Source: Blastomonas sp. (GTDB lineage Bacteria > Pseudomonadota > Alphaproteobacteria > Sphingomonadales > Sphingomonadaceae). From it: a stretch of 64,000 nt of DNA. Position numbers and translations under genes: made by a program. This document shows positions 1-64,000 of the stretch, in pieces. Numbering within the stretch: position 1 is the stretch's first letter; every line of letters starts with the position of its first letter. The stretch lies in assembly GCF_030373265.1 (NCBI RefSeq), contig NZ_JAUCZC010000003.1, positions 124,001-188,000 on the forward strand, written 5' to 3'. A model generated the notes under the pieces. It was not told where the DNA came from and made no database searches. It saw only the letters and a list, made by a program, of their open reading frames with translations.

Positions 1-3000
1 CACCCGAGGCCACCGCGGCCTCACCCACCGAGACCGAACGCACGCCCGAGGCCACGGCGAGGTGCCCCAGCGCGGTCGCCCGCTCGCCGGTCGCTTCTGC
101 CCGCCAGCCATAAGCGGTGGCGGCGGTCGCCGTCGCCAGCGCCTGCCCGCCCACCGCGGTGGTCGATGCCCCGGTCGCCTGGGTCGCGCGGCCCGATGCG
201 CCGTCGCGGTTGCCACCGATGGCGATCGCATCGCCGCCACTCGCCACCGCGGTGTTCCCGATCGCGATCGCGTTTGTGCCGCTGGCGACCGAGAGGTTGC
301 CGACCGCAACGCTCAATGCACCCGACGAATTGGCCGCCTCACCCACGGCGGTCGAGCGCACGCCCGATGCGTTGGCGAGATGGCCCAGTGCAGTCGCGCG
401 TTCCGCCACCGCCTCGGCGCGCCAGCCGAAGGCGGTTGCGGCCGTGGCCGTCGCGAGCGCGCGCCCGCCGACCGCGGTGCTCGACTGCGCCGTGGCGACC
501 GCGCTCAAGCCCATCGCGACCGATTCGACACCGGTCGAGCGCGCGTCGTTGCCGATGGCGATCGAACCGACGCCCGATGCCACGGCCCCCAGCGCGTCGG
601 CATCGCCGCCGTCCTCACCGATGGCGATCGATTGCGCACCGGTTGCCTGGGCGTTCGATCCATAAGCCGCCGAGCCTGCGCCCGTCGCGGTCGCGCCTGC
701 CCCCACGGCCGTCGATCCCGATGCGACGGCGCCCGCACCGATCGCGGTAGCGCCCGGGCTGGTCGCCTGCGCGCCTTCGCCCACCGCGGTCGCATCGACC
801 GAGCTTGCCACCGCTCCATTGCCGACTGCGGTCGAATCCTCAGCAGAAGCACTCGCACCAACCCCGACCTGGGTGCTGTCCACCCCGATGCCGATCCCCG
901 ATCCCGGCGGCGCCGCTGCCACCGCGATCAGATTGCCCGCTGAATCGATGGTCAGGAAGAACTGCTGTCCCGCAGGCACCATCCCCGCCAGCCCCGCGAA
1001 ACGATAGCTATGGTTGGCCGAGCCGAGCACGAACTGGTTGTTCGCGGTCGCGACCGAGCCGCTGCCGATCACGATCGAGTTGCTGAACATTCCGGTCGAG
1101 GCGGCGTTGCCGATCGCGATTGAGAAATCGCCGCTGGCGGTCGCACTCTTGCCCAGCGCCAGCGAACGGATGCCGCCCGCCACCGCCTGATGGCCGACCG
1201 CGAGCGAAAGCTCTCCGGTCGCCTGCGCCTGCCAGCCGAAGGTCTGCGATCCCCGGCCCGACGCCACCGATTCGCCACCGACAGCGGTCGCATGAAAGCC
1301 CGAGGCATTGGCAAGATCGCCGATCGCCACCGCATCCTCATCGCCGGCACTGGCCAGGTTGCCGATCGCAACCGAGGTGCCCAGGGATGCCGCGTTGGCG
1401 CTGTTGGTCGTCGCCTGATTGCCGATCGCGACCGAATTGGTGGCGGAGGCCACCGCGCTCTTGCCGACCGCGGTCGAGCGCACGCCGGTGGCCTGCGCCT
1501 GGTGCCCTGCCGCCAGCGACAGGTCGCCCGAGGCCACGGCCTGCCAGCCAAAGCTCTGTGCGCCGCGACCCGATGCCACCGATTCACCGCCAACGGCCGT
1601 GGCGTGGAAGCCCGAGGCCAACGCCAGATCACCCACCGCAACCGCATCCTCGTCGGTCGCGCTTGCCAGATTGCCGATGGCGACCGAGGTCAGCGCGGTG
1701 GCGTTTGCCGCCTCGCCCACCGCCAGCGATCGCACCCCGGTCGCGTTGGCAAGGTGCCCCAGCGCGTGTGCCCGCTCGGCATTGGCATTGGCGCGCCAGC
1801 CGATCGAGGTCGCGCCCGGGCCGATGGCATCGGCCTCACCGCCGATCGCGACGGTCGAGTTGCCGATCGCCCGCGCGCCGGTCCCGGCATCGTCGCCGCC
1901 GATCGCCAGCGCATCGATGCCCTCTGCCGCCGCGTTATCGCCCAGCGCGATCGCCGACGCGCCGGTCGCGTTGGCGCCGGCCTGGGTGCTGTTGATCGCG
2001 AAATAGTTCAGCCGGTTGGCGTTGGCGGTGGTGGTCGCTGCCACGGCGTTGAGCTGGCCGACATTGACCGCATCGGTCAGCGCGGTGCCCGCCGCGACAT
2101 TGGCGATCTGTCGTTCCGCACCAGCCGCGCCCACCGAGACAGTGCCGGCACGATCGGCCACGGAATTGGCGCCCAAAGCCACCGAATTGGCTGCGGTGGC
2201 CGAAGCGAAGGTGCCGACCGCAGCACTGTTGTCTCCTGCCGCCGAGGCGCTCTTGCCCAGCGCGGTCGCCTGAACCCCCGCAGCCACCGCCTGATGGCCT
2301 GCCGCCAGGCTGAGATTGCCCGAGGCGACGGCCTGCCAGCCGAACGCCTGCGCGCCGCGGCCAGATGCGACCGATTCGCCGCCCACCGCGGTCGCGTGGA
2401 AGCCCGAGGCATTGGCCTGGTCGCCGATCGCCACGGCATCCTCATCGCCCGCGCTCGCCAGATTGCCGACCGCCACCGAGGTGCCGAGCGATGCCGCATT
2501 GGCGCTGTTGGTGGTGGCGAGGTTGCCGACGGCCACCGAGTTGATCGCCGAGGCGGTGGCGCTCTTGCCAACCGCGGTCGAGCGCACGCCCGTCGCCTGC
2601 GCCTGATGGCCCGCGGCGAGCGACAATTCGCCCGAAGCGACCGCCTGCCAGCCGAAGCTCTGCGCGCCGCGTCCCGATGCCACCGATTCCCCGCCCACTG
2701 CCGTGGCGTGGAAGCCGGATGCCAGGGCCGCATCGCCGACCGCGACCGCATCTTCATCGGTCGCCTGCGCCAGATTGCCGATAGCGGTGGCAGTCAGAGC
2801 CGACGCATTGGCGGCCTCGCCAACCGCCAGCGACCGGATACCGGTCGCCTGCGCGAGGTGTCCGAGGGCATGAGCACGCTCCGCCGCTGCGTTGGCGCGC
2901 CAGCCTAATGCGGTCGCTCCCGGCCCTGCAGCATCGGCCTCGCCGCCGATCGAGACCGTGGAATTGCCGATGGCGGTGGCGCCCGCTCCGGCGTCATCCC

Positions 3001-3619
3001 CTCCGATCGCGAGCGCATCGATGCCTGTCGCCTGCGATCCATTGCCTATTGCGATGCTGGCCACGCCGCTGGCTGCCGCAAGGTCACCCTGCGCGATGGC
3101 AAGACTTGCCGACGCCACCGCCGCTTCGCCGATGGCGAGCGACCGGATTCCCGTGGCTTGGGCCAGATGACCGAAGGCGTGCGCGCGCTCTGCATTGGCG
3201 ACCGAGCGCCAGCCGAACGCCGTCGCGCCAGGGCCTGAAGCAAGAGCCTCGCCGCCCACCGCGGTTGTCGAATTTCCGATCGCCCGCGCGCCGGTACCGC
3301 CGTCATCGCCCCCGATCGCCAGCGAGTCGATCCCTGTCGCCGAACTGTTGTTGCCGATCGCAATGCTCGCGGCACCCGAGGCAACCGACGTGGTGCCCAC
3401 GGCAGTCGAGTTCACTCCGGTCGCGGTCGAACCGACACCGCACTCGGTGGTTCCGACCACATCATCCGCATTGCCAGCGGTGCCATCGGGGCCCGCATTG
3501 ACGTTGCAGGGTGCGGTTGCGTCGGCATGGGCCGGGCTTGCGATGGCGATTGCTGCTGCACTCGACGCCAGAAACAGCGAGGTGCGCAACGCTTTTGCGT
3601 TGTTTGGGAAAGCTTTCAT
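1..3619 (-). CDS. Trimeric autotransporter adhesin, YadA/Hia-like head-repeat region (partial; C-terminus lies beyond position 1)
   Basis: Reverse-strand translation from ATG at 3619-3617 gives MKAFPNNAKALRTSLFLASSAAAIAIASPAHADA (signal peptide), then continuous head repeats (STAVGxxSxASGxxSIAIGN, GGESVASGRGAQSFGWQAVASG) and a neck motif RQIANVAAGTALTDAVNVGQLNAV. Frame followed by eye with no stop seen. Absent from the ORF track because it is open at the window edge. Confidence 0.93.
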   Translation of the reverse strand, partial: MKAFPNNAKALRTSLFLASSAAAIAIASPAHADATAPCNVNAGPDGTAGNADDVVGTTECGVGSTATGVNSTAVGTTSVASGAASIAIGNNSSATGIDSLAIGGDDGGTGARAIGNSTTAVGGEALASGPGATAFGWRSVANAERAHAFGHLAQATGIRSLAIGEAAVASASLAIAQGDLAAASGVASIAIGNGSQATGIDALAIGGDDAGAGATAIGNSTVSIGGEADAAGPGATALGWRANAAAERAHALGHLAQATGIRSLAVGEAANASALTATAIGNLAQATDEDAVAVGDAALASGFHATAVGGESVASGRGAQSFGWQAVASGELSLAAGHQAQATGVRSTAVGKSATASAINSVAVGNLATTNSANAASLGTSVAVGNLASAGDEDAVAIGDQANASGFHATAVGGESVASGRGAQAFGWQAVASGNLSLAAGHQAVAAGVQATALGKSASAAGDNSAAVGTFASATAANSVALGANSVADRAGTVSVGAAGAERQIANVAAGTALTDAVNVGQLNAVAATTTANANRLNYFAINSTQAGANATGASAIALGDNAAAEGIDALAIGGDDAGTGARAIGNSTVAIGGEADAIGPGATSIGWRANANAERAHALGHLANATGVRSLAVGEAANATALTSVAIGNLASATDEDAVAVGDLALASGFHATAVGGESVASGRGAQSFGWQAVASGDLSLAAGHQAQATGVRSTAVGKSAVASATNSVAIGNQATTNSANAASLGTSVAIGNLASAGDEDAVAIGDLANASGFHATAVGGESVASGRGSQTFGWQAQATGELSLAVGHQAVAGGIRSLALGKSATASGDFSIAIGNAASTGMFSNSIVIGSGSVATANNQFVLGSANHSYRFAGLAGMVPAGQQFFLTIDSAGNLIAVAAAPPGSGIGIGVDSTQVGVGASASAEDSTAVGNGAVASSVDATAVGEGAQATSPGATAIGAGAVASGSTAVGAGATATGAGSAAYGSNAQATGAQSIAIGEDGGDADALGAVASGVGSIAIGNDARSTGVESVAMGLSAVATAQSSTAVGGRALATATAATAFGWRAEAVAERATALGHLANASGVRSTAVGEAANSSGALSVAVGNLSVASGTNAIAIGNTAVASGGDAIAIGGNRDGASGRATQATGASTTAVGGQALATATAATAYGWRAEATGERATALGHLAVASGVRSVSVGEAAVASG
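1086..3030 (-). repeat. Long imperfect internal duplication in the adhesin, offset 1104 nt (368 codons), with nested 312-nt repeats
   Basis: Anchors at constant offset: gcatcgatgc 3015/1911, ggcgctgttg 2501/1397, tcttgcccag 2251/1147 (all 1104). Nested 312-nt offset, e.g. 2396/2708 and 1296/1608. Confidence 0.85.
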
Positions 3620-3871
3620 GGGTCCGCTCCTTGTTCAATGACAAGGCGGGTGTTGCCCCCGGCCAAAAATTCTACTCATGCGACCCTGCTCGCCGAGTGG
3701 TAATTAACCAGCCGGCGCGAAGCCTAGCAGAGGTTGCCGAAGGATCAAGCCCCCGATAATCGACCGGCTTGCGCAGCCCGCACGTTCAGGAGTTTAAGTC
3801 TCTGCCAATCCTTGCTATCCGGATGCCGGATGGACATACCTATTGCTTCCGACCGCCAGAAAGCCTGACTT

Positions 3872-5281
3872 TTGCCAGAACTTGTTTCCTTTGAACCTGC
3901 TACCGGTGCCCGCTTGTGGACAGGAGCGCATGGCAATGTCGATGCCGAGGTTGCCATGGCGCGGGCGGCGTTTCCCGAATGGGTGGCAATGGCGGTCACC
4001 AAGCGAATCGAACTGTGTCGACGCTTTGCCAATCAGGTGCGCGCCCGGTCCGAGGAATTCGCGACCCTGATTGCGCGCGAGACCGGCAAGCCGCTGTGGG
4101 AATCGCGGACCGAGGTCGAATCGGTGATCGCCAAGGTCGATATCTCGGTCTCGGCCTATGCCGAACGCACCGCGCAGCGCAAGCTCGACAGCGCGCTGGG
4201 CGGCACGATGGCGCTGCGCCACAAGCCGCACGGCGTGATGGCGGTGCTGGGCCCCTATAACTTCCCCGCGCACCTGCCCAACGGCCACATCATTCCGGCC
4301 TTGATCGCGGGCAACGCGGTGGTGTTCAAGCCATCCGAAAAAACGCCCGCGGTGGGCGCGATGCTGGTCGAGTGCCTGCACCAGGCGGGCATCCCCGAAG
4401 GCGTGGTCCGGCTGGTGATCGGGACCGGCGAAGAGGGCAAGGCGCTGGTCGCGCACGAGGATGTCGACGGCATCCTGTTCACAGGCTCGGCCACCACCGG
4501 AATCGCCATCAACCGCACGCTCGCCAGCCGCCCGGACAAGATTGTCGCGCTGGAAATGGGCGGCAACAACCCGATGGTGATCTGGGACACGCCCTGCATA
4601 TCCGATGCCGCCACGCTGATTATCCAGTCCGCGTTCACCTCCGCCGGCCAGCGCTGCTCGGCCGCCAGCCGCCTGATCGTGCGCGATACCATCTATGACG
4701 CGGTCATTGCCGAGACCAAGAAGCTGGCCGACCGGATCATCGTCGGCGCACCGTTCGACGACCCGCAACCCTATATGGGCCCGGTCATCGACAACCAGGC
4801 CGCCGACGGGCTGACCGAAAGCTTCCTGTACCTGCTGAGCAATGGCGGGCGCGTGATCAAGCATCTGGTGCGGCTGGACGACAAGGTGCCTTTGCTCTCG
4901 CCTGCGATCATCGATGTCACGGCCATCAAGGACCGCCCCGATGTCGAACTGTTCGGCCCGCTGCTGCAGGTGATCAAGGTCAGCTCGTTCGAAGAGGCGA
5001 TCGCCGAGGCGAACAACACGCGGTTCGGACTGTCTGCGGCGCTGGTCGGTGGCAGCCCCCAGCACTACAAGCAGTTCTGGGCCAACATCAAGGCGGGCAT
5101 CGTCAACTGGAACCGCCCGACCAACGGGGCATCATCCAAGGCGCCGTTCGGCGGAGTCGGCCTGTCGGGCAACCACCGCGCCAGCGCCTATTATGCCGCC
5201 GACTATTGTGCCTATCCGGTGGTCTCCAACGAGATGGAACAGCCCCGCGCCACGATCGGCATCGGCCTGAAACAGGACTGA
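3872..5281 (+). CDS. astD: N-succinylglutamate 5-semialdehyde dehydrogenase-like aldehyde dehydrogenase
   Basis: ALDH motifs GPYNFPAHLPNGHIIPALIAGNAVVFKPSEKTP, FTGSATTG, LEMGGNNP, GQRCSAASR; resembles AstD. Confidence 0.85.
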   Translation: MPELVSFEPATGARLWTGAHGNVDAEVAMARAAFPEWVAMAVTKRIELCRRFANQVRARSEEFATLIARETGKPLWESRTEVESVIAKVDISVSAYAERTAQRKLDSALGGTMALRHKPHGVMAVLGPYNFPAHLPNGHIIPALIAGNAVVFKPSEKTPAVGAMLVECLHQAGIPEGVVRLVIGTGEEGKALVAHEDVDGILFTGSATTGIAINRTLASRPDKIVALEMGGNNPMVIWDTPCISDAATLIIQSAFTSAGQRCSAASRLIVRDTIYDAVIAETKKLADRIIVGAPFDDPQPYMGPVIDNQAADGLTESFLYLLSNGGRVIKHLVRLDDKVPLLSPAIIDVTAIKDRPDVELFGPLLQVIKVSSFEEAIAEANNTRFGLSAALVGGSPQHYKQFWANIKAGIVNWNRPTNGASSKAPFGGVGLSGNHRASAYYAADYCAYPVVSNEMEQPRATIGIGLKQD

Positions 5282-5373
5282 TTGTCGCTGGTTCCAAAGC
5301 CTGAGCAAAAGCAAAACTAAGCCGCGCCAAAGGGGTTCTGCTTTGCAAGTCGAGCGGGCACGGACCAGATGCA

Positions 5374-5393
5374 CCGTTGGAAAGGACCAACGG
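5374..5393 (+). promoter_or_regulatory. Hairpin presenting the ribosome-binding site in its loop, just before the SUMT start codon
   Basis: CCGTTGG (5374-5380) / AAAGGA loop / CCAACGG (5387-5393), ATG at 5396. Confidence 0.5.
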
Positions 5394-5395
5394 AC

Positions 5396-6187
5396 ATGAC
5401 TCATCTGCAAGCACAATCTTCACAGGGCACCGTCTGGCTGGTCGGCGCAGGCCCGGGCGATCCCGACCTGCTGACGGTGAAGGCCGCGCGGATCATTTCG
5501 CGCGCCGCGCTGATCGTGCATGACGGGCTGGTCGACGATGCCATCCTGGCGCTGGCCCGCCCCGATGCACGGCTGATCTCGGTCGCCAAGAAGCGCGCGC
5601 GCCACACGCTGCCGCAGGACGATATCAACGCATTGCTGATCGCCGAAGCCCGCAAGGGCCACGACGTGGTGCGGCTCAAGGGCGGCGATCCGTTCATTTT
5701 CGGACGTGGCGGCGAAGAGGTCGATGATTGCCGCGCCGCCGGCGTCGCGGTCGAGGTTGTCCCCGGCATCAGCGCCGCCAACGGCAGCGCGGCGGCCGCG
5801 CAACTGCCGCTGACCCATCGTGACCTGTCGAGCGCGGTGACCTTCGTCGCGGGCCAGTGCAAGGGGCTGACCGAACAGGACTGGTCTGGTCTTGCCGGCA
5901 AGGGCCGCACGCTCGTGATCTATATGGGCGTCGCCACCGGCGATGCGATCGCCGAAAAGCTGATCGCCGACGGCCTGTCGCCCGACACCCCGGTCGCGGT
6001 GCTCGAAAAGGGCACGCGCGAAGACATGCGCACCCTGCGTACGTTGCTCACTGACCTTGGCCCGATGATCGCGCGCGAAAGCGTGATCAGCCCGGCGCTG
6101 ATCGTGATCGGTGATGTCGTGACGCGCGCGCGCGCCACCGATTGCCTCCCCACCCTCTTTGCCCAGCATCTGGAGCCCGTTGCATGA
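5396..6187 (+). CDS. cobA: Uroporphyrinogen-III C-methyltransferase
   Basis: VWLVGAGPGDPDLLTVKA, RLKGGDPFIFGRGGEE, VVPGISAANG, LPLTHRDLSSAVTFVAG. Confidence 0.92.
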   Translation: MTHLQAQSSQGTVWLVGAGPGDPDLLTVKAARIISRAALIVHDGLVDDAILALARPDARLISVAKKRARHTLPQDDINALLIAEARKGHDVVRLKGGDPFIFGRGGEEVDDCRAAGVAVEVVPGISAANGSAAAAQLPLTHRDLSSAVTFVAGQCKGLTEQDWSGLAGKGRTLVIYMGVATGDAIAEKLIADGLSPDTPVAVLEKGTREDMRTLRTLLTDLGPMIARESVISPALIVIGDVVTRARATDCLPTLFAQHLEPVA

Positions 6188-6474
6188 AGATCCTCACCGG
6201 TAACGACCTGAAGACCGGAGACGTCGTCTGGTGGGCGGGCGATACCCGCTGGTCGCGCCATCTGGCCGACGCGGTGGACGCCGGCGCGGAAGCCGAAGCG
6301 ATTTTGAAGCGCGAGGAAGCCGCGCTGCGGGTCAACGTGCCCTATATCGTCGATGGCAAGCAGACCGACCAGGGTCCGATGCCGCTGCACATCAAGGAGC
6401 GCGTCCGCGCGTTCGGCCCCACCGTGCGGCCCGACCTTGCCATCAACACCAGCATCCCGATTCTGAAGACCTAA
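6184..6474 (+). CDS. DUF2849 domain-containing protein of the sulfite reduction operon
   Basis: MKILTGNDLKTGDVVWWAGDTRW..., overlaps the cobA stop by 4 nt; typical position between SUMT and sulfite reductase in alphaproteobacteria. Confidence 0.8.
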   Translation: MKILTGNDLKTGDVVWWAGDTRWSRHLADAVDAGAEAEAILKREEAALRVNVPYIVDGKQTDQGPMPLHIKERVRAFGPTVRPDLAINTSIPILKT

Positions 6475-6478
6475 GCTC

Positions 6479-8113
6479 ATGTACCAATACGACAAATATG
6501 ACCAGGCGATGGTCGATGCGCGGGTCGCGGAGTTCCGCGATCAGGTGCGTCGCCGCCTTGATGGCAGTCTCTCGGAGGACCAGTTCAAACACCTGCGTCT
6601 CAAGAACGGCCTGTATCTGCAGTTGCACGCGTACATGCTGCGCGTCGCGATCCCGTATGGCACCTTATCGTCCAAGCAGATGCATATGCTCGCGCACATC
6701 GCGCGCACCTATGACAAGGGCTATGGCCACTTCACTACCCGGCAGAACATCCAGTACAACTGGATCAATCTGGAGCAGACGCCCGACATCCTCGCCGATC
6801 TGGCGACGGTCGAGATGCACGCCATCCAGACCAGCGGCAACTGCATCCGCAACATCAGCTCGGACCATTTCGCCGGCGCCGCCGCCGACGAGATCGCCGA
6901 TCCGCGCCCCTGGGCGGAGCTGCTGCGGCAATGGTCGACCTTCCACCCCGAATTCCAGCTGCTGCCGCGCAAGTTCAAGATCGCGGTCATCGCCTCTGCG
7001 ACCGACCGCGCGGCGATGCGGCTGCACGATATCGGCATCGAGCTGGTCAACAATGCAGACGGCGTGCTGGGCGCCAAGTTCTTCGTCGGTGGCGGCATGG
7101 GCCGTACCCCGATGATCGCGCCGTGCATCCGCGAGTTCGTGCCTGCCGAAGAGCTGATCAGCTATTCGGAAGCCTGCCTTCGCGTCTACAACCGCTATGG
7201 CCGCCGCGACAACAAGTACAAGGCACGGATCAAGATCCTGGTCCACGAGATCGGTGCGGACGAATATCGCCGCCAGGTCGAGGAAGAGTTTGCGCACATG
7301 AAGACGCTGGGTCTCATTCCCCCGGTGGCCGAGCTCGAACGGATCAGCGCGTTCTTCACAGACCCTGCATTCGAGCAGGGGCTGAGCGACGATATCGACC
7401 GCTCCGATCCCGATTTCGCGGTCTGGGTCGATCAGAACACGCACAAGCACAAGACGCCGGGCTATGTTTCGGTGACGATCAGCCTCAAGCCCGAAGGCGG
7501 CATCCCCGGCGATGCCACCGCCGAGCAGATCGACCTGATGGCCGATCTTGCCGAGCGCTATGCGTTCGACGAGCTGCGCGTCACCCACACGCAGAACATC
7601 GTGCTGGCGCATGTCCGCAAGGCCGACCTTTATGCCATCTGGCAGCAGCTCGATGCGGCAGGCCTTGCCACCGCCAATCTCGACTTGATCAGCGACATGA
7701 TCGCCTGCCCGGGTCTCGATTATTGCAGCCTCGCCAATGCACGATCGATCCCGGTCGCGCAGAAGATTTCGCAGCGCTTTGCCGACACCGGACGCCAGCG
7801 CGATCTGGGCGAACTCAAGCTCAAGATCTCGGGCTGCATCAACGCCTGCGGCCACCACCATGCCGGGCACATCGGCATCCTGGGCGTCGACAAGAAGGGC
7901 GTCGAGAACTTCCAGCTGCTGCTCGGCGGATCGGCGGCGGAAGATGTTTCGATCGCCAAGATCGTCGGCCCCGGCTTCGACGAGGACGGCATCGTCAACG
8001 CGGTCGAGACCGTGACCAACGTCTATCTCGGTGCGCGCGAACAGGGCGAGCGTTTCGTCGATACCTATCGCCGCATCGGCATGGAACCGTTCAAGGAGGC
8101 GCTTTATGGCTGA
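6479..8113 (+). CDS. cysI: Nitrite/sulfite reductase (siroheme and 4Fe-4S hemoprotein, CysI-type)
   Basis: FTTRQNIQYNWI, cluster-binding motif KISGCINACGHHHAGHIG, 544 aa. Confidence 0.9.
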   Translation: MYQYDKYDQAMVDARVAEFRDQVRRRLDGSLSEDQFKHLRLKNGLYLQLHAYMLRVAIPYGTLSSKQMHMLAHIARTYDKGYGHFTTRQNIQYNWINLEQTPDILADLATVEMHAIQTSGNCIRNISSDHFAGAAADEIADPRPWAELLRQWSTFHPEFQLLPRKFKIAVIASATDRAAMRLHDIGIELVNNADGVLGAKFFVGGGMGRTPMIAPCIREFVPAEELISYSEACLRVYNRYGRRDNKYKARIKILVHEIGADEYRRQVEEEFAHMKTLGLIPPVAELERISAFFTDPAFEQGLSDDIDRSDPDFAVWVDQNTHKHKTPGYVSVTISLKPEGGIPGDATAEQIDLMADLAERYAFDELRVTHTQNIVLAHVRKADLYAIWQQLDAAGLATANLDLISDMIACPGLDYCSLANARSIPVAQKISQRFADTGRQRDLGELKLKISGCINACGHHHAGHIGILGVDKKGVENFQLLLGGSAAEDVSIAKIVGPGFDEDGIVNAVETVTNVYLGAREQGERFVDTYRRIGMEPFKEALYG

Positions 8114-8543
8114 GCCACAGATCATCTATCGCGATGAGCCCGCCGTCACCGATACGCCCGTCGCCCTGACCGACTTCGCTAGCGGATCGAACGCCGCCGC
8201 CGTGCGGATCGAGCCGGGCGAAGATGCACGCGCTCTGTTGCCGCATCTGAGCCAGATCAAGCTGGTCGAGATCGCCTTCCCTGCATTTGGCGATGGCCGC
8301 GGCTTTTCGTCGGCGCAGATCCTGCGCGAGGCGGGCTATGTCGGCGAACTGCGTGCAACCGGCGACGTGCTGGTCGACCAGTTCGTCTTCCTGCGCCGCT
8401 GCGGGTTCGACAGTTTCGCGCCCAACAGTCCGCTCAACGAAGACGACGTGAAGGCGGCGATGAGCTTCTTCCCCGATTTCTACCAGAAGACCAGCGACGG
8501 CGTCGCCGCGATCTGGGCCCAGCGGCACCCGGTGGCATCATGA
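8107..8543 (+). CDS. DUF934 domain-containing protein
   Basis: MAEPQIIYRDEP...FPAFGDGRGFSSAQILREAGYVGELRATGDVLVDQFVFLRRCGFDSF; overlaps cysI end. Confidence 0.85.
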
Positions 8544-9355
8544 AGCCGGCACAGACCAAAGATGCCGGACAGCGGCTGCGCGACCGGATCGACGTGAAGC
8601 CGCGTTTTTCCGAGAGCGACGCCATCCGGCTGAACAACATGTTCCGCGGCACCGAAACCGCCGACATGGTGCGCACCGTCATCAAGGAAGGCCTGGTCGG
8701 CGATCTGGCTATCGTATCGTCCTTCGGCGCGGAAAGCGCGGTGCTGCTGCACATGATCGCAAGCGTCGATCCGACGCTGCCGGTGCTGTTTCTGGATACG
8801 CAGAAGCATTTCCCCGAAACCGTCGCCTATCGCGATACGCTGGTCGAGCGGCTGGGGTTGACCAACCTCGTCATGCTGTCTCCCGATTCCAGCGAACTCG
8901 CCGCGCAGGATGCCAACGGCCTGCGCTGGTCCTACGACCCCGATGGCTGCTGCGAGATCCGCAAGGTGCGTCCGCTTGCCAAGGCGCTGCTCGAGTTTGA
9001 CGGGTCGATCACCGGCCGCAAGGGCTTCCAGTCGGCGACCCGCCAGGGCCTGCCGCGGTTCGAGATCGACACATCGGACGCGCAGGGCCGGTTCAAGATC
9101 AATCCGCTGGCAAGCTGGACCAAGCCGATGCTGGATGCGTATTTCGCCGAGCATGACCTGCCCCGCCACCCGCTCGAATCGCAGGGCTATCCTTCGATCG
9201 GCTGCGCGCCGTGCACCAGCAGGGTCGCGCCCGGCGAAGACCCGCGCTCGGGTCGCTGGAAGGGCTGGGACAAGACCGAATGCGGCATCCACAGCGATGT
9301 CACCCCGCTGCCGGGCGCAGATGACGACAACGGCGCAAACGACCCGGTATTTTGA
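8540..9355 (+). CDS. cysH: Assimilatory phosphoadenylyl/adenylyl-sulfate reductase
   Basis: SSFGAESAVLLHM, LFLDTQKHFPET, GCCEIRKVRP, GCAPCTSRVAPGEDPRSGRWKG, KTECGIH; the CC...CxxC cysteines indicate the Fe-S (APS-using) subtype. Confidence 0.9.
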   Translation: MKPAQTKDAGQRLRDRIDVKPRFSESDAIRLNNMFRGTETADMVRTVIKEGLVGDLAIVSSFGAESAVLLHMIASVDPTLPVLFLDTQKHFPETVAYRDTLVERLGLTNLVMLSPDSSELAAQDANGLRWSYDPDGCCEIRKVRPLAKALLEFDGSITGRKGFQSATRQGLPRFEIDTSDAQGRFKINPLASWTKPMLDAYFAEHDLPRHPLESQGYPSIGCAPCTSRVAPGEDPRSGRWKGWDKTECGIHSDVTPLPGADDDNGANDPVF

Positions 9356-9436
9356 GGCTTCGCGAGCTTGATCGGTTGGCCGCAAGTACAACACGCCGTT
9401 TACCATGAATTAACTGCGCGCCAGCAGTGTCAGCGC

Positions 9437-9844
9437 ATGACACGCACTCCTTTAATAGAACAACTTCTGTACATCAGTACCGTTTCACCCAATGAAACCG
9501 TAGACCTTGCCACGATTCTGGCAACGGCGCGGCGGAACAACCGCGCCAACGGCATCACCGGGCTGTTGATGTATAATTGCAAGAGGTTCCTCCAGGTGCT
9601 GGAGGGCCCGGCCGATGCGATCGACGCCACCTTCAACCGCATCCGCCGCGATACCCGCCATCGCGGCCAGGTGCTGCTGGCGCGCAAGACAATCGACCAA
9701 CGCGAGTTCGGGGACTGGTCGATGGATTTCAGGGGCGAAACAAACCAGGATGCCGATGCGCTGTATGACACCATCTGCGCCAAGATCGCAAATGCCAGCC
9801 CCAATCTGCGGGCGGAACTGACGGCTTTCGCGAGCCAGATCTGA
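9437..9844 (+). CDS. Short BLUF-domain blue-light photoreceptor
   Basis: LLYISTVS (flavin Tyr), RRNNRANGITGLLMY (Asn), FLQVLEGP (Gln), FGDWSMDFRG (Trp/Met) all present; 135 aa, no fused effector. Confidence 0.9.
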   Translation: MTRTPLIEQLLYISTVSPNETVDLATILATARRNNRANGITGLLMYNCKRFLQVLEGPADAIDATFNRIRRDTRHRGQVLLARKTIDQREFGDWSMDFRGETNQDADALYDTICAKIANASPNLRAELTAFASQI

Positions 9845-9869
9845 GGTCCATCGCCCGTCCGCGCCCTAG

Positions 9870-9890
9870 AAATGCTGCGCAGCATTTTTT
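9870..9890 (+). terminator. Rho-independent terminator after the BLUF gene
   Basis: AAATGCT GCGC AGCATTT followed by TTT. Confidence 0.6.
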
Positions 9891-10103
9891 GCGATACCTT
9901 GCCCGAGATGGTTGACAATGACCCGCGCGATCATATCTTAAAGGGAGCGGGCCGGGCCCCTCTGACGCGGGACATTCCCCATATGTCTTTCGTGATGTCG
10001 GACCGCTACGGGATGCGCAACCATCCCGGGCTTCAGGCCCGGTCAATCCACCCTATCTTCGCGTATCCCGACCAATGCACACATCCATTGGAAAGGACAC
10101 ACT

Positions 10104-10589
10104 ATGAAAACGAAAACGACCGCCAAGATCGCGGCATTGTCAGTAGCAGCACTCTCGGCCGCAGGCATGGCATTCCCCGCCATCGCTGCCGACTATCAGG
10201 ATTTCCGTCATCAGGTCGAGGTTCCCCACGGGGAGCGCCAGGTGACGGCGGTCTATCAGCCCAAGACTTCGGTCAGTTACCGCCAGGTCGGCAATATGAC
10301 CCCCAACCGCCCGAGCACAGCCCGGTGCATGTGGCAGGCGGAAGTCTCCGTCGAACGCCATCTGCAGGCGCCTGCTGGTCAGGGCAGCCATGTCGTGCGT
10401 ACCCTGGTGCCCACCAAGGTGATCGAGGGTTCGACCAACGGTCGCTGTGCCCAGGGCAAGGAGCAGGTCAACAGCGCGATTGCGCGCCGCTCAGACGAGG
10501 TCCGCGCGCATGTGCTCGCGGTCGCGGCAGAAGACCGCAACGCTCTGATGGCGGAGCTTAACCTCGCCGGGACTGCCCCGGCGGGCTGA
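10104..10589 (+). CDS. Hypothetical exported protein
   Basis: Signal peptide MKTKTTAKIAALSVAALSAAGMAFPAIAADY; RBS gaaaggacac upstream. Confidence 0.65.
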   Translation: MKTKTTAKIAALSVAALSAAGMAFPAIAADYQDFRHQVEVPHGERQVTAVYQPKTSVSYRQVGNMTPNRPSTARCMWQAEVSVERHLQAPAGQGSHVVRTLVPTKVIEGSTNGRCAQGKEQVNSAIARRSDEVRAHVLAVAAEDRNALMAELNLAGTAPAG

Positions 10590-10605
10590 GGCCATCCGAA
10601 TACAT

Positions 10606-10745
10606 CCTCCCCGATACGGGGAGGGGGACCACCCGCTTGCGGGTGGAGGAGGGGAAGCGAGATTGCACTTCTCGTGAGAAGCTGCACCCGGCCGCTTCCC
10701 CTCCGTCAGCCCTGACGGGCTGCCACCTCCCCGTTCGGGGAGAGG
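10606..10745. repeat. Intergenic palindromic element, CCTCCCC/GGGGAGG family
   Basis: cctccccgatacggggagg, accacccgcttgcgggtgg and cacctccccgttcggggagagg: nested hairpins between genes. Confidence 0.65.
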
Positions 10746-10826
10746 ATTTAAGATCGTACCCTCCGCTTGCCATCTGCCCCGGGCTAGCCCACTGTCTTCC
10801 CAATAAAAAACAGGGAAGGACAGGCC

Positions 10827-12881
10827 ATGTCGGCTAAAGCATTCAAATTCGGTTCGATTGCGCTGGCGCTCGCCATCGCACCGCTGATGGGCACAGCCCA
10901 GGCGCAGACCACTGCCAAGACCGAGAACTTCTCCGTCATCATCGGCGGCACCAAGGTTGGTCATCTCGACGTTGTGCGCACTGGCGACACGGTAAAGATC
11001 GACTACGACTACAAGAACAACGGCCGCGGCCCGACGATGAAGGAAGAGTTGAAGCTGGATGCCAACGGCATGCCGGTCGCCTGGAAGATCACCGGCAACT
11101 CGACCTTCGGCAATGCAATCAACGAAAGCTTTGTCATGCAGCGCGGCACCGCGCGCTGGACCGATTCGACCGGCAGCGGCACCGCCAGGCCCAAGGGTCC
11201 TGCGATCTACGTCGCGCAGGAAGGCAGCCCGTGGTCTGCAGGCCTGTATGCCCGCGCGCTGCTCGCCGATGACGACCGCTCGCTGCCTGCCCTGCCCGGT
11301 GGCGCGTTGACGCTGGCTGAGCTCGAGAAGGTTCAGGTCAGCGGCACGGCCGGCGCGATGACGGTCACGGCCTATGCGCTGTCGGGCAATGATCTGGATC
11401 CCGGCTATTTCCTGCTGGACGATAGCGGCGCGCTGTTCGCCGCGATCAGCCCGCGCGCGGTTTTCGTCCGCAACGGCTTCGAGGGCGAGGATGTCCGGCT
11501 GCGCGATCTGGCGGTCAAATATTCGACCGAACGCTTCGTGACGATGCAGGCCAAGGCGGCCCAGAATTACAAGGCGCCGGTGCGCATCACCAACGTCCGT
11601 CTGTTCGATCCGGTCGCGATGGCGCTGACCGAACCCAAGACGGTGGTCGTCAGCGGCAGGCACATTTCCGCCGTGCTGCCGGTTAACAGCCCTGCCACCG
11701 CAGGCGAGGTCGTCATCGACGGCAATGGCGGCACTCTGGTCCCCGGCCTGTACGAGATGCACGGCCATATCGGCCAGGAAGACGCGATGCTCAACATCCT
11801 CGCCGGGATCACCACGGTGCGCGACATGGGCAACGAGATCGATGTGCTCGATGGGCTGATCAACCGGATCGAGAGCGGCGTGCTCGCAGGCCCGCGGATC
11901 GTCAAATCCGGCTTCATCGAGGGCAAGAGCCCGTTCAGTTCGAACAACGGCAAACTGGTGACCAGCGAACGCGAGGCGATCGATGCCGCGCGCTTTTATG
12001 CCGCGCGCGATTTCCAGGCGATCAAGATCTACAACAGCATGAACCCCGAGTGGATCCCCGCGCTGGTCAAGGAGGCCAAAGCGCTGGGGCTGCACGTGAT
12101 GGGCCACGTTCCTGCTTTCACCAACGCGGATGCGATGATCGCGGCGGGCTATGACGAGATGACCCACATCAACCAGGTGATGCTGGGGTGGGTGCTGGAG
12201 CCGGGCGAAGATACCCGCACCTTGCTGCGCCTGACCGCGCTCAAGCGGCTACCGGGGCTCGACCTCGACAGCGGCCGGGTGAACACCACCATCCGCGCCA
12301 TGGTCGACAACAAGGTGACCATCGACCCGACCTTTGCCATCCATGAATCGCTGCTGCTGGCACGCAACGGGACGGTCAATCCCGGCATGGTCGATTATGT
12401 CGACCACATGCCCACCGGCGTGCAGCGCAGCGCCAAGCAGGCCTGGTCGAATGTCGGAAACCCGGCCGATGACAAAGCCTATCGTGGCGCGTTCGATCAG
12501 GTTGCCGCCACTATCCGCAAGATGCACGAGGCAGGGATCTTCCTGATCCCCGGCACCGACATGGGCGGCAGCTTCACCTATCACCGCGAACTGGAGCTTT
12601 ACCAGAAGGCGGGCATGACCCCGGCCCAGATCCTGCGCCGTGCGACCTATGACATGGCGCAGTATCTCAAGCAGGACCAGTCGCTGGGCAGCATCGAGAA
12701 GGGCAAATATGCCGACTTCTTCCTGATCCAGGGTGATCCGACCAAGGACCTCAAAGCCATCAAGGCAATCCGCATGGTCGCCAAGGACGGCGTGTTCTAT
12801 TACCCCAGCGAGGTCTATCCCGAGTTCGGCATCAAGCCGTTCGCGACCAAGCCCAAGGTGAAGATGCCCAAGGAAGGCTGA
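10827..12881 (+). CDS. Secreted amidohydrolase-family protein with about 230-aa N-terminal extension
   Basis: Signal peptide to AQA; GGTLVPGLYEMHGHIG, AGITTVRDMGN, LHVMGHVPAF, LIPGTDMGG, LGSIEKGKYADFFLI. Confidence 0.85.
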   Translation: MSAKAFKFGSIALALAIAPLMGTAQAQTTAKTENFSVIIGGTKVGHLDVVRTGDTVKIDYDYKNNGRGPTMKEELKLDANGMPVAWKITGNSTFGNAINESFVMQRGTARWTDSTGSGTARPKGPAIYVAQEGSPWSAGLYARALLADDDRSLPALPGGALTLAELEKVQVSGTAGAMTVTAYALSGNDLDPGYFLLDDSGALFAAISPRAVFVRNGFEGEDVRLRDLAVKYSTERFVTMQAKAAQNYKAPVRITNVRLFDPVAMALTEPKTVVVSGRHISAVLPVNSPATAGEVVIDGNGGTLVPGLYEMHGHIGQEDAMLNILAGITTVRDMGNEIDVLDGLINRIESGVLAGPRIVKSGFIEGKSPFSSNNGKLVTSEREAIDAARFYAARDFQAIKIYNSMNPEWIPALVKEAKALGLHVMGHVPAFTNADAMIAAGYDEMTHINQVMLGWVLEPGEDTRTLLRLTALKRLPGLDLDSGRVNTTIRAMVDNKVTIDPTFAIHESLLLARNGTVNPGMVDYVDHMPTGVQRSAKQAWSNVGNPADDKAYRGAFDQVAATIRKMHEAGIFLIPGTDMGGSFTYHRELELYQKAGMTPAQILRRATYDMAQYLKQDQSLGSIEKGKYADFFLIQGDPTKDLKAIKAIRMVAKDGVFYYPSEVYPEFGIKPFATKPKVKMPKEG

Positions 12882-12893
12882 GAGCCTTTACCC

Positions 12894-12969
12894 GTCATTC
12901 CCGCGAACGCGGGAATCCCGCTTGCCGGCGGTAGCGCAAAAGTGGGACCCCCGCGTGCGCGGGGGTGAC
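12894..12969. repeat. REP-like palindrome, GTCATTCCCGCG...CGCGGGGGTGAC family (copy 1)
   Basis: gtcattcccgcgaacgcgggaatcccg...gggacccccgcgtgcgcgggggtgac. Confidence 0.7.
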
Positions 12970-13017
12970 GAGGACAAAATCGCTATTGGTTGGAAGAACG
13001 TTGGTCCGCGAAGCGGC

Positions 13018-14157
13018 TCACCCCACCTTGCGCACCACCACCGAGCCTGCCGAATAGCCCGCACCGAACGAGCAGATCAGCCCGGTGTCGCCCGGCTTCA
13101 GGTCTTCGTTGTGCAGATGGAAGGCGATGATCGATCCGGCGGACGAGGTGTTGGCGTAGCTGTCGAGCACCGTCGGGCTTTCGTCCTCGCTCGCCTCGTG
13201 CCCCAGCACGCGCTGCGCGATCAGCCGGTTCATGCCCGCATTGGCCTGATGCAGCCACAACCGGCGCAGGTCAGCAGGCGCCAGCCCCAGCCGCGCGATA
13301 TGATCGGTGATCAGCTCGCCAACCATCGGCACGACTTCCTTGAACACCTTGCGGCCCTCCTGAACGAAGAGCTTGTCGGCATCGTCGCGGCTCTCGGGCG
13401 CGGTGCGGTTGAGGAAACCGAAATTGTTGCGGATGTTGTTCGAAAAGCGCGTCTTGAGCTGGGTGCCCAGGATATCCCAGTGCTGCGCCGGCGCCAGGTC
13501 CGCGTCCTCGACCAGCACGGCGGTCGCAACATCGCCAAAGATGAAGTGGCTGTCGCGGTCGCGCCAGTTGAGATGGCCCGAGCAGATCTCGGGGCTCACC
13601 ACCAGCACCGACCGGGCATTGCCGGCGCGGATGAAATCGGCTGCGGTCTGGATGCCGAAGGTCGCCGAGGAGCACGCGACGTTCATGTCGAAGCCGAAGC
13701 CTTCGATTCCCAGCGCGTCCTGCACTTCGATCGCGATCGCGGGATAGGCCCGCTGCAGATTGGAGCAGGCGACCAGCACCGCATCGACATCCTTCGCGTC
13801 GCGCCCGGCGCGCGCCAGCGCGTCACGGGCGGCGGCGACACCGATTTCTGCAAGCACCGAAAGTTCGTCGTTGGGGCGCTCGTCGAAGCGCGGACACATC
13901 ACGTCGATGTCCAGGATCGATGCCTTGGAGAGCACCTTGCGCGCCTTGATCCCGCTCGCCTTTTCGATGAATTCAACCGAGGATGGCTGCAGCGCGATGA
14001 CGTCGCCAGCATCGATTGCTGCGGCATGCTGCGCATTATGCTGCGCAACATAAGCATTAAAGCTTTCGACAAGCTCGTCGTTGCTGATGCTGTCGGCGGG
14101 GGTGAAAAGGCCGGTCGCAGAGATGACCGGGCGGGCATTTTTGTAGGCGGAAGTCAT
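13018..14157 (-). CDS. 3-oxoacyl-ACP synthase III family protein
   Basis: NVACSSATFGIQTAADFI (Cys), LWLHQANAGMNRLI (His), SYANTSSAG (Asn) triad; start chosen at MTSAYKN rather than the longer ORF start. Confidence 0.88.
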   Translation of the reverse strand: MTSAYKNARPVISATGLFTPADSISNDELVESFNAYVAQHNAQHAAAIDAGDVIALQPSSVEFIEKASGIKARKVLSKASILDIDVMCPRFDERPNDELSVLAEIGVAAARDALARAGRDAKDVDAVLVACSNLQRAYPAIAIEVQDALGIEGFGFDMNVACSSATFGIQTAADFIRAGNARSVLVVSPEICSGHLNWRDRDSHFIFGDVATAVLVEDADLAPAQHWDILGTQLKTRFSNNIRNNFGFLNRTAPESRDDADKLFVQEGRKVFKEVVPMVGELITDHIARLGLAPADLRRLWLHQANAGMNRLIAQRVLGHEASEDESPTVLDSYANTSSAGSIIAFHLHNEDLKPGDTGLICSFGAGYSAGSVVVRKVG

Positions 14158-14304
14158 GAAACCGTAGGGTCCTGCGCTATAGCTGGAGCGGGTGGGCGTC
14201 TTACTGCCGCAACACGCCGATGGCAAGGGCTGTGCGAAATGCGCTTGCCGTTTGCGCGCGCTGGCCCTTTGATGCACGCCGACCAGATCAGGAGAGGCAA
14301 GCAC

Positions 14305-15129
14305 ATGGATTACGCAGGCAAGGTCATCTGGATCACGGGGGCATCATCGGGCATCGGCGAGGCGCTGGCAGAAGCGTTCTCCGCGCAGGGGGCATCGCTG
14401 ATCCTTTCGGGTCGCCGCACCGAGGCGTTGCAGGCCGTGGCCGACCGGCTGCCGACCCCCGCGATGGTTCTTCCCTTCGAGACCACCGACAAGTCAGCCC
14501 TGCCCGCCATCGTCGAGCGCGCGATCGCCTGGCAGGGGCATGTCGATGGCCTGATCAACAACGCCGGGATCAGCCAGCGCGCGCTGGCCATCGACAGCGC
14601 ACTCGAGGTCTATGACCGGATCATCGAGGTCGATCTGCTCGCGCCGATCTGGCTCACCCAGTTGCTGTTGCCGCACATGGCCGCACGCAAATCCGGGCTG
14701 ATCGTTGGCATCTCTTCGGTGGCCGGCCGCGCCGGGGTCGCGCTGCGCACCGCCTATTGCGCGGCCAAGCACGGGCTGATCGGCTATCTCGATGCGCTGC
14801 GCGCCGAGACCGAGGTGCATTGCGGACTGAAGGTGCACACCGTTCTGCCCGGATCGATCCGCACCCAGGTATCCGTCAATGCGCTCGCCGCTGATGGCAG
14901 CGCGCATGGAAAGACCGACAGCGCGATCGCCAACGGCATGGACCCGGGCGAATGTGCTGCACGGATCCTTGCCGGGATAGCCGCAGGCGAGCGGGAAATT
15001 CTGGTGGCCGAAGGAATCGAGGAAATGGTCGCCGGGATGCGGTTCAGCGATCCGGAAAAGCTGTTCGAGATGACGGCAGCGATGGGCGGCCAGTTGGCGG
15101 CGCAGCGCGACGCGGCGCTGGTGCCATGA
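14305..15129 (+). CDS. Short-chain dehydrogenase/reductase
   Basis: ITGASSGIGEALAEA, NNAGIS, SSVAGRAGVALRTAYCAAKH. Confidence 0.9.
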   Translation: MDYAGKVIWITGASSGIGEALAEAFSAQGASLILSGRRTEALQAVADRLPTPAMVLPFETTDKSALPAIVERAIAWQGHVDGLINNAGISQRALAIDSALEVYDRIIEVDLLAPIWLTQLLLPHMAARKSGLIVGISSVAGRAGVALRTAYCAAKHGLIGYLDALRAETEVHCGLKVHTVLPGSIRTQVSVNALAADGSAHGKTDSAIANGMDPGECAARILAGIAAGEREILVAEGIEEMVAGMRFSDPEKLFEMTAAMGGQLAAQRDAALVP

Positions 15130-15554
15130 CCGGGACGCCGCACGAGCTGATCGAACGCCTCGCCCTCAGCCCGCATCCCGAGGGTGGCTGGTATCGCGAA
15201 ACCTGGCGCGGGGCGGCAGGCGCGGATGGCCGGGCGAGCGAGACGCTGATCTTCTTCCTGCTGGAAGCGGGGCAGCAATCGCATTGGCACACCGTCGATG
15301 CGACCGAGATCTGGTGCTGGCACGCAGGCTCTGCGCTCGCGGTCGGGACAGCGCCGGGCGATGACGGGCCGGTGGCGTGGCACAGTCTGGGCACCGATTT
15401 TGCTGCCGGTCAGTCGCCCCAGCTGGTCATCCCGCCGCACCACTGGCAGGCCGCGCGCGCCACGCACGGCTGGGCCCTGGTCAGTTGCATGGTCTCGCCG
15501 GGGTTCGAGTTCAGCGGCTTCGTGATGGCCGAGCCGGGTTGGGAGCCGGGGTGA
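15126..15554 (+). CDS. Cupin, DUF985 family
   Basis: LSPHPEGGWYRETWR, FFLLEAGQQSHWHTVDATEIWCWHAG. Confidence 0.88.
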   Translation: MTGTPHELIERLALSPHPEGGWYRETWRGAAGADGRASETLIFFLLEAGQQSHWHTVDATEIWCWHAGSALAVGTAPGDDGPVAWHSLGTDFAAGQSPQLVIPPHHWQAARATHGWALVSCMVSPGFEFSGFVMAEPGWEPG

Positions 15555-15731
15555 GTTCGCTGTGTTCCTCAACGGATGACAGCCGCCTCTTGCCTCTCCC
15601 GTGATGGAAAAGGCAGCGAGACTTGGTGGCTCTGCCACCTGGTCGCGGCAATGAGGGTGATCGTGCGGCTGGGTACTGCTCTGGATCCACATGCCGACCA
15701 AGCGCAATCCGGAGGGATCACCCCCACCCCA

Positions 15732-15754
15732 CCCTCCCCCATCGAGGGGGAGGG
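15732..15754. repeat. Palindromic element, CCTCCCCC/GGGGGAGG family
   Basis: ccctcccccatcgagggggaggg. Confidence 0.55.
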
Positions 15755-15817
15755 CTTTCAGCATTACTACTCGCGGGAAAGGGACGATTGAGCAGCTGCC
15801 GCCCCCTCGACCATCCG

Positions 15818-16222
15818 CTAGCCAGGCGTCTTGTCGAACGTCACCGCACCTTCGGTATACCGCACCCAAGGCTGGGCACTGCGGGTCCAGAAGTGCATCC
15901 TGGGGTCGAGCCCGCTGACATCGTCGAGCGTCCCGGCCTTGACGAAGTGCATCCCTGCCTGGCTGGGCAGATCGGACAGGATCGGCGATCCGCAAGTCCC
16001 GCAGAACCGGCGATAGACCGGATCGCCGCTCTCTCCGGTGTCCTGATAGGTGGTCAGCGCGCCGGTGATCGCCATCTGTGCCTCGCGCACCCCGATCAGC
16101 ACCGACATCGCGCTGCCGGCCTGTTTCTGGCAGTTGCGGCAGTGGCACACCGCGCTCAGCAATGGCTCCCCCTCGATCGTGTAGCGCACCGCGCCGCACA
16201 GGCATCCCCCGGTCATCGTCAT
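15818..16222 (-). CDS. GFA-family (glutathione-dependent formaldehyde-activating-like, zinc-binding) protein
   Basis: GGCLCGAVRYTIEG, VCHCRNCQKQAGSAMS, RRFCGTCGSPI. Confidence 0.9.
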   Translation of the reverse strand: MTMTGGCLCGAVRYTIEGEPLLSAVCHCRNCQKQAGSAMSVLIGVREAQMAITGALTTYQDTGESGDPVYRRFCGTCGSPILSDLPSQAGMHFVKAGTLDDVSGLDPRMHFWTRSAQPWVRYTEGAVTFDKTPG

Positions 16223-16259
16223 CGCGTCTTCCCTCCTTGCAACCGCCTGCCCGCGCGCC

Positions 16260-16748
16260 TCATCCGTGCGTGTCGATCCAGGCGAATTCCTCGATCAGCA
16301 GCTTGGTGCTGTCCTCGAGCATCAATTTTTCCACCATATCGGCGACCATCGGCGCGCGGCTGGAGACGCTGATCTCTGCTTCGCAACGAGTCGTGTTGTC
16401 ATCCACCGGCGTCAGCGTGATCTGCGCCGCGCCTTCAGCGGCAAGCCCCTTGGGCTTGGCATTGCGCTGCGCGGTCCAGCTTCCATCAGGATGCTGCTGC
16501 CAGAGGTCGCTCTGGGTCAGGTCAAGCCATGACCCGATGACCGAACGGATCAGGGCGGGTGCCTTCACCGGCACCTGGCGGGCAATCGTCACCTGAATCT
16601 GTCCGGGTTCGGGTCGCTCGACCGTCACATGGACATCGCGCGATCCCTGGGCCTGCATCATCGCGGTGAGGAACGCCTCGTCGGTCCAGCACGCCACCAC
16701 GAGCGCCACCGGCTTTGCAAATTCATGGCTTTCCTGCCGCTTCAACAT
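16260..16748 (-). CDS. DUF2505-like (SRPBCC-fold) protein
   Basis: 162 aa; FAKPVALVVACWTDEAFLTAMM...; conservative by-eye family match. Confidence 0.65.
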   Translation of the reverse strand: MLKRQESHEFAKPVALVVACWTDEAFLTAMMQAQGSRDVHVTVERPEPGQIQVTIARQVPVKAPALIRSVIGSWLDLTQSDLWQQHPDGSWTAQRNAKPKGLAAEGAAQITLTPVDDNTTRCEAEISVSSRAPMVADMVEKLMLEDSTKLLIEEFAWIDTHG

Positions 16749-16826
16749 CGATTTTCGGTATCCCCTGGTCCAGCGCCCAGATACTCTGCATTGCGCTTGT
16801 GCGGCATCAGCCTAGGCTCTGCGGCG

Positions 16827-17447
16827 ATGTTGGCAAGCTATGTCATGACCGTTCTCGTCATCGAACTCACACCGGGGCCCAACATGGCCTATCTGGCGGC
16901 GCTGACTCTGGGCGCCGGGCGCCGGGCGGGGCTGGCTGCTGTCGCGGGTGTCGCGCTCGGGCTGGCACTGATCGGGGTGGCTGCGGCTGCAGGTCTGGCG
17001 ACGCTGATTGCCGCCAGCCCGACGATCTGGGCTGCGCTGCGCTGGGCGGGCGGGCTGTATCTGCTGTATTTGGCATGGGAAACATGGCGCGGCGAGGCGG
17101 AAACCTCGCCTGCCGACACCGCCTCGTTCCAGCGCAGCGGCGCGCACTATTTCACCCGCGGGCTGATCACCAACATTCTCAATCCCAAGGCGGCGCTGTT
17201 CTATGTCGCCATTGTCCCGCGTTTCCTTCCGGACACCGGACCCACCCTGGCAACCGGGCTGGGGCTCACCGCGATCAGCGTGGCCGTCGCCACCACGATC
17301 CATCTTGCCATCGTGCTGCTAGCCGCGAAGATGCATCCGCTGCTCAGTCAACCAGGACGGATGGAGCGCACACGGCAGCTTTTGGCGATCGGGCTGGCGA
17401 TCATCGCGATCTGGTTTCTGCTCACCACCGCTGGCCCTTCGATTTAG
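16827..17447 (+). CDS. LysE-family amino-acid exporter
   Basis: LTPGPNMAYLAALTLGAGRRAGLAAVAGVALG, ITNILNPKAALFYVAIVPRFL. Confidence 0.88.
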   Translation: MLASYVMTVLVIELTPGPNMAYLAALTLGAGRRAGLAAVAGVALGLALIGVAAAAGLATLIAASPTIWAALRWAGGLYLLYLAWETWRGEAETSPADTASFQRSGAHYFTRGLITNILNPKAALFYVAIVPRFLPDTGPTLATGLGLTAISVAVATTIHLAIVLLAAKMHPLLSQPGRMERTRQLLAIGLAIIAIWFLLTTAGPSI

Positions 17448-17511
17448 CGCCAGAAGGAACCATTTCGGCCGATTTTCGTAGCTGTGGTCTGTTACCAAGA
17501 GGAGGTCGGCC

Positions 17512-17730
17512 ATGATCAGACACGGCGAAGAAGTTGAGATGAGTACGGAAGAAGCCAGTGGAGGTCAGAAGCGGGGGATTGTCCGGTATGTGCTGATCAT
17601 CTCGACGTTGCTGGCCATCATCGCGCTCAGCATCATCTGGATGACGGGCGCCGCGACAGGCCCGGAAAACCCGACCCCCAATCCGGAAGAATCGATTTCA
17701 GAGCCGACGGTCGCACCCGAAGGCACCTGA
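17512..17730 (+). CDS. Small single-TM protein
   Basis: One TM helix YVLIISTLLAIIALSIIWM followed by an acidic/proline tail; RBS aagaggagg. Confidence 0.55.
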   Translation: MIRHGEEVEMSTEEASGGQKRGIVRYVLIISTLLAIIALSIIWMTGAATGPENPTPNPEESISEPTVAPEGT

Positions 17731-17761
17731 GTTCGCCTGCGCTCCCGGCGCGGATGAAATC

Positions 17762-17798
17762 AAACGGCGCTTGCCCTCTCAGCGGGCGAGCGCCGTTT
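17762..17798. terminator. Bidirectional terminator-like hairpin overlapping the 3' end of the nitronate monooxygenase gene
   Basis: AAACGGCGCTTGCCC / TCTCAGC / GGGCGAGCGCCGTTT. Confidence 0.65.
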
Positions 17799-18786
17799 CT
17801 GTTTCCTGCATCAGCGTGGCGATGATATCCGCGACGCTCTCCTCGGCGGTGACCATGCCGACCGACTGGCCTGCCATCAGCGATCCGTTCTCGACATCGC
17901 CATCGATCACCGCGCGACGCAGCGCGCCAGCCCAGTAATGCTCGATCTGCAGCTGCGCCTCGGACATGTCGATGCCGCCTGCATCGAGCAGGGCTGCGAC
18001 CTCGCGCTGCTTGGCGGTGAACTCCTCGGTGCCCTTGTTCTTGAGCGCGCGCACCGGGATCACGGGCAGGCGCGGATCGACCTGGACGCTGGCGATGGCA
18101 TCGCGCGCATTGCCGCGCAGGAACGCCTTTTTGAACGCGGGATGCGCGATCGATTCATGCGCGCAGACAAACCGCGTGCCCAGCTGCACGCCAGCCGCCC
18201 CCATTTCGAGATAGCCCGCGATCGCGCTGCCGCGGCCGATGCCGCCGGCGACGAACACCGGAATGTCGGCGGCCACTTCGGGGAGAATCTCCTGCGCCAG
18301 CACGCTGGTCGAGACCGGCCCGATATGGCCGCCCGCCTCCATGCCCTCGATCACCAGCGCATCGACGCCCGAACGGATGAACTTCTTCGCCAGCGCCAGC
18401 GCGGGCGCAAAACAGATGACCTGGGCGCCGCCAGCCTTGATCGCCTCGATGCTGCCCTTGGGCGGAAGGCCGCCCGCCAGCACGATGTGCGTGACCTGGT
18501 GCGCGGCGCACACCGCGATCAGATCCATCAGCTGCGGGTGCATGGTGATCAGGTTGACCCCGAACGGCTTGGTGGCGAGCTTTTTGGTCGCGGCGATCTC
18601 GGCGTCGAGCAAAGCCGGTGTCATCGCCCCGCACGCGATCACGCCGAAGCCGCCCGCATTGGAGATGGCCGAGACCAGATTGCGCTCGGACACCCAGCTC
18701 ATCGCCCCGCACAGGATCGCGGTCTCGCTGCCCAGAAACGCGGTGCCCCGCGCCATGGCAGTGTCGGTGAGGGGGTGGTTGGTCAT
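17779..18786 (-). CDS. Nitronate monooxygenase / 2-nitropropane dioxygenase family
   Basis: GGFGVIACGAMTP, VFVAGGIGRGSAIAGYLEMGAAGVQLGTRFV; start at MTNHPLTD, as the longer ORF start lies in the repeat element. Confidence 0.88.
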   Translation of the reverse strand: MTNHPLTDTAMARGTAFLGSETAILCGAMSWVSERNLVSAISNAGGFGVIACGAMTPALLDAEIAATKKLATKPFGVNLITMHPQLMDLIAVCAAHQVTHIVLAGGLPPKGSIEAIKAGGAQVICFAPALALAKKFIRSGVDALVIEGMEAGGHIGPVSTSVLAQEILPEVAADIPVFVAGGIGRGSAIAGYLEMGAAGVQLGTRFVCAHESIAHPAFKKAFLRGNARDAIASVQVDPRLPVIPVRALKNKGTEEFTAKQREVAALLDAGGIDMSEAQLQIEHYWAGALRRAVIDGDVENGSLMAGQSVGMVTAEESVADIIATLMQETETALAR

Positions 18787-18804
18787 CGCGATTTCCTCAA
18801 AAGA

Positions 18805-18890
18805 GCCCCTCCCCTTCAGGGGAGGGGAAGGGGGTGGGGGCGAATGCAAAACCTTGCCCCACCCCAACCCCTCCCCTGAAGGGGAGGGGC
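18805..18890. repeat. Palindromic element, GCCCCTCCCC...GGGGAGGGGC family, two hairpins in mirror order
   Basis: gcccctccccttcaggggagggg...cccctcccctgaaggggaggggc; the outer ends are inverted copies. Confidence 0.7.
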
Positions 18891-18899
18891 TTTAAGCGG

Positions 18900-20162
18900 T
18901 CAAGCCTCGACCGCATCCAGCCCATAGGCCGTGTGCAGCACGCGCACCGCCAGCTCGGTATAATCCTCTTCGATCAGCACGCTGACCTTGATCTCGCTGG
19001 TCGAGATCGCAACAATGTTGACGCCGCGATCGGCGAGCGCCTTGAACATCGTCGCGGCAACACCCGCATGGCTCTTCATGCCGACGCCGACCACGGAGAT
19101 CTTGGCGACGTTGGTATCCGGGATGATGCGGTTGAACCCGATCTCGCTTTTTGCCGCCTCAAGCAGGTCGAGCGAGCGCGCCAGATCAGCCGCGGGGACG
19201 GTGAAGGTCACGTCGGTCTCGCCCTTGTCGCGGCCCACGTTCTGGATAATCATGTCGACGTTGATCGCCGCCTCGGCAAGGGGGCCAAAGATGTTGGCCA
19301 CCGCGCCCGGCTTGTCGGGCACGCGGGTCAGCGTGATCTTGGCTTCGTTCTTGTCGTGCGCAATGCCGGTGATCAGCTGGCGTTCCATGTCCATTCCTTC
19401 CAGTTCTTCATCGCTCACGATCATCGTGCCGGGGATCGTATCGGCTGCGGGTGCATCATCGTCGATGAACGAGGAGAGAACCTGAACGCGCACGCCTTCC
19501 TTCATCGCAAGGCCGACAGAACGCGTCTGCAGCACCTTGGCGCCGACGCTCGCGAGCTCGAGCATTTCCTCGTAGGTCACATGGCGCAATTTGCGCGCCT
19601 TGGCGACGATCCGCGGGTCGGTGGTGTAGACCCCATCGACATCGGTGTAGATATCGCAGCGATCGGCCTTGACCGCCGCTGCCACCGCGACCGCCGAGGT
19701 GTCCGATCCGCCGCGACCCAGCGTGGTGATGCGCCCGGCCTCGCTGACGCCCTGGAAGCCCGGGATGACCGCAATGACGCCCTTCTGCATCTCGGCGATC
19801 AGCGCATCGGCATCGATCGTCTCGACCCGCGCCTTGGCATGCGCCTCGACGGTGCGGATCGGCAATTGCCAGCCCAGCCAGCTGCGTGCCTGCGCACCCA
19901 GCGCCTGCAGCGCGATCGCCAGCAGCCCGCTGGTGACCTGCTCGCCGCTGGCGACGACGACGTCGTATTCTGCCGGATCGTACAGCGGGTTGGCCTCGCG
20001 GCAGAAATTGACCAGCCGGTCGGTCTCGCCCGCCATGGCCGAGACGACAACAGCGACCTCGTGCCCGGCGTCCTGCTGACGCTTGACGATCCGCGCCACC
20101 CGGCGGATGCGCTCTGTCCCGGCCATCGATGTGCCGCCGAATTTCATGACGATCCGTGCCAT
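18900..20162 (-). CDS. lysC: Aspartate kinase
   Basis: MARIVMKFGGTSMAGTERIRRVA, GRGGSDTSAVAVAAA, C-terminal ACT domains. Confidence 0.95.
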   Translation of the reverse strand: MARIVMKFGGTSMAGTERIRRVARIVKRQQDAGHEVAVVVSAMAGETDRLVNFCREANPLYDPAEYDVVVASGEQVTSGLLAIALQALGAQARSWLGWQLPIRTVEAHAKARVETIDADALIAEMQKGVIAVIPGFQGVSEAGRITTLGRGGSDTSAVAVAAAVKADRCDIYTDVDGVYTTDPRIVAKARKLRHVTYEEMLELASVGAKVLQTRSVGLAMKEGVRVQVLSSFIDDDAPAADTIPGTMIVSDEELEGMDMERQLITGIAHDKNEAKITLTRVPDKPGAVANIFGPLAEAAINVDMIIQNVGRDKGETDVTFTVPAADLARSLDLLEAAKSEIGFNRIIPDTNVAKISVVGVGMKSHAGVAATMFKALADRGVNIVAISTSEIKVSVLIEEDYTELAVRVLHTAYGLDAVEA

Positions 20163-20231
20163 TGCCCGTTCGTACTTTCCCTTATGCGAAGTTCGCCCCT
20201 ATAGTCGGGCGCTGCATAGAGAGGCCCCAAG

Positions 20232-20981
20232 ATGAACGCAAGCACCGGAACCGCAGAAGCCCGTAACGGAACCATCGATCCCAAAGAGGCGGCGCATTTC
20301 GGGCGGCTGGCGGCGGAATGGTGGGACCCGAAGGGCGAATCGGCGATGCTGCACCGGCTGAACCCGGTGCGGCTGGCCTATATCCGCAACGCCATCGACC
20401 ATCACTGGCCCGATGCCGGCGCGGCGCGGAAACCTCTGGCAGGCAAAACCGCGATCGATGTCGGTTGCGGTGCGGGCCTGCTCGCCGAACCGCTCGCCCG
20501 GCTGGGCGCGAGCGTCACCGGACTGGATGCAGCGTCGGAAAACGTCGCAGTCGCGAGCGCACACGCAGACGCGGTTGGACTGCAGATCGACTATCGCTGC
20601 GCCGATATCGAGACGTTGGAGGGCGAGACCTTCGACCTCGTCACCTCGATGGAGGTGATCGAGCATGTCACCGATCCGGCAGCGTTCATCGCTGCGCTGG
20701 AACGCGTGCTGGCACCGGGCGGGCTGATGCTGCTGTCCACGCCCAACCGCACCACGCTGTCGCGGATCATGCTGGTCGAGACTGCAGAACGCATCGGCCA
20801 AGTGCCGCGCGGCACGCACGACTGGCACAAGTTCCTGACACCCGAAGACCTGACCGCCCATTTGCACGCGGCCGGGCTGACCGTGCGCGACACCCGCGGC
20901 ATCGCGTGGGATCCGCTCAAGGGGCTGCACCTCAGCGACAATCTGGCGCTCAATTATCTGATGGCGGTGGTGCGGGAATGA
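20232..20981 (+). CDS. ubiG: Ubiquinone biosynthesis O-methyltransferase
   Basis: HFGRLAAEWWDPKGESAMLHRLNPVRLAYI, DVGCGAGLLAEPLARLGASVTGLDAA, HDWHKFLTPEDL. Confidence 0.95.
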   Translation: MNASTGTAEARNGTIDPKEAAHFGRLAAEWWDPKGESAMLHRLNPVRLAYIRNAIDHHWPDAGAARKPLAGKTAIDVGCGAGLLAEPLARLGASVTGLDAASENVAVASAHADAVGLQIDYRCADIETLEGETFDLVTSMEVIEHVTDPAAFIAALERVLAPGGLMLLSTPNRTTLSRIMLVETAERIGQVPRGTHDWHKFLTPEDLTAHLHAAGLTVRDTRGIAWDPLKGLHLSDNLALNYLMAVVRE

Positions 20982-20982
20982 T

Positions 20983-21273
20983 TCAGAGCTGGCCTGCCGC
21001 ATTCATCCGCTGATGCAGGATTCGCACGACGGAAATGCCGGTATTAGTTTCACGGAAGTAAATGACGTGCCGTCCAACGCCCTGGCGGCGATAACCCTGC
21101 CGGATTGCATCGCATGTTGGCGCTCTGAGCGGCGCGTTTGCCAGAACGGTACAGGCCTGCTCGATGAAGTCGGTATAATCCGTAGCCTGCGCCAGGCCCC
21201 ATTGGGCCACGGTGTAATCGAAAATGCTGTCGAGATCGCGCTGTGCCGCCGGGGTCAGGCGATATTCAGCCAT
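20983..21273 (-). CDS. parE: ParE/RelE-superfamily toxin
   Basis: [49 protein letters not shown]. Confidence 0.88.
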   Translation of the reverse strand: MAEYRLTPAAQRDLDSIFDYTVAQWGLAQATDYTDFIEQACTVLANAPLRAPTCDAIRQGYRRQGVGRHVIYFRETNTGISVVRILHQRMNAAGQL

Positions 21274-21511
21274 GCTGCTTTAGTTTGCGCTGCTTGAAGG
21301 CGGCAAAATCGAAAGCTTCCGGTTCGCCGCTCCGTTCGCCTTCGATCAGCGCAGCGCGGATGGTTTCGATTTCGAGATGGCGCACTTGCGCCTGGCGAAT
21401 GAGATCGCGGATCGCCTCGCTATCGTTGGTATAGTTTCCCGATGAAATCTGCTCGGCAATCCAGTCGTCTTGCTGTGTGGTCAGGGTTATCGTTTTGCGG
21501 ATCGTGGCCAT
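21266..21511 (-). CDS. parD: ParD-type ribbon-helix-helix antitoxin
   Basis: ITLTTQQDDWIAEQISSGNYTNDSEAIRDLIRQ; overlaps the toxin gene by 8 nt. Confidence 0.88.
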   Translation of the reverse strand: MATIRKTITLTTQQDDWIAEQISSGNYTNDSEAIRDLIRQAQVRHLEIETIRAALIEGERSGEPEAFDFAAFKQRKLKQHG

Positions 21512-21583
21512 CTGCTGTCATCCACCAAAGATCGTCATACTATTGGTGCGCTATAGCAGATTGGGCGGTTGGGCGCCAGCGAC

Positions 21584-23134
21584 CTACTCCTCGTAGCCCC
21601 CCGCCATATAGTCCTCGCGTGCCAGATCGCTAAACTTGGTGAACTCGCTTTCGAAGCGCAGCTGGACGTTGCCGGTGGAGCCGTGGCGCTGCTTGGCGAT
21701 CACCACCGTTGCCTTGCCCTGAACCTTCAGGTGCTTTTCCATCCACGCGCCGTATTTCTCGGCCTCTTCCGAGGTGCTGTTCTCGTCGGGTACCGTCGGC
21801 TGCAGCGCCTGGTGGTAATATTCGTCGCGATAGATGAACATCACGATATCAGCGTCCTGCTCGATCGAGCCGGATTCGCGCAGATCCGATAGCTGCGGGC
21901 GCTTGTCTTCGCGGCTTTCGACCGCGCGGCTGAGCTGCGACAGTGCCATCACCGGGAGCTGGAGCTCTTTGGCGAGCGTCTTGAGCCCGCGGCTGATCTC
22001 CGAGATTTCGTTGACTCGGCCCTCGTTGCGCCCCGTGCCCTGCAACAGCTGGAGATAATCGACGACGATGAAGCCGATGTCGTGCTTGCGCTTGAGGCGG
22101 CGCGCGCGGGCGCGCAGCGCTGCAATCGTCAGGCCCGGCGTATCGTCGATGAACAACGGCAGGTCCTCGAGCTCCTGCGAGGCGGTGACCAGCCGCTGGA
22201 ACTCGTTGCGCGCGATCTGGCCCATGCGCAGCTTCTCCGAGCTGATCCGCGATTGCTCGGCCAGGATACGCGTCGCCAGCTGGTCGGAGGACATTTCGAG
22301 GCTGAAGAACGCGGTCTTGGCGCCGACATTCTTGTCGTCCTCGATCCCTGCGGCCTTGTCGAGCCGCCAGCGCGCCGCGGCATTGAACGCGATGTTGGTG
22401 GCGAGCGAGGTCTTGCCCATCCCTGGACGTCCGGCGAGGATCAGCAGATCGGACGGATGCAGACCACCGATCTTGGCGTTGAGGTCGGTCAGGCCGGTGG
22501 TGACGCCCGAGACATGGCCGCCGCTGTTGAGCGCCTTTTCGACCATGCTCAAGGCGGTTCTGGTCGCGACGTTGAAGTGCACCGCACCGCCGCCTTCGCC
22601 CTCGCCCTGCGCGACGTTGTAGAGCGCCGCTTCGGCCTGCTCGATCTGGCCCATCGGATCGACGGTGTCCGAGGTGTCCATGGCCTTGTCGACCAGGGTC
22701 CGCCCGACCTGGATCAGCTCGCGCAGCAGCGCGAGATTGTAGATCTGGTCGGCAAAGTCGCGTGCGCCGATCAGCCCGCCGGCATCGCCTGTGAGCCGTG
22801 CCAGATAGCGCATGCCGCCCAATTCGGCGAGGCCAGCGTCCTTCTCGAAGAACGGCTTGAGCGTCACCGGGGTAACGGTGACGTTCTTGTCGATCAGCCG
22901 CATGATCTGCGCATACAGCCGCTGGTGGACGCTCTCGAAGAAATGCTCCGCCTTGAGCCGCGCGCTAACCTCTTCGGCGATTCGGTTGTCGATCAGCAGA
23001 GCGCCCAGAAACGCGGCCTCTGCCTCGATGTTGCGGGGCAGCTTGGCCTCGGGCGTATCGCGCGCCAAGGGCGCGGCGATCTGCGGCGGGAGCACAGGCG
23101 AGGGAGCGGACTGGATAAGCGTGTCTTCAGGCAT
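21584..23134 (-). CDS. dnaB: Replicative DNA helicase
   Basis: LPRNIEAEAAFLGALLIDN, LAGRPGMGKTSLATNIA, DYLQLLQG, DLRESGSIEQDADIVMFIYR. Confidence 0.95.
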   Translation of the reverse strand: MPEDTLIQSAPSPVLPPQIAAPLARDTPEAKLPRNIEAEAAFLGALLIDNRIAEEVSARLKAEHFFESVHQRLYAQIMRLIDKNVTVTPVTLKPFFEKDAGLAELGGMRYLARLTGDAGGLIGARDFADQIYNLALLRELIQVGRTLVDKAMDTSDTVDPMGQIEQAEAALYNVAQGEGEGGGAVHFNVATRTALSMVEKALNSGGHVSGVTTGLTDLNAKIGGLHPSDLLILAGRPGMGKTSLATNIAFNAAARWRLDKAAGIEDDKNVGAKTAFFSLEMSSDQLATRILAEQSRISSEKLRMGQIARNEFQRLVTASQELEDLPLFIDDTPGLTIAALRARARRLKRKHDIGFIVVDYLQLLQGTGRNEGRVNEISEISRGLKTLAKELQLPVMALSQLSRAVESREDKRPQLSDLRESGSIEQDADIVMFIYRDEYYHQALQPTVPDENSTSEEAEKYGAWMEKHLKVQGKATVVIAKQRHGSTGNVQLRFESEFTKFSDLAREDYMAGGYEE

Positions 23135-23272
23135 CCGGCCATATTCGACGCGGACGCTGTGGCGCGCAAGGCACTGCGGGCAATAATCGTGTGGACAAGG
23201 CCGGGGACATCCAGGAACGCCGGTTTTTCCGCTTGCCCAGCCCGGATGCATAGGCGAAAGACTTGCCCTCAT

Positions 23273-23755
23273 ATGTCCGATCCCCGCATCATCCACGTCG
23301 AGCTCGACGAGCAGACCATCCTGTGGCGCAACGCGGATATCGAGCAGGAACGGCGGATCGCCATCTTCGATCTGATCGAGGACAATTTCTTCAAGCCGCT
23401 GAAGGACTATCCTGACGGCTATGCAGGTCCCTTCCGGTTGAGCCTTGCGGTGTTTGAAGGGCGCCTTGCGATCACCATCGCGCGCGAGGACAGCACCCAT
23501 CTGGAAACGCTGGTGCTGGCGCTGGGACGCTTCCGCCGCCCGATCCGCGAATATTTCGCGATCTGCGACAGCTATTACCAGGCGATCCGCAAGGCGACCG
23601 CTCAGGAGATCGAGACGATCGACATGGCGCGGCGCGGTGTGCACAACGAAGCCGCCGAACTGCTGGTCGAACGGCTGCAGGACAAGATCGAGATCGATTT
23701 TCCCACCGCTCGGCGGCTGTTCACGCTGATCTGCGTGCTGCACATCAAGGGCTGA
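23273..23755 (+). CDS. UPF0262 family protein
   Basis: IIHVELDEQTILWRNADIEQERRIAIFDLIEDNFF...RRGVHNEAAELLVERL. Confidence 0.85.
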   Translation: MSDPRIIHVELDEQTILWRNADIEQERRIAIFDLIEDNFFKPLKDYPDGYAGPFRLSLAVFEGRLAITIAREDSTHLETLVLALGRFRRPIREYFAICDSYYQAIRKATAQEIETIDMARRGVHNEAAELLVERLQDKIEIDFPTARRLFTLICVLHIKG

Positions 23756-23766
23756 CCAGAGCAGCC

Positions 23767-24459
23767 ATGCGGACATCGACCCTGAAACGCTGGACCATCG
23801 GCCTTTTGCTGCTTGCCCTGTTGCTGGCGGTGCTGGGCGGGCTGATCTGGGGCGGAATCACCGGCTGGGCGCCGTCGCGCAAGGATTACCCGGTGCAGGG
23901 CCTGTATGTCAGCGCCGCCGATGGCGATCTGGCCTGGCCGACATTGGCAGCAATGGGCGCAGATTTCGCCTATATCCGCGCCAGTGCAGGTGGCGCAGCC
24001 CGCGATCGGCGCTTTGCCGACAATATCGAGGGCGCTCGCGCCACCGGCATGCGCTATGGCGCGGTGCACGAGTTCAGCCTGTGTGCGGGCGAAGCACAGC
24101 AGGCAGAACTGTTCATCACCACCGTGCCGCGTGATCCGGAAATGCTGCCCCCGGTGGTCAGTCTCGATCTCAACGAGAGCTGCGCCACGCGCCCCAACCG
24201 CGCAATGCTGCTGGGCGAGCTCAACACCTTTTTGAACCAGATCGAGAGCCATGCTGGCAAACCTGCGCTACTGAGGATTTCCGCCGCGTTCGAAAGCGCC
24301 TATGAGATCAGCGACGGCCTGTCGCGCACGGTCTGGCTGATCGGCGATTTCGTGCCGCCCGATTATGCCGCCAAGCGCTGGGTGATGTGGCAGTCGAGCA
24401 GCTTTTACCGGATCAATGGCGCGCCCGATGGCGTGCGCTGGAATGTGGTGCAACCATGA
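23767..24459 (+). CDS. GH25-like (lysozyme-fold) membrane-anchored protein, catalytic residues apparently altered
   Basis: N-terminal TM; YPVQGLYVSAADGDLAWPTLAAMGADFAYIRAS, RFADNIEGARATGMRYGAVHEFS, WVMWQSSS. Confidence 0.75.
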   Translation: MRTSTLKRWTIGLLLLALLLAVLGGLIWGGITGWAPSRKDYPVQGLYVSAADGDLAWPTLAAMGADFAYIRASAGGAARDRRFADNIEGARATGMRYGAVHEFSLCAGEAQQAELFITTVPRDPEMLPPVVSLDLNESCATRPNRAMLLGELNTFLNQIESHAGKPALLRISAAFESAYEISDGLSRTVWLIGDFVPPDYAAKRWVMWQSSSFYRINGAPDGVRWNVVQP

Positions 24460-24902
24460 CCGATGAAACCGCGACACGCGAACTTCTGGACGCCGCGCGC
24501 GCCGCGGCGCTGACGGCCTATGCGCCCTATTCGGGCTTCCATGTCGGCGCGGCGTTCCGCTTCGATGACGGCACCATCGTCACCGGAAGCAATTTCGAGA
24601 ACGCAAGCTATGGCCTGGCGATCTGCGCAGAGACCGCAGCTGCGATCGCCGCCAATCTGCAGGGACGGCGCACCGGGCTGGTCGAGGTCGCGATCATGGG
24701 TGGCCCGCTGGCCGAGGAAGGCGCGCTTGCCCCCACGGCGGCGCCCGTCACCCCCTGCGGTCGCTGCCGCCAGGTGATGAACGAGCTTGCGCAACTGGGC
24801 GGCACCGATCCGATCGTCTATTCAGGGCATGCCACCGGCTGGATCGAACATCGGCTCTCGGTGCTCTTGCCAGCCGCGTTCGGCCCGGCCAATCTGGAGT
24901 AA
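24456..24902 (+). CDS. cdd: Cytidine deaminase
   Basis: AYAPYSGFHVGAAFRFDDG, NFENASYGLAICAETAA, TPCGRCRQVMNE. Confidence 0.92.
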   Translation: MTDETATRELLDAARAAALTAYAPYSGFHVGAAFRFDDGTIVTGSNFENASYGLAICAETAAAIAANLQGRRTGLVEVAIMGGPLAEEGALAPTAAPVTPCGRCRQVMNELAQLGGTDPIVYSGHATGWIEHRLSVLLPAAFGPANLE

Positions 24903-24914
24903 CACCCTAACCCC

Positions 24915-24983
24915 GTCACCCCCGCGGACGCGGGGGTCCCGCTTTGCACCCGCCAGCGGGATTCCCGCGTTCGCGGGAATGAC
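24915..24983. repeat. REP-like palindrome, GTCACCCCCGCG...CGCGGGAATGAC family (copy 2)
   Basis: gtcacccccgcggacgcgggggtccc...gggattcccgcgttcgcgggaatgac. Confidence 0.75.
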
Positions 24984-25003
24984 GAAACAGGAGAGATATA
25001 GAA

Positions 25004-25558
25004 GTGTCCATCCTTTCCGACAAATGGATCCGCACCCAGGCGCACGAACACGCCATGATCGAGCCGTTTGTCGAGGCCCAGCGCCGCGATGGCTGCATTT
25101 CCTATGGCCTGTCGTCGTATGGCTATGACGCGCGGGTGGCGGACGAGTTCAAGATTTTCACCAACGTCAACTCGTCGGTGGTCGATCCCAAGCAGTTCGA
25201 CCCCAACAGCTTTGTCGACCGCAAGACCGATGTCTGCATCATCCCGCCCAATTCGTTCGCGCTCGCCCGCACGGTCGAGTATTTCCGCGTGCCGCGCGAC
25301 GTGCTGGTGATCTGTCTGGGCAAATCGACCTATGCGCGCTGCGGAATCATCGTCAACGTCACCCCGCTCGAGCCAGGCTGGGAGGGGCATGTGACGCTGG
25401 AGTTCAGCAACACCACGCCGCTTCCCGCCAAGATTTACGCCAACGAAGGCGCGTGCCAATTCCTGTTTCTGCAGGGCAACGAGCCGTGCGAGACCAGCTA
25501 TGCCGACCGCGCGGGCAAATATATGGGCCAGCGCGGCGTGACGCTGCCCAAGCTTTGA
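25004..25558 (+). CDS. dcd: dCTP deaminase
   Basis: [65 protein letters not shown]. Confidence 0.95.
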
Positions 25559-25600
25559 CTTAAGACCAACTGCAACAAGCCACGGATCAGGAGAGAGCCT

Positions 25601-26785
25601 ATGTCGCCCAGAGAAAACCGGGAATTCGATGTGATCGTCTATGGCGCGAGCGGCTTTACCGGGCGGCTTGTCGCTGAGTATCTGCAGACCACGTATGGCC
25701 AGGGCGGTGACGCTCCGAAATGGGCGGTCGCGGCGCGCTCTGCCGAGAAGATGACGTCCGTGCTCGCCGAAATGGGCCTGCCCGCCGATACCCCGGTGAT
25801 CGTCGCAGACGCCGACGCGCCGGAGACGATCGAAGCGATGGCCAAGCGCACCAAGGTCGTGCTCACCACGGTGGGCCCCTATCAGCTCTATGGCGAGCCG
25901 CTGATCGCAGCCTGCGCGGCCAACGGCACCGATTATGTCGACCTGTGCGGCGAACCGGCCTGGATGCGCCAGATGATCGACAAATATGACGCTGCTGCAA
26001 AGGCAAGCGGCGCGCGGATCGTGTTCTCGACCGGCTTCGATTCGATCCCGTTCGATCTGGGCGTGCTGATGCTGCAGAAGGAGTGCCAGACCCGCTTCGG
26101 AAAGCCCGCACCGCGGATCAAGGGCCGCGTGCGCGCGATGCAGGGCACCTTTTCTGGTGGAACCGCCGCCTCGCTCAAGGCGACCATGGCGGCCGCGGCG
26201 AAGGACCCGGCGGTGCTGGGCTATCTGGTCAATCCGTTCAGCCTCGCGAACGGCTTCGAGGGGCCCGCGCAGCCCAAGGGCAACAAGCCAGAGCATGACG
26301 AGGCGCTCGGCAGCTGGGCCGCGCCGTTCATCATGGCACCGATCAACACCAAGAATGTCCACCGCACCAACGCGCTGCTCGGCCATGCCTATGGCGCAGA
26401 TTTCGTCTATGACGAGATGATGCTCACCGGTCCGGGCGACAAGGGCGAGGCAATCGCCAAGCACCTCGCCAACACCGACATGATGGGCGGCGAAGGCGGC
26501 CCCAAGCCCGGCGAAGGCCCCAGCAAGGAAGAGCGCGAGAACGGCTTTTATGACGTGCTGTTCATAGCCGAAATGCCCGATGGCGCGACGCAGAAATACG
26601 GCGTCAAGGGCGACAAGGACCCGGGCTATGGCTCCACCTCGAAGATGATCGCCGAAAGCGCGCTGTGTCTGGTGCAGGACGTGCCCGAAGGCGATGGCGG
26701 GATTGTAACCCCGGGCGCAGTGCTGGGCGAGCATCTGGTCAAGCGGCTCGAGGCGAAGGCCGGGTTGAGCTTCGCGGCGGAGTGA
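25601..26785 (+). CDS. Saccharopine dehydrogenase-like / trans-acting enoyl reductase family protein
   Basis: EFDVIVYGASGFTGRLVAEYL, DYVDLCGEPAWMRQMIDKYDAAAKASGARIVFSTGFDSIPFDLG. Confidence 0.87.
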   Translation: MSPRENREFDVIVYGASGFTGRLVAEYLQTTYGQGGDAPKWAVAARSAEKMTSVLAEMGLPADTPVIVADADAPETIEAMAKRTKVVLTTVGPYQLYGEPLIAACAANGTDYVDLCGEPAWMRQMIDKYDAAAKASGARIVFSTGFDSIPFDLGVLMLQKECQTRFGKPAPRIKGRVRAMQGTFSGGTAASLKATMAAAAKDPAVLGYLVNPFSLANGFEGPAQPKGNKPEHDEALGSWAAPFIMAPINTKNVHRTNALLGHAYGADFVYDEMMLTGPGDKGEAIAKHLANTDMMGGEGGPKPGEGPSKEERENGFYDVLFIAEMPDGATQKYGVKGDKDPGYGSTSKMIAESALCLVQDVPEGDGGIVTPGAVLGEHLVKRLEAKAGLSFAAE

Positions 26786-26829
26786 CGTGCAACCTGCCCC
26801 GGCAGGGGTTGGAAGGCGGCAGGCCTGAC

Positions 26830-26868
26830 GGAAGGGTGTCCATCGCTGCGCGTGGACGACACCCTTCC
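26830..26868. other. Strong intergenic hairpin without a U-tract
   Basis: GGAAGGGTGTC ... GACACCCTTCC (11-bp perfect arms). Confidence 0.6.
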
Positions 26869-26948
26869 ACCACGCCATCGCGCCTCCCGCGGGCAGCATA
26901 GTTTTATCCCAATTGCTGCACCTGCGAACAGCGGGGAGTTGAACTTTT

Positions 26949-26960
26949 CGCCAATTGGCG
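26949..26960. promoter_or_regulatory. 12-bp perfect palindrome in the spacer of a predicted promoter
   Basis: TTGAAC (26939-26944) - CGCCAATTGGCG (26949-26960) - CATATA (26961-26966); -35/-10 spacing 16 nt. Confidence 0.45.
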
Positions 26961-27018
26961 CATATAGCAGCCGCTTGGGGCATCGCACGACACAGACAAT
27001 TGAAGAATCGAACGCCAA

Positions 27019-27792
27019 ATGCTGAAGGCCTTGCTGCGCAGAAAGCCCAAACCGGCTGCCCCGATCGACACCGCGGCGCTGCCCGATGGCCGTCGCGTTT
27101 ATGCCATCGGCGATGTCCATGGGCGGCGCGACCTGCTCGACCTGCTGCTTGACCAGATCATCGCGGATGACCGAGCGCGCGGCCCTGCCGACACGCATAT
27201 CGTGTTCCTGGGCGATCTGATGGACCGCGGCCCGGACAGCTCCGGGGTGATCGACCGCGCGATGGAAGTGGCCCAGACACTGGGTGACAAGGCGCATTTC
27301 CTGATGGGCAACCACGAGGAAGTCTATCTCGGCGCGGCCACCGGCGACGAGAAGCTGGTGCGTTTCTTCTGCAAGATCGGCGGTCGCGAGACGATCCTGA
27401 GCTATGACATCGCGCCGCAGGAATATAACGAACTGAGCATGGAAGAGCTCGCCGCGCGGATGCCCGACCTGCTTTCGAAGCATCATGTCGATTTCGTATC
27501 CGGCTTCAAGGACCGGATCGTGATGGGCGATTATGCCTTCGTTCATGCCGGTGTCCGTCCTGGCGTATCGATCGAAGATCAACGGCCCAAGGACCTGCGC
27601 TGGATTCGCGAGGAGTTCATTATCGAGGATGCGCCACACGACAAATTGATCGTGCACGGCCACACCATCACCGACGATGTCGAGGAATGTTCCAATCGCA
27701 TCGGGATCGATACCGGCGCCTATATGAGCGGCGTGCTGACCGCCCTGTGCCTCGAGGGCGGCGAGCGCTGGTATCTCAAGACCGGACAATAG
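27019..27792 (+). CDS. Metallophosphoesterase / PPP-type serine-threonine phosphatase
   Basis: IGDVHGRRDLLD, FLGDLMDRGPDS, LMGNHEE, FVHAGVRPG, VHGHT. Confidence 0.92.
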   Translation: MLKALLRRKPKPAAPIDTAALPDGRRVYAIGDVHGRRDLLDLLLDQIIADDRARGPADTHIVFLGDLMDRGPDSSGVIDRAMEVAQTLGDKAHFLMGNHEEVYLGAATGDEKLVRFFCKIGGRETILSYDIAPQEYNELSMEELAARMPDLLSKHHVDFVSGFKDRIVMGDYAFVHAGVRPGVSIEDQRPKDLRWIREEFIIEDAPHDKLIVHGHTITDDVEECSNRIGIDTGAYMSGVLTALCLEGGERWYLKTGQ

Positions 27793-27842
27793 CGCATTCA
27801 AGGCGCTTGCACTGCCACACGACTTGGGCCAGCTTGGCCGCC

Positions 27843-29144
27843 ATGCACAAAATAGCCACGCTGGTCGCCGCGCTCGTCCTGTCCAATCTGCCCGCGCACG
27901 CCGAGGTCGAGGCCGATCCGGCCAGGCTGAGAGCCGATGTCGAGAAACTGGTCAGCTTCGGCACCCGGCACACCCTTTCATCGCCCGATCACCCGACGCG
28001 TGGCATTGGCGCTGCCCGGCGCTGGGCCGCAGCTGAGTTCGCCAGGATCAGCAAGACCTGTCGCGGCTGCATCACCGTCGAGCAGATCGACCGGCGCTTT
28101 ACCGGACCGCGCGCGCCCAACGGGGTGAATGTCATCAACGTGCTCGGCGTGCAGCAGGGCACCGGCGACCCGGATGACGTTATCATCATCTCCGCGCATA
28201 TCGACAGCCGCGTGACCGATATCGCCGATTTCACCAGCGATGCGCCGGGTGCCAATGACGACGCATCGGGTGTCGCGCTGGTGCTGGAAGCGGCACGGAC
28301 ACTGAGCCGCGAGACATTCGCGCCGACCATCATCTACGCCGCTCTCTCGGGCGAGGAGCAGGGATTGTGGGGCGGACGGCTGATCGCCGAGACCGCACGA
28401 GCGCGCGGCTGGCGGGTGCGGGCCTTGCTCAACAACGACATCGTCGGCAACACCGAGGGCCAGGATGGCCGCAAGGTCAGCGACCGGGTACGCGTGTTCT
28501 CCGAAGGAATCCGGGCATCGGAATCCATGGCCGAAGCGATGGCCAGGCGCGGCAGCGGCGGCGAGGACGACGGCCCCTCGCGCGCGCTGATGCGCGCCGC
28601 GCAACGCGTCGGCAAGGCGCGCAGCGATATCGGGCTGGAAGTGTTCGGCGTCCGCAGGCCCGACCGGTTTGCGCGCGGCGGCGACCATCTGCCCGCGCTC
28701 GAATTGGGCTATCCGGCGATCCGCTTCACCGTCGGCGTCGAGAACTACGACCACCAGCACCAGGATATCCGCACCGAGGGGGACCGCAAATTCGGCGACA
28801 CCATCGACGAGATGGATTTTGCGTATCTGGCACGGGTAACCGCGCTCAACGTGGCGGTGATCCGCGAGCTGGCAAGCGCCCCTGCCGCGCCCGAAAGCGC
28901 CAAGCTCGCCGGGGCATTGACCAGCGACACGCAGGTGACCTGGACCGAGGTGCCGGGCGCTGCACGCTACAAGGTCTATTGGCGCCGGGCCGATGCACGT
29001 GACTGGGAGCAGTCGACCGAAACCACCGACAGCAAGCTGACCTTGCCGGGCGTGATCGTCGATGATCACTTCGCCGGTGTGGCCGCGATGTCGGAAAACG
29101 GCGCGGAAAGCGCGATCACATTTGCAGGCCTGCCGCCGCGATAA
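27843..29144 (+). CDS. Secreted M28-family metallopeptidase
   Basis: Signal peptide; SAHIDSR, PGANDDASGVALVLEAART, ALSGEEQGLWGG, plus a C-terminal Fn3-like segment. Confidence 0.87.
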   Translation: MHKIATLVAALVLSNLPAHAEVEADPARLRADVEKLVSFGTRHTLSSPDHPTRGIGAARRWAAAEFARISKTCRGCITVEQIDRRFTGPRAPNGVNVINVLGVQQGTGDPDDVIIISAHIDSRVTDIADFTSDAPGANDDASGVALVLEAARTLSRETFAPTIIYAALSGEEQGLWGGRLIAETARARGWRVRALLNNDIVGNTEGQDGRKVSDRVRVFSEGIRASESMAEAMARRGSGGEDDGPSRALMRAAQRVGKARSDIGLEVFGVRRPDRFARGGDHLPALELGYPAIRFTVGVENYDHQHQDIRTEGDRKFGDTIDEMDFAYLARVTALNVAVIRELASAPAAPESAKLAGALTSDTQVTWTEVPGAARYKVYWRRADARDWEQSTETTDSKLTLPGVIVDDHFAGVAAMSENGAESAITFAGLPPR

Positions 29145-29200
29145 CTTCGGACTGGCGCAGCATGCTGTTCATAACGCATGTTAAGCTGTAGAGAGACGGA

Positions 29201-29893
29201 ATGAACGATTGTTCCACCTGCGTTGTACGCAACCGCGCGATTTGCGCCAGCCTTACTGTTGATGAGCTTGCGGTGCTGGGGAAGATGGGGCGGCGTCAGC
29301 GCGTCAAGGCGGGCCACACCCTGTTGTGGGAGGGCGATGACGCCCCGGTCGTCGCCAATGTGCTGGAAGGCGTGCTCAAATTGGTGGTCGCGGCATCCGA
29401 AGGCCGCGAGCAGATCGTCGGTGTGGTCTTCGCCTCCGATTTCATCGGCCGCCCGTTCGGCAAGGAAAGCCCCTATACGGTGACCGCGATGACCAATGCT
29501 GAGGTGTGCATCTTCAACCGCAACAGCTTCGACGATTTTGCCAGCGAGCACCCCGACCTTCAGCAGAAGCTGCTGCGCCGGACGCTCGACGAACTCGACC
29601 GGGCGCGGCACTGGATGATGCTGCTCGGACGCAAGTCGGCTGCCGAAAAGGTCGCCTCGTTCCTGCTCGAAATGTCCGAGCGGATCACCGGCCAGGGGTG
29701 CGACACCGCCAATGCGCAGAACGTTTTCGAACTGCCCTTCGGCCGTCAGCAGATCGCCGACATTCTGGGTCTGACGATCGAGACGACCAGCCGCCAGCTC
29801 ACCCAGATGCGAGGGGCCGGCGTGCTTGGCCTGCCCTCTCGCCGCGAGATCGTGATTCACGACCGCGCGGCGATGGAAGCAATGGCTGGCTGA
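29201..29893 (+). CDS. Crp/Fnr-family regulator, FNR-type with putative Fe-S cysteines
   Basis: Cys at 4, 7, 15 and 103 (MNDCSTCVVRNRAIC...EVCIF); recognition helix ETTSRQLTQM matches the FNR ExxSR motif. Confidence 0.9.
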   Translation: MNDCSTCVVRNRAICASLTVDELAVLGKMGRRQRVKAGHTLLWEGDDAPVVANVLEGVLKLVVAASEGREQIVGVVFASDFIGRPFGKESPYTVTAMTNAEVCIFNRNSFDDFASEHPDLQQKLLRRTLDELDRARHWMMLLGRKSAAEKVASFLLEMSERITGQGCDTANAQNVFELPFGRQQIADILGLTIETTSRQLTQMRGAGVLGLPSRREIVIHDRAAMEAMAG

Positions 29894-29909
29894 AGGCCTT
29901 CGGTCCGCT

Positions 29910-30581
29910 TTAGAAGCGGAAGCCCAGACCGGCGCTGATCACCCAGGGATCAAGCTCGTGCCGGGTGCGCAGCACCTCGACGCCATTGGCGCGCCAGCTG
30001 GCCAGCGGGCGCATGAAATAGCGCTTGGCGTCGACCGAGACGAACATGCCTTTGTCGTTGATCGGAACATCGACTCCGGCCTGCAGCGCAGCGCCCACGG
30101 TATCGTTGATCTTCTGGCTGGTGGCGCCCAGCGCCCGCGTCGTCGCGCCGGGCTTTTCGTTGATGAAGATGAAATAGCTGGGCCCTGCGCCGATATAGGG
30201 GCGGATACCGCCGGCCTTGCCGAAATGGTATTTCAGCGTGACGGTCGCAGGTACGATCTTGGCGTTGGAGACAAGGCCTGCGCCAGCCAGCGCGCCGCGT
30301 CCATCGACATCATGCTGGGTCACCCCGGCGATCGTTTCCACCGATACCTGGTCGGTGAAGAAATATTCGATGGCGACGGTCGGCACGAAATTGTCGTTGG
30401 CCTTGGTCTGGCTTCCCGCAGGCAAACCGATCAGGTCCAGCTTGACGTCCTTGATCTTGCCATCGGGTGCCACCAGCGTCCCCAGCACCTTGAAATGCAC
30501 CTCGCCATTCTGCGCCATGGCCTGGCCGGGCAGAGCGATGGCAGCGGCCAATGCAGCGAGCGGGGCAATGTAGTTCTTCAT
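29910..30581 (-). CDS. ompW: OmpW-family outer membrane protein
   Basis: Signal peptide to AMAQ; VPTVAIEYFFTDQVSVETIAGVTQHDV, LKYHFGKAGGIRPYIGAGPSYFIF, C-terminal GLGFRF. Confidence 0.9.
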   Translation of the reverse strand: MKNYIAPLAALAAAIALPGQAMAQNGEVHFKVLGTLVAPDGKIKDVKLDLIGLPAGSQTKANDNFVPTVAIEYFFTDQVSVETIAGVTQHDVDGRGALAGAGLVSNAKIVPATVTLKYHFGKAGGIRPYIGAGPSYFIFINEKPGATTRALGATSQKINDTVGAALQAGVDVPINDKGMFVSVDAKRYFMRPLASWRANGVEVLRTRHELDPWVISAGLGFRF

Positions 30582-30659
30582 GGGTTCAACTCCTCCTTGA
30601 GTGGCCGCATCCCTGCCGGGCCGGGAGTGCCAGCGCATTGATCCGGCGCAAAAAATTCG

Positions 30660-30673
30660 TTGATCAGGATCAA
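30660..30673. promoter_or_regulatory. FNR box between ompW and ccoN
   Basis: TTGATCAGGATCAA, exact match to TTGAT-N4-ATCAA. Confidence 0.9.
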
Positions 30674-30753
30674 TGTTTTGTCGCGCCAACCGGCGCATCA
30701 GCACCCCAGTAGAAGCGCGGGCCGGTGGCCTATCGCGTACGGGGACATACGTT

Positions 30754-32424
30754 ATGGATGGTTTGGTTCTGAAAACCGGCGGCTGGCTGGGGTTGGCGCT
30801 GCTGGCGCTGGCGATGGCGGTGTTTGCGGTCGACTGGCCGTTTGCGGTGCACATGACGACCGTGATGATCGCCTGTCTGCTCGCCTTGTGGTTCACCATG
30901 ACCCGCGCGGACTATGGCGCGATCGCTCGCGGCATATTGAAGAGCCCTGCCGATCAGGGCCTGTATGATGACGATCCGGTGCGCTGGGGCGTCATCGCCA
31001 CCCTGTTCTGGGGCGCTGCCGGCATGGCCGCCGGGCTGTACATCGCGTTGCAGCTCGCCTTCCCCGTGCTCAACCTGAACTTCGAATACACCACCTTCGG
31101 ACGTCTGCGGCCGCTGCACACCTCGGCAGTGATCTTCGCCTTTGGCGGCAACGCGCTGATCGCGACCAGCTTCTATGTCGTCCAGCGCACCTGCCGCGCG
31201 CGGCTCGCCTTCCCCAAAATGGCCCGCTTCGTGTTCTGGGGCTATCAATTGTTCATCGTGCTCGCCGCCACCGGCTATCTGATGGGGGTCACCGAGGCCA
31301 AGGAATATGCCGAGCCCGAATGGTATGTCGATCTGTGGCTGACGGTCGTCTGGCTGTGCTATCTCGCGGTGTTCGTCGGCACCATCGTCAAGCGCCGCGA
31401 GCCGCATATCTATGTCGCCAACTGGTTCTATCTCGCCTTCATCATCACCGTGGCCATGCTGCACGTGGTCAACAACCTGTCGATGCCCGCGTCGATCTTC
31501 GGATCGAAGAGCTACTCGGCGTTCGCAGGCGTGCAGGATGCGCTGACCCAGTGGTGGTACGGCCATAACGCGGTCGGCTTCTTCCTGACCGCAGGCTTCC
31601 TGGCGATGATGTATTACTTCGTCCCCAAACAGGCCGAGCGCCCGGTCTACAGCTACCGGCTGTCGATCATCCACTTCTGGTCGCTGATCTTCCTGTATAT
31701 CTGGGCAGGTCCGCACCACCTCCATTACACCGCGCTGCCCGATTGGGCGCAAACTCTGGGCATGGTGTTCTCGATCATGCTGTGGATGCCCAGCTGGGGC
31801 GGCATGATCAACGGCCTGATGACACTCAACGGCGCCTGGGACAAGATCCGCACCGATCCGATCATCCGCATGATGGTGATGGCGCTCGCCTTCTACGGGA
31901 TGAGCACCTTCGAAGGCCCGATGATGTCGATCAAATGGGTCAACTCGATGTCGCATTACACCGACTGGACCATCGGCCACGTCCATAGTGGCGCGCTTGG
32001 CTGGAACGGCATGATCACCTTTGCCTGCGTCTATTATCTGGTGCCCCGCCTGTGGAACCGTCCGCGCCTGTACAGCCTGCGCATGGTAAACTGGCACTTC
32101 TGGCTCGCGACGGTGGGGATCGTTTTCTACGCCGCCTCGATGTGGGTCGCGGGCATCATGCAGGGCCTGATGTGGCGTGAATACGGAGCCGACGGCTACC
32201 TCGTCTACAGCTTCGTCGAAAGCGTCGCGGCGATGCACCCGATGTACCTGATCCGCGCCACGGGCGGTCTGCTCTACCTCGCCGGGTTCATCGTGATGAT
32301 CGTCAACGTGTGGGCGACGATCGCGGGCAACATCCGCGAGGAAAAGCCGATGACCGAAACGCCGCACAATCCCGCCGCCGATCGCCCGGCTCCGCTGCCC
32401 GGCGCCGCCGTGCCCGCCGAATAA
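30754..32424 (+). CDS. ccoN: cbb3-type cytochrome c oxidase subunit I
   Basis: [71 protein letters not shown]. Confidence 0.97.
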
Positions 32425-32435
32425 GGAGCCTGACA

Positions 32436-33242
32436 ATGGCCGATAACACCACCGAGCCGCGCTTCAGCCACAAGAAGCTCGAACGCAACGTCACCCTGCT
32501 CAGCCTGGGCGCTCTGGTCGCGGTCGCCATCGGCGGCATCGTCGAGATCGCACCCTTGTTCTGGATCGACAACACCATCGAGAAGGTGGACGGCATGCGC
32601 CCGTACACCCCGCTCGAGCTGTCGGGCCGCAACATCTACATGCGCGAGGGCTGCTATACCTGCCATAGCCAGATGATCCGTCCGTTCCGTGACGAGGTCG
32701 AACGCTATGGCCATTACAGCCTGGCGGCAGAGAGCATGTACGACCACCCGTTCCAATGGGGGTCCAAGCGCACCGGGCCCGATCTGGCGCGCGTCGGCGG
32801 CCGCTATTCGGACGAATGGCACCGCGCGCACCTCATCGATCCGCGCAGCGTCGTCGGCGAATCGATCATGCCGCCTTATGCCTTCCTCGCCGAAAAGGAT
32901 CTGGTCACTGGCGACATGTCCAACGACCTGACCGCATTGTCGCGGGTGGGCGTGCCTTACACGAAGGCCGCAATCGCTGCCGCCAATGCCGATCTCAAGG
33001 CGCAGGCCGACCCCGATGCCGATGGCGCCGACGAGCTCAAGGCGCGCTACCCCAAGGCGCAGGTGCGCGACTTTGACGGCGATCCCACCCGCATCACCGA
33101 GATGGATGCGCTGATCGCCTATCTCCAGATGCTGGGCACGCTGGTCGATGTCGAGAAGGCCGCGCCGCAGGATCAGGGGTCCGCGCCCGCACCGGTCGCG
33201 GCTGCGGCAGGCTCTGCCACCGTTAAGGGAGGCAACCCATGA
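32436..33242 (+). CDS. ccoO: cbb3-type cytochrome c oxidase subunit II
   Basis: [33 protein letters not shown]. Confidence 0.96.
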
Positions 33243-33397
33243 GCTATGACGAACTGCGCCACTTCGCCGACAGCTGGGGCCTGCTGGCGATGACCATCCT
33301 GTTCCTCGGCCTCATCGCCTGGCCTTTCCGCAAGGGTGCGCGTCAGCACAACCACGACGCAGCCAACATGATCTTCAGGGACGACGACAATGTCTGA
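33239..33397 (+). CDS. ccoQ: cbb3-type cytochrome c oxidase CcoQ subunit, 52 aa; below the ORF-track size cut-off
   Basis: [52 protein letters not shown], between ccoO and ccoP with overlapping starts/stops. Confidence 0.9.
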
Positions 33398-34334
33398 CAC
33401 ACCGCGCTTCGACGAACCCACCGGCACCCACACCGTCGGCCATGAATGGGACGGCATCGAGGAACTGAACACCCCTCTGCCGCGCTGGTGGCTGTGGACG
33501 TTCTATGCCTGCATCGCGTGGGCGGCGGTCTATGTCGTGCTCTACCCAGCCTGGCCGATGGTCAACAGCGCGACGCAGGGCGTGCTCGGCTGGAGCAGCC
33601 GCGGCGACCTTGAGAAGGAGATGGCAGGCCACACCGCAAAGCGCGCGCCGATCGTCAACGCCATTGCCGCCATGCCGATCGCTGCCCTTCCTTCAAAGCC
33701 CGAACTGCTCGAAGCCGCGATCCAGGGCGGCAGCGCCGCGTTCAAGGTGCATTGCGTGCAGTGCCATGGCGCGGGCGGCGCAGGCGTGGTCGGGCTGTAC
33801 CCCAGCCTGACCGATGACGACTGGCTATGGGGCGGCGACCTTGCCACCATCGAGACGACACTGATCCACGGCATCCGCAATCCCGACCATGACCTGACCC
33901 GGGTCAACAGCATGCCCGCTTTCGGTCGTGACGGCATATTGGACAGCACCGCGATCAACGATCTGGTCAGCCACGTCCGCGTGATCAGCCGCCAGGAAAA
34001 GCCCAGCGCTGCTTCCGCGCGCGGCGCCGCGTTGTTCGAGAACAACTGTGTCGCGTGCCATGGTACCAATGGCGAAGGCATTCGCGAGCTCGGCGCGCCC
34101 AAGCTGACCGATCCCGTTTGGCTCTATGGCGGCAGCCGCGATGCCATCGCCAAGACCATCCACAACCCGCGCAATGGCGTAATGCCGCGCTGGAACGACA
34201 AATTGGACGCGGTGACGATCCGGATGCTCGCGGCGTACGTCCATTCGCTGGGCGGCGGCGAGAATGCGCCCGCACCGGTCGTACCTGCGGCTGCAGAAGC
34301 TGCAGCCCCCGACAAGGCCCCGGCCAATGGCTGA
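33390..34334 (+). CDS. ccoP: cbb3-type cytochrome c oxidase subunit III (diheme)
   Basis: HEWDGIEELNTPLPRWWLWTFYACIAWA; two heme motifs CVQCH and CVACH. Confidence 0.96.
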   Translation: MSDTPRFDEPTGTHTVGHEWDGIEELNTPLPRWWLWTFYACIAWAAVYVVLYPAWPMVNSATQGVLGWSSRGDLEKEMAGHTAKRAPIVNAIAAMPIAALPSKPELLEAAIQGGSAAFKVHCVQCHGAGGAGVVGLYPSLTDDDWLWGGDLATIETTLIHGIRNPDHDLTRVNSMPAFGRDGILDSTAINDLVSHVRVISRQEKPSAASARGAALFENNCVACHGTNGEGIRELGAPKLTDPVWLYGGSRDAIAKTIHNPRNGVMPRWNDKLDAVTIRMLAAYVHSLGGGENAPAPVVPAAAEAAAPDKAPANG

Positions 34335-35781
34335 AGCAGACACCCTTGCGGGCAACGATGGCCCGCTCTACGCCGCGCGCAAGGGTGTCTACCCCAAGAA
34401 GGTGGATGGGACCTTCCGCCGCCTGAAATGGCTGATCATGGGCGTCGCGCTCGCGATCTATTACGGCACGCCGTGGATCCGCTGGGATCGCGGCCCTTAT
34501 GCGCCCGATCAGGCGGTGCTGATCGATCTTGCCAACCGGCGCTTCTACATGTTCCAGATCGAGATCTGGCCGCATGAATTCTATTATGTCGCCGGCCTGC
34601 TGATCATGGCGGGGATCGGCCTGTTTCTGGTGACCAGCGCGGTGGGCCGCGCATGGTGCGGCTATGCCTGTCCGCAGACGGTGTGGACCGATCTGTTCCA
34701 GCATGTCGATCGACTGATCGATGGCGACCGCAACGCGCAGATCCGCCTCGCCAATGGGCCCTGGTCGGCCGAGAAGGTCGCCAAGCGCGCCGCCAAATAC
34801 GCGATCTACCTCGCCATCGCCTTCTGGACCGGCGGCGCGTGGATCATGTACTTTGCCGATGCGCCAACGCTGACCCGCGATTTCTGGACCGGGGACGCGG
34901 CTTTCGTCGCCTATGGCACCGTCGCCGCGCTGACTGCGACGACCTTCGTGCTGGGCGGCTTCATGCGCGAGCAGGTGTGCATCTATATGTGCCCGTGGCC
35001 GCGCATCCAGACCGCGATGATGGACGAAAAATCGCTGCTGGTGACCTACAAGGATTGGCGCGGCGAACCGCGCGGCAGCCTCAAGAAAGCGCTCGCGCAC
35101 CCCGGATCGATCGGTGACTGTATCGACTGCAACCAGTGTGTCGCGGTCTGCCCCACCGGGATCGACATCCGCGAAGGGCCGCAGATCGGCTGCATCACCT
35201 GCGCGCTGTGCATCGATGCCTGCGACACCGTGATGGCGCAGGTCGGACGCCCGCGCGGGCTGATCGATTATTGCGCGCTCGATGACGTCGCGGTCGAGAA
35301 GGCCGGCGGCACCGCGCCGCCGGTGCTCAAGACGCTGCTGCGCCCGCGGCTGATGATCTATCTCGCTATCTGGAGCGCAATCGGGGCTGCGATGCTGTTC
35401 TCGCTGGGCGAGCGCACCCGGCTCGACCTGTCCGTCCAGCACGAGCGCAGCCCGCTCTATGTCCAGCTCTCCGACGGCATGATCCGCAACAACTACACGC
35501 TCAAGCTGCGCAACATGGAAACGCGCCCGCGCAAGGTGGCGATCACGGTCAGCGGTCTGCCCGGCGCGCAATTGTGGACCGAGAACGGATCGCGCGAGAA
35601 GGCCAGCCAGCGAGTGAACATGACGATCTCGCCCGACAGCGTCACCCGCGTCCGCTTGTTCGTCGCAGCGCCGGCGCAAGGCCTGGCGCGGCAGGACTTC
35701 ACCATCGCAACCTATGGCCGCGACGGCGATCCGCGCGGTGATACCGACACCATCCAGTTCGACCGCCCGGAGGCACAATGA
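34327..35781 (+). CDS. ccoG: Cytochrome c oxidase accessory protein CcoG
   Basis: GRAWCGYACPQTVWTDLF, CIYMCPWPRIQTAMMD, CIDCNQCVAVCPTGIDIREG. Confidence 0.95.
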   Translation: MAEADTLAGNDGPLYAARKGVYPKKVDGTFRRLKWLIMGVALAIYYGTPWIRWDRGPYAPDQAVLIDLANRRFYMFQIEIWPHEFYYVAGLLIMAGIGLFLVTSAVGRAWCGYACPQTVWTDLFQHVDRLIDGDRNAQIRLANGPWSAEKVAKRAAKYAIYLAIAFWTGGAWIMYFADAPTLTRDFWTGDAAFVAYGTVAALTATTFVLGGFMREQVCIYMCPWPRIQTAMMDEKSLLVTYKDWRGEPRGSLKKALAHPGSIGDCIDCNQCVAVCPTGIDIREGPQIGCITCALCIDACDTVMAQVGRPRGLIDYCALDDVAVEKAGGTAPPVLKTLLRPRLMIYLAIWSAIGAAMLFSLGERTRLDLSVQHERSPLYVQLSDGMIRNNYTLKLRNMETRPRKVAITVSGLPGAQLWTENGSREKASQRVNMTISPDSVTRVRLFVAAPAQGLARQDFTIATYGRDGDPRGDTDTIQFDRPEAQ

Positions 35782-36251
35782 TGAGCACCTACCCTGCGAA
35801 AAAGCCGTTTACCGGCTGGCACATGACCGCGATCCTGGTTGGGTTCTTCGCTATCGTCATGGCGGTCAACTTCACCATGGCGGGCTTTGCGATGTCGACC
35901 TTTGGCGGCAAGGTTGTCGAAAACAGTTATGTCGCCAGCCAGCATTATAACGATCTGCTCGACCGCGCCGCAGCGCAGGACGCCATGGGCTGGGACGAGA
36001 CGATCACGCTCGACGCCGATCGGCATGTCCGGCTGTCGCTCACCCATCTGGGGGAACCGCTCGCCATCTCCGGCGTCACCGCAATGCTCAGCCACCCACT
36101 GGGGCGCGTTCCGGCGACGGCGCTGCGCTTTGCGCCCGATGGCACGGGCGCGATGCGCTCGGTCGAGGCGCTGGCACCGGGCCGCTGGCGGCTGGACGCC
36201 TCGGTGCGCCACGGCAGCGACGAGGCGCGCTACCGGAGCGATGTGCAATGA
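35778..36251 (+). CDS. ccoH: FixH/CcoH family protein
   Basis: FTGWHMTAILVGFFAIVMAVNFTMAGFAMSTFGGKVVENSYVASQHYN. Confidence 0.92.
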   Translation: MMSTYPAKKPFTGWHMTAILVGFFAIVMAVNFTMAGFAMSTFGGKVVENSYVASQHYNDLLDRAAAQDAMGWDETITLDADRHVRLSLTHLGEPLAISGVTAMLSHPLGRVPATALRFAPDGTGAMRSVEALAPGRWRLDASVRHGSDEARYRSDVQ

Positions 36252-38407
36252 GCGCGCTTGCCAACCTCGCCCCCCGGCCCGCCCCCAGGCCCACAGCGCC
36301 AACCGCGCTGGTCGAGCGCGACTTTGCCGTGCCCGATATCCGCTGCGCCGGGTGCATCTCCAAGCTCGAGCAGGGCCTGGTGCGTGATTCCAGGATCCAT
36401 ACGGCCCGGGTCAACTTCACCGAAAAGCGGGTGCATCTCTCGTGCGCAGCCGATGCGCAGATGCCCGAACTGCTCGGCGCTTTCACCTCCCTGGGGTTCG
36501 AGGCACACCCGATTGGCGATGGCCCCCGCGAGATCGATGCCGATGCCGCGAACAGCCGTGAGCTGTTGCGGGCAGTCGCAGTCGCCGGCTTTGCGATGAT
36601 GAACATCATGCTGCTCTCGGTCTCGGTCTGGTCGGGCGCGGCGGGCGTCACCCGCGACCTGTTCCACTGGCTGTCGGCGATGATCGCCCTGCCGACCATT
36701 GCCTATGCGGGACGGCCATTCTTCCGCTCGGCATGGCGCGCGGTCAGCCACGGCACCACCAACATGGATGTGCCGATCAGCATCGGCGTCACGCTCGCCA
36801 CCGCGCTCAGCCTCTACGAGACCGCGACGCACGGCCCGCACGCCTATTTCGACAGCGCGGTGATGCTGCTGTTCTTCCTGCTGTGCGGCCGCTGGCTCGA
36901 CAGTGTGATGCGCGACCGTGCGCGCGGCGGCGTCACCGCGCTGCTGCGCAACATGGGCACCGGCGCGATGGTGTTTGAAAGTGACGGCTCCACCCGCTGG
37001 GTCGATGCGACCGAGCTCGACCCCGGCATGGTCATGCTGGTCGCCGCCGGCGAACGGTTGGCGGCCGACGGCGTGATCGTGGCGGGCGCAAGCCGGATCG
37101 ACCTCTCGCTGCTCACCGGCGAAAGCGCACCGCAGCAAGCCGCGCTCGACGATGTCGTTCACGCTGGCACGCTCAACCTCGAAACCCCGATCCGGGTGCG
37201 CGTCACCGCAGCAGGCACCGACACCGCGATTGCCGATATCGCGCGGCTGATGGGCGAGGCCTCGCAGGGCAAGTCTCGCTATGTCCGCATCGCCGATCGC
37301 GCGGCCAAGCTCTATGCCCCCGCCGTCCACGCGCTGGCATTGCTGGCGTTCGCCGGCTGGATGCTGGCGGGCGCGGGCTGGCACGATGCGCTGCTGATTG
37401 CGGTGGCGGTGCTGATCATCACCTGCCCCTGCGCTCTGGGTCTGGCCGTGCCCGCGGCACAGATCGTCGCGGCCGGCGCGCTGATGAAGGTCGGCGTGCT
37501 GATCAAGGATGGCTCCGCGCTCGAACGGCTGGCAGAAGTCGACCGCGCGCTGATCGACAAGACCGGAACGCTCACCCTGGGCCGCCCCGTGGTGAGCAAC
37601 CTCTCCGAGATCGGGCTCGAGCACCGCGCTTTGCTGCTCGCGCTGGCGCGTGCCAGCCGTCACCCGCTGAGCGCGGCGCTGACCCGCGACCTGGGGGCAG
37701 AGAAGATTGTCGCTGCGGATGTCACCAACGTGCAGGAAACCCCGGGCTTCGGCGTCGAGGCCGAATGGCAGGGCCATGTCGTCACTCTGGGGCGTCCGCA
37801 AAGTGGCGATGCGGGCACCGAACTGGTCTCCGAACTTGCGATCGACATGCACCCGGTGGCGACGGTGCGCTTCGCCGATGCCCTGCGCCCGGATGCGGTG
37901 GAGGCGATCGCGGCCCTGGACAGGCTGGGCATCGACGCGATGATCCTGTCGGGCGACCGCGCAACCGCCGTCGCTCCCGTCGCCCGCACGCTCGGGCTGA
38001 CCGCGATGACCGGCATGAGCCCGCAGGACAAGCTGGCTACGATCTCGCGCCACTCGGGCGCCGGCCACAAGGTGTTGATGATCGGCGATGGCCTCAACGA
38101 CGGCCCCGCCCTCGCCGCCGGCCATGCCTCGATGGCGCCCGGGTCGGCCAGCGATGTCGGCAAGAACGCCTCGGACTGCATCTTCATGGGCGACCGGTTG
38201 ATGCCGGTGGTCGACACCATCCGCATGGCGCGCCGCACCCAGGCCATCGTCCGCCAGAACTTCGCGCTGGCGATCGGCTACAACGTCGTCGCCGTGCCTT
38301 TGGCCTTTGCCGGGCTGGTGACGCCTCTGGTGGCGGCGCTGGCGATGTCCGGATCCTCGCTGATCGTGGTCAGCAACGCGTTGCGACTCAAAAGGGCATT
38401 GAAATGA
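36248..38407 (+). CDS. ccoI: Copper-translocating P-type ATPase CcoI/FixI
   Basis: CAGC N-terminal metal motif, ITCPCALGLAVPAA, DKTGTLT, MIGDGLNDGPAL. Confidence 0.95.
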   Translation: MSALANLAPRPAPRPTAPTALVERDFAVPDIRCAGCISKLEQGLVRDSRIHTARVNFTEKRVHLSCAADAQMPELLGAFTSLGFEAHPIGDGPREIDADAANSRELLRAVAVAGFAMMNIMLLSVSVWSGAAGVTRDLFHWLSAMIALPTIAYAGRPFFRSAWRAVSHGTTNMDVPISIGVTLATALSLYETATHGPHAYFDSAVMLLFFLLCGRWLDSVMRDRARGGVTALLRNMGTGAMVFESDGSTRWVDATELDPGMVMLVAAGERLAADGVIVAGASRIDLSLLTGESAPQQAALDDVVHAGTLNLETPIRVRVTAAGTDTAIADIARLMGEASQGKSRYVRIADRAAKLYAPAVHALALLAFAGWMLAGAGWHDALLIAVAVLIITCPCALGLAVPAAQIVAAGALMKVGVLIKDGSALERLAEVDRALIDKTGTLTLGRPVVSNLSEIGLEHRALLLALARASRHPLSAALTRDLGAEKIVAADVTNVQETPGFGVEAEWQGHVVTLGRPQSGDAGTELVSELAIDMHPVATVRFADALRPDAVEAIAALDRLGIDAMILSGDRATAVAPVARTLGLTAMTGMSPQDKLATISRHSGAGHKVLMIGDGLNDGPALAAGHASMAPGSASDVGKNASDCIFMGDRLMPVVDTIRMARRTQAIVRQNFALAIGYNVVAVPLAFAGLVTPLVAALAMSGSSLIVVSNALRLKRALK

Positions 38408-38565
38408 ACGGCCTGCTCGTCCTGATCCCCATCGCCCTGTTGCTTGGGCTGTTGGGCCTTGCCGCGTTCTTCTGGTCACTGAAGCGCGGACAGTTCGACG
38501 ACATGGACGGCGCGGCCTTGCGCATCTTCGTCGACGACGAAGAGGACAAGGCGGTGCAGCCATGA
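38404..38565 (+). CDS. ccoS: cbb3-type oxidase assembly protein CcoS
   Basis: MNGLLVLIPIALLLGLLGLAAFFWSLKRGQFDDMDGAALRIFVDDEE; overlaps the ccoI stop by 4 nt. Confidence 0.93.
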   Translation: MNGLLVLIPIALLLGLLGLAAFFWSLKRGQFDDMDGAALRIFVDDEEDKAVQP

Positions 38566-38804
38566 AGCGGGAACCGACCCATCTGCGAGTCGCCGTCGCG
38601 CTGCTGATCGGGACGGCACTGGCCCACGCACCGTTTGCTCAGGCGGATGCGCAGATGATTGCCGTAGGCAACTGCAACGGCGGGATGAGTCTGCTGGTGA
38701 TCCCCGGCGAGGACGGCGATCCCGGCAAGGGCGGAAACGACTGCGCCAAGGCGTGTCACGGGACATGCGAACGCCGGAGCAAGACCAGCAAACGGGCAAG
38801 CTAG
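38562..38804 (+). CDS. Small exported Cys-rich protein coupled to ccoS
   Basis: ATGA overlap with ccoS; probable signal peptide; NCNGG and CAKACHGTCERR. Confidence 0.7.
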   Translation: MKREPTHLRVAVALLIGTALAHAPFAQADAQMIAVGNCNGGMSLLVIPGEDGDPGKGGNDCAKACHGTCERRSKTSKRAS

Positions 38805-38990
38805 CAGCCGATTCGACCGCCGCGGCCATTGCGCAGCGCTGCCGCCCGATCGCTCCAGGGCAAAGGGCCTGGCACAAACCCGCCGATCTGGCGGCATCGT
38901 CCATCTTCCCTCTGAGATTTTACAATTTTCTGACGCATGGTCACGAGCCACAAAAGGTGTTGTTAACCGTCCGCATGCGACCCACGGGCT

Positions 38991-40793
38991 ATGGACACTG
39001 TTCTCAATCGACTGACGAAGCTCGGGCACATCATGTGGCAGCCAATCATCACGGGTGTTGCCTATTACATTGCCGCAGTGGTGGCCCTGGCGCTCACCCA
39101 GGGGCAGGATGGCATCGCTGCCATATGGCCTTCGAGCGGCATTTTGCTGGCGGCCCTGCTGATGAACGGCAAAAGGCATGCCGGCTGGCACATTGGCGCG
39201 GCGATGATCGCCAGCCTGGCGGCGAATCTGGGCCTGAGCAATTCTCTGCTGGTTTCGATGGGTTTCAGCCTCGTGAACATGGCCGAGGCAACGGTTGCAG
39301 CATGGCTGATCATGCGCCGGCGAGGCGGTCACATCTCTTGGTCAGACCCCGCGCCCCTGGGCTGGTTCTGTGTGGCAGCAACCATCGCCACGGCGATCAG
39401 CGCCACATTGGCAGCAGGTCTCACCCAAAACCCATCCGTCGGTTTCTGGTTCTCGTGGTTTTCCACCGCGTTGCTGGGCATTCTGCTCGTAACGCCGTTG
39501 ATCATGATCATCAGGGATTCGATCCGGAAAGTGGATCTGAAGCGGCAACCCGACGCGCTTGGCAAAGTCATGGGCGTCTTCGGCTTGCAGGCGGTGATCT
39601 GCGGCATCACCTTCGGCCAATCGACGTTCCCCCTGTTGTTCCTGCCGATGATCGGGATATTGATCGCGGTTTTCCGATTGGGTCCGCTCGGCGCTGCCGG
39701 CAGCGTGCTCATGGTCACCGCGGCCAGTTCAATCGCGAGCAGCCTGGATTCTGGCCCATTGATGCTGATTGTCGCAAGCCACGGCACCCGCAGCCTGTTT
39801 CTGCAGTTCTATCTGCTCGCCCTGTTTGCCGCAGCACTGCCCGTCGCGGCCCTGCTGGCATCTGGGCGGCGCATGCAGCGCCGGCTGCGCGAGAACGTCC
39901 GATTGCTCCGGCTGGCCGAATCGACTGCCAAGGTCGGCCACTGGCGGCTTGATATCGAATCGGGGACGGTCGACTGGTCACCAGAGGTGTTCAACATCCA
40001 CGGACTGACGCATCAATCCCCGCCAATGGTCGACGAAGCGATCAACGCCTATCATCCCGATGACCGGGAGATGGTCGGTCAGCGAATCACGAAATCGATC
40101 GAAACCCAGACGGGCTTTCAATTCAGCGCCCGGATCATTCGACCGGATGGCGAAATTCGCCATGTGTTCTCCCGCGGCGAATTTGACCATGCCGATCATG
40201 AAAGGTCGGCCGGCCTGTTCGGTGTCATTCAGGACACAACCGCGCAGGTCGCCTATGAAAAGGATCTGCGTGCCGCCAGCGCACGCGCCCTGGAGGCAGC
40301 CGAGGAGGCCAGGATCATGTCGGAAACCGACCAGCTGACCGGAGTTGCCAACCGGCGGCGGGTGTATTCCGTGCTGGAAAGATCAATGCGCAACGCTCGG
40401 ACCAGCGATGGGTCTATGGCAGTCGCCATCTTCGACATCGATCATTTCAAATCGGTCAACGATCGCTTTGGTCATCAGGTCGGCGATGAGGTTATCAAAC
40501 GCGTCGCCAACGATGCCAGCCACCATTTGCGCGGAGATGACCTGCTGGGCAGATTGGGCGGCGAGGAATTCGTGATCGTCCTTCCCGGGGCAAGCGCACA
40601 CATTGCCATGCTGGTGGCCGAGCGCGTCCGTCTGGCCGTCCAGAGCGGGGGCACCAACCCGCCTGTCACCATCAGCCTGGGAGTTGCCGAGCTGGAACCC
40701 GATGATACGATCGAGACGCTGCTGAGCCGAGCCGACAAGGCGCTGTACGTCGCGAAAACCGAAGGCCGCAATGCGCTGAGACTTGCTGCCTGA
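38991..40793 (+). CDS. MASE1-PAS-GGDEF diguanylate cyclase
   Basis: N-terminal MASE1-like TM sensor (IWPSSGILLAALL), PAS (AESTAKVGHWRLDIESGTVDWS), FDIDHFKSVNDRFGHQVGDEVIK and GGEEF. Confidence 0.9.
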   Translation: MDTVLNRLTKLGHIMWQPIITGVAYYIAAVVALALTQGQDGIAAIWPSSGILLAALLMNGKRHAGWHIGAAMIASLAANLGLSNSLLVSMGFSLVNMAEATVAAWLIMRRRGGHISWSDPAPLGWFCVAATIATAISATLAAGLTQNPSVGFWFSWFSTALLGILLVTPLIMIIRDSIRKVDLKRQPDALGKVMGVFGLQAVICGITFGQSTFPLLFLPMIGILIAVFRLGPLGAAGSVLMVTAASSIASSLDSGPLMLIVASHGTRSLFLQFYLLALFAAALPVAALLASGRRMQRRLRENVRLLRLAESTAKVGHWRLDIESGTVDWSPEVFNIHGLTHQSPPMVDEAINAYHPDDREMVGQRITKSIETQTGFQFSARIIRPDGEIRHVFSRGEFDHADHERSAGLFGVIQDTTAQVAYEKDLRAASARALEAAEEARIMSETDQLTGVANRRRVYSVLERSMRNARTSDGSMAVAIFDIDHFKSVNDRFGHQVGDEVIKRVANDASHHLRGDDLLGRLGGEEFVIVLPGASAHIAMLVAERVRLAVQSGGTNPPVTISLGVAELEPDDTIETLLSRADKALYVAKTEGRNALRLAA

Positions 40794-40886
40794 TGCATCG
40801 GGTTTATCGCGGGCGATTGATCTGCGTCGGGTCGCCCGGCAACAAACTGCGTCGATCGGAGGGATGATCCGCAACAAATCCAATCT

Positions 40887-40900
40887 TTGACCCGTATCAA
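40887..40900. promoter_or_regulatory. FNR box upstream of hemN
   Basis: TTGACCCGTATCAA, match to TTGAY-N4-ATCAA. Confidence 0.85.
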
Positions 40901-40934
40901 AGACCGGCGTGGTCCCATCGCATAAAACGCCCCT

Positions 40935-42278
40935 ATGTGGACCTATCACCCCGATCTGCTCGCCCGGCCCGTGCCGCGGTATACCAGCTACCCGACGGCG
41001 GCGGATTTCGTCGATGAGGTGGGTGCGGGGCACTATGCCGACGCGCTCGATCGCATGGAATCGGCCACGGCGCTCTCGCTTTATATCCACATCCCCTATT
41101 GCGAGCAGATCTGCTGGTACTGCGGGTGCAACACCGGCGCAGCCAACCGCAAGCACCGGCTGACCGACTACCTCACCGCGTTGCGCTCCGAGATCGCGAT
41201 GGTCGCCAAACGGCTGGGCGGGCGCGGGCGAGTACAGCACATTGCCTTTGGCGGGGGCAGCCCCAACGCGATCACGCCCGTCGATTTCGTCCGTCTGCTC
41301 GACCGGATCATGACCGTTTTCGCCTGCAGCGAACCGGAGATCTCGATCGAAATCGACCCGCGCACGTTCACGCTCGAATGGGCCCGCGTGCTGGCCTCGT
41401 CGCAGGTCAGCCGGGTGAGCATGGGCGTGCAGACATTCGCGCCGCACATCCAGGCGGCGATCGGCCGCGTCCAGCCGCTCGAGCAGATCGAGCAGGCGGT
41501 GATGTCGCTGCGTATGCGCGGTGTCGACGCGATCAACTTCGATCTGATGTACGGGCTTCCCGGCCAGCATCTCGACGATCTCGACGCCACGCTCGTGCAG
41601 ACCATCCGGCTCGCTCCCAGCCGGATCGCGCTGTTTGGCTATGCTCATCTGCCCACCATGATTCCCCGGCAGAAACGGATCGATGCAAGCGACCTGCCTA
41701 ACGACCGGGAGCGCTTTGAACAGGCGGCATTCGGCTATCTGCGGCTGCATGATGCAGGCTATGTACCGATCGGCTTCGATCACTTCGCGTTGCCTGGCGA
41801 CCCGCTGGCCGTCGCGGCACGCCAACACCGGCTCAACCGCAACTTCCAGGGGTTCACCCATGACGGCGCATCGATGCTGCTGGGCTTCGGCGCCAGCGCG
41901 ATCAGCATCCTGCCGGGGCTGATCGTCCAGAACGAAAAACGCGCGGGGCCCTATCGCACTTTGGTCGGTACCGGCCAGATGCCTGCGACGCGGGGCGTGG
42001 CGCTCAACGCCGATGACGCCCTTCGCGGCACCATTATCAATGCGCTTCTGTGCCAGGGTCGCGCGACGCTGCCACCAGACTTCCTCCCTACTGCCCGCGC
42101 CGCTCTTGCCGAGTTTGAACGGCGCGGGCTCCTTTTTTGGGAGCAGGACGATCTGGTGATGGCCCCTGCGTCAGAACCCTATGCGCGCGTCATCGCCGCG
42201 CAGTTCGATGGCTATCGCGGGACCATTCATCCGCACAGCGGAGCTGCCCGCTTGCATTCCGCCGCGCCAGCCTGTTGA
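40935..42278 (+). CDS. hemN: Oxygen-independent coproporphyrinogen III oxidase
   Basis: MWTYHPDLLARPVPRYTSYPTAADF, YIHIPYCEQICWYCGCNT, MYGLPGQ. Confidence 0.96.
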   Translation: MWTYHPDLLARPVPRYTSYPTAADFVDEVGAGHYADALDRMESATALSLYIHIPYCEQICWYCGCNTGAANRKHRLTDYLTALRSEIAMVAKRLGGRGRVQHIAFGGGSPNAITPVDFVRLLDRIMTVFACSEPEISIEIDPRTFTLEWARVLASSQVSRVSMGVQTFAPHIQAAIGRVQPLEQIEQAVMSLRMRGVDAINFDLMYGLPGQHLDDLDATLVQTIRLAPSRIALFGYAHLPTMIPRQKRIDASDLPNDRERFEQAAFGYLRLHDAGYVPIGFDHFALPGDPLAVAARQHRLNRNFQGFTHDGASMLLGFGASAISILPGLIVQNEKRAGPYRTLVGTGQMPATRGVALNADDALRGTIINALLCQGRATLPPDFLPTARAALAEFERRGLLFWEQDDLVMAPASEPYARVIAAQFDGYRGTIHPHSGAARLHSAAPAC

Positions 42279-42344
42279 GATTACGCCGGCGGTGCGACGC
42301 GAATCACGCGGCGCGGCGGGATCGCTAACGGGGGTAGCCACAGC

Positions 42345-42977
42345 ATGACGACATCAGACGCCACGGCCAATTATGCGGGCGTGTTCGGCAACCGCATCGG
42401 CTTCGGCCGACGCCCCGCCTTGCTGCTGATCGATTTCGTCGAGGCCTATTTCGATCGGACGTGCGATCTGTTCGCCGATGTCGAGGACGCGCTGGCTAGC
42501 GCCATCCGGGTGCGTGATGCAGCGCGTGCGGCGGGCATCCCGGTCATCTACACCAATGTCGTCTATCACCCCAGCCTGGTCGATGGCGGGCGCTTCATGC
42601 AGAAGACGCCGCTGCTCAAGCACTTCGTTGCAGGCTCGCCAATGGGTGCATGGCCCGCAGGGCTCGAGCCGAACGCCGATGAACTGGTGATCTCCAAGCA
42701 GTATCCCAGCGCCTTTTTCGGGACCTCGCTCGCCGCGACGCTGACCGCTGCCGGCGTCGACAGCGTCATCCTGACCGGGCTTTCGACCAGCGGCTGCGTG
42801 CGCGCGACGTGTGTCGACACGAGCAGCCACGGTTTCATCCCGATCGTCGTCGCCGATGCCTGCGGCGACCGCCACGAAGCCCCGCACACCGCCAATCTGT
42901 TCGACATGAACGCCAAATATGCCGATGTCGTGAGCGAAGCCGAAGTGCTGGCGCATCTGGCGGGTTTGGGGGGCTAA
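42345..42977 (+). CDS. Isochorismatase / N-carbamoylsarcosine amidase-family hydrolase
   Basis: PALLLIDFVEAYF, KQYPSAFFGTSLAATL, LTGLSTSGCVRATCVDTSSHGF, VVADACGDR. Confidence 0.9.
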   Translation: MTTSDATANYAGVFGNRIGFGRRPALLLIDFVEAYFDRTCDLFADVEDALASAIRVRDAARAAGIPVIYTNVVYHPSLVDGGRFMQKTPLLKHFVAGSPMGAWPAGLEPNADELVISKQYPSAFFGTSLAATLTAAGVDSVILTGLSTSGCVRATCVDTSSHGFIPIVVADACGDRHEAPHTANLFDMNAKYADVVSEAEVLAHLAGLGG

Positions 42978-42995
42978 CAGGCCACCATCTTTATC

Positions 42996-43070
42996 GTCAC
43001 CCCCGCGAACGCGGGGGTCCCGTTACTGCGGACGTCGCGCCGAAGCGGGATTCCCGCCTCGCGGGAATGG
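42996..43070. repeat. REP-like palindrome, GTCACCCCCGCG...CGCGGGAATG family (copy 3)
   Basis: gtcacccccgcgaacgcgggggtccc...gcgggattcccgcctcgcgggaatg; between convergent genes. Confidence 0.75.
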
Positions 43071-43074
43071 GCGA

Positions 43075-44286
43075 TTAAACCGCGCCCGCCGCCTTCAGCT
43101 CCGCGATCGCCGCTTCGTCCAGCCCGAGCAGTTCGCCATACACTTGCGCATTGTGCTCGCCGATAGACTGCGGGGCGAGACTGCGGATGCTGCTGGGCGT
43201 ATCGGAGAGCTTGGGGAAGCTGTTCTGCATCGCGAACTTGCCCCAGCGCGGGCTGTCGACCTCGACCAGCGCCTCGCGCGCCTTGAAATGCTCGTCGTCC
43301 AGCATGTCCGCCGCGCCATAGATGCGCCCCGCCGGAACGCTGTGTTCGATCATCAGCGCCTCGACCTCGGCCACGGTCAGCGTTTTGGTCCAGGCCTCGA
43401 TCAGGTCGTCGAGTTCCTTCTGCCGCTGCCCGCGCGCCAGATGCGTCGCATAGCGCGGGTCGCTGGCGAGTTCGGGCTGCCCCATCGCCTTGCATAGCCG
43501 CGCAAACACCGCGTCCTGATTGGCGCCGATCAGATATTCGCCGTCGTTGCACTGATAGACGTTGCTGGGCGCGACGCCTTCAAGGATCGACCCGGTACGC
43601 TGGCGGACATGGCCGCCGACCATATATTCGGGCACCAGGCTTTCCATCACCTGCAGCACCGCCTCATAGAGAGCGCTATCGACCACCTGCCCCCGGCCGG
43701 TCCGCTCGCGCGCATGCAGCGCGGCGAGCGCGCCCATGCAGCCATATGTCGCAGCCAGCGAATCGCCGATCGAGACCCCCATGCGGCTGGGCGGGCGGTC
43801 GGGATCGCCGACGATCGCGCGCCATCCGCCCATCGCCTCGCCGATTCCACCGAAGCCCGCGCGCGACGAATAAGGCCCGGTCTGGCCATAGCCCGAGACG
43901 CGCACGATGATGAGCCGCGGATTGATCGCATGCAGCGCATCGGGCCCCAGCCCCCATTTCTCGATCGTGCCGGGCTTGAAGTTCTCGATCAGGATATCGG
44001 CATGTTCGACCAGCTTGCGGACGATCTCCTGCCCTGCGGGAATTCGAAGGTTGGCGCTGACCGACTTCTTGTTGCGGGCGACGACCTCCCACCACAGTTT
44101 CTGCTCGCCATGGCCCCAGGCCCGCATCGGATCGCCGCCACCAACACCGTCCACCGCGGGCGGTTCGACCTTGATCACCTCCGCGCCCATGTCGCCGAGC
44201 AACTGGCCGCAGAACGGACCTGCGATCAGCTGGCCGAGTTCGACGACGCGAATGCCGGCCAATGCCCCCTGGTTTTCCTGGCTCAT
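43075..44286 (-). CDS. CaiB/BaiF family CoA-transferase
   Basis: GIRVVELGQLIAGPFCGQLLGDMGAEVIKVEPP, SANLRIPAGQEIVRKL, VSGYGQTGPYSSRAGFG. Confidence 0.93.
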   Translation of the reverse strand: MSQENQGALAGIRVVELGQLIAGPFCGQLLGDMGAEVIKVEPPAVDGVGGGDPMRAWGHGEQKLWWEVVARNKKSVSANLRIPAGQEIVRKLVEHADILIENFKPGTIEKWGLGPDALHAINPRLIIVRVSGYGQTGPYSSRAGFGGIGEAMGGWRAIVGDPDRPPSRMGVSIGDSLAATYGCMGALAALHARERTGRGQVVDSALYEAVLQVMESLVPEYMVGGHVRQRTGSILEGVAPSNVYQCNDGEYLIGANQDAVFARLCKAMGQPELASDPRYATHLARGQRQKELDDLIEAWTKTLTVAEVEALMIEHSVPAGRIYGAADMLDDEHFKAREALVEVDSPRWGKFAMQNSFPKLSDTPSSIRSLAPQSIGEHNAQVYGELLGLDEAAIAELKAAGAV

Positions 44287-44296
44287 GGCGTGGTCC

Positions 44297-46174
44297 TTAT
44301 TCTGCGGCAATCGCGTGGTGGTTCCAGCGCGGCTGGATCGGTGCGGGCAGCCCGGTTTCCGCGAGGCAGTTGGCGCGCAGCTGCTCGATGCTCGGGCCAT
44401 AATCGAACAGCGGCAGATCGGCGCGCTCGGCGCGCATCGTGGTGCGCAACGCTTCGGTAGCGGCGGTATCGAGCACGCCATCGGCATCGGCGATCACGCC
44501 ATAGGCCTTGGCCCCTTCGGACGTCACCAGACCCTGGCGGATTTCCTTGGCGACCAGCTCGGGCGCGCGTTCGAGCGGGTCACCCCAGCCGCCGCCGCCC
44601 CAAGTGATGAAATGCAGGATATCGCCCGCCTCGACCCGGACATCTTCCACCTTGTTGCCGACGATGGTTTGCGTGCCATCGGCCTTTTCCAGGATCTTGC
44701 GCGCGCGTGCGCCGGGCTTGCCGCCGTTGACGCCCCAGGGCGGCACGAACCAGCGGTCGTCGTGGATCGCGATCACGCCGGGCTCGAGGAACCGGTAGGT
44801 CATCAGGATGCCGTTGCCGCCGCGGTGCAGCCCCGCGCCGCCGCTGTCGGGCACGGTCTCGTAGCGCTCGATGACCAGCGGGAAATAGCGCTCAAGAAAC
44901 TCGTTGGGCACGTTGGTGAAGCCCGGCCACAAGGAATGGCCATCGGGGCCATCGCCCATCGGCCGCCCCGGAATGCCGCCAAAGCCGATCTGGAACAGCT
45001 GGAACCACTCGCCCTTTTTGTCGGTGCCCGCATAGAACAGATGCGGCGACGACGAAAAGCCGGCGGCGTTCAAGAATTCGGGCGTCTTCTGGCCGAGCAG
45101 CCCACCCAAAATGTCGAAGATGCGGCCCAGCGCATGGGTGCGGCCCGACAGCGCTGCGGGATAGCGCGGCTTGAGCAGCGATCCTTCGGGAATGCGCACC
45201 TCGATCAGGTCGTAGAAGCCGTCGTTGAACAGGATCTGTGGATCGAAGACCATGATCATGTAGATGCCGAAGAACATCTTGAACATGTTCTCGTTGAGCA
45301 GGAAGTTGATCGAGGCCTGGCTTTGCGGGTCGGTGCCGTCGAAATCGAGGATGACCTTATCGCCGTCGCGCCACATCGTGCATTTGAGCTTGTACGGCCC
45401 ATAGCCCATGCCGTCGTCGCAGATATAATCCTCGAAGCTGACCGGCTCTTCGCTGATCGCCTGGGACAGCAGGATCTTCATCGCGCGGTGGTTGCGCGCG
45501 AGCAGCTCCTGCGTCGCCGAGACATAGGTGTCGACGCCGAAACGCTCGCTCATCTCGATCACCCGGCGCGCGGCGACGCGGCACGAGGCGATCAACGCGT
45601 TCAGGTCCGCCGCGCACCACGCAGGCGTGCGGCTCTGGTGCAGCACCAGTTTGACCAGATCCTCGTTGTACACGCCCTTCTTCCAGATCTTGACCGGGGG
45701 AATGCGCACACCTTCCTGGAAGATGCTGGTCGCATCGATCGGCATCGACCCTGGCACCTTGCCGCCGATGTCGCTCTGGTGGCCGAACATCGCGGTATAA
45801 GCGAGCAACCGGCCGTCCTTGAACACCGGCAGCAACACCAGCCAGTCGTTGCTATGGCTGATCGCGCCGCCGACCGAATACGGGTCCGACAGGAAGATCA
45901 TGTCGCCATCCTCGAGCGTACCGTCAAAGCCTTCGAGGAAGCCGCCGATGAAGCTGCCGAACTGGCCAACGATCATCCGGCCGAGATGATCGGCGATCAG
46001 CGGAAAGGCATCGCCCTGCTCGCGGATGCCGGGCGACATCGCGGTTCGAACGAGCGTTGCGTCCATTTCGATGCGGGCGTTGCGCAGCGCGTTTTCGATG
46101 ATGTCGAGGCTGACCGGATCGATGGTCTTCTTCTCGAACGGGGTGTCGTTGGTCTGGATGATCGTTGCGGGCAT
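44297..46174 (-). CDS. Hydantoinase B/oxoprolinase (HyuB) family protein
   Basis: DPVSLDIIENALRNARIEMDATLVRTAMSPGIREQGDAFPLI, GSGGAGLHRGGNG-like segment DSGGAGLHRGGNGILM, GGGWGDPLER. Confidence 0.93.
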   Translation of the reverse strand: MPATIIQTNDTPFEKKTIDPVSLDIIENALRNARIEMDATLVRTAMSPGIREQGDAFPLIADHLGRMIVGQFGSFIGGFLEGFDGTLEDGDMIFLSDPYSVGGAISHSNDWLVLLPVFKDGRLLAYTAMFGHQSDIGGKVPGSMPIDATSIFQEGVRIPPVKIWKKGVYNEDLVKLVLHQSRTPAWCAADLNALIASCRVAARRVIEMSERFGVDTYVSATQELLARNHRAMKILLSQAISEEPVSFEDYICDDGMGYGPYKLKCTMWRDGDKVILDFDGTDPQSQASINFLLNENMFKMFFGIYMIMVFDPQILFNDGFYDLIEVRIPEGSLLKPRYPAALSGRTHALGRIFDILGGLLGQKTPEFLNAAGFSSSPHLFYAGTDKKGEWFQLFQIGFGGIPGRPMGDGPDGHSLWPGFTNVPNEFLERYFPLVIERYETVPDSGGAGLHRGGNGILMTYRFLEPGVIAIHDDRWFVPPWGVNGGKPGARARKILEKADGTQTIVGNKVEDVRVEAGDILHFITWGGGGWGDPLERAPELVAKEIRQGLVTSEGAKAYGVIADADGVLDTAATEALRTTMRAERADLPLFDYGPSIEQLRANCLAETGLPAPIQPRWNHHAIAAE

Positions 46175-46177
46175 GGG

Positions 46178-48235
46178 TCAGTTCCCCTTCTTGAGGGTGA
46201 TCAAAATGTTGCCGACGCTGTCGACGGTGCCGGTGCAATCGGCTTCGATCAGCGTGGTCGAGTCCATCTCGATGACGATGGCAGGGCCGGGGATGACGTC
46301 TCCGGCGAGCAGCTTGGAACGGTCGTAGATGACCGCGGGCATCATCGCCCCGTCCATCCACAGCTCATGAGCGCGCAGCTTGGCCGCCGACGGGTCGCCA
46401 TTGCCCTGCGCCAGCGTGGCGGCGGGCAGATCGAGCGGCTGGCCCATCGCCACCGCGCGCAGGTTCACGATCTCGTGCTCCGAATCCATGTTGAAGGTGA
46501 ACAATCGGTGGTGTTCCTCGTCGAACCGGCCGGTCAGCCACTCGATGCCATGGGTGTGCAGGTCATCGCGGGTGACCGCCATCGGCACCTCGAACGCCTG
46601 GCCCGCATAGCGCACATCGACCTCGAAGGTGATGGTGACATCCTCCCTCGCAACGCCCTCGGAGACCAATTCGTCGCCGATCTGCGCCGCCATTTCGTCG
46701 AGGATGCCGCCGAGCTCGTCGAGCGTGGTCGCGCTCGCGAGCCGCGAGAAGCTGCGCGCGGTTTCGGTGCGCATGCGCGTGGTCGCATCGCCCAGCGCGC
46801 ACAGCACGCCGGGACTGACCGGCGAGACCGCAGGCCAGCTGCCCATCAGCCGGGCAACCGCATTGACGTGCAGCGGCCCCGCGCCGCCAAAGCCCATCAG
46901 CGCGAAATCGCGCGGGTCATAGCCCTGCTGCACCGAGATCATCCGCAGCGCACCGAACATGTTCTCGTTGACGATATCGATGATGCCGCGCGCGGCGGCG
47001 TAAAGGTCGATCTTGAGCGCGTCGGCGATGGTCTGCACCGCCTTCTTGGCGCCCTCGCGGTCGAGCTTGAAGGTGCCGCCGAGCAGAGCTTCAGGCAGAT
47101 AGCCCAGCACGACATTGGCGTCGGTCACCGTCGGCAGCTCGCCACCCTTGCCGTACGCGACCGGCCCCGGCACTGCGCCCGCCGATTGCGGTCCGACCCT
47201 AAGGGCTCCGGTCAGTTCCGGCACATAGGCGATCGATCCACCGCCCGCGCCCACGGTCTTGACGTCGAGCGCGGAGGCGCGGACCGACAGATGCCCGACC
47301 TCGGTGGTGCGCACCCGGCGCGCCTCGAGGTTCTCGATCAGCGCGACGTCGGTCGAGGTACCGCCGACATCGAGCGTCAGGATGTTCTTAATGCCTGCGT
47401 TCTTGCCGACCCAGATCGCGCCGGTCACGCCGCCCGCCGGACCCGACATCAGCAGCGAGACGGGATGCTCTTCGGATTTTTCCGAGCTCATCAGCCCGCC
47501 ATCGGAGCGCAGCAAAGCCAATTTGCCCGCCATCCCCGCATCGCGAAGCCGGCTGCGCAGGTTGCGGACATAGCGGCCGACGACGGGGCGCACCGCGGCA
47601 TTGGCGACCGTGGTCAGCGTGCGTTCGTATTCCTGCATCTCGGGCAGCACGCTATGGCTGAGCGAAATCGGCACATCGGGCATGACCTCGGCGGCGAGTT
47701 CGGCGACGCGGCGTTCGTGCGCGCCGTTCAGATAGGCGTTCATCAGGCTGACGGTCAGCGCCTCGACGCCTTGCGTCTTCAATGTTTCCAGAGCGGCGCG
47801 GATATCGGCATCGTCGATCGCGCGCATCTCCTCGCCCTGCGCCGACATGCGGCCTGCGACCTCGACGGTGTCCTCCAGCGCGGCGAGCGGGGTGGGCTTG
47901 GGCCAGACGATCCAGCCGGCAAGCCCGCCGGGCACGAAACTCCGCGCAATCTGCATCACCTGGCGATAGCCTTCGGTGACGATCAGCCCGACGCGCGCGC
48001 CCTTGCCCTCGAGCACCGCATTGGTCGCAACCGTCGTTCCGTGGAGGAATATCTCGACATCGGCAGGGGTGATGCCCGCGCTCGCGCAGATTGCCTGCAC
48101 CCCCACCAGAATGCCCTCGGAGCTGTCATGCGGGGTCGATGGGGTCTTGTGCCGCCAGAAGGCGCCCGATTGTTCGTCGAACAGCAGCAGATCGGTAAAT
48201 GTGCCGCCGACATCGACACCCAGCCTGTAACTCAT
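46178..48235 (-). CDS. Hydantoinase A/oxoprolinase (HyuA) family protein
   Basis: MSYRLGVDVGGTFTDLLLFDE, HGTTVATNAVLEGKGARVGLI, LTLDVGGTSTDVALI, MGFGGAGPLH. Confidence 0.93.
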   Translation of the reverse strand: MSYRLGVDVGGTFTDLLLFDEQSGAFWRHKTPSTPHDSSEGILVGVQAICASAGITPADVEIFLHGTTVATNAVLEGKGARVGLIVTEGYRQVMQIARSFVPGGLAGWIVWPKPTPLAALEDTVEVAGRMSAQGEEMRAIDDADIRAALETLKTQGVEALTVSLMNAYLNGAHERRVAELAAEVMPDVPISLSHSVLPEMQEYERTLTTVANAAVRPVVGRYVRNLRSRLRDAGMAGKLALLRSDGGLMSSEKSEEHPVSLLMSGPAGGVTGAIWVGKNAGIKNILTLDVGGTSTDVALIENLEARRVRTTEVGHLSVRASALDVKTVGAGGGSIAYVPELTGALRVGPQSAGAVPGPVAYGKGGELPTVTDANVVLGYLPEALLGGTFKLDREGAKKAVQTIADALKIDLYAAARGIIDIVNENMFGALRMISVQQGYDPRDFALMGFGGAGPLHVNAVARLMGSWPAVSPVSPGVLCALGDATTRMRTETARSFSRLASATTLDELGGILDEMAAQIGDELVSEGVAREDVTITFEVDVRYAGQAFEVPMAVTRDDLHTHGIEWLTGRFDEEHHRLFTFNMDSEHEIVNLRAVAMGQPLDLPAATLAQGNGDPSAAKLRAHELWMDGAMMPAVIYDRSKLLAGDVIPGPAIVIEMDSTTLIEADCTGTVDSVGNILITLKKGN

Positions 48236-48294
48236 TCCTTCACCCCTTGGCTTGCCGACGCCGAACGTCGGCACGTTTGACTTATGGTCCGTCC

Positions 48295-49200
48295 CTATGC
48301 CGCAGCGCGCGCGACGAGGGACGGAAGCTCGCGGCCGAGAATCCCGGCCATCCAGCGATTGGCAGCAATCACCCCATCCAGGTCCATGCCGTGGTCGATG
48401 CCTGATCGCTGTGCGAGATAGATCAGCTCTTCGGTAGCGATGTTACCTGTCGCCTTGGGCGCGAACGGGCAGCCGCCAAGGCCACCCAGGCTGGCGTCGA
48501 GCACGTGCACCCCCGCCTCGAGCGCAGCCCAGGCGTTGGCGATCCCGGTGCCACGCGTGTTGTGGAAATGCGCGCGCAGCCGAACATCGGCGGGCACGAA
48601 TTCGGCAAGGCGGCCATACAGATCGGTCACCTGCGCCGGCACGCCGACGCCGATCGTGTCCGCCAGCGCAATCTCGGCAGGGCCCGCCTCGAGCACCGCC
48701 TTGGCGATATCGACGATCCGCTGCGGCGGGACGTCACCCTCGAACGGACAGCCGAACGCCGCCGAGATCGTCACCTGTGCGACCAGCCCTTCGGCCTTGG
48801 CAAAGCGGATCATGTCAGCGGCTTCGGCGATCCCTTCGGCCACCGTCTGACCCTGGTTCTTCTGGCCGAAGGTGTCGGTGGCCACGATCACGCAGCCGAC
48901 CTCGTCGACACCGCGCCTGCCGCCTTCGCGCGTAGCCAAGGCCCGCAGCACACCACGCTTGTTGAGCGTCAGACCGATATACGACACGTCAGCGCGGTCG
49001 GGCAAACCTGAGATCACGGCTTCGGCATCCGCCATCTGCGGAACCCGCTGCGGGTGGACGAAGCTGGCAACCTCCAGCCGTCGCGCGCCAGCGTCGATCA
49101 TGCGACCGATCATCGCCAGCTTGTCGGCGGTGGAGACAATGTCGGGTTCGTTCTGCAGCCCGTCCCGCGGGCCGACTTCGACGATCTGGATCTTGGTCAT
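48295..49200 (-). CDS. Hydroxymethylglutaryl-CoA lyase family protein
   Basis: IQIVEVGPRDGLQNEP, ASFVHPQRVPQMAD, AFGCPFEG, LADTIGVG, HFHNTRGTGIANAWAALEAGVHVLDASLGGLGGCPFAPKATGNIATE. Confidence 0.92.
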   Translation of the reverse strand: MTKIQIVEVGPRDGLQNEPDIVSTADKLAMIGRMIDAGARRLEVASFVHPQRVPQMADAEAVISGLPDRADVSYIGLTLNKRGVLRALATREGGRRGVDEVGCVIVATDTFGQKNQGQTVAEGIAEAADMIRFAKAEGLVAQVTISAAFGCPFEGDVPPQRIVDIAKAVLEAGPAEIALADTIGVGVPAQVTDLYGRLAEFVPADVRLRAHFHNTRGTGIANAWAALEAGVHVLDASLGGLGGCPFAPKATGNIATEELIYLAQRSGIDHGMDLDGVIAANRWMAGILGRELPSLVARAAA

Positions 49201-49208
49201 GAGGTGGT

Positions 49209-49218
49209 TTGTATACAT
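49209..49218. promoter_or_regulatory. Putative GntR operator, site 1 (upstream of the HMG-CoA-lyase-like gene)
   Basis: TTTGTATACATTT around GTATAC at 49211-49216; matches site 2. Confidence 0.65.
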
Positions 49219-49254
49219 TTCAACAGCGCTCGTCCAGCTTGCGGGGCCAGGCGG

Positions 49255-49953
49255 TCAATCATTGGCCTGATATTGATCCCTGGGGCGCTTGGTGGTGATG
49301 CTGAAGGCGTGGAAAGCCCTGCGGATGTGACTGGTCATCACCGCGCGCGCCCAATGCGAATCGCGCGCAGCGAAAGCCGCGATCAGCTCGCGGTGATCGC
49401 GCGCCGACTGGAGCAGTTCGCTCACCCGGTATTGCTGGGCGGTGCGACTGACCACCGGCTGCTCGATCAGCTTGGGCAGCATCGCGCTCAACCGGGGCGA
49501 TCGGGCCGCTTCGAGAATGATATCGTGAAAACTGCGATTGTGCGCGAGAAATGCCGCCACATCAGGGGGATTGGCAGTGACAGCGGCGTCGAGAAGATCC
49601 GAGATCCGACCCATCTCTTCCAGCTGCCGGACCGAGATATTGCGCGCCGCACGGCTGGCAGCGTGCCCTTCGATCATCCCGCGCAGCACGAACATCTCGT
49701 CGATGTCATCGGCCGACCAGTCGGCGACGAACAGCCGCTTGGAATCGCTGCGCACGATCAGCAGTTCGTTTTCCAGCCGGCGCACCGCCTCGCGCACCGG
49801 AGTCCGCGACACACCCGAGATTCGCGCCAGCTGCTCCTCGGTCAGCTGATCGCCCGGCTCGGCATGGCCCGACAGAACGAACTGGCGAATCTTGTCATAG
49901 GCGATATCCGAAGCGCGCTGTGACGCAGCTTTTTCCATAGTTTTCAATCCCAT
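49255..49953 (-). CDS. GntR-family (FadR-type) transcriptional regulator
   Basis: LVFSGHAEPGDQLTEEQLARISGVSRTPVREAVRRLENE-like wHTH; FCD-type all-alpha C-terminus. Confidence 0.93.
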   Translation of the reverse strand: MGLKTMEKAASQRASDIAYDKIRQFVLSGHAEPGDQLTEEQLARISGVSRTPVREAVRRLENELLIVRSDSKRLFVADWSADDIDEMFVLRGMIEGHAASRAARNISVRQLEEMGRISDLLDAAVTANPPDVAAFLAHNRSFHDIILEAARSPRLSAMLPKLIEQPVVSRTAQQYRVSELLQSARDHRELIAAFAARDSHWARAVMTSHIRRAFHAFSITTKRPRDQYQAND

Positions 49954-50048
49954 CCCTACATCCGGACGACCATTTCAGCCTCGCGTCAGGCTGTTGCCGC
50001 TTTGCATCATGCGTGGGTCAACTGCATTTGCCTATTGACGATAGACAT

Positions 50049-50058
50049 TTGTATACAA
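50049..50058. promoter_or_regulatory. Putative GntR operator, site 2 (intergenic between gntR and the divergent racemase-like gene)
   Basis: CATTTGTATACAATA around GTATAC at 50051-50056; near TTGACG...CGTCAA arms (50035-50040/50062-50067). Confidence 0.65.
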
Positions 50059-50118
50059 TAGCGTCAACCGGTATTGGATCGACGAGGGGGTGCTCGCGAT
50101 CCGGGAAGAGGGGTGTGC

Positions 50119-50871
50119 ATGTCGGATCAACGCCGCATCAAGGTCATCGTGCCCATCCCCATGGATGCCGCCGGTGTCGCCTCGCGGGCCGCGCAACTGC
50201 CTGTCGATTTTGTTCGCCCCGGCTTTGTGCCCGAATTTGTTGCCGTTCCTTGGGGTGCGGCGCTGGGCGACAGCTATCACGACATGCTGCTGATGGACTG
50301 GACCGTGTTCCAGAGCGGCATCACCGCCGAGGACGAGGGCTATGCAGGCGTTCTGATCGACACGGTCAGCGATTCGGGGCTGCGCGCGTTGCGATCGCGG
50401 CTGACGATCCCGGTGATTGGTCCGGGCGAGGCCGCGTTTGCCGCCGCGATGATGCTGGGGAAGAAGTTCACCGTGCTCACCATGTGGCCCGAGTGGTTCC
50501 CGCTCTACCAGAAGACGCTGACCGAATACGGCTTCTGGGACCGCGTCGCCTCGCTGCGCTCGATCAACACACGGCCCGATGTCACCGAACTGCTCGCGGG
50601 CAAGGAGGAGGTGATCTTCGACAAGCTCAAGGCCGAGGCGGAGCGCGCGATGGAGGAAGACGGCGCCGATGTGATCGTGCTGGGCTCCACCACGATGCAC
50701 CAGTCGGCAGCCTTCCTGGCAGCGAACCTGCCCATCCCGGTGATCAACCCGGGCCAGATCGCGTGGAAGTTCCTGGAAAGCCTGATCGAATGCGGGCTGA
50801 CGCACAGCAAGAAGGCGTTTCCGATGCCGGAAGTGCCCAAGGATGCAGACATAAGAAAGGGTTGGTTCTGA
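50119..50871 (+). CDS. Aspartate/glutamate (hydantoin) racemase-superfamily protein lacking both canonical catalytic Cys
   Basis: LIDTVSDSGLRALRSRLTIPVIGPGEAA and DVIVLGSTTM align with the racemase C-x-x-D-P-G-L and LGC(A/T)GM motifs; the only Cys is in LIECGL. Confidence 0.82.
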   Translation: MSDQRRIKVIVPIPMDAAGVASRAAQLPVDFVRPGFVPEFVAVPWGAALGDSYHDMLLMDWTVFQSGITAEDEGYAGVLIDTVSDSGLRALRSRLTIPVIGPGEAAFAAAMMLGKKFTVLTMWPEWFPLYQKTLTEYGFWDRVASLRSINTRPDVTELLAGKEEVIFDKLKAEAERAMEEDGADVIVLGSTTMHQSAAFLAANLPIPVINPGQIAWKFLESLIECGLTHSKKAFPMPEVPKDADIRKGWF

Positions 50872-51302
50872 TGGCAGACTGGTCACCCGGGTGCGCGGGG
50901 CAAGCCGCCCTGCCCTATCCGTTCTACATCGACATCGTCACCAAGCGGTACTTTGACGGCGTCGACAACAAGAATATGGATCAGGTGCTCAACTGCTTTG
51001 CGCCCGACGCCACGCTGACCGAGGTGACGTCGAACACCGTGCACGAGGGCCGTGAGGCGATCCGGGCGATGTTCGTCAAGCTGTTCGCCGATTTCGAGCA
51101 GATCTGGCACGGGAATTTCGTCCACGTCGCAGACCCAGAATCGAACACGGTCTGCTCGCAGTTTACCGTGCTGATCACGCCCAATGGCGGCGAGCAGCTG
51201 CGCTACGAGAACTGCAACCGTTTCTATCTGAAGGACCGCCTGTTTCAGCAGGTCTATGTCTACATGAGCGGCGACAACCTGCTCAAGGAAGGGGACGCCT
51301 GA
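50871..51302 (+). CDS. NTF2-like/SnoaL-like protein A
   Basis: YFDGVDNKNMDQVLNCFAPDATLTE...VYVYMSGDNLL; TGATG overlap with the upstream gene. Confidence 0.82.
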   Translation: MADWSPGCAGQAALPYPFYIDIVTKRYFDGVDNKNMDQVLNCFAPDATLTEVTSNTVHEGREAIRAMFVKLFADFEQIWHGNFVHVADPESNTVCSQFTVLITPNGGEQLRYENCNRFYLKDRLFQQVYVYMSGDNLLKEGDA

Positions 51303-51700
51303 TGCAGTACGCACCCACCCTCCGCCGCGACGAATTGATCCAGTTTGCGACGCAGACCTATTTCGCCAGCGTCGATCGGAAAGACATGGCGGCCACGCTT
51401 GCCTGCTTCCATGACGAAGCGCTGTTCACCGTCCAGACCAGCTTCACCACCCATTCCGGCAAGGCCGAGCTCGAGCGGATGTTCGCCGATTTCTTCGGCG
51501 CGTGGGCCAAGATCGTCCACCGCGATTTCACCTGCACCGTCGATGAGACCAACGGGCGGATAGCCGCGAGTTTTGTCGCCGAACTGACCGCCGCCGATGG
51601 CAGCGTGACGACACTCGACAACACCAATTTCTGGCGGCTGCGCGACGGCAGGTTCCAAGAAGTCCATGTCTATATGAGCGGAGCCAATGTGCTGGTCTGA
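51302..51700 (+). CDS. NTF2-like/SnoaL-like protein B
   Basis: YFASVDRKDMAATLACFHDEALFTV...VHVYMSGANVL; TGATG overlap with protein A. Confidence 0.82.
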   Translation: MQYAPTLRRDELIQFATQTYFASVDRKDMAATLACFHDEALFTVQTSFTTHSGKAELERMFADFFGAWAKIVHRDFTCTVDETNGRIAASFVAELTAADGSVTTLDNTNFWRLRDGRFQEVHVYMSGANVLV

Positions 51701-51772
51701 CGACCGCCGTTGAACAGCCGCCACAATCACATCCGGTTCGGGGGAACCGAAGCACTTCAGGGAGTTCACATC

Positions 51773-54289
51773 ATGCGCCTTTCCAGTCTGTTCGCCGCAG
51801 CATCGGCCACCGTTCTCGCCGGTGCGCTCGCCACGCCGGCGATCGCCCAGTCCACCGATCAGGCCGGTGCGACCGACGACACCACGATCATCGTTACCGC
51901 GCGCCGGCAGAATGAAAGCCTTGCCGATGTCCCGGCATCGATCACGGTGTTCACCGCCGATTCGATCCAGAAGACCGGGGTCGAGACTGCCGACCAGTTC
52001 GTCCAGCTCACCCCCGGTGTCACCATCGTCACCGGCACCGCCGAAGCAGGCGACACCCAGATCAACATCCGCGGCATCAACGGCGCACGCGATGCCGAAA
52101 GCTCGGTGGCGCTGGTCGTCGATGGCATCTTGAAGACCAACACCGCGCAGCTCAACCAGAACCAGGGCACGCTGCGCCAGATCGAAATCCTCAAGGGCCC
52201 GCAGGGCGCGCTGTATGGCCGCAACGCGGCGGCAGGTGCGATCGTCATCCAGACGCTGAAGCCCGGCGACACGCTGGAAGCCGGCATCGAATTGAGCGCC
52301 GCCGAGCAGCAGACCTATCGCGGCAATGCCTTTATCTCGATGCCCCTGGGCGAGAACGCAGGCTTCGTGCTGTCTGGCTCCTATCTCAAGACCGACGGCT
52401 TCTATCGCAACATCTTCCTCAACAACTCCAAGACGATCGACGATCAGGAAGTGTGGTCGGTCGACGGGCGCTTCGTCGCGCAACTGGGCGACCGCACCGA
52501 GATCGATGCCAAGGCGCGCTATTCGGACCTGACCGGTGCATCGATCGCGTTCAATGCCGCCTTCCATCTGCCCAATTTTGCAGGCGCCAACCCTGCGTTC
52601 TTCGAGGACGTCAATCGCCATCCGTTCAGCTTCTACAACAACATCCGCCCGACCAACGACCAGACGACATTCGATGCGTCGATCAAGCTCGAGCACGAGT
52701 TCGACTTCGCCAAGCTGACCCTGTGGGGCCTGTACAGCAACGTCGACCAGTCGCTGACCGCCGACGGCACCTCGGCGGACTTTGCCCGCTTCACCTTCCC
52801 CGGTGCGACCCCGGCATCGGTGGCCGCATCGAACGCGTGCTTTGCCAGCACCGCCGCGCTTACCGGCTTCCCGGTCAACCAGCCCGGCTTCATCGGCGCG
52901 ACTCCGGTGCCGTTCATCTTCGCGCCCGCGACCGGTTCCACCTTCGGTCCGTACAGCCCGACGACCTGCGACGGCACGCAGTACCAGATTCGCGAACAGG
53001 AAGACTTCAGCGGCGAGATCCGCCTGTCATCGAACGGCGATGGTCCGTTCAACTGGCAATTCGGCGCCTATTATCTCAACATCAGCCGCGATGTCGGGGT
53101 GAGCCTGGGCGCCGACCTGGGCCAGGGGATCATCCGCGAGCTCTATAATGCGCCGAACACCAGCAACCCGACCACCCAGCTGTATTTCGACCGGTTCAGC
53201 ACCGACGTCTATGCCGCCTTCGGCTCGGCGGACTATAACTGGAACGATGTCGTCAACATCGGTCTGGCGCTGCGCTACGACATCGAGGACCGCAGCGTGT
53301 CCAACCGCGTGCCTCTGGTCGCCGATCCGTTTACCGGCGGGCCGATCAATCCCGGCCAGGTCGGCGGCGCGATCCCCGACAAGTCGGAAAGCTACAAGCA
53401 GCTCCAGCCCAAGCTGACCTTCCGCTGGGCGATGGCGGACAACGTCAACCTCTATGCCAACTGGGGAATCGGCTTCAAGGCGGGCGGTTTCAACAACTCG
53501 GGCTCAGCGGCGATCGTCGATCAGTCGTTCAATCAGTTTATCGGTTCGCAGGTCGCGATCACCGACAATTATCGCAAGGAAAAGTCGAGCGCCTTCGAAG
53601 GCGGGATCAAGGGATCGATCCTCGACGGCAAGGTCACCTTCGATCTCGCCGGCTATTACACCGATGTCGATGACATGCAGTTCTTCGAGTTCTTCGTCGG
53701 CGGCTTCGGGCTGCTGCGCGTGGTGTCGAACATCGACGAGGTGCAGATCTATGGTGCCGAGCTCAACCTGAACGCGGAGGTCACCCCCGGCTGGACGATC
53801 TTCGGTGCACTCAACGTCACCGAAAGCGAGATCAAGGCCAACGCCTCGCGGCCGCAGACGGTGGGCAACAAGTCACCCTCGACCGCCGATTACACGATCA
53901 ATCTGGGCACCCAGATCGTAGCCCCCATCGCCAAGAGCTTCGATCTGGTGGCGCGTGCCGATTATCGCATCACCGGTCCGACCTGGTTCCACACGCTGCA
54001 GGAAGACAGCGTTCCGACCATCTTCAGCGGCCTGCTGCCGGGCTCGGCACTGGCACTCCCCGCCTTTGTCGGCGACGCCGATTATTCGGTCACCCGGCGC
54101 GAGGCGTTCGGCGTGCTCGATGTCCGCGCCGGGCTCGAGGGCGAAAACTGGCGGGTGACGATGTTCGCCGACAACGTGCTCAACCGGCGCTACCTCAACG
54201 AGGTGATCACCGCGGCGGAGTTCGGCGGATCGTTCATCTCGCCCGGCGGTCTGCGCCGTCTGGGTGTCGAGGTCGGCTACAAGTTCTGA
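51773..54289 (+). CDS. TonB-dependent receptor
   Basis: Signal peptide; TIIVTARRQNESLADVPASITVFTADSI (plug/TonB box), GPQGALYGRNAAAGAI, C-terminal LGVEVGYKF. Confidence 0.95.
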   Translation: MRLSSLFAAASATVLAGALATPAIAQSTDQAGATDDTTIIVTARRQNESLADVPASITVFTADSIQKTGVETADQFVQLTPGVTIVTGTAEAGDTQINIRGINGARDAESSVALVVDGILKTNTAQLNQNQGTLRQIEILKGPQGALYGRNAAAGAIVIQTLKPGDTLEAGIELSAAEQQTYRGNAFISMPLGENAGFVLSGSYLKTDGFYRNIFLNNSKTIDDQEVWSVDGRFVAQLGDRTEIDAKARYSDLTGASIAFNAAFHLPNFAGANPAFFEDVNRHPFSFYNNIRPTNDQTTFDASIKLEHEFDFAKLTLWGLYSNVDQSLTADGTSADFARFTFPGATPASVAASNACFASTAALTGFPVNQPGFIGATPVPFIFAPATGSTFGPYSPTTCDGTQYQIREQEDFSGEIRLSSNGDGPFNWQFGAYYLNISRDVGVSLGADLGQGIIRELYNAPNTSNPTTQLYFDRFSTDVYAAFGSADYNWNDVVNIGLALRYDIEDRSVSNRVPLVADPFTGGPINPGQVGGAIPDKSESYKQLQPKLTFRWAMADNVNLYANWGIGFKAGGFNNSGSAAIVDQSFNQFIGSQVAITDNYRKEKSSAFEGGIKGSILDGKVTFDLAGYYTDVDDMQFFEFFVGGFGLLRVVSNIDEVQIYGAELNLNAEVTPGWTIFGALNVTESEIKANASRPQTVGNKSPSTADYTINLGTQIVAPIAKSFDLVARADYRITGPTWFHTLQEDSVPTIFSGLLPGSALALPAFVGDADYSVTRREAFGVLDVRAGLEGENWRVTMFADNVLNRRYLNEVITAAEFGGSFISPGGLRRLGVEVGYKF

Positions 54290-54301
54290 AGTTACGCTCC
54301 T

Positions 54302-54339
54302 GCCACCGTCATCCGCGCGTGCGCGCGGGTGGCGGTGGC
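54302..54339. terminator. Strong GC-rich hairpin between convergent genes
   Basis: GCCACCG..CCGCGC..GCGCGG..CGGTGGC; no clear U-tract. Confidence 0.5.
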
Positions 54340-54361
54340 TTTCCCGTTCAGCCCCCAATCC

Positions 54362-54691
54362 TCAGCCCTTGGCGTAGATCCACGCGGCCCACAGCCAGCC
54401 CGCGATCAGCAATGTGCCACCGATCGGCGTGACCGCGCCCAGCCAGCGCGGCGCACCCAGCGCCATCAGATACAGCGTGACCGCAAAAATCGCGGAGCCG
54501 GCGAGCAGCGTCAGCGCGGGGCCGCGCGCGACCCCCATGATCGCCAGCGCGGCAACCGCATGCACCAGTTGATACAAGCCCCCGGTGCGCAGCCATTCGG
54601 CCTGCTGCTCGCCTGCCGCCGCATGCGCACCGAACGCACCCGCCGCCACCGCAATCGCCGCCGACACGGCCGCAAGAACCGCGATCATCAT
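54362..54691 (-). CDS. DUF423 family membrane protein
   Basis: GAFGAHAAAGEQQAEWLRTGGLYQLVHAVAALA, TPIGGTLLIAGWLWAAW. Confidence 0.88.
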   Translation of the reverse strand: MMIAVLAAVSAAIAVAAGAFGAHAAAGEQQAEWLRTGGLYQLVHAVAALAIMGVARGPALTLLAGSAIFAVTLYLMALGAPRWLGAVTPIGGTLLIAGWLWAAWIYAKG

Positions 54692-55773
54692 TACAGAATT
54701 CCCTTGTCGCTGTGACCCAGCATCCGCGCAATATGCTGCGCCGAGGCTTGCCAGTCGATGCCGCAGCCTTCCAGCCACGCATCGTCGTAATAGGTGCAGC
54801 CGTAGCGGTCGCCGCCATCGCAGAGCAAGGTGACGATGCTGCCGGTTTCGCCTGCTGCTGCCATCTCCGCGATCAGCGTGGCGCAGGCCCACAAATTGGT
54901 GCCGGTCGATCCGCCGACCCGCCGCCCCAGCCGGTCGGAGAGCGCGCGCATCGCACCGATGCTGGCACCGTCCTCCACCGCGATCATCCGGTCGATCACT
55001 CCGGGGACGAAGCTGGGCTCGACCCGCGGGCGACCGATCCCCTCGATCTTGCTCGCACAGCCCTCGGGCAGCACGGTCGCCGAGCGGTCGTGAAAATGCC
55101 GGTGGAACACCGAATGCTCGGGGTCGGCGACGCACAGCCGGGTCGCATACCGCTGGTAACGCAGATAGCGGCCGATGGTCGCTGAGGTGCCACCGGTGCC
55201 CGCGCCGCAGACGATCCAGTCGGGCACGCTGTGCTCCTCCTGCATCATCTGCGCGAAGATGCTCTCGGCGATGTTGTTGTTGCCGCGCCAATCGGTCGCG
55301 CGTTCGGCAAAAGTGAACTGGTCGAGATAATGCCCGCCGGTTTCGTCAGCCAGCCGGTGCGCGACGTCGTAGACGCTGCGCGGGTCGTCGACCATGTGGA
55401 TCTCGCCGCCCTGGAAGCGGATCGCATCGAGCTTGGGCGCAGCCGTGGTCGCAGGCACCACCGCGATGAAGCGCAGCCCCAGCATCCGCGCGAAATACGC
55501 CTCGCTGACCGCGGTCGAGCCCGACGACGCCTCGATGACGCAGCTGTCTGGGCCGATCCATTCGTTGCACAGCGCATAGAGGAAAAGCGAACGCGCCAGC
55601 CGGTGCTTGAGGCTGCCGGTGGGGTGCGAGCTTTCATCCTTGAGATACAGCGTGATGCCGGGAAACCGCGGCAGATCGAGCCGGATCAGGTGCGTGTCGG
55701 CCGAGCGGTTGTAGTCCGCTTCGATCCGCCGCACCGCCTCGTCGAGCCAGCCGCGCGGGCACAGATCGCTCAT
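54691..55773 (-). CDS. PLP-dependent cysteine synthase-family protein
   Basis: [22 protein letters not shown] (PLP Lys), [38 protein letters not shown]. Confidence 0.88.
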
Positions 55774-57815
55774 GCAGCCGCGTCCTGCAGCCCGTGCCGG
55801 ATCAGCATCGCCTGCGGATCGGGATCGCGCCCGCGAAACGCCCGGAAGCTCTCGGCAGCCGGCCGGGTGGCACCGCGCGCCAGCACCTCGGCGCGGAAAC
55901 GGTCGCCCGTTGTGCGGTCGAGCAGACCGGCCTCGGCGAACGCCATGAACCCGTCGGCGGCGAGCAGTTCGGCCCACAGATAGCTGTAATAGCCCGCCGC
56001 ATAGCCGCCGGCGAAGATGTGGCTGAACGCGTGCGGGAAGCGGTGCCACTCGGGCGGGCGCATCACCGAAACCTCGTCGCGCACCGCCTCGATCACCTCG
56101 ACCGGATCGTTGCCCATCGTGCCCAGGTGCAGCAGCATGTCGAACAGCGCGAACTCGATCTGGCGGATCAGGAACAGACCCGCCTGGAAGTGCCGGGCCT
56201 TGAGCAGCCGGTCGAACAGGTCTTCAGGCAAAGGCTCGCCAGTGCGGTGGTGGCCCGACATCGCGGTCAGCACGCTGCGGTCCCAGGCAAAGTCTTCCAT
56301 CAGCTGGCTGGGCAGTTCGACCGCATCCCATTCGAACCCGCTGACACCCGCGATGCTCGGCCGATCGACCTGGGTGAGCAGCAGGTGCAGGCAATGGCCG
56401 GTCTCGTGCAGCAGCGTACCGACATCATTGTGGCTGAGCAGCGACGGGGTGTCGGCGCCTGCCGGCGAGAAATTGCACACCATATAGGCGACCGGCACTT
56501 GGCTGAAATCGCCATCGCTGCGCCTTGGCCGCGCCTCGCCCATCCACGCGCCGCCCCGCTTGCCGGTGCGCGCGAACAGATCGAGATACAGGCCCGCGAC
56601 CGTGCTGCCGCTTTCATCGACCACATCGAAGAAGCGCGCATCGGCGTGATAGAGCGAGACATCGGTGTTTTCGACCAACTGGATGCCGAAGAGCTTGGCG
56701 AGCAGATCCTGCCAGCCCGCCATCACGCGATCGACCGGGAAATAGCTGCGCACCTCGGCCTCGTCGACCGCATAGACCGCCTGGCGCAATTTGTTCGACG
56801 CAAAGCCGACATCCCACGGCTGCAGATCGGTGATCCCAAGCCTTTCGGCGGCAAAGGCGCGCAATTCATCCAGATCGCGCTGCGCCGCTGGGCGCGCGCG
56901 GCCCGCCAGATCGCGCAGGAAGGTCAGCACCGCGCCACCATCCGATGCCATCTTGGTGGCGAGCGACCAATCGACCGGATCGGCAAAGCCAAGCAGGTCG
57001 GCCGCCTCGCGCCGCAGCTCGAGGATGTGCGCCATCCGCTCGGAATTGTCGAACGCACCTGCATTGGGCCCCTGATCCGACGCGCGCGTGCCGAAGGCGC
57101 GGTAGACGCGGGCGCGCAGGTCGCGGTTCTCGGCGAAGGTCAGGATCGCATTGACGCTGGGCATCTGCAGCGTCACCCGCCAGCCGGTCTCGCTTTTGGC
57201 AGCAGCCGCGGCGGCGAACATCGCCTTGTCATTATCGGATACGCCAGCCAGATCGGCCTCGTCGGTGATCAATTCGCCCCAGGCATCGGTCGCATCGAGC
57301 ACCGCGCTGCCAAAGGCGTTGGACAGCGACGACAGCTCGACTGAGATGTCCTCGAACCGCTGCCGTGCCTCGGCCTCGAGCGCGACGCCCGCCAGCCGGA
57401 AGTCGCGCAGCGCATGGTCCACCGCCACCCGGTCGGCCTGAGGCAGATCGGCAAAATCGGGGGTCTGCGACAGCGCGGTGAACACCTCGAACAGCTCGCG
57501 GTTCTGCGCGACCTTGATCGAGTTGGTCACCAGCCGCTGTTCGCCTTGCTGATAGGCCGCGCGCAGTTCGGGCGAATCAGCCACCGCGTGGAGGTGCGAG
57601 ACCGCCGCCCAGATCGCGCCCAGATCGGCTTCGACGCGCTCGAACGGCAGCCAGGTTTCGGCAAAGCCGGTGGGCCGCGTGGTGGTCAATGTTTCGACCA
57701 CGGCGGCATGCCGGGCGAGCGCCGCATCCAGCGCCGGCGCGATGTGGTCGGCGGTGATTTCGGCAAAGCGCGGCAGCGCGCGCGTATCGGAAAGGGGGTT
57801 GTGTGTGTCGGTCAT
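55770..57815 (-). CDS. M3-family oligopeptidase / peptidyl-dipeptidase
   Basis: [15 protein letters not shown] (HExxH), [11 protein letters not shown]-terminal [17 protein letters not shown]. Confidence 0.92.
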
Positions 57816-57867
57816 GCCCTTCCCATAGCCCAAATCGGTGGGGGGTCAGGCAAAAAATTGGCGTGGA

Positions 57868-59943
57868 TCAGCTGTCCTGAAGCTCGCGCAGCATCGCGGC
57901 GGCGGCCCCTCGCTCGGGAAACGCCCCCAGCGCCAGCGACGCCCTGAGCGCTCCCACCGCCTGCGCCGTCTTGCCCGCCTCGGCATAGGCCTGCGCCAGA
58001 TGATAGCGCAGCCAGGGGTTGCGCGGGTTTTTGGCCTGGGCCTTTTCCAGCATTTCGACCGCGACCACCGCACGGTCGCCCTCGGCGGTCAGCGTCAGAC
58101 CGCGCATATGGGTGGCAAGCGTGCTGGCGGGCTGCACCCGATACGCCAGCCGCGCATCGTGCGCTGCGGCTGCAGCGTTACCGTTGCGCAGCCGCGCCAG
58201 CGCCAGATCGGCCAGCAGCAGCGGCTGGTTGTTGCCCAGCCTTGCATGAAGCGCGCCCAACGTCAGGATCGCGCCCGGCCAGTTGCTGCGATCGATATAC
58301 GCATTGGCGAGCAATCTGAGCCCACCGGTGTTGGCAGGGCTGTAGCCCACAAAGCGCACCAGCAGCGCGTCGGCCTCGTCGGCGCTCCCGGCCTCGCGCA
58401 GCGCCAGCGACAGGCGGCGGACCACCGGCTCGGACAGCCGGATCTCCGCGGCACGACGGTAGAACGGAAGCGCCGCGGCCGCATCGCCCCCAGCAAAGAG
58501 GACATCGCCCAGCAGGACCTGGGCATCGGGAACGCCGGGGTTGGCGTCGGCCAGCGGCTTGGCAAACTCGGCCGCCAACGCAAAATCGCCATTGGCCACC
58601 AGCATGCGGACATAGGGGATGACCGTACGTGCATCGCCCGGCGCGGTGCGCGCGGCATCGGCCAGCATCCACGGCTCGTCCGCTTCAGCGAGACGCACCA
58701 TCGGCGCGGTGTCGGGCTCGGCGGCGCGCGCGAGATAGTCGGTCGCCTGCGCGCCCTCGCCGATCGCCTCGAGCGAGCGCGCCACCAAAGTCAGCAGATA
58801 GGCGCTGGTGCCGCCCTGATCGGCGACCGGACGGAACTTGGAGAGCAGCATTTCATGCTCCCCCTCGGCATACAGCGCGCGCGCCAGCAGTTCGGCGGCG
58901 CGGCGGTTGTATGGCTGGGCATTGGCCAGCCTTTCGAACCGGTCGATCGCCTGGCGGTAATTGCCCAGCTGGAACTCGACCACGCCCTCGACCTGCATCA
59001 CCGAGGGCACCCGCTCGAGGGCACCACCGGTCTTCTGGATCAGGTTGCGCGCCAGGCCGTATTGGCCCGCGCGCGCCGCCAGCACCGCCTGAAGAAAATA
59101 TCCGCGCGGGTTGGCGGGCTGCAACGCCACGATCTGGCGCGCAGCGGCCAGCATATCGCGCATCCGGCCCATATCGCCCAAGGTGGCGGCATATTCGCCC
59201 AGCACGCTGACATCGTTGGGGTCGATGCTCAAGGCGCGTTCGAACCACGGCAGCGATGCGGCGAGCCCGTACTGGCTGCGGACCAGTTCGGCGCGAAGTT
59301 GCAGCGCACGCACGTTGCCGCTGTTGAGCTTCACCGCGTACTCTGCCGCCTCGACTCCGCCCGCCTGATCGCCCGATACGATGCGGATCCGCGCGATATC
59401 GGTCCACAGCATGCTGTCTTCAGGCGCAAATTGCAGCGCCCGGTCGAACGCAGCGCGCGCTGAATCGATGGCGCCCAGCGCGAGGTGCGCGCGGCCCTGC
59501 GTGCGCGCGGCATAGCCCGCATCGCGGGTCGGCACCGGGCCCTCGCCCAGCCATGACAGCGCCGCATCGGGCCGGCCCTGCAGCACCAGCGCCTCGGCCA
59601 TGGCAGCGCGCACCTGCGCCCGATCGGCGCCCAACTCCAGCGCGCGGGTGAGCTCGGCCTCGGCGCCGGCGGAATCGAACAACGCCAGAAAGACGCGCGC
59701 CTGTGCAATGCGCGCGTCGGGCAGGCGCGGCGCGGCCTTGATCGCGTTCATCAGCTCGATCCGCGCGGCACGGTAGTCTCCGCGTGCCCGGTAGTCCTCG
59801 GCGCGCGCCATCGCCTGGCGCGCCGCGCCCGTGTCTTCGGCCTGCAGCGGCATCGCCAGGCCGCCCAGCACCAAGGCGCTGGCGACCAGCGCCAGCGTCA
59901 CGCGCCGTACGAGCCCGGACCGAGGATCAGCTCTGGATGTCAT
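57868..59943 (-). CDS. prsT: PEP-CTERM/XrtA system TPR-repeat protein
   Basis: Signal peptide and multiple TPRs, adjacent to prsR/prsK. Confidence 0.85.
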   Translation of the reverse strand: MTSRADPRSGLVRRVTLALVASALVLGGLAMPLQAEDTGAARQAMARAEDYRARGDYRAARIELMNAIKAAPRLPDARIAQARVFLALFDSAGAEAELTRALELGADRAQVRAAMAEALVLQGRPDAALSWLGEGPVPTRDAGYAARTQGRAHLALGAIDSARAAFDRALQFAPEDSMLWTDIARIRIVSGDQAGGVEAAEYAVKLNSGNVRALQLRAELVRSQYGLAASLPWFERALSIDPNDVSVLGEYAATLGDMGRMRDMLAAARQIVALQPANPRGYFLQAVLAARAGQYGLARNLIQKTGGALERVPSVMQVEGVVEFQLGNYRQAIDRFERLANAQPYNRRAAELLARALYAEGEHEMLLSKFRPVADQGGTSAYLLTLVARSLEAIGEGAQATDYLARAAEPDTAPMVRLAEADEPWMLADAARTAPGDARTVIPYVRMLVANGDFALAAEFAKPLADANPGVPDAQVLLGDVLFAGGDAAAALPFYRRAAEIRLSEPVVRRLSLALREAGSADEADALLVRFVGYSPANTGGLRLLANAYIDRSNWPGAILTLGALHARLGNNQPLLLADLALARLRNGNAAAAAHDARLAYRVQPASTLATHMRGLTLTAEGDRAVVAVEMLEKAQAKNPRNPWLRYHLAQAYAEAGKTAQAVGALRASLALGAFPERGAAAAMLRELQDS

Positions 59944-61339
59944 ATTGCCTGAGCAGATCGTACAAGGTCGGCCGGCTGATGCCCAGCAGCTTGGCCGCGC
60001 CCGAGATGTTGCCCTCGGTCCGCGCCAGCGCATGGCGGATCGCCTTGCGGTCGGCGAGTTCGCGGGACGCCTTGAGGTTCAGGAACTCGGCCGTTTCCGG
60101 CTCGGCGCGTTCGAGATCCAGGTCCTCGGCGCGCACCAGCCGGGTTTCGGCCATGATCACCGCGCGCTTCACCCGGTTTTCGAGCTCGCGGACATTGCCC
60201 GGCCAGTGCCACGCGTCGAGCATCTTGAGCGCATCGGGTGCGAAGCCCCTGACCGCCGGGTTCATCTCGGCGGCGAATTTCCCCAGGAAATGCTTGGCGA
60301 GCAGCACCGCATCGCCCGGCCGTTCGGCAAGCGCGGGAATATTGACGACGATCTCGGCCAGCCGGTAAAACAGATCCTCGCGGAAGCGTTCCTCGGCGAT
60401 CATCTTTTCAAGGTTCTGATGCGTGGCGCAGACAACGCGCGTGTCGACCGCGATCGCGCTGCGCCCTCCGACCCGCTCGATCACGCGCTCCTGCAAAAAG
60501 CGCAGCAGCTTGACCTGCAACGGCAGCGGGATGTCACCCACCTCGTCGAGGAACAACGTGCCGCCCTCGGCCTGCTCGATCTTGCCGATGGTGGTCTTGA
60601 TCGCGCCGGTGAACGCGCCCTTTTCATGCCCGAACAGTTCGGATTCGAGCAGATTTTCGGGGATCGCCGCGCAGTTGATCGCTACGAACGCCTTGCCGCG
60701 CCGGTTGCTTTTGTCGTGCAGCCCGCGCGCGAACAGTTCCTTGCCGGTGCCGCTGGCGCCGAGCAGCATCACCGAGACGTTGGTGTTGGCGACGCGCTCG
60801 ATGGTGCGCGCGGCCTTGACCATCTGGGCATCGGCGGTGATCATCCCGCCCAGCACGGTATGGTCTTCGCCCGATTTCTGGTTGAGCCTTGCATTCTCGC
60901 GTTCGATCTGCTGGACATTGAGCGCGCGGCGCACGATCAATGCCAGGTCGTCGATCTCGACCGGCTTGCGATAGAAATCATACGCGCCCTGCGCGATCGC
61001 GTCGCGCGCGCTCTGGCGTTCGCCGTGGCCCGATGCGATGATCACCTTGGTATCGGGCTTGAGCCGCAGGATGTCGGCAAGCGTCGCAAAACCCTCGCTC
61101 ACGCCATCGGGATCCGGCGGCAGGCCAAGATCGAGCGTGACGACATCGGGCTCCTCATAGCGCAGCAGATCGATCGCACTGGCACGGTCGCTGGCGCACA
61201 GCACTTCGAAATCGTCGAACGCCCATTTGAGCTGGCGCTGCAGCCCGGCGTCATCCTCCACCACCAGCAGCCGCGGCAGCCTGGGCTGGCCCTTGCTGCC
61301 GTTCATGGCAGCATTGGGGGTCAGATCGTTCATCGTCAT
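59927..61339 (-). CDS. prsR: PEP-CTERM-box sigma-54-dependent response regulator
   Basis: [19 protein letters not shown] receiver, [13 protein letters not shown], Fis-type HTH at the C-terminus. Confidence 0.93.
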
Positions 61340-63456
61340 TATACCTTTGCAGCCAAAAGCGGGCCGTCCAGCGCCGCCTCGTCATTCTCGATCCGCGTGG
61401 CGAGCGGCAGATAGACCGCAAAGCGGCTGCCCTCGCCTTCTCGGCTTTCCACTTCGATCCGCCCGTTCATCGCTTCGACCAGCAACCGCGCCTCATAGGC
61501 ACCGATGCCGAAACCGTCGGCCTTGCTCGAGATGAACGGCTTGAACAGCTTGGCGCGGACAAATTCGGTCGACATTCCCGATCCATGATCAACGATCTCG
61601 ATCACCCCGTTCAGGCCGTCACGCGACAGGCTGACATAGACCGGATGATCAGCACCGCTGGCGTCGATGGCGTTCTGGATGAGATGCCCCAGGACCTGTT
61701 CGAGCTGCACGGGATCCGCCATCAGCGTCATGCGCGGCGCGCTGCTGGCAACCACCGGGTGGCGCTCGGCCTTGTCGGCGATCACCGCGCGGACCACCCG
61801 CTCGGCATCGATCGCACGGATGCCGTCACCGGTGGACCGGGCATAGCCGGTCAGCCGCTGGATCAGCGTGTTCATCTTGCCCACCGAATTCTGCAGCGTT
61901 GCGATCATGTCGGCACGAAACTCGGGGTTGTCGGCGTGCCTTTCGGCGTTGCGCGCAACCAGGCTCAACTGGCTGACCAGATTCTTGATGTCGTGCATCA
62001 CAAAGGCCATCCGGCGGTTGAATTCGTCGAACTGATCCGCCTCGCGCAACGCTTCCTGGCTGCGCGCCTCGGCCAGATAGCTCGCGAGCTGCCGCCCGAC
62101 GAGGCGCAGGAGGTCGAGGTCCTCCCAGTCGAGTTGGCGCTCGATCACCGGGCGCGACAGCACCACCAGCCCTGCCAACCGGTCGAAATGCACCAAGGGG
62201 ACGATCGCCCACGCGTTGCTTTCCGCAAGAATCCAGTCAGGGATCGCGCGCTGGTCGGTCAACGCATCCTTGCCCGAGCGCAGCGCCTCGAGCTCGACAA
62301 TCCGGGCTGTTGCCTGGAAATAGCCGATGGTGCTGGCGGTGCAGGCCTGCGCCGGGACATCGGCCGTAGGCCAGTTGAACCGTGCCTGGAGTTGCAGCCT
62401 GCCGCCATCGGTCGGTGCCAGCAACAGTCCTGACGGGCTGTCGCTGATGTCGGCGGCGGCCTTGATGACGCGCTCGTGAAACGGCGCCGTGCCGTCGCCA
62501 GGCCTGCCGATCGTCTCGGTGAACCGGATCCATTCGGCGCGATAGTCATAGCGGTGCTGGAAAAAATGCTTGGTCGCCTTGACCCGGAACCAGGCGCGAA
62601 AGCGGTCGGACGGCAGCAGGATCATCGCGGCGAGCGACATGCCGAGGACCAGCAGCACCTGCGCACTTGAAGCGACCGCGCCGCCGAAGGAACGCAGCAT
62701 CTGCGCCACTGCGATCATCGTCACCAGATAGCCGAGAATTGCGAACAGCGAGAGCGAGCGATAAGCGACCTTGCGCGACAAGGTGAGCTTCCACCCGCCC
62801 GGACGGTTGGCCGCGAGCGCGAAGAAGGGTACCGCAAAGACCATCAGCACGCCGCGCAGCGCCACCAGATCGGCGGGCAGCGCATCGCCCAGATAGCCGA
62901 CGGTGTAGAGGTTGAGGTCATACAGCCACATCGCGGCGAGCGCGGTCAGCGGCAACCGCAGGCTGGCGCGGGTCTCGGTGTCGGCAACGCTGTAAAGGTT
63001 GTTCGCCAGCACCAAGACACCCACGGTGAAGATCATCCGCAGCAGCATGGCAACGGAAAACGCCAGCTCTCCGGGCCGGGGCATGCCCTGATTGGCGGCA
63101 TGCCAGAACGCGACCATCGGTTGCCCGATGAGCACCACTGCGAGCACCAGATAGACGGCGGTGACGGTGCGCGGTTGCGCGCGCGCCGACCGGACCATCT
63201 GGAACAGGAATGCCAGCCAGGCGAGATTGCGCATCGATTCCGCAAGCCCGGCCGTGCCATGCCCGCCGCCCAAGGTGGCAGCGGCAAAAGCCCACAGGCT
63301 GGTTGCCAGCAACGCCAGCAGCAACGCAGCGTCGCCCAGCGAAGGACGACTGTGCATCTGGCCTGCCCAGCGCCGCACCAGCCACGCTGCGACCAGCATG
63401 GTCAGCGCGGCCGCTGCTGCATGTCCCCAAAGGCCTATGGCGTGCCAGTTGGCCAT
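61339..63456 (-). CDS. prsK: XrtA/PEP-CTERM system histidine kinase
   Basis: N-terminal TMs, GAF-like region, FVMHDIKNLVSQLSLVARNAERH, C-terminal ATPase ELVR...GFGIGAYEARLLVEAMNGRIEVES. Confidence 0.93.
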   Translation of the reverse strand: MANWHAIGLWGHAAAAALTMLVAAWLVRRWAGQMHSRPSLGDAALLLALLATSLWAFAAATLGGGHGTAGLAESMRNLAWLAFLFQMVRSARAQPRTVTAVYLVLAVVLIGQPMVAFWHAANQGMPRPGELAFSVAMLLRMIFTVGVLVLANNLYSVADTETRASLRLPLTALAAMWLYDLNLYTVGYLGDALPADLVALRGVLMVFAVPFFALAANRPGGWKLTLSRKVAYRSLSLFAILGYLVTMIAVAQMLRSFGGAVASSAQVLLVLGMSLAAMILLPSDRFRAWFRVKATKHFFQHRYDYRAEWIRFTETIGRPGDGTAPFHERVIKAAADISDSPSGLLLAPTDGGRLQLQARFNWPTADVPAQACTASTIGYFQATARIVELEALRSGKDALTDQRAIPDWILAESNAWAIVPLVHFDRLAGLVVLSRPVIERQLDWEDLDLLRLVGRQLASYLAEARSQEALREADQFDEFNRRMAFVMHDIKNLVSQLSLVARNAERHADNPEFRADMIATLQNSVGKMNTLIQRLTGYARSTGDGIRAIDAERVVRAVIADKAERHPVVASSAPRMTLMADPVQLEQVLGHLIQNAIDASGADHPVYVSLSRDGLNGVIEIVDHGSGMSTEFVRAKLFKPFISSKADGFGIGAYEARLLVEAMNGRIEVESREGEGSRFAVYLPLATRIENDEAALDGPLLAAKV

Positions 63457-63460
63457 CGGG

Positions 63461-64000
63461 TCAGCGCGCGCCGTCGGGCCACAGCACCACCCGCAGCGTC
63501 TGCAGAATGATCAGCAGATCGAGGAACGGCGTGTAGTTCTTTGCATAATAAAGGTCGTACTCGAGCTTGTGCCGCGAATCTTCCACCGAGGCACCATAAG
63601 GATAGTTGATCTGGGCCCAGCCGGTGATGCCGGGCTTCACCATGTGCCGCTCGTTGTAATAGCGCATCTGGGTTTCGAGGCTGGCAACGAACTCCGGCCG
63701 TTCGGGCCGCGGGCCGACGAAGCTCATATCGCCCTTGAGCACGCTCCACGCCTGGGGCAGTTCGTCGATTCGAACCTTGCGGATGAACCGGCCCAGACGG
63801 GTGATGCGCGGATCGTCCTTTTGCGCCCATTGCGCGCCATCGACTTCGGCATCGGTCCGCATCGAGCGCAGCTTGATGATCTCGAACGGCTGACCATACA
63901 GCCCGACGCGTTCCTGCTTGAAGAATGCCGGCCCCTTGCTGTCCAGCTTCACCAACAGTGCGAAGATCAGGATGATCGGCGCGGTCAGCGCCAGCAGGAT
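63461..64000 (-). CDS. Bacterial sugar transferase (exopolysaccharide initiating glycosyltransferase), partial
   Basis: SKGPAFFKQERVGLYGQPFEIIKLRSMRTDAE, ELPQAWSVLKGDMSFVGPRPERPEFV, PGITGWAQINYPYGASVEDSRHKLEYDLYYAKN; extends past the right edge. Confidence 0.92.
   Translation of the reverse strand: MLLALTAPIILIFALLVKLDSKGPAFFKQERVGLYGQPFEIIKLRSMRTDAEVDGAQWAQKDDPRITRLGRFIRKVRIDELPQAWSVLKGDMSFVGPRPERPEFVASLETQMRYYNERHMVKPGITGWAQINYPYGASVEDSRHKLEYDLYYAKNYTPFLDLLIILQTLRVVLWPDGAR

Follow-up and report, generated by a model that had tools for sequence, protein, structure and literature searches.

The gene at 50119..50871 on the plus strand of the window (the whole 64,000-nucleotide stretch of Blastomonas sp. 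DNA analyzed here) encodes a protein that sequence profile and predicted fold place in the Asp/Glu/hydantoin-racemase superfamily, with threonine standing in for the first catalytic cysteine and serine for the second. This loss of cysteine has been fixed by selection and is not a product of decay. We put at about even the chance that the protein is a functional, thiol-free enzyme of the superfamily that takes part in the GntR-controlled catabolism of a nitrogen-ring compound in Sphingomonadales, acting as a decarboxylase or tautomerase rather than as a racemase.

Membership of the superfamily was assessed with a profile search, in which the protein matched PF01177 (Asp_Glu_race) with E = 2.1e-28 (100 bits, against a gathering cut-off of 31). 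The nearest solved relatives were allantoin racemases: 3qvj/3qvk from Klebsiella pneumoniae (E 5e-18 and 5e-19) and 5lfd from Pseudomonas fluorescens. An AlphaFold2 model of the protein (pLDDT 94.1, pTM 0.91), in which the least certain stretch is a clade-specific loop near residues 151-160, has the fold of the solved PF01177 members. When this model was searched with Foldseek, 3qvk and 3qvj came out on top (TM 0.84), whereas arylmalonate decarboxylase (AMDase) and maleate isomerase scored less well (TM ~0.6).

The first-pass annotation of this DNA had proposed that T and S stand at the two catalytic positions and that the only cysteine lies elsewhere, and both readings held. T82, encoded by ACG at 50362-50364, stands in the first motif, LIDTVSDSGL, and S190, encoded by TCC at 50686-50688, in the second, VLGSTTM; the sole cysteine, C225, lies in LIECGL. 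In a HMMER alignment, T82 and S190 fall opposite the catalytic residues of the Klebsiella allantoin racemase, numbered Cys79 and Cys184 (PMC12661438), and in the predicted model they follow strands 77-80 and 185-188, respectively. The active site thus contains no cysteine.

Through a scan of genome contigs and a family-wide search, we collected ~108 orthologs (70-95% identity, nearly all from Sphingomonadales) and found T82 and S190 to be invariant in every one of them, within DTVSDSG and GSTTMHQ; no close homolog had both cysteines. This invariance rules out an alignment artefact or chance, and a sequencing or assembly oddity is likewise ruled out, since seven genomes of the genus and the ~108 orthologs concur. 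C225, by comparison, varies among the orthologs and so can be dismissed as a relocated catalyst, and because ~40 of the ortholog rows contain no cysteine at all, a cysteine-based mechanism is impossible. Values of dN/dS between the window gene and its near relatives were 0.05-0.08, which, together with the invariance of T82 and S190, refutes decay.

We next compared the protein with the characterized members of the superfamily, and it could be filed with none of the three considered (hydantoin racemase, AMDase, and maleate isomerase), as each comparison failed on defining features that were tested. The Klebsiella allantoin racemase 3qvj shares the fold over ~238 columns at 29% identity, and its motif positions align, but it lacks S84, T191, T192, W123, and the longer loop at ~150-163, which are specific to the clade described below. 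Furthermore, Asn12 of that enzyme (KpAllR) binds the hydantoin ring, and N or D occupies this position in 100% of the allantoin/hydantoin racemase family (PMC12661438), whereas the present protein has I13. AMDase belongs to the same superfamily and has already lost one cysteine position, its motifs carrying Gly74 and the catalytic Cys188, with a dioxyanion hole made up of T75, S76, Y126, and G189 (PMC4996985). The motif-aligned residues here are T82 in place of Gly74 and S190 in place of the required Cys188; in the dioxyanion hole, S76 corresponds to S84, T75 to V83, and G189 to T191, as anchored on the motifs rather than by superposition. Maleate isomerase (Iso, NicE type), also of the same superfamily, has two catalytic cysteines and forms a covalent succinyl-cysteine intermediate (according to the title of PDB entry 2xed), but the present protein offers no cysteine at either position.

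The E. coli L-Asp/Glu racemase, with threonine at the first position, and AMDase are both single-cysteine enzymes, and partial loss of cysteine thus has precedent. The two Klebsiella structures also differ at these sites, 3qvj retaining its cysteines and 3qvk having serine at both. We take 3qvk to be a form deliberately mutated for trapping substrate, in which case the natural protein resembles, at these two positions, an artificially disabled racemase. In the open-access literature, we found no characterized cysteine-free member of the superfamily, and a protein that has lost both cysteines and fixed a Thr/Ser pair in their place seems to represent a new variant within it.

A profile search of 385 class-level and 399 phylum-level genomes, plus plasmid records, showed that the variant extends well beyond the orthologs. 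Further Cys-less relatives, mostly at 41-68% identity and reading T/S or S/S where the cysteines would be, were found in Rhizobiaceae, Tistrella, Variovorax, and Kordiimonadaceae, among others; the clade, with members in Proteobacteria, is described by the motif [ND][TS]xSDSG...GSTTM[HY]. Its proteins are annotated as aspartate/glutamate racemases, or even as HupH, despite the loss of the catalytic residues. In a maximum-likelihood tree, the Cys-less proteins lie on one side of a branch with support of 97/98, accompanied by four tandem partners in which even T/S is gone; the two-Cys proteins form a group apart (support of 99/97). Single-cysteine proteins of the T/C or S/C type, among them the second copy of this genome, branch beside the Cys-less ones. 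Each of the three groups remained single after removal of the motif columns and of long-branch rows. Where exactly the one-Cys group belongs is made uncertain by some long branches (L002 and L130). From this unrooted tree, the probable evolutionary order is two cysteines, then one (T/C), then none. The fixed residues and the supported clade, along with the many orthologs free of cysteine, bear out the earlier view that the protein is unlikely to be a two-base cysteine racemase.

Some genomes carry more than one superfamily gene. In one alphaproteobacterial family (L124, L173, L176, L178, and L204), a single genome can hold as many as seven Cys-less paralogs, several of them in tandem and some near cysteine hydrolase pairs. 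Directly downstream of a Cys-less copy in Tistrella (L192, 9768-10457), Neorhizobium (L194, 9765-10421), and Variovorax (L193, 9787-10527) lie further superfamily genes whose products have D/Q, D/G, or A/S at the catalytic positions and look like non-catalytic or heteromeric partners. The second copy in the present genome (contig C26, L214, 8504-9295) has S at the first position and C at the second, and its neighbors are genes for a VOC protein, a PuuE-like deacetylase, an amidase, and a PrpD-like protein.

Within the clade, S84, E163, S190, and T191 were invariant in all 67 Cys-less members. The two-Cys members differ at these positions mostly or entirely, with mainly G or D for S84, C for S190, and mainly A or G for T191. 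T192 (66/67), W123 (64/67), and H194 (63/67) are nearly invariant, and the residues of the motif regions rank among the most conserved of the clade. At the ring-binding position, F, I, V, or L was found in 67 of 67 clade members, compared with N in 31 of 34 two-Cys members.

The gene stands in a conserved neighborhood, the features of which are as follows.

42345..42977, plus strand: isochorismatase-fold cysteine hydrolase, N-carbamoylsarcosine amidohydrolase-like (PF00857)
43075..44286, minus strand: CaiB/BaiF family III CoA-transferase (PF02515)
44297..46174, minus strand: HyuB, hydantoinase B / oxoprolinase B subunit (PF02538)
46178..48274, minus strand: HyuA, hydantoinase A / oxoprolinase A subunit (PF01968)
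48295..49200, minus strand: HMG-CoA-lyase subfamily enzyme (NF004283, 302 bits, cut-off 246; PDB matches to HMG-CoA lyases)
49209..49218: second operator-like site, ATGTATACAA on the minus strand, just upstream of the HMG-CoA-lyase operon
49255..49953, minus strand: GntR family regulator, FCD subfamily, conserved in 75 loci
50049..50058: first operator-like site, the palindrome TTGTATACAA, located upstream of the racemase-like gene
50119..50871, plus strand: racemase-like gene, intact from ATG to TGA, 250 aa
50871..51302, plus strand: SnoaL-like protein 1, adjoining the racemase-like gene in relatives too
51302..51700, plus strand: SnoaL-like protein 2, overlapping SnoaL1 by 1 nt, NTF2 fold predicted
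51773..54289, plus strand: TonB-dependent receptor, start set at a signal-peptide-like Met, position conserved

The hydrolase comes first, on the plus strand, followed by CaiB, HyuB, HyuA, HMG-CoA lyase, and GntR on the minus strand and by the racemase-like gene, SnoaL1, SnoaL2, and TonB on the plus strand. The same ten-gene set recurs across Sphingomonadales with its order and orientation shuffled (for example, with CaiB flipped or the hydrolase moved), and it is also complete in a more distant genome (G637, L199). At three further loci (L198, L200, and L201), the racemase-like gene retains a SnoaL neighbor and has HyuA within ~10 kb, with CaiB and HMGL at L200 and HyuB and the hydrolase at L198 and L201. 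Proximity of HyuA to a Cys-less racemase gene was also observed in other families and in further genomes of the phylum. The rough combined chance of such HyuA distances in seven genomes was 4e-8, a value that is indicative only, as the genomes were partly picked after the loci had been viewed. We found no literature on the gene cluster in open-access papers.

Homology gives some indication of what these neighbors do. HyuA best matched the N-methylhydantoinase 7hk5 in the PDB (E 2.5e-133). The hydrolase matched the N-carbamoylsarcosine amidohydrolase 26st (E 6.8e-46) and, at ~1e-35, 3ot4/4l07; the isochorismatase-family entries that it resembles, 3ot4/3uao and 4l07/4l08, are presumably maleamate amidases, a likeness that recalls maleate isomerase pathways. 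For CaiB, the best NCBIfam match was succinate-glutarate CoA-transferase, under the cut-off of that model, and its PDB matches include succinate-hydroxymethylglutarate CoA-transferase. The predicted structure of SnoaL2 showed only a generic NTF2 fold (ketosteroid isomerase-, epoxide hydrolase-, or cyclase-like) and indicated no specific function.

The strongest link of the Cys-less protein to the HyuAB-CaiB-HMGL set is a common operator-like site. Allowing at most one mismatch, TTGTATACAA occurs twice in the 64 kb, compared with 0.14 times expected, and none of 100 shuffles reached two. Genome-wide, WTGTATACAA was found in three places, two of which are those listed above; the third lies inside an unrelated, glyoxalase-type ORF and looks like chance. 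We then surveyed gene starts at 80 ortholog loci for the TGTATACA site and found it at the starts of the racemase-like gene (71/80), HMGL (61/70), the divergent GntR gene (70/75), and CaiB (32/62), whereas it was rare or absent at those of HyuA (3/69), HyuB (0/61), SnoaL1 (0/72), and TonB (3/74). Because the sites are present at first genes and not at internal ones, they mark operon starts. The occurrence of the palindrome at the starts of both divergent operons and in only one other genomic place indicates that the two operons form one GntR regulon, and we propose GntR as the putative repressor of both. The general operator form of FCD-type GntR regulators resembles sites of the TTGTATACAA type, and from this form and from the linkage we infer that GntR binds them. 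At 49200-49218, in the minus-strand operon, the operator-like site overlaps the first ATG of the HMG-CoA lyase gene, and translation therefore probably starts at the second ATG (49200, MTKIQ), downstream of the site.

In the pathway that we propose, the nitrogen-ring compound, most likely of the cyclic imide, lactam, or hydantoin type, would be taken up by a TonB-dependent route, opened by HyuAB at the expense of ATP, and deamidated by the cysteine hydrolase. CaiB would then activate the dicarboxylic acid with CoA, and the HMG-CoA-lyase-like enzyme would carry out a C-C (retro-Claisen) cleavage, with the Cys-less protein and the two SnoaL proteins performing cofactor-free steps on a carboxylic intermediate. 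Motif alignment of the Cys-less protein suggests that its step is probably one of enolate chemistry, by a decarboxylase or tautomerase. The loss of both reactive cysteines and the apparent joint regulation with catabolic-looking genes make it probable that the reaction differs from that of any characterized family member. An enediolate would be stabilized in an AMDase-like oxyanion pocket, with S84 at the place of Ser76 and S190, T191, and T192 contributing clade-specific hydroxyls, and protonation would come from water or from another residue, for which H194 is one candidate, but not from cysteine. It is this combination, an oxyanion pocket without protonation by cysteine, that would point to a decarboxylase or tautomerase rather than to a racemase.

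Three known pathways were considered and set aside. Judged by homology only, both the ATP-dependent hydantoinase and the carbamoylsarcosine hydrolase of the N-methylhydantoin/creatinine pathway have counterparts here, since enzymes of that pathway are the top PDB matches for HyuA and for the cysteine hydrolase. That pathway, however, yields sarcosine without CoA steps and has no place for CaiB and HMG-CoA lyase, which belong to the conserved, operator-linked set, or for the two SnoaL proteins and the racemase-like protein. For the nicotinate-type maleamate/maleate pathway, raised by the amidase homology, no ring-cleaving partner was found, and maleate isomerase needs cysteine. As for the auxin (indole-acetate) lactam pathway, neither a hydantoinase nor a racemase is mentioned in the paper on the Variovorax iad operon.

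Related gene sets were observed on plasmids. The Acidiphilium multivorum JZ-6 plasmid, typed as conjugative, carries GntR-HMGL-CaiB-HyuA-HyuB-hydrolase with LeuCD-like (isopropylmalate-dehydratase-like) and flavoprotein genes (L218); the racemase-like gene was not found in the stretch of this plasmid examined. A Neorhizobium plasmid has HyuAB, hydrolase, PrpD, and isocitrate-lyase-family genes alongside a Cys-less gene. The gene content of these two plasmids points to substituted dicarboxylic acids as the intermediates. Plasmids of Sphingomonas sp. JE1 and Sphingobium sp. TomTYG65 (L215 and L216) encode a HyuA 86% identical to that of the window, next to flavoproteins and a succinate-semialdehyde dehydrogenase, and perhaps represent a related mobile version of the pathway. 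Copies of the S/S type in sphingomonad and related clusters (L182, L183, L185-L188, and L191) adjoin Rieske oxygenases, often with a formamidase, and at L188 beta-ketoadipate-type genes follow too. Since other clade members stand beside Rieske oxygenases or PrpD/isocitrate-lyase-type genes, the substrate class may exceed imides and hydantoins.

We weighed four other explanations of the Cys-less protein. It is possible, though unlikely, that the protein has remained a racemase, epimerase, or cis-trans isomerase in which other residues, such as H194 and one on the opposite face, have replaced the cysteine bases. The shared fold, with an allantoin racemase as the best structural match, and the hydantoin-like neighbors (HyuA resembling N-methylhydantoinase and the hydrolase resembling carbamoylsarcosine amidohydrolase) are in keeping with this, but both base positions carry hydroxyl residues, and the Asn that contacts the hydantoin ring is replaced by a hydrophobic residue (I/F/V/L) throughout the 67 clade members. 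Moreover, at one locus (L205, contig of G494), a Cys-less gene and a two-Cys gene flank a single HyuA-HyuB pair, which argues that the two proteins have distinct jobs. Equally doubtful is a hydrolase or lyase in which S190 would attack an amide, imide, or lactone intermediate as the nucleophile. S190 is predicted to lie in a strand-loop-helix turn with H194 four residues on, and amidohydrolases repeatedly adjoin clade genes; yet the pathway already has amide hydrolases, and H194 is not strictly invariant, being Y or S in 4 of the 67 members.

We regard it as less likely still that the protein has no catalytic activity and serves as a ligand-binding or allosteric partner, perhaps of the SnoaL proteins. 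The absence of the two catalytic residues would fit such a role, as would the 1-nt overlap of the racemase-like stop codon with the SnoaL1 start (TGATG), which suggests coupled translation. However, the strong conservation of the motif regions speaks against it, as do the nearly invariant GKE residues in the clade-specific loop and the diverged paralogs, up to seven per genome in one family, which look like substrate diversification. Because the gene belongs to a catabolic regulon and has clade-specific invariant active-site residues, an enzyme is more likely than a mere binder. Finally, a decayed or inactive duplicate, which the absence of both catalytic cysteines and the same kind of change in the Ser/Ser crystal form 3qvk might suggest, is extremely improbable, being already contradicted by the invariant motifs of the ~108 orthologs, the low dN/dS, and the conserved operon and operator.

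Taken together, these results delimit a clean subfamily that lends itself to testing, for which a probable course of evolution, a structural template, a regulon, and a few candidate chemistries can be named. Finding its reaction would add a route free of thiols to a superfamily that is of interest to biotechnology for racemization and decarboxylation, and would reveal the identity of a catabolic pathway found repeatedly in Sphingomonadales.
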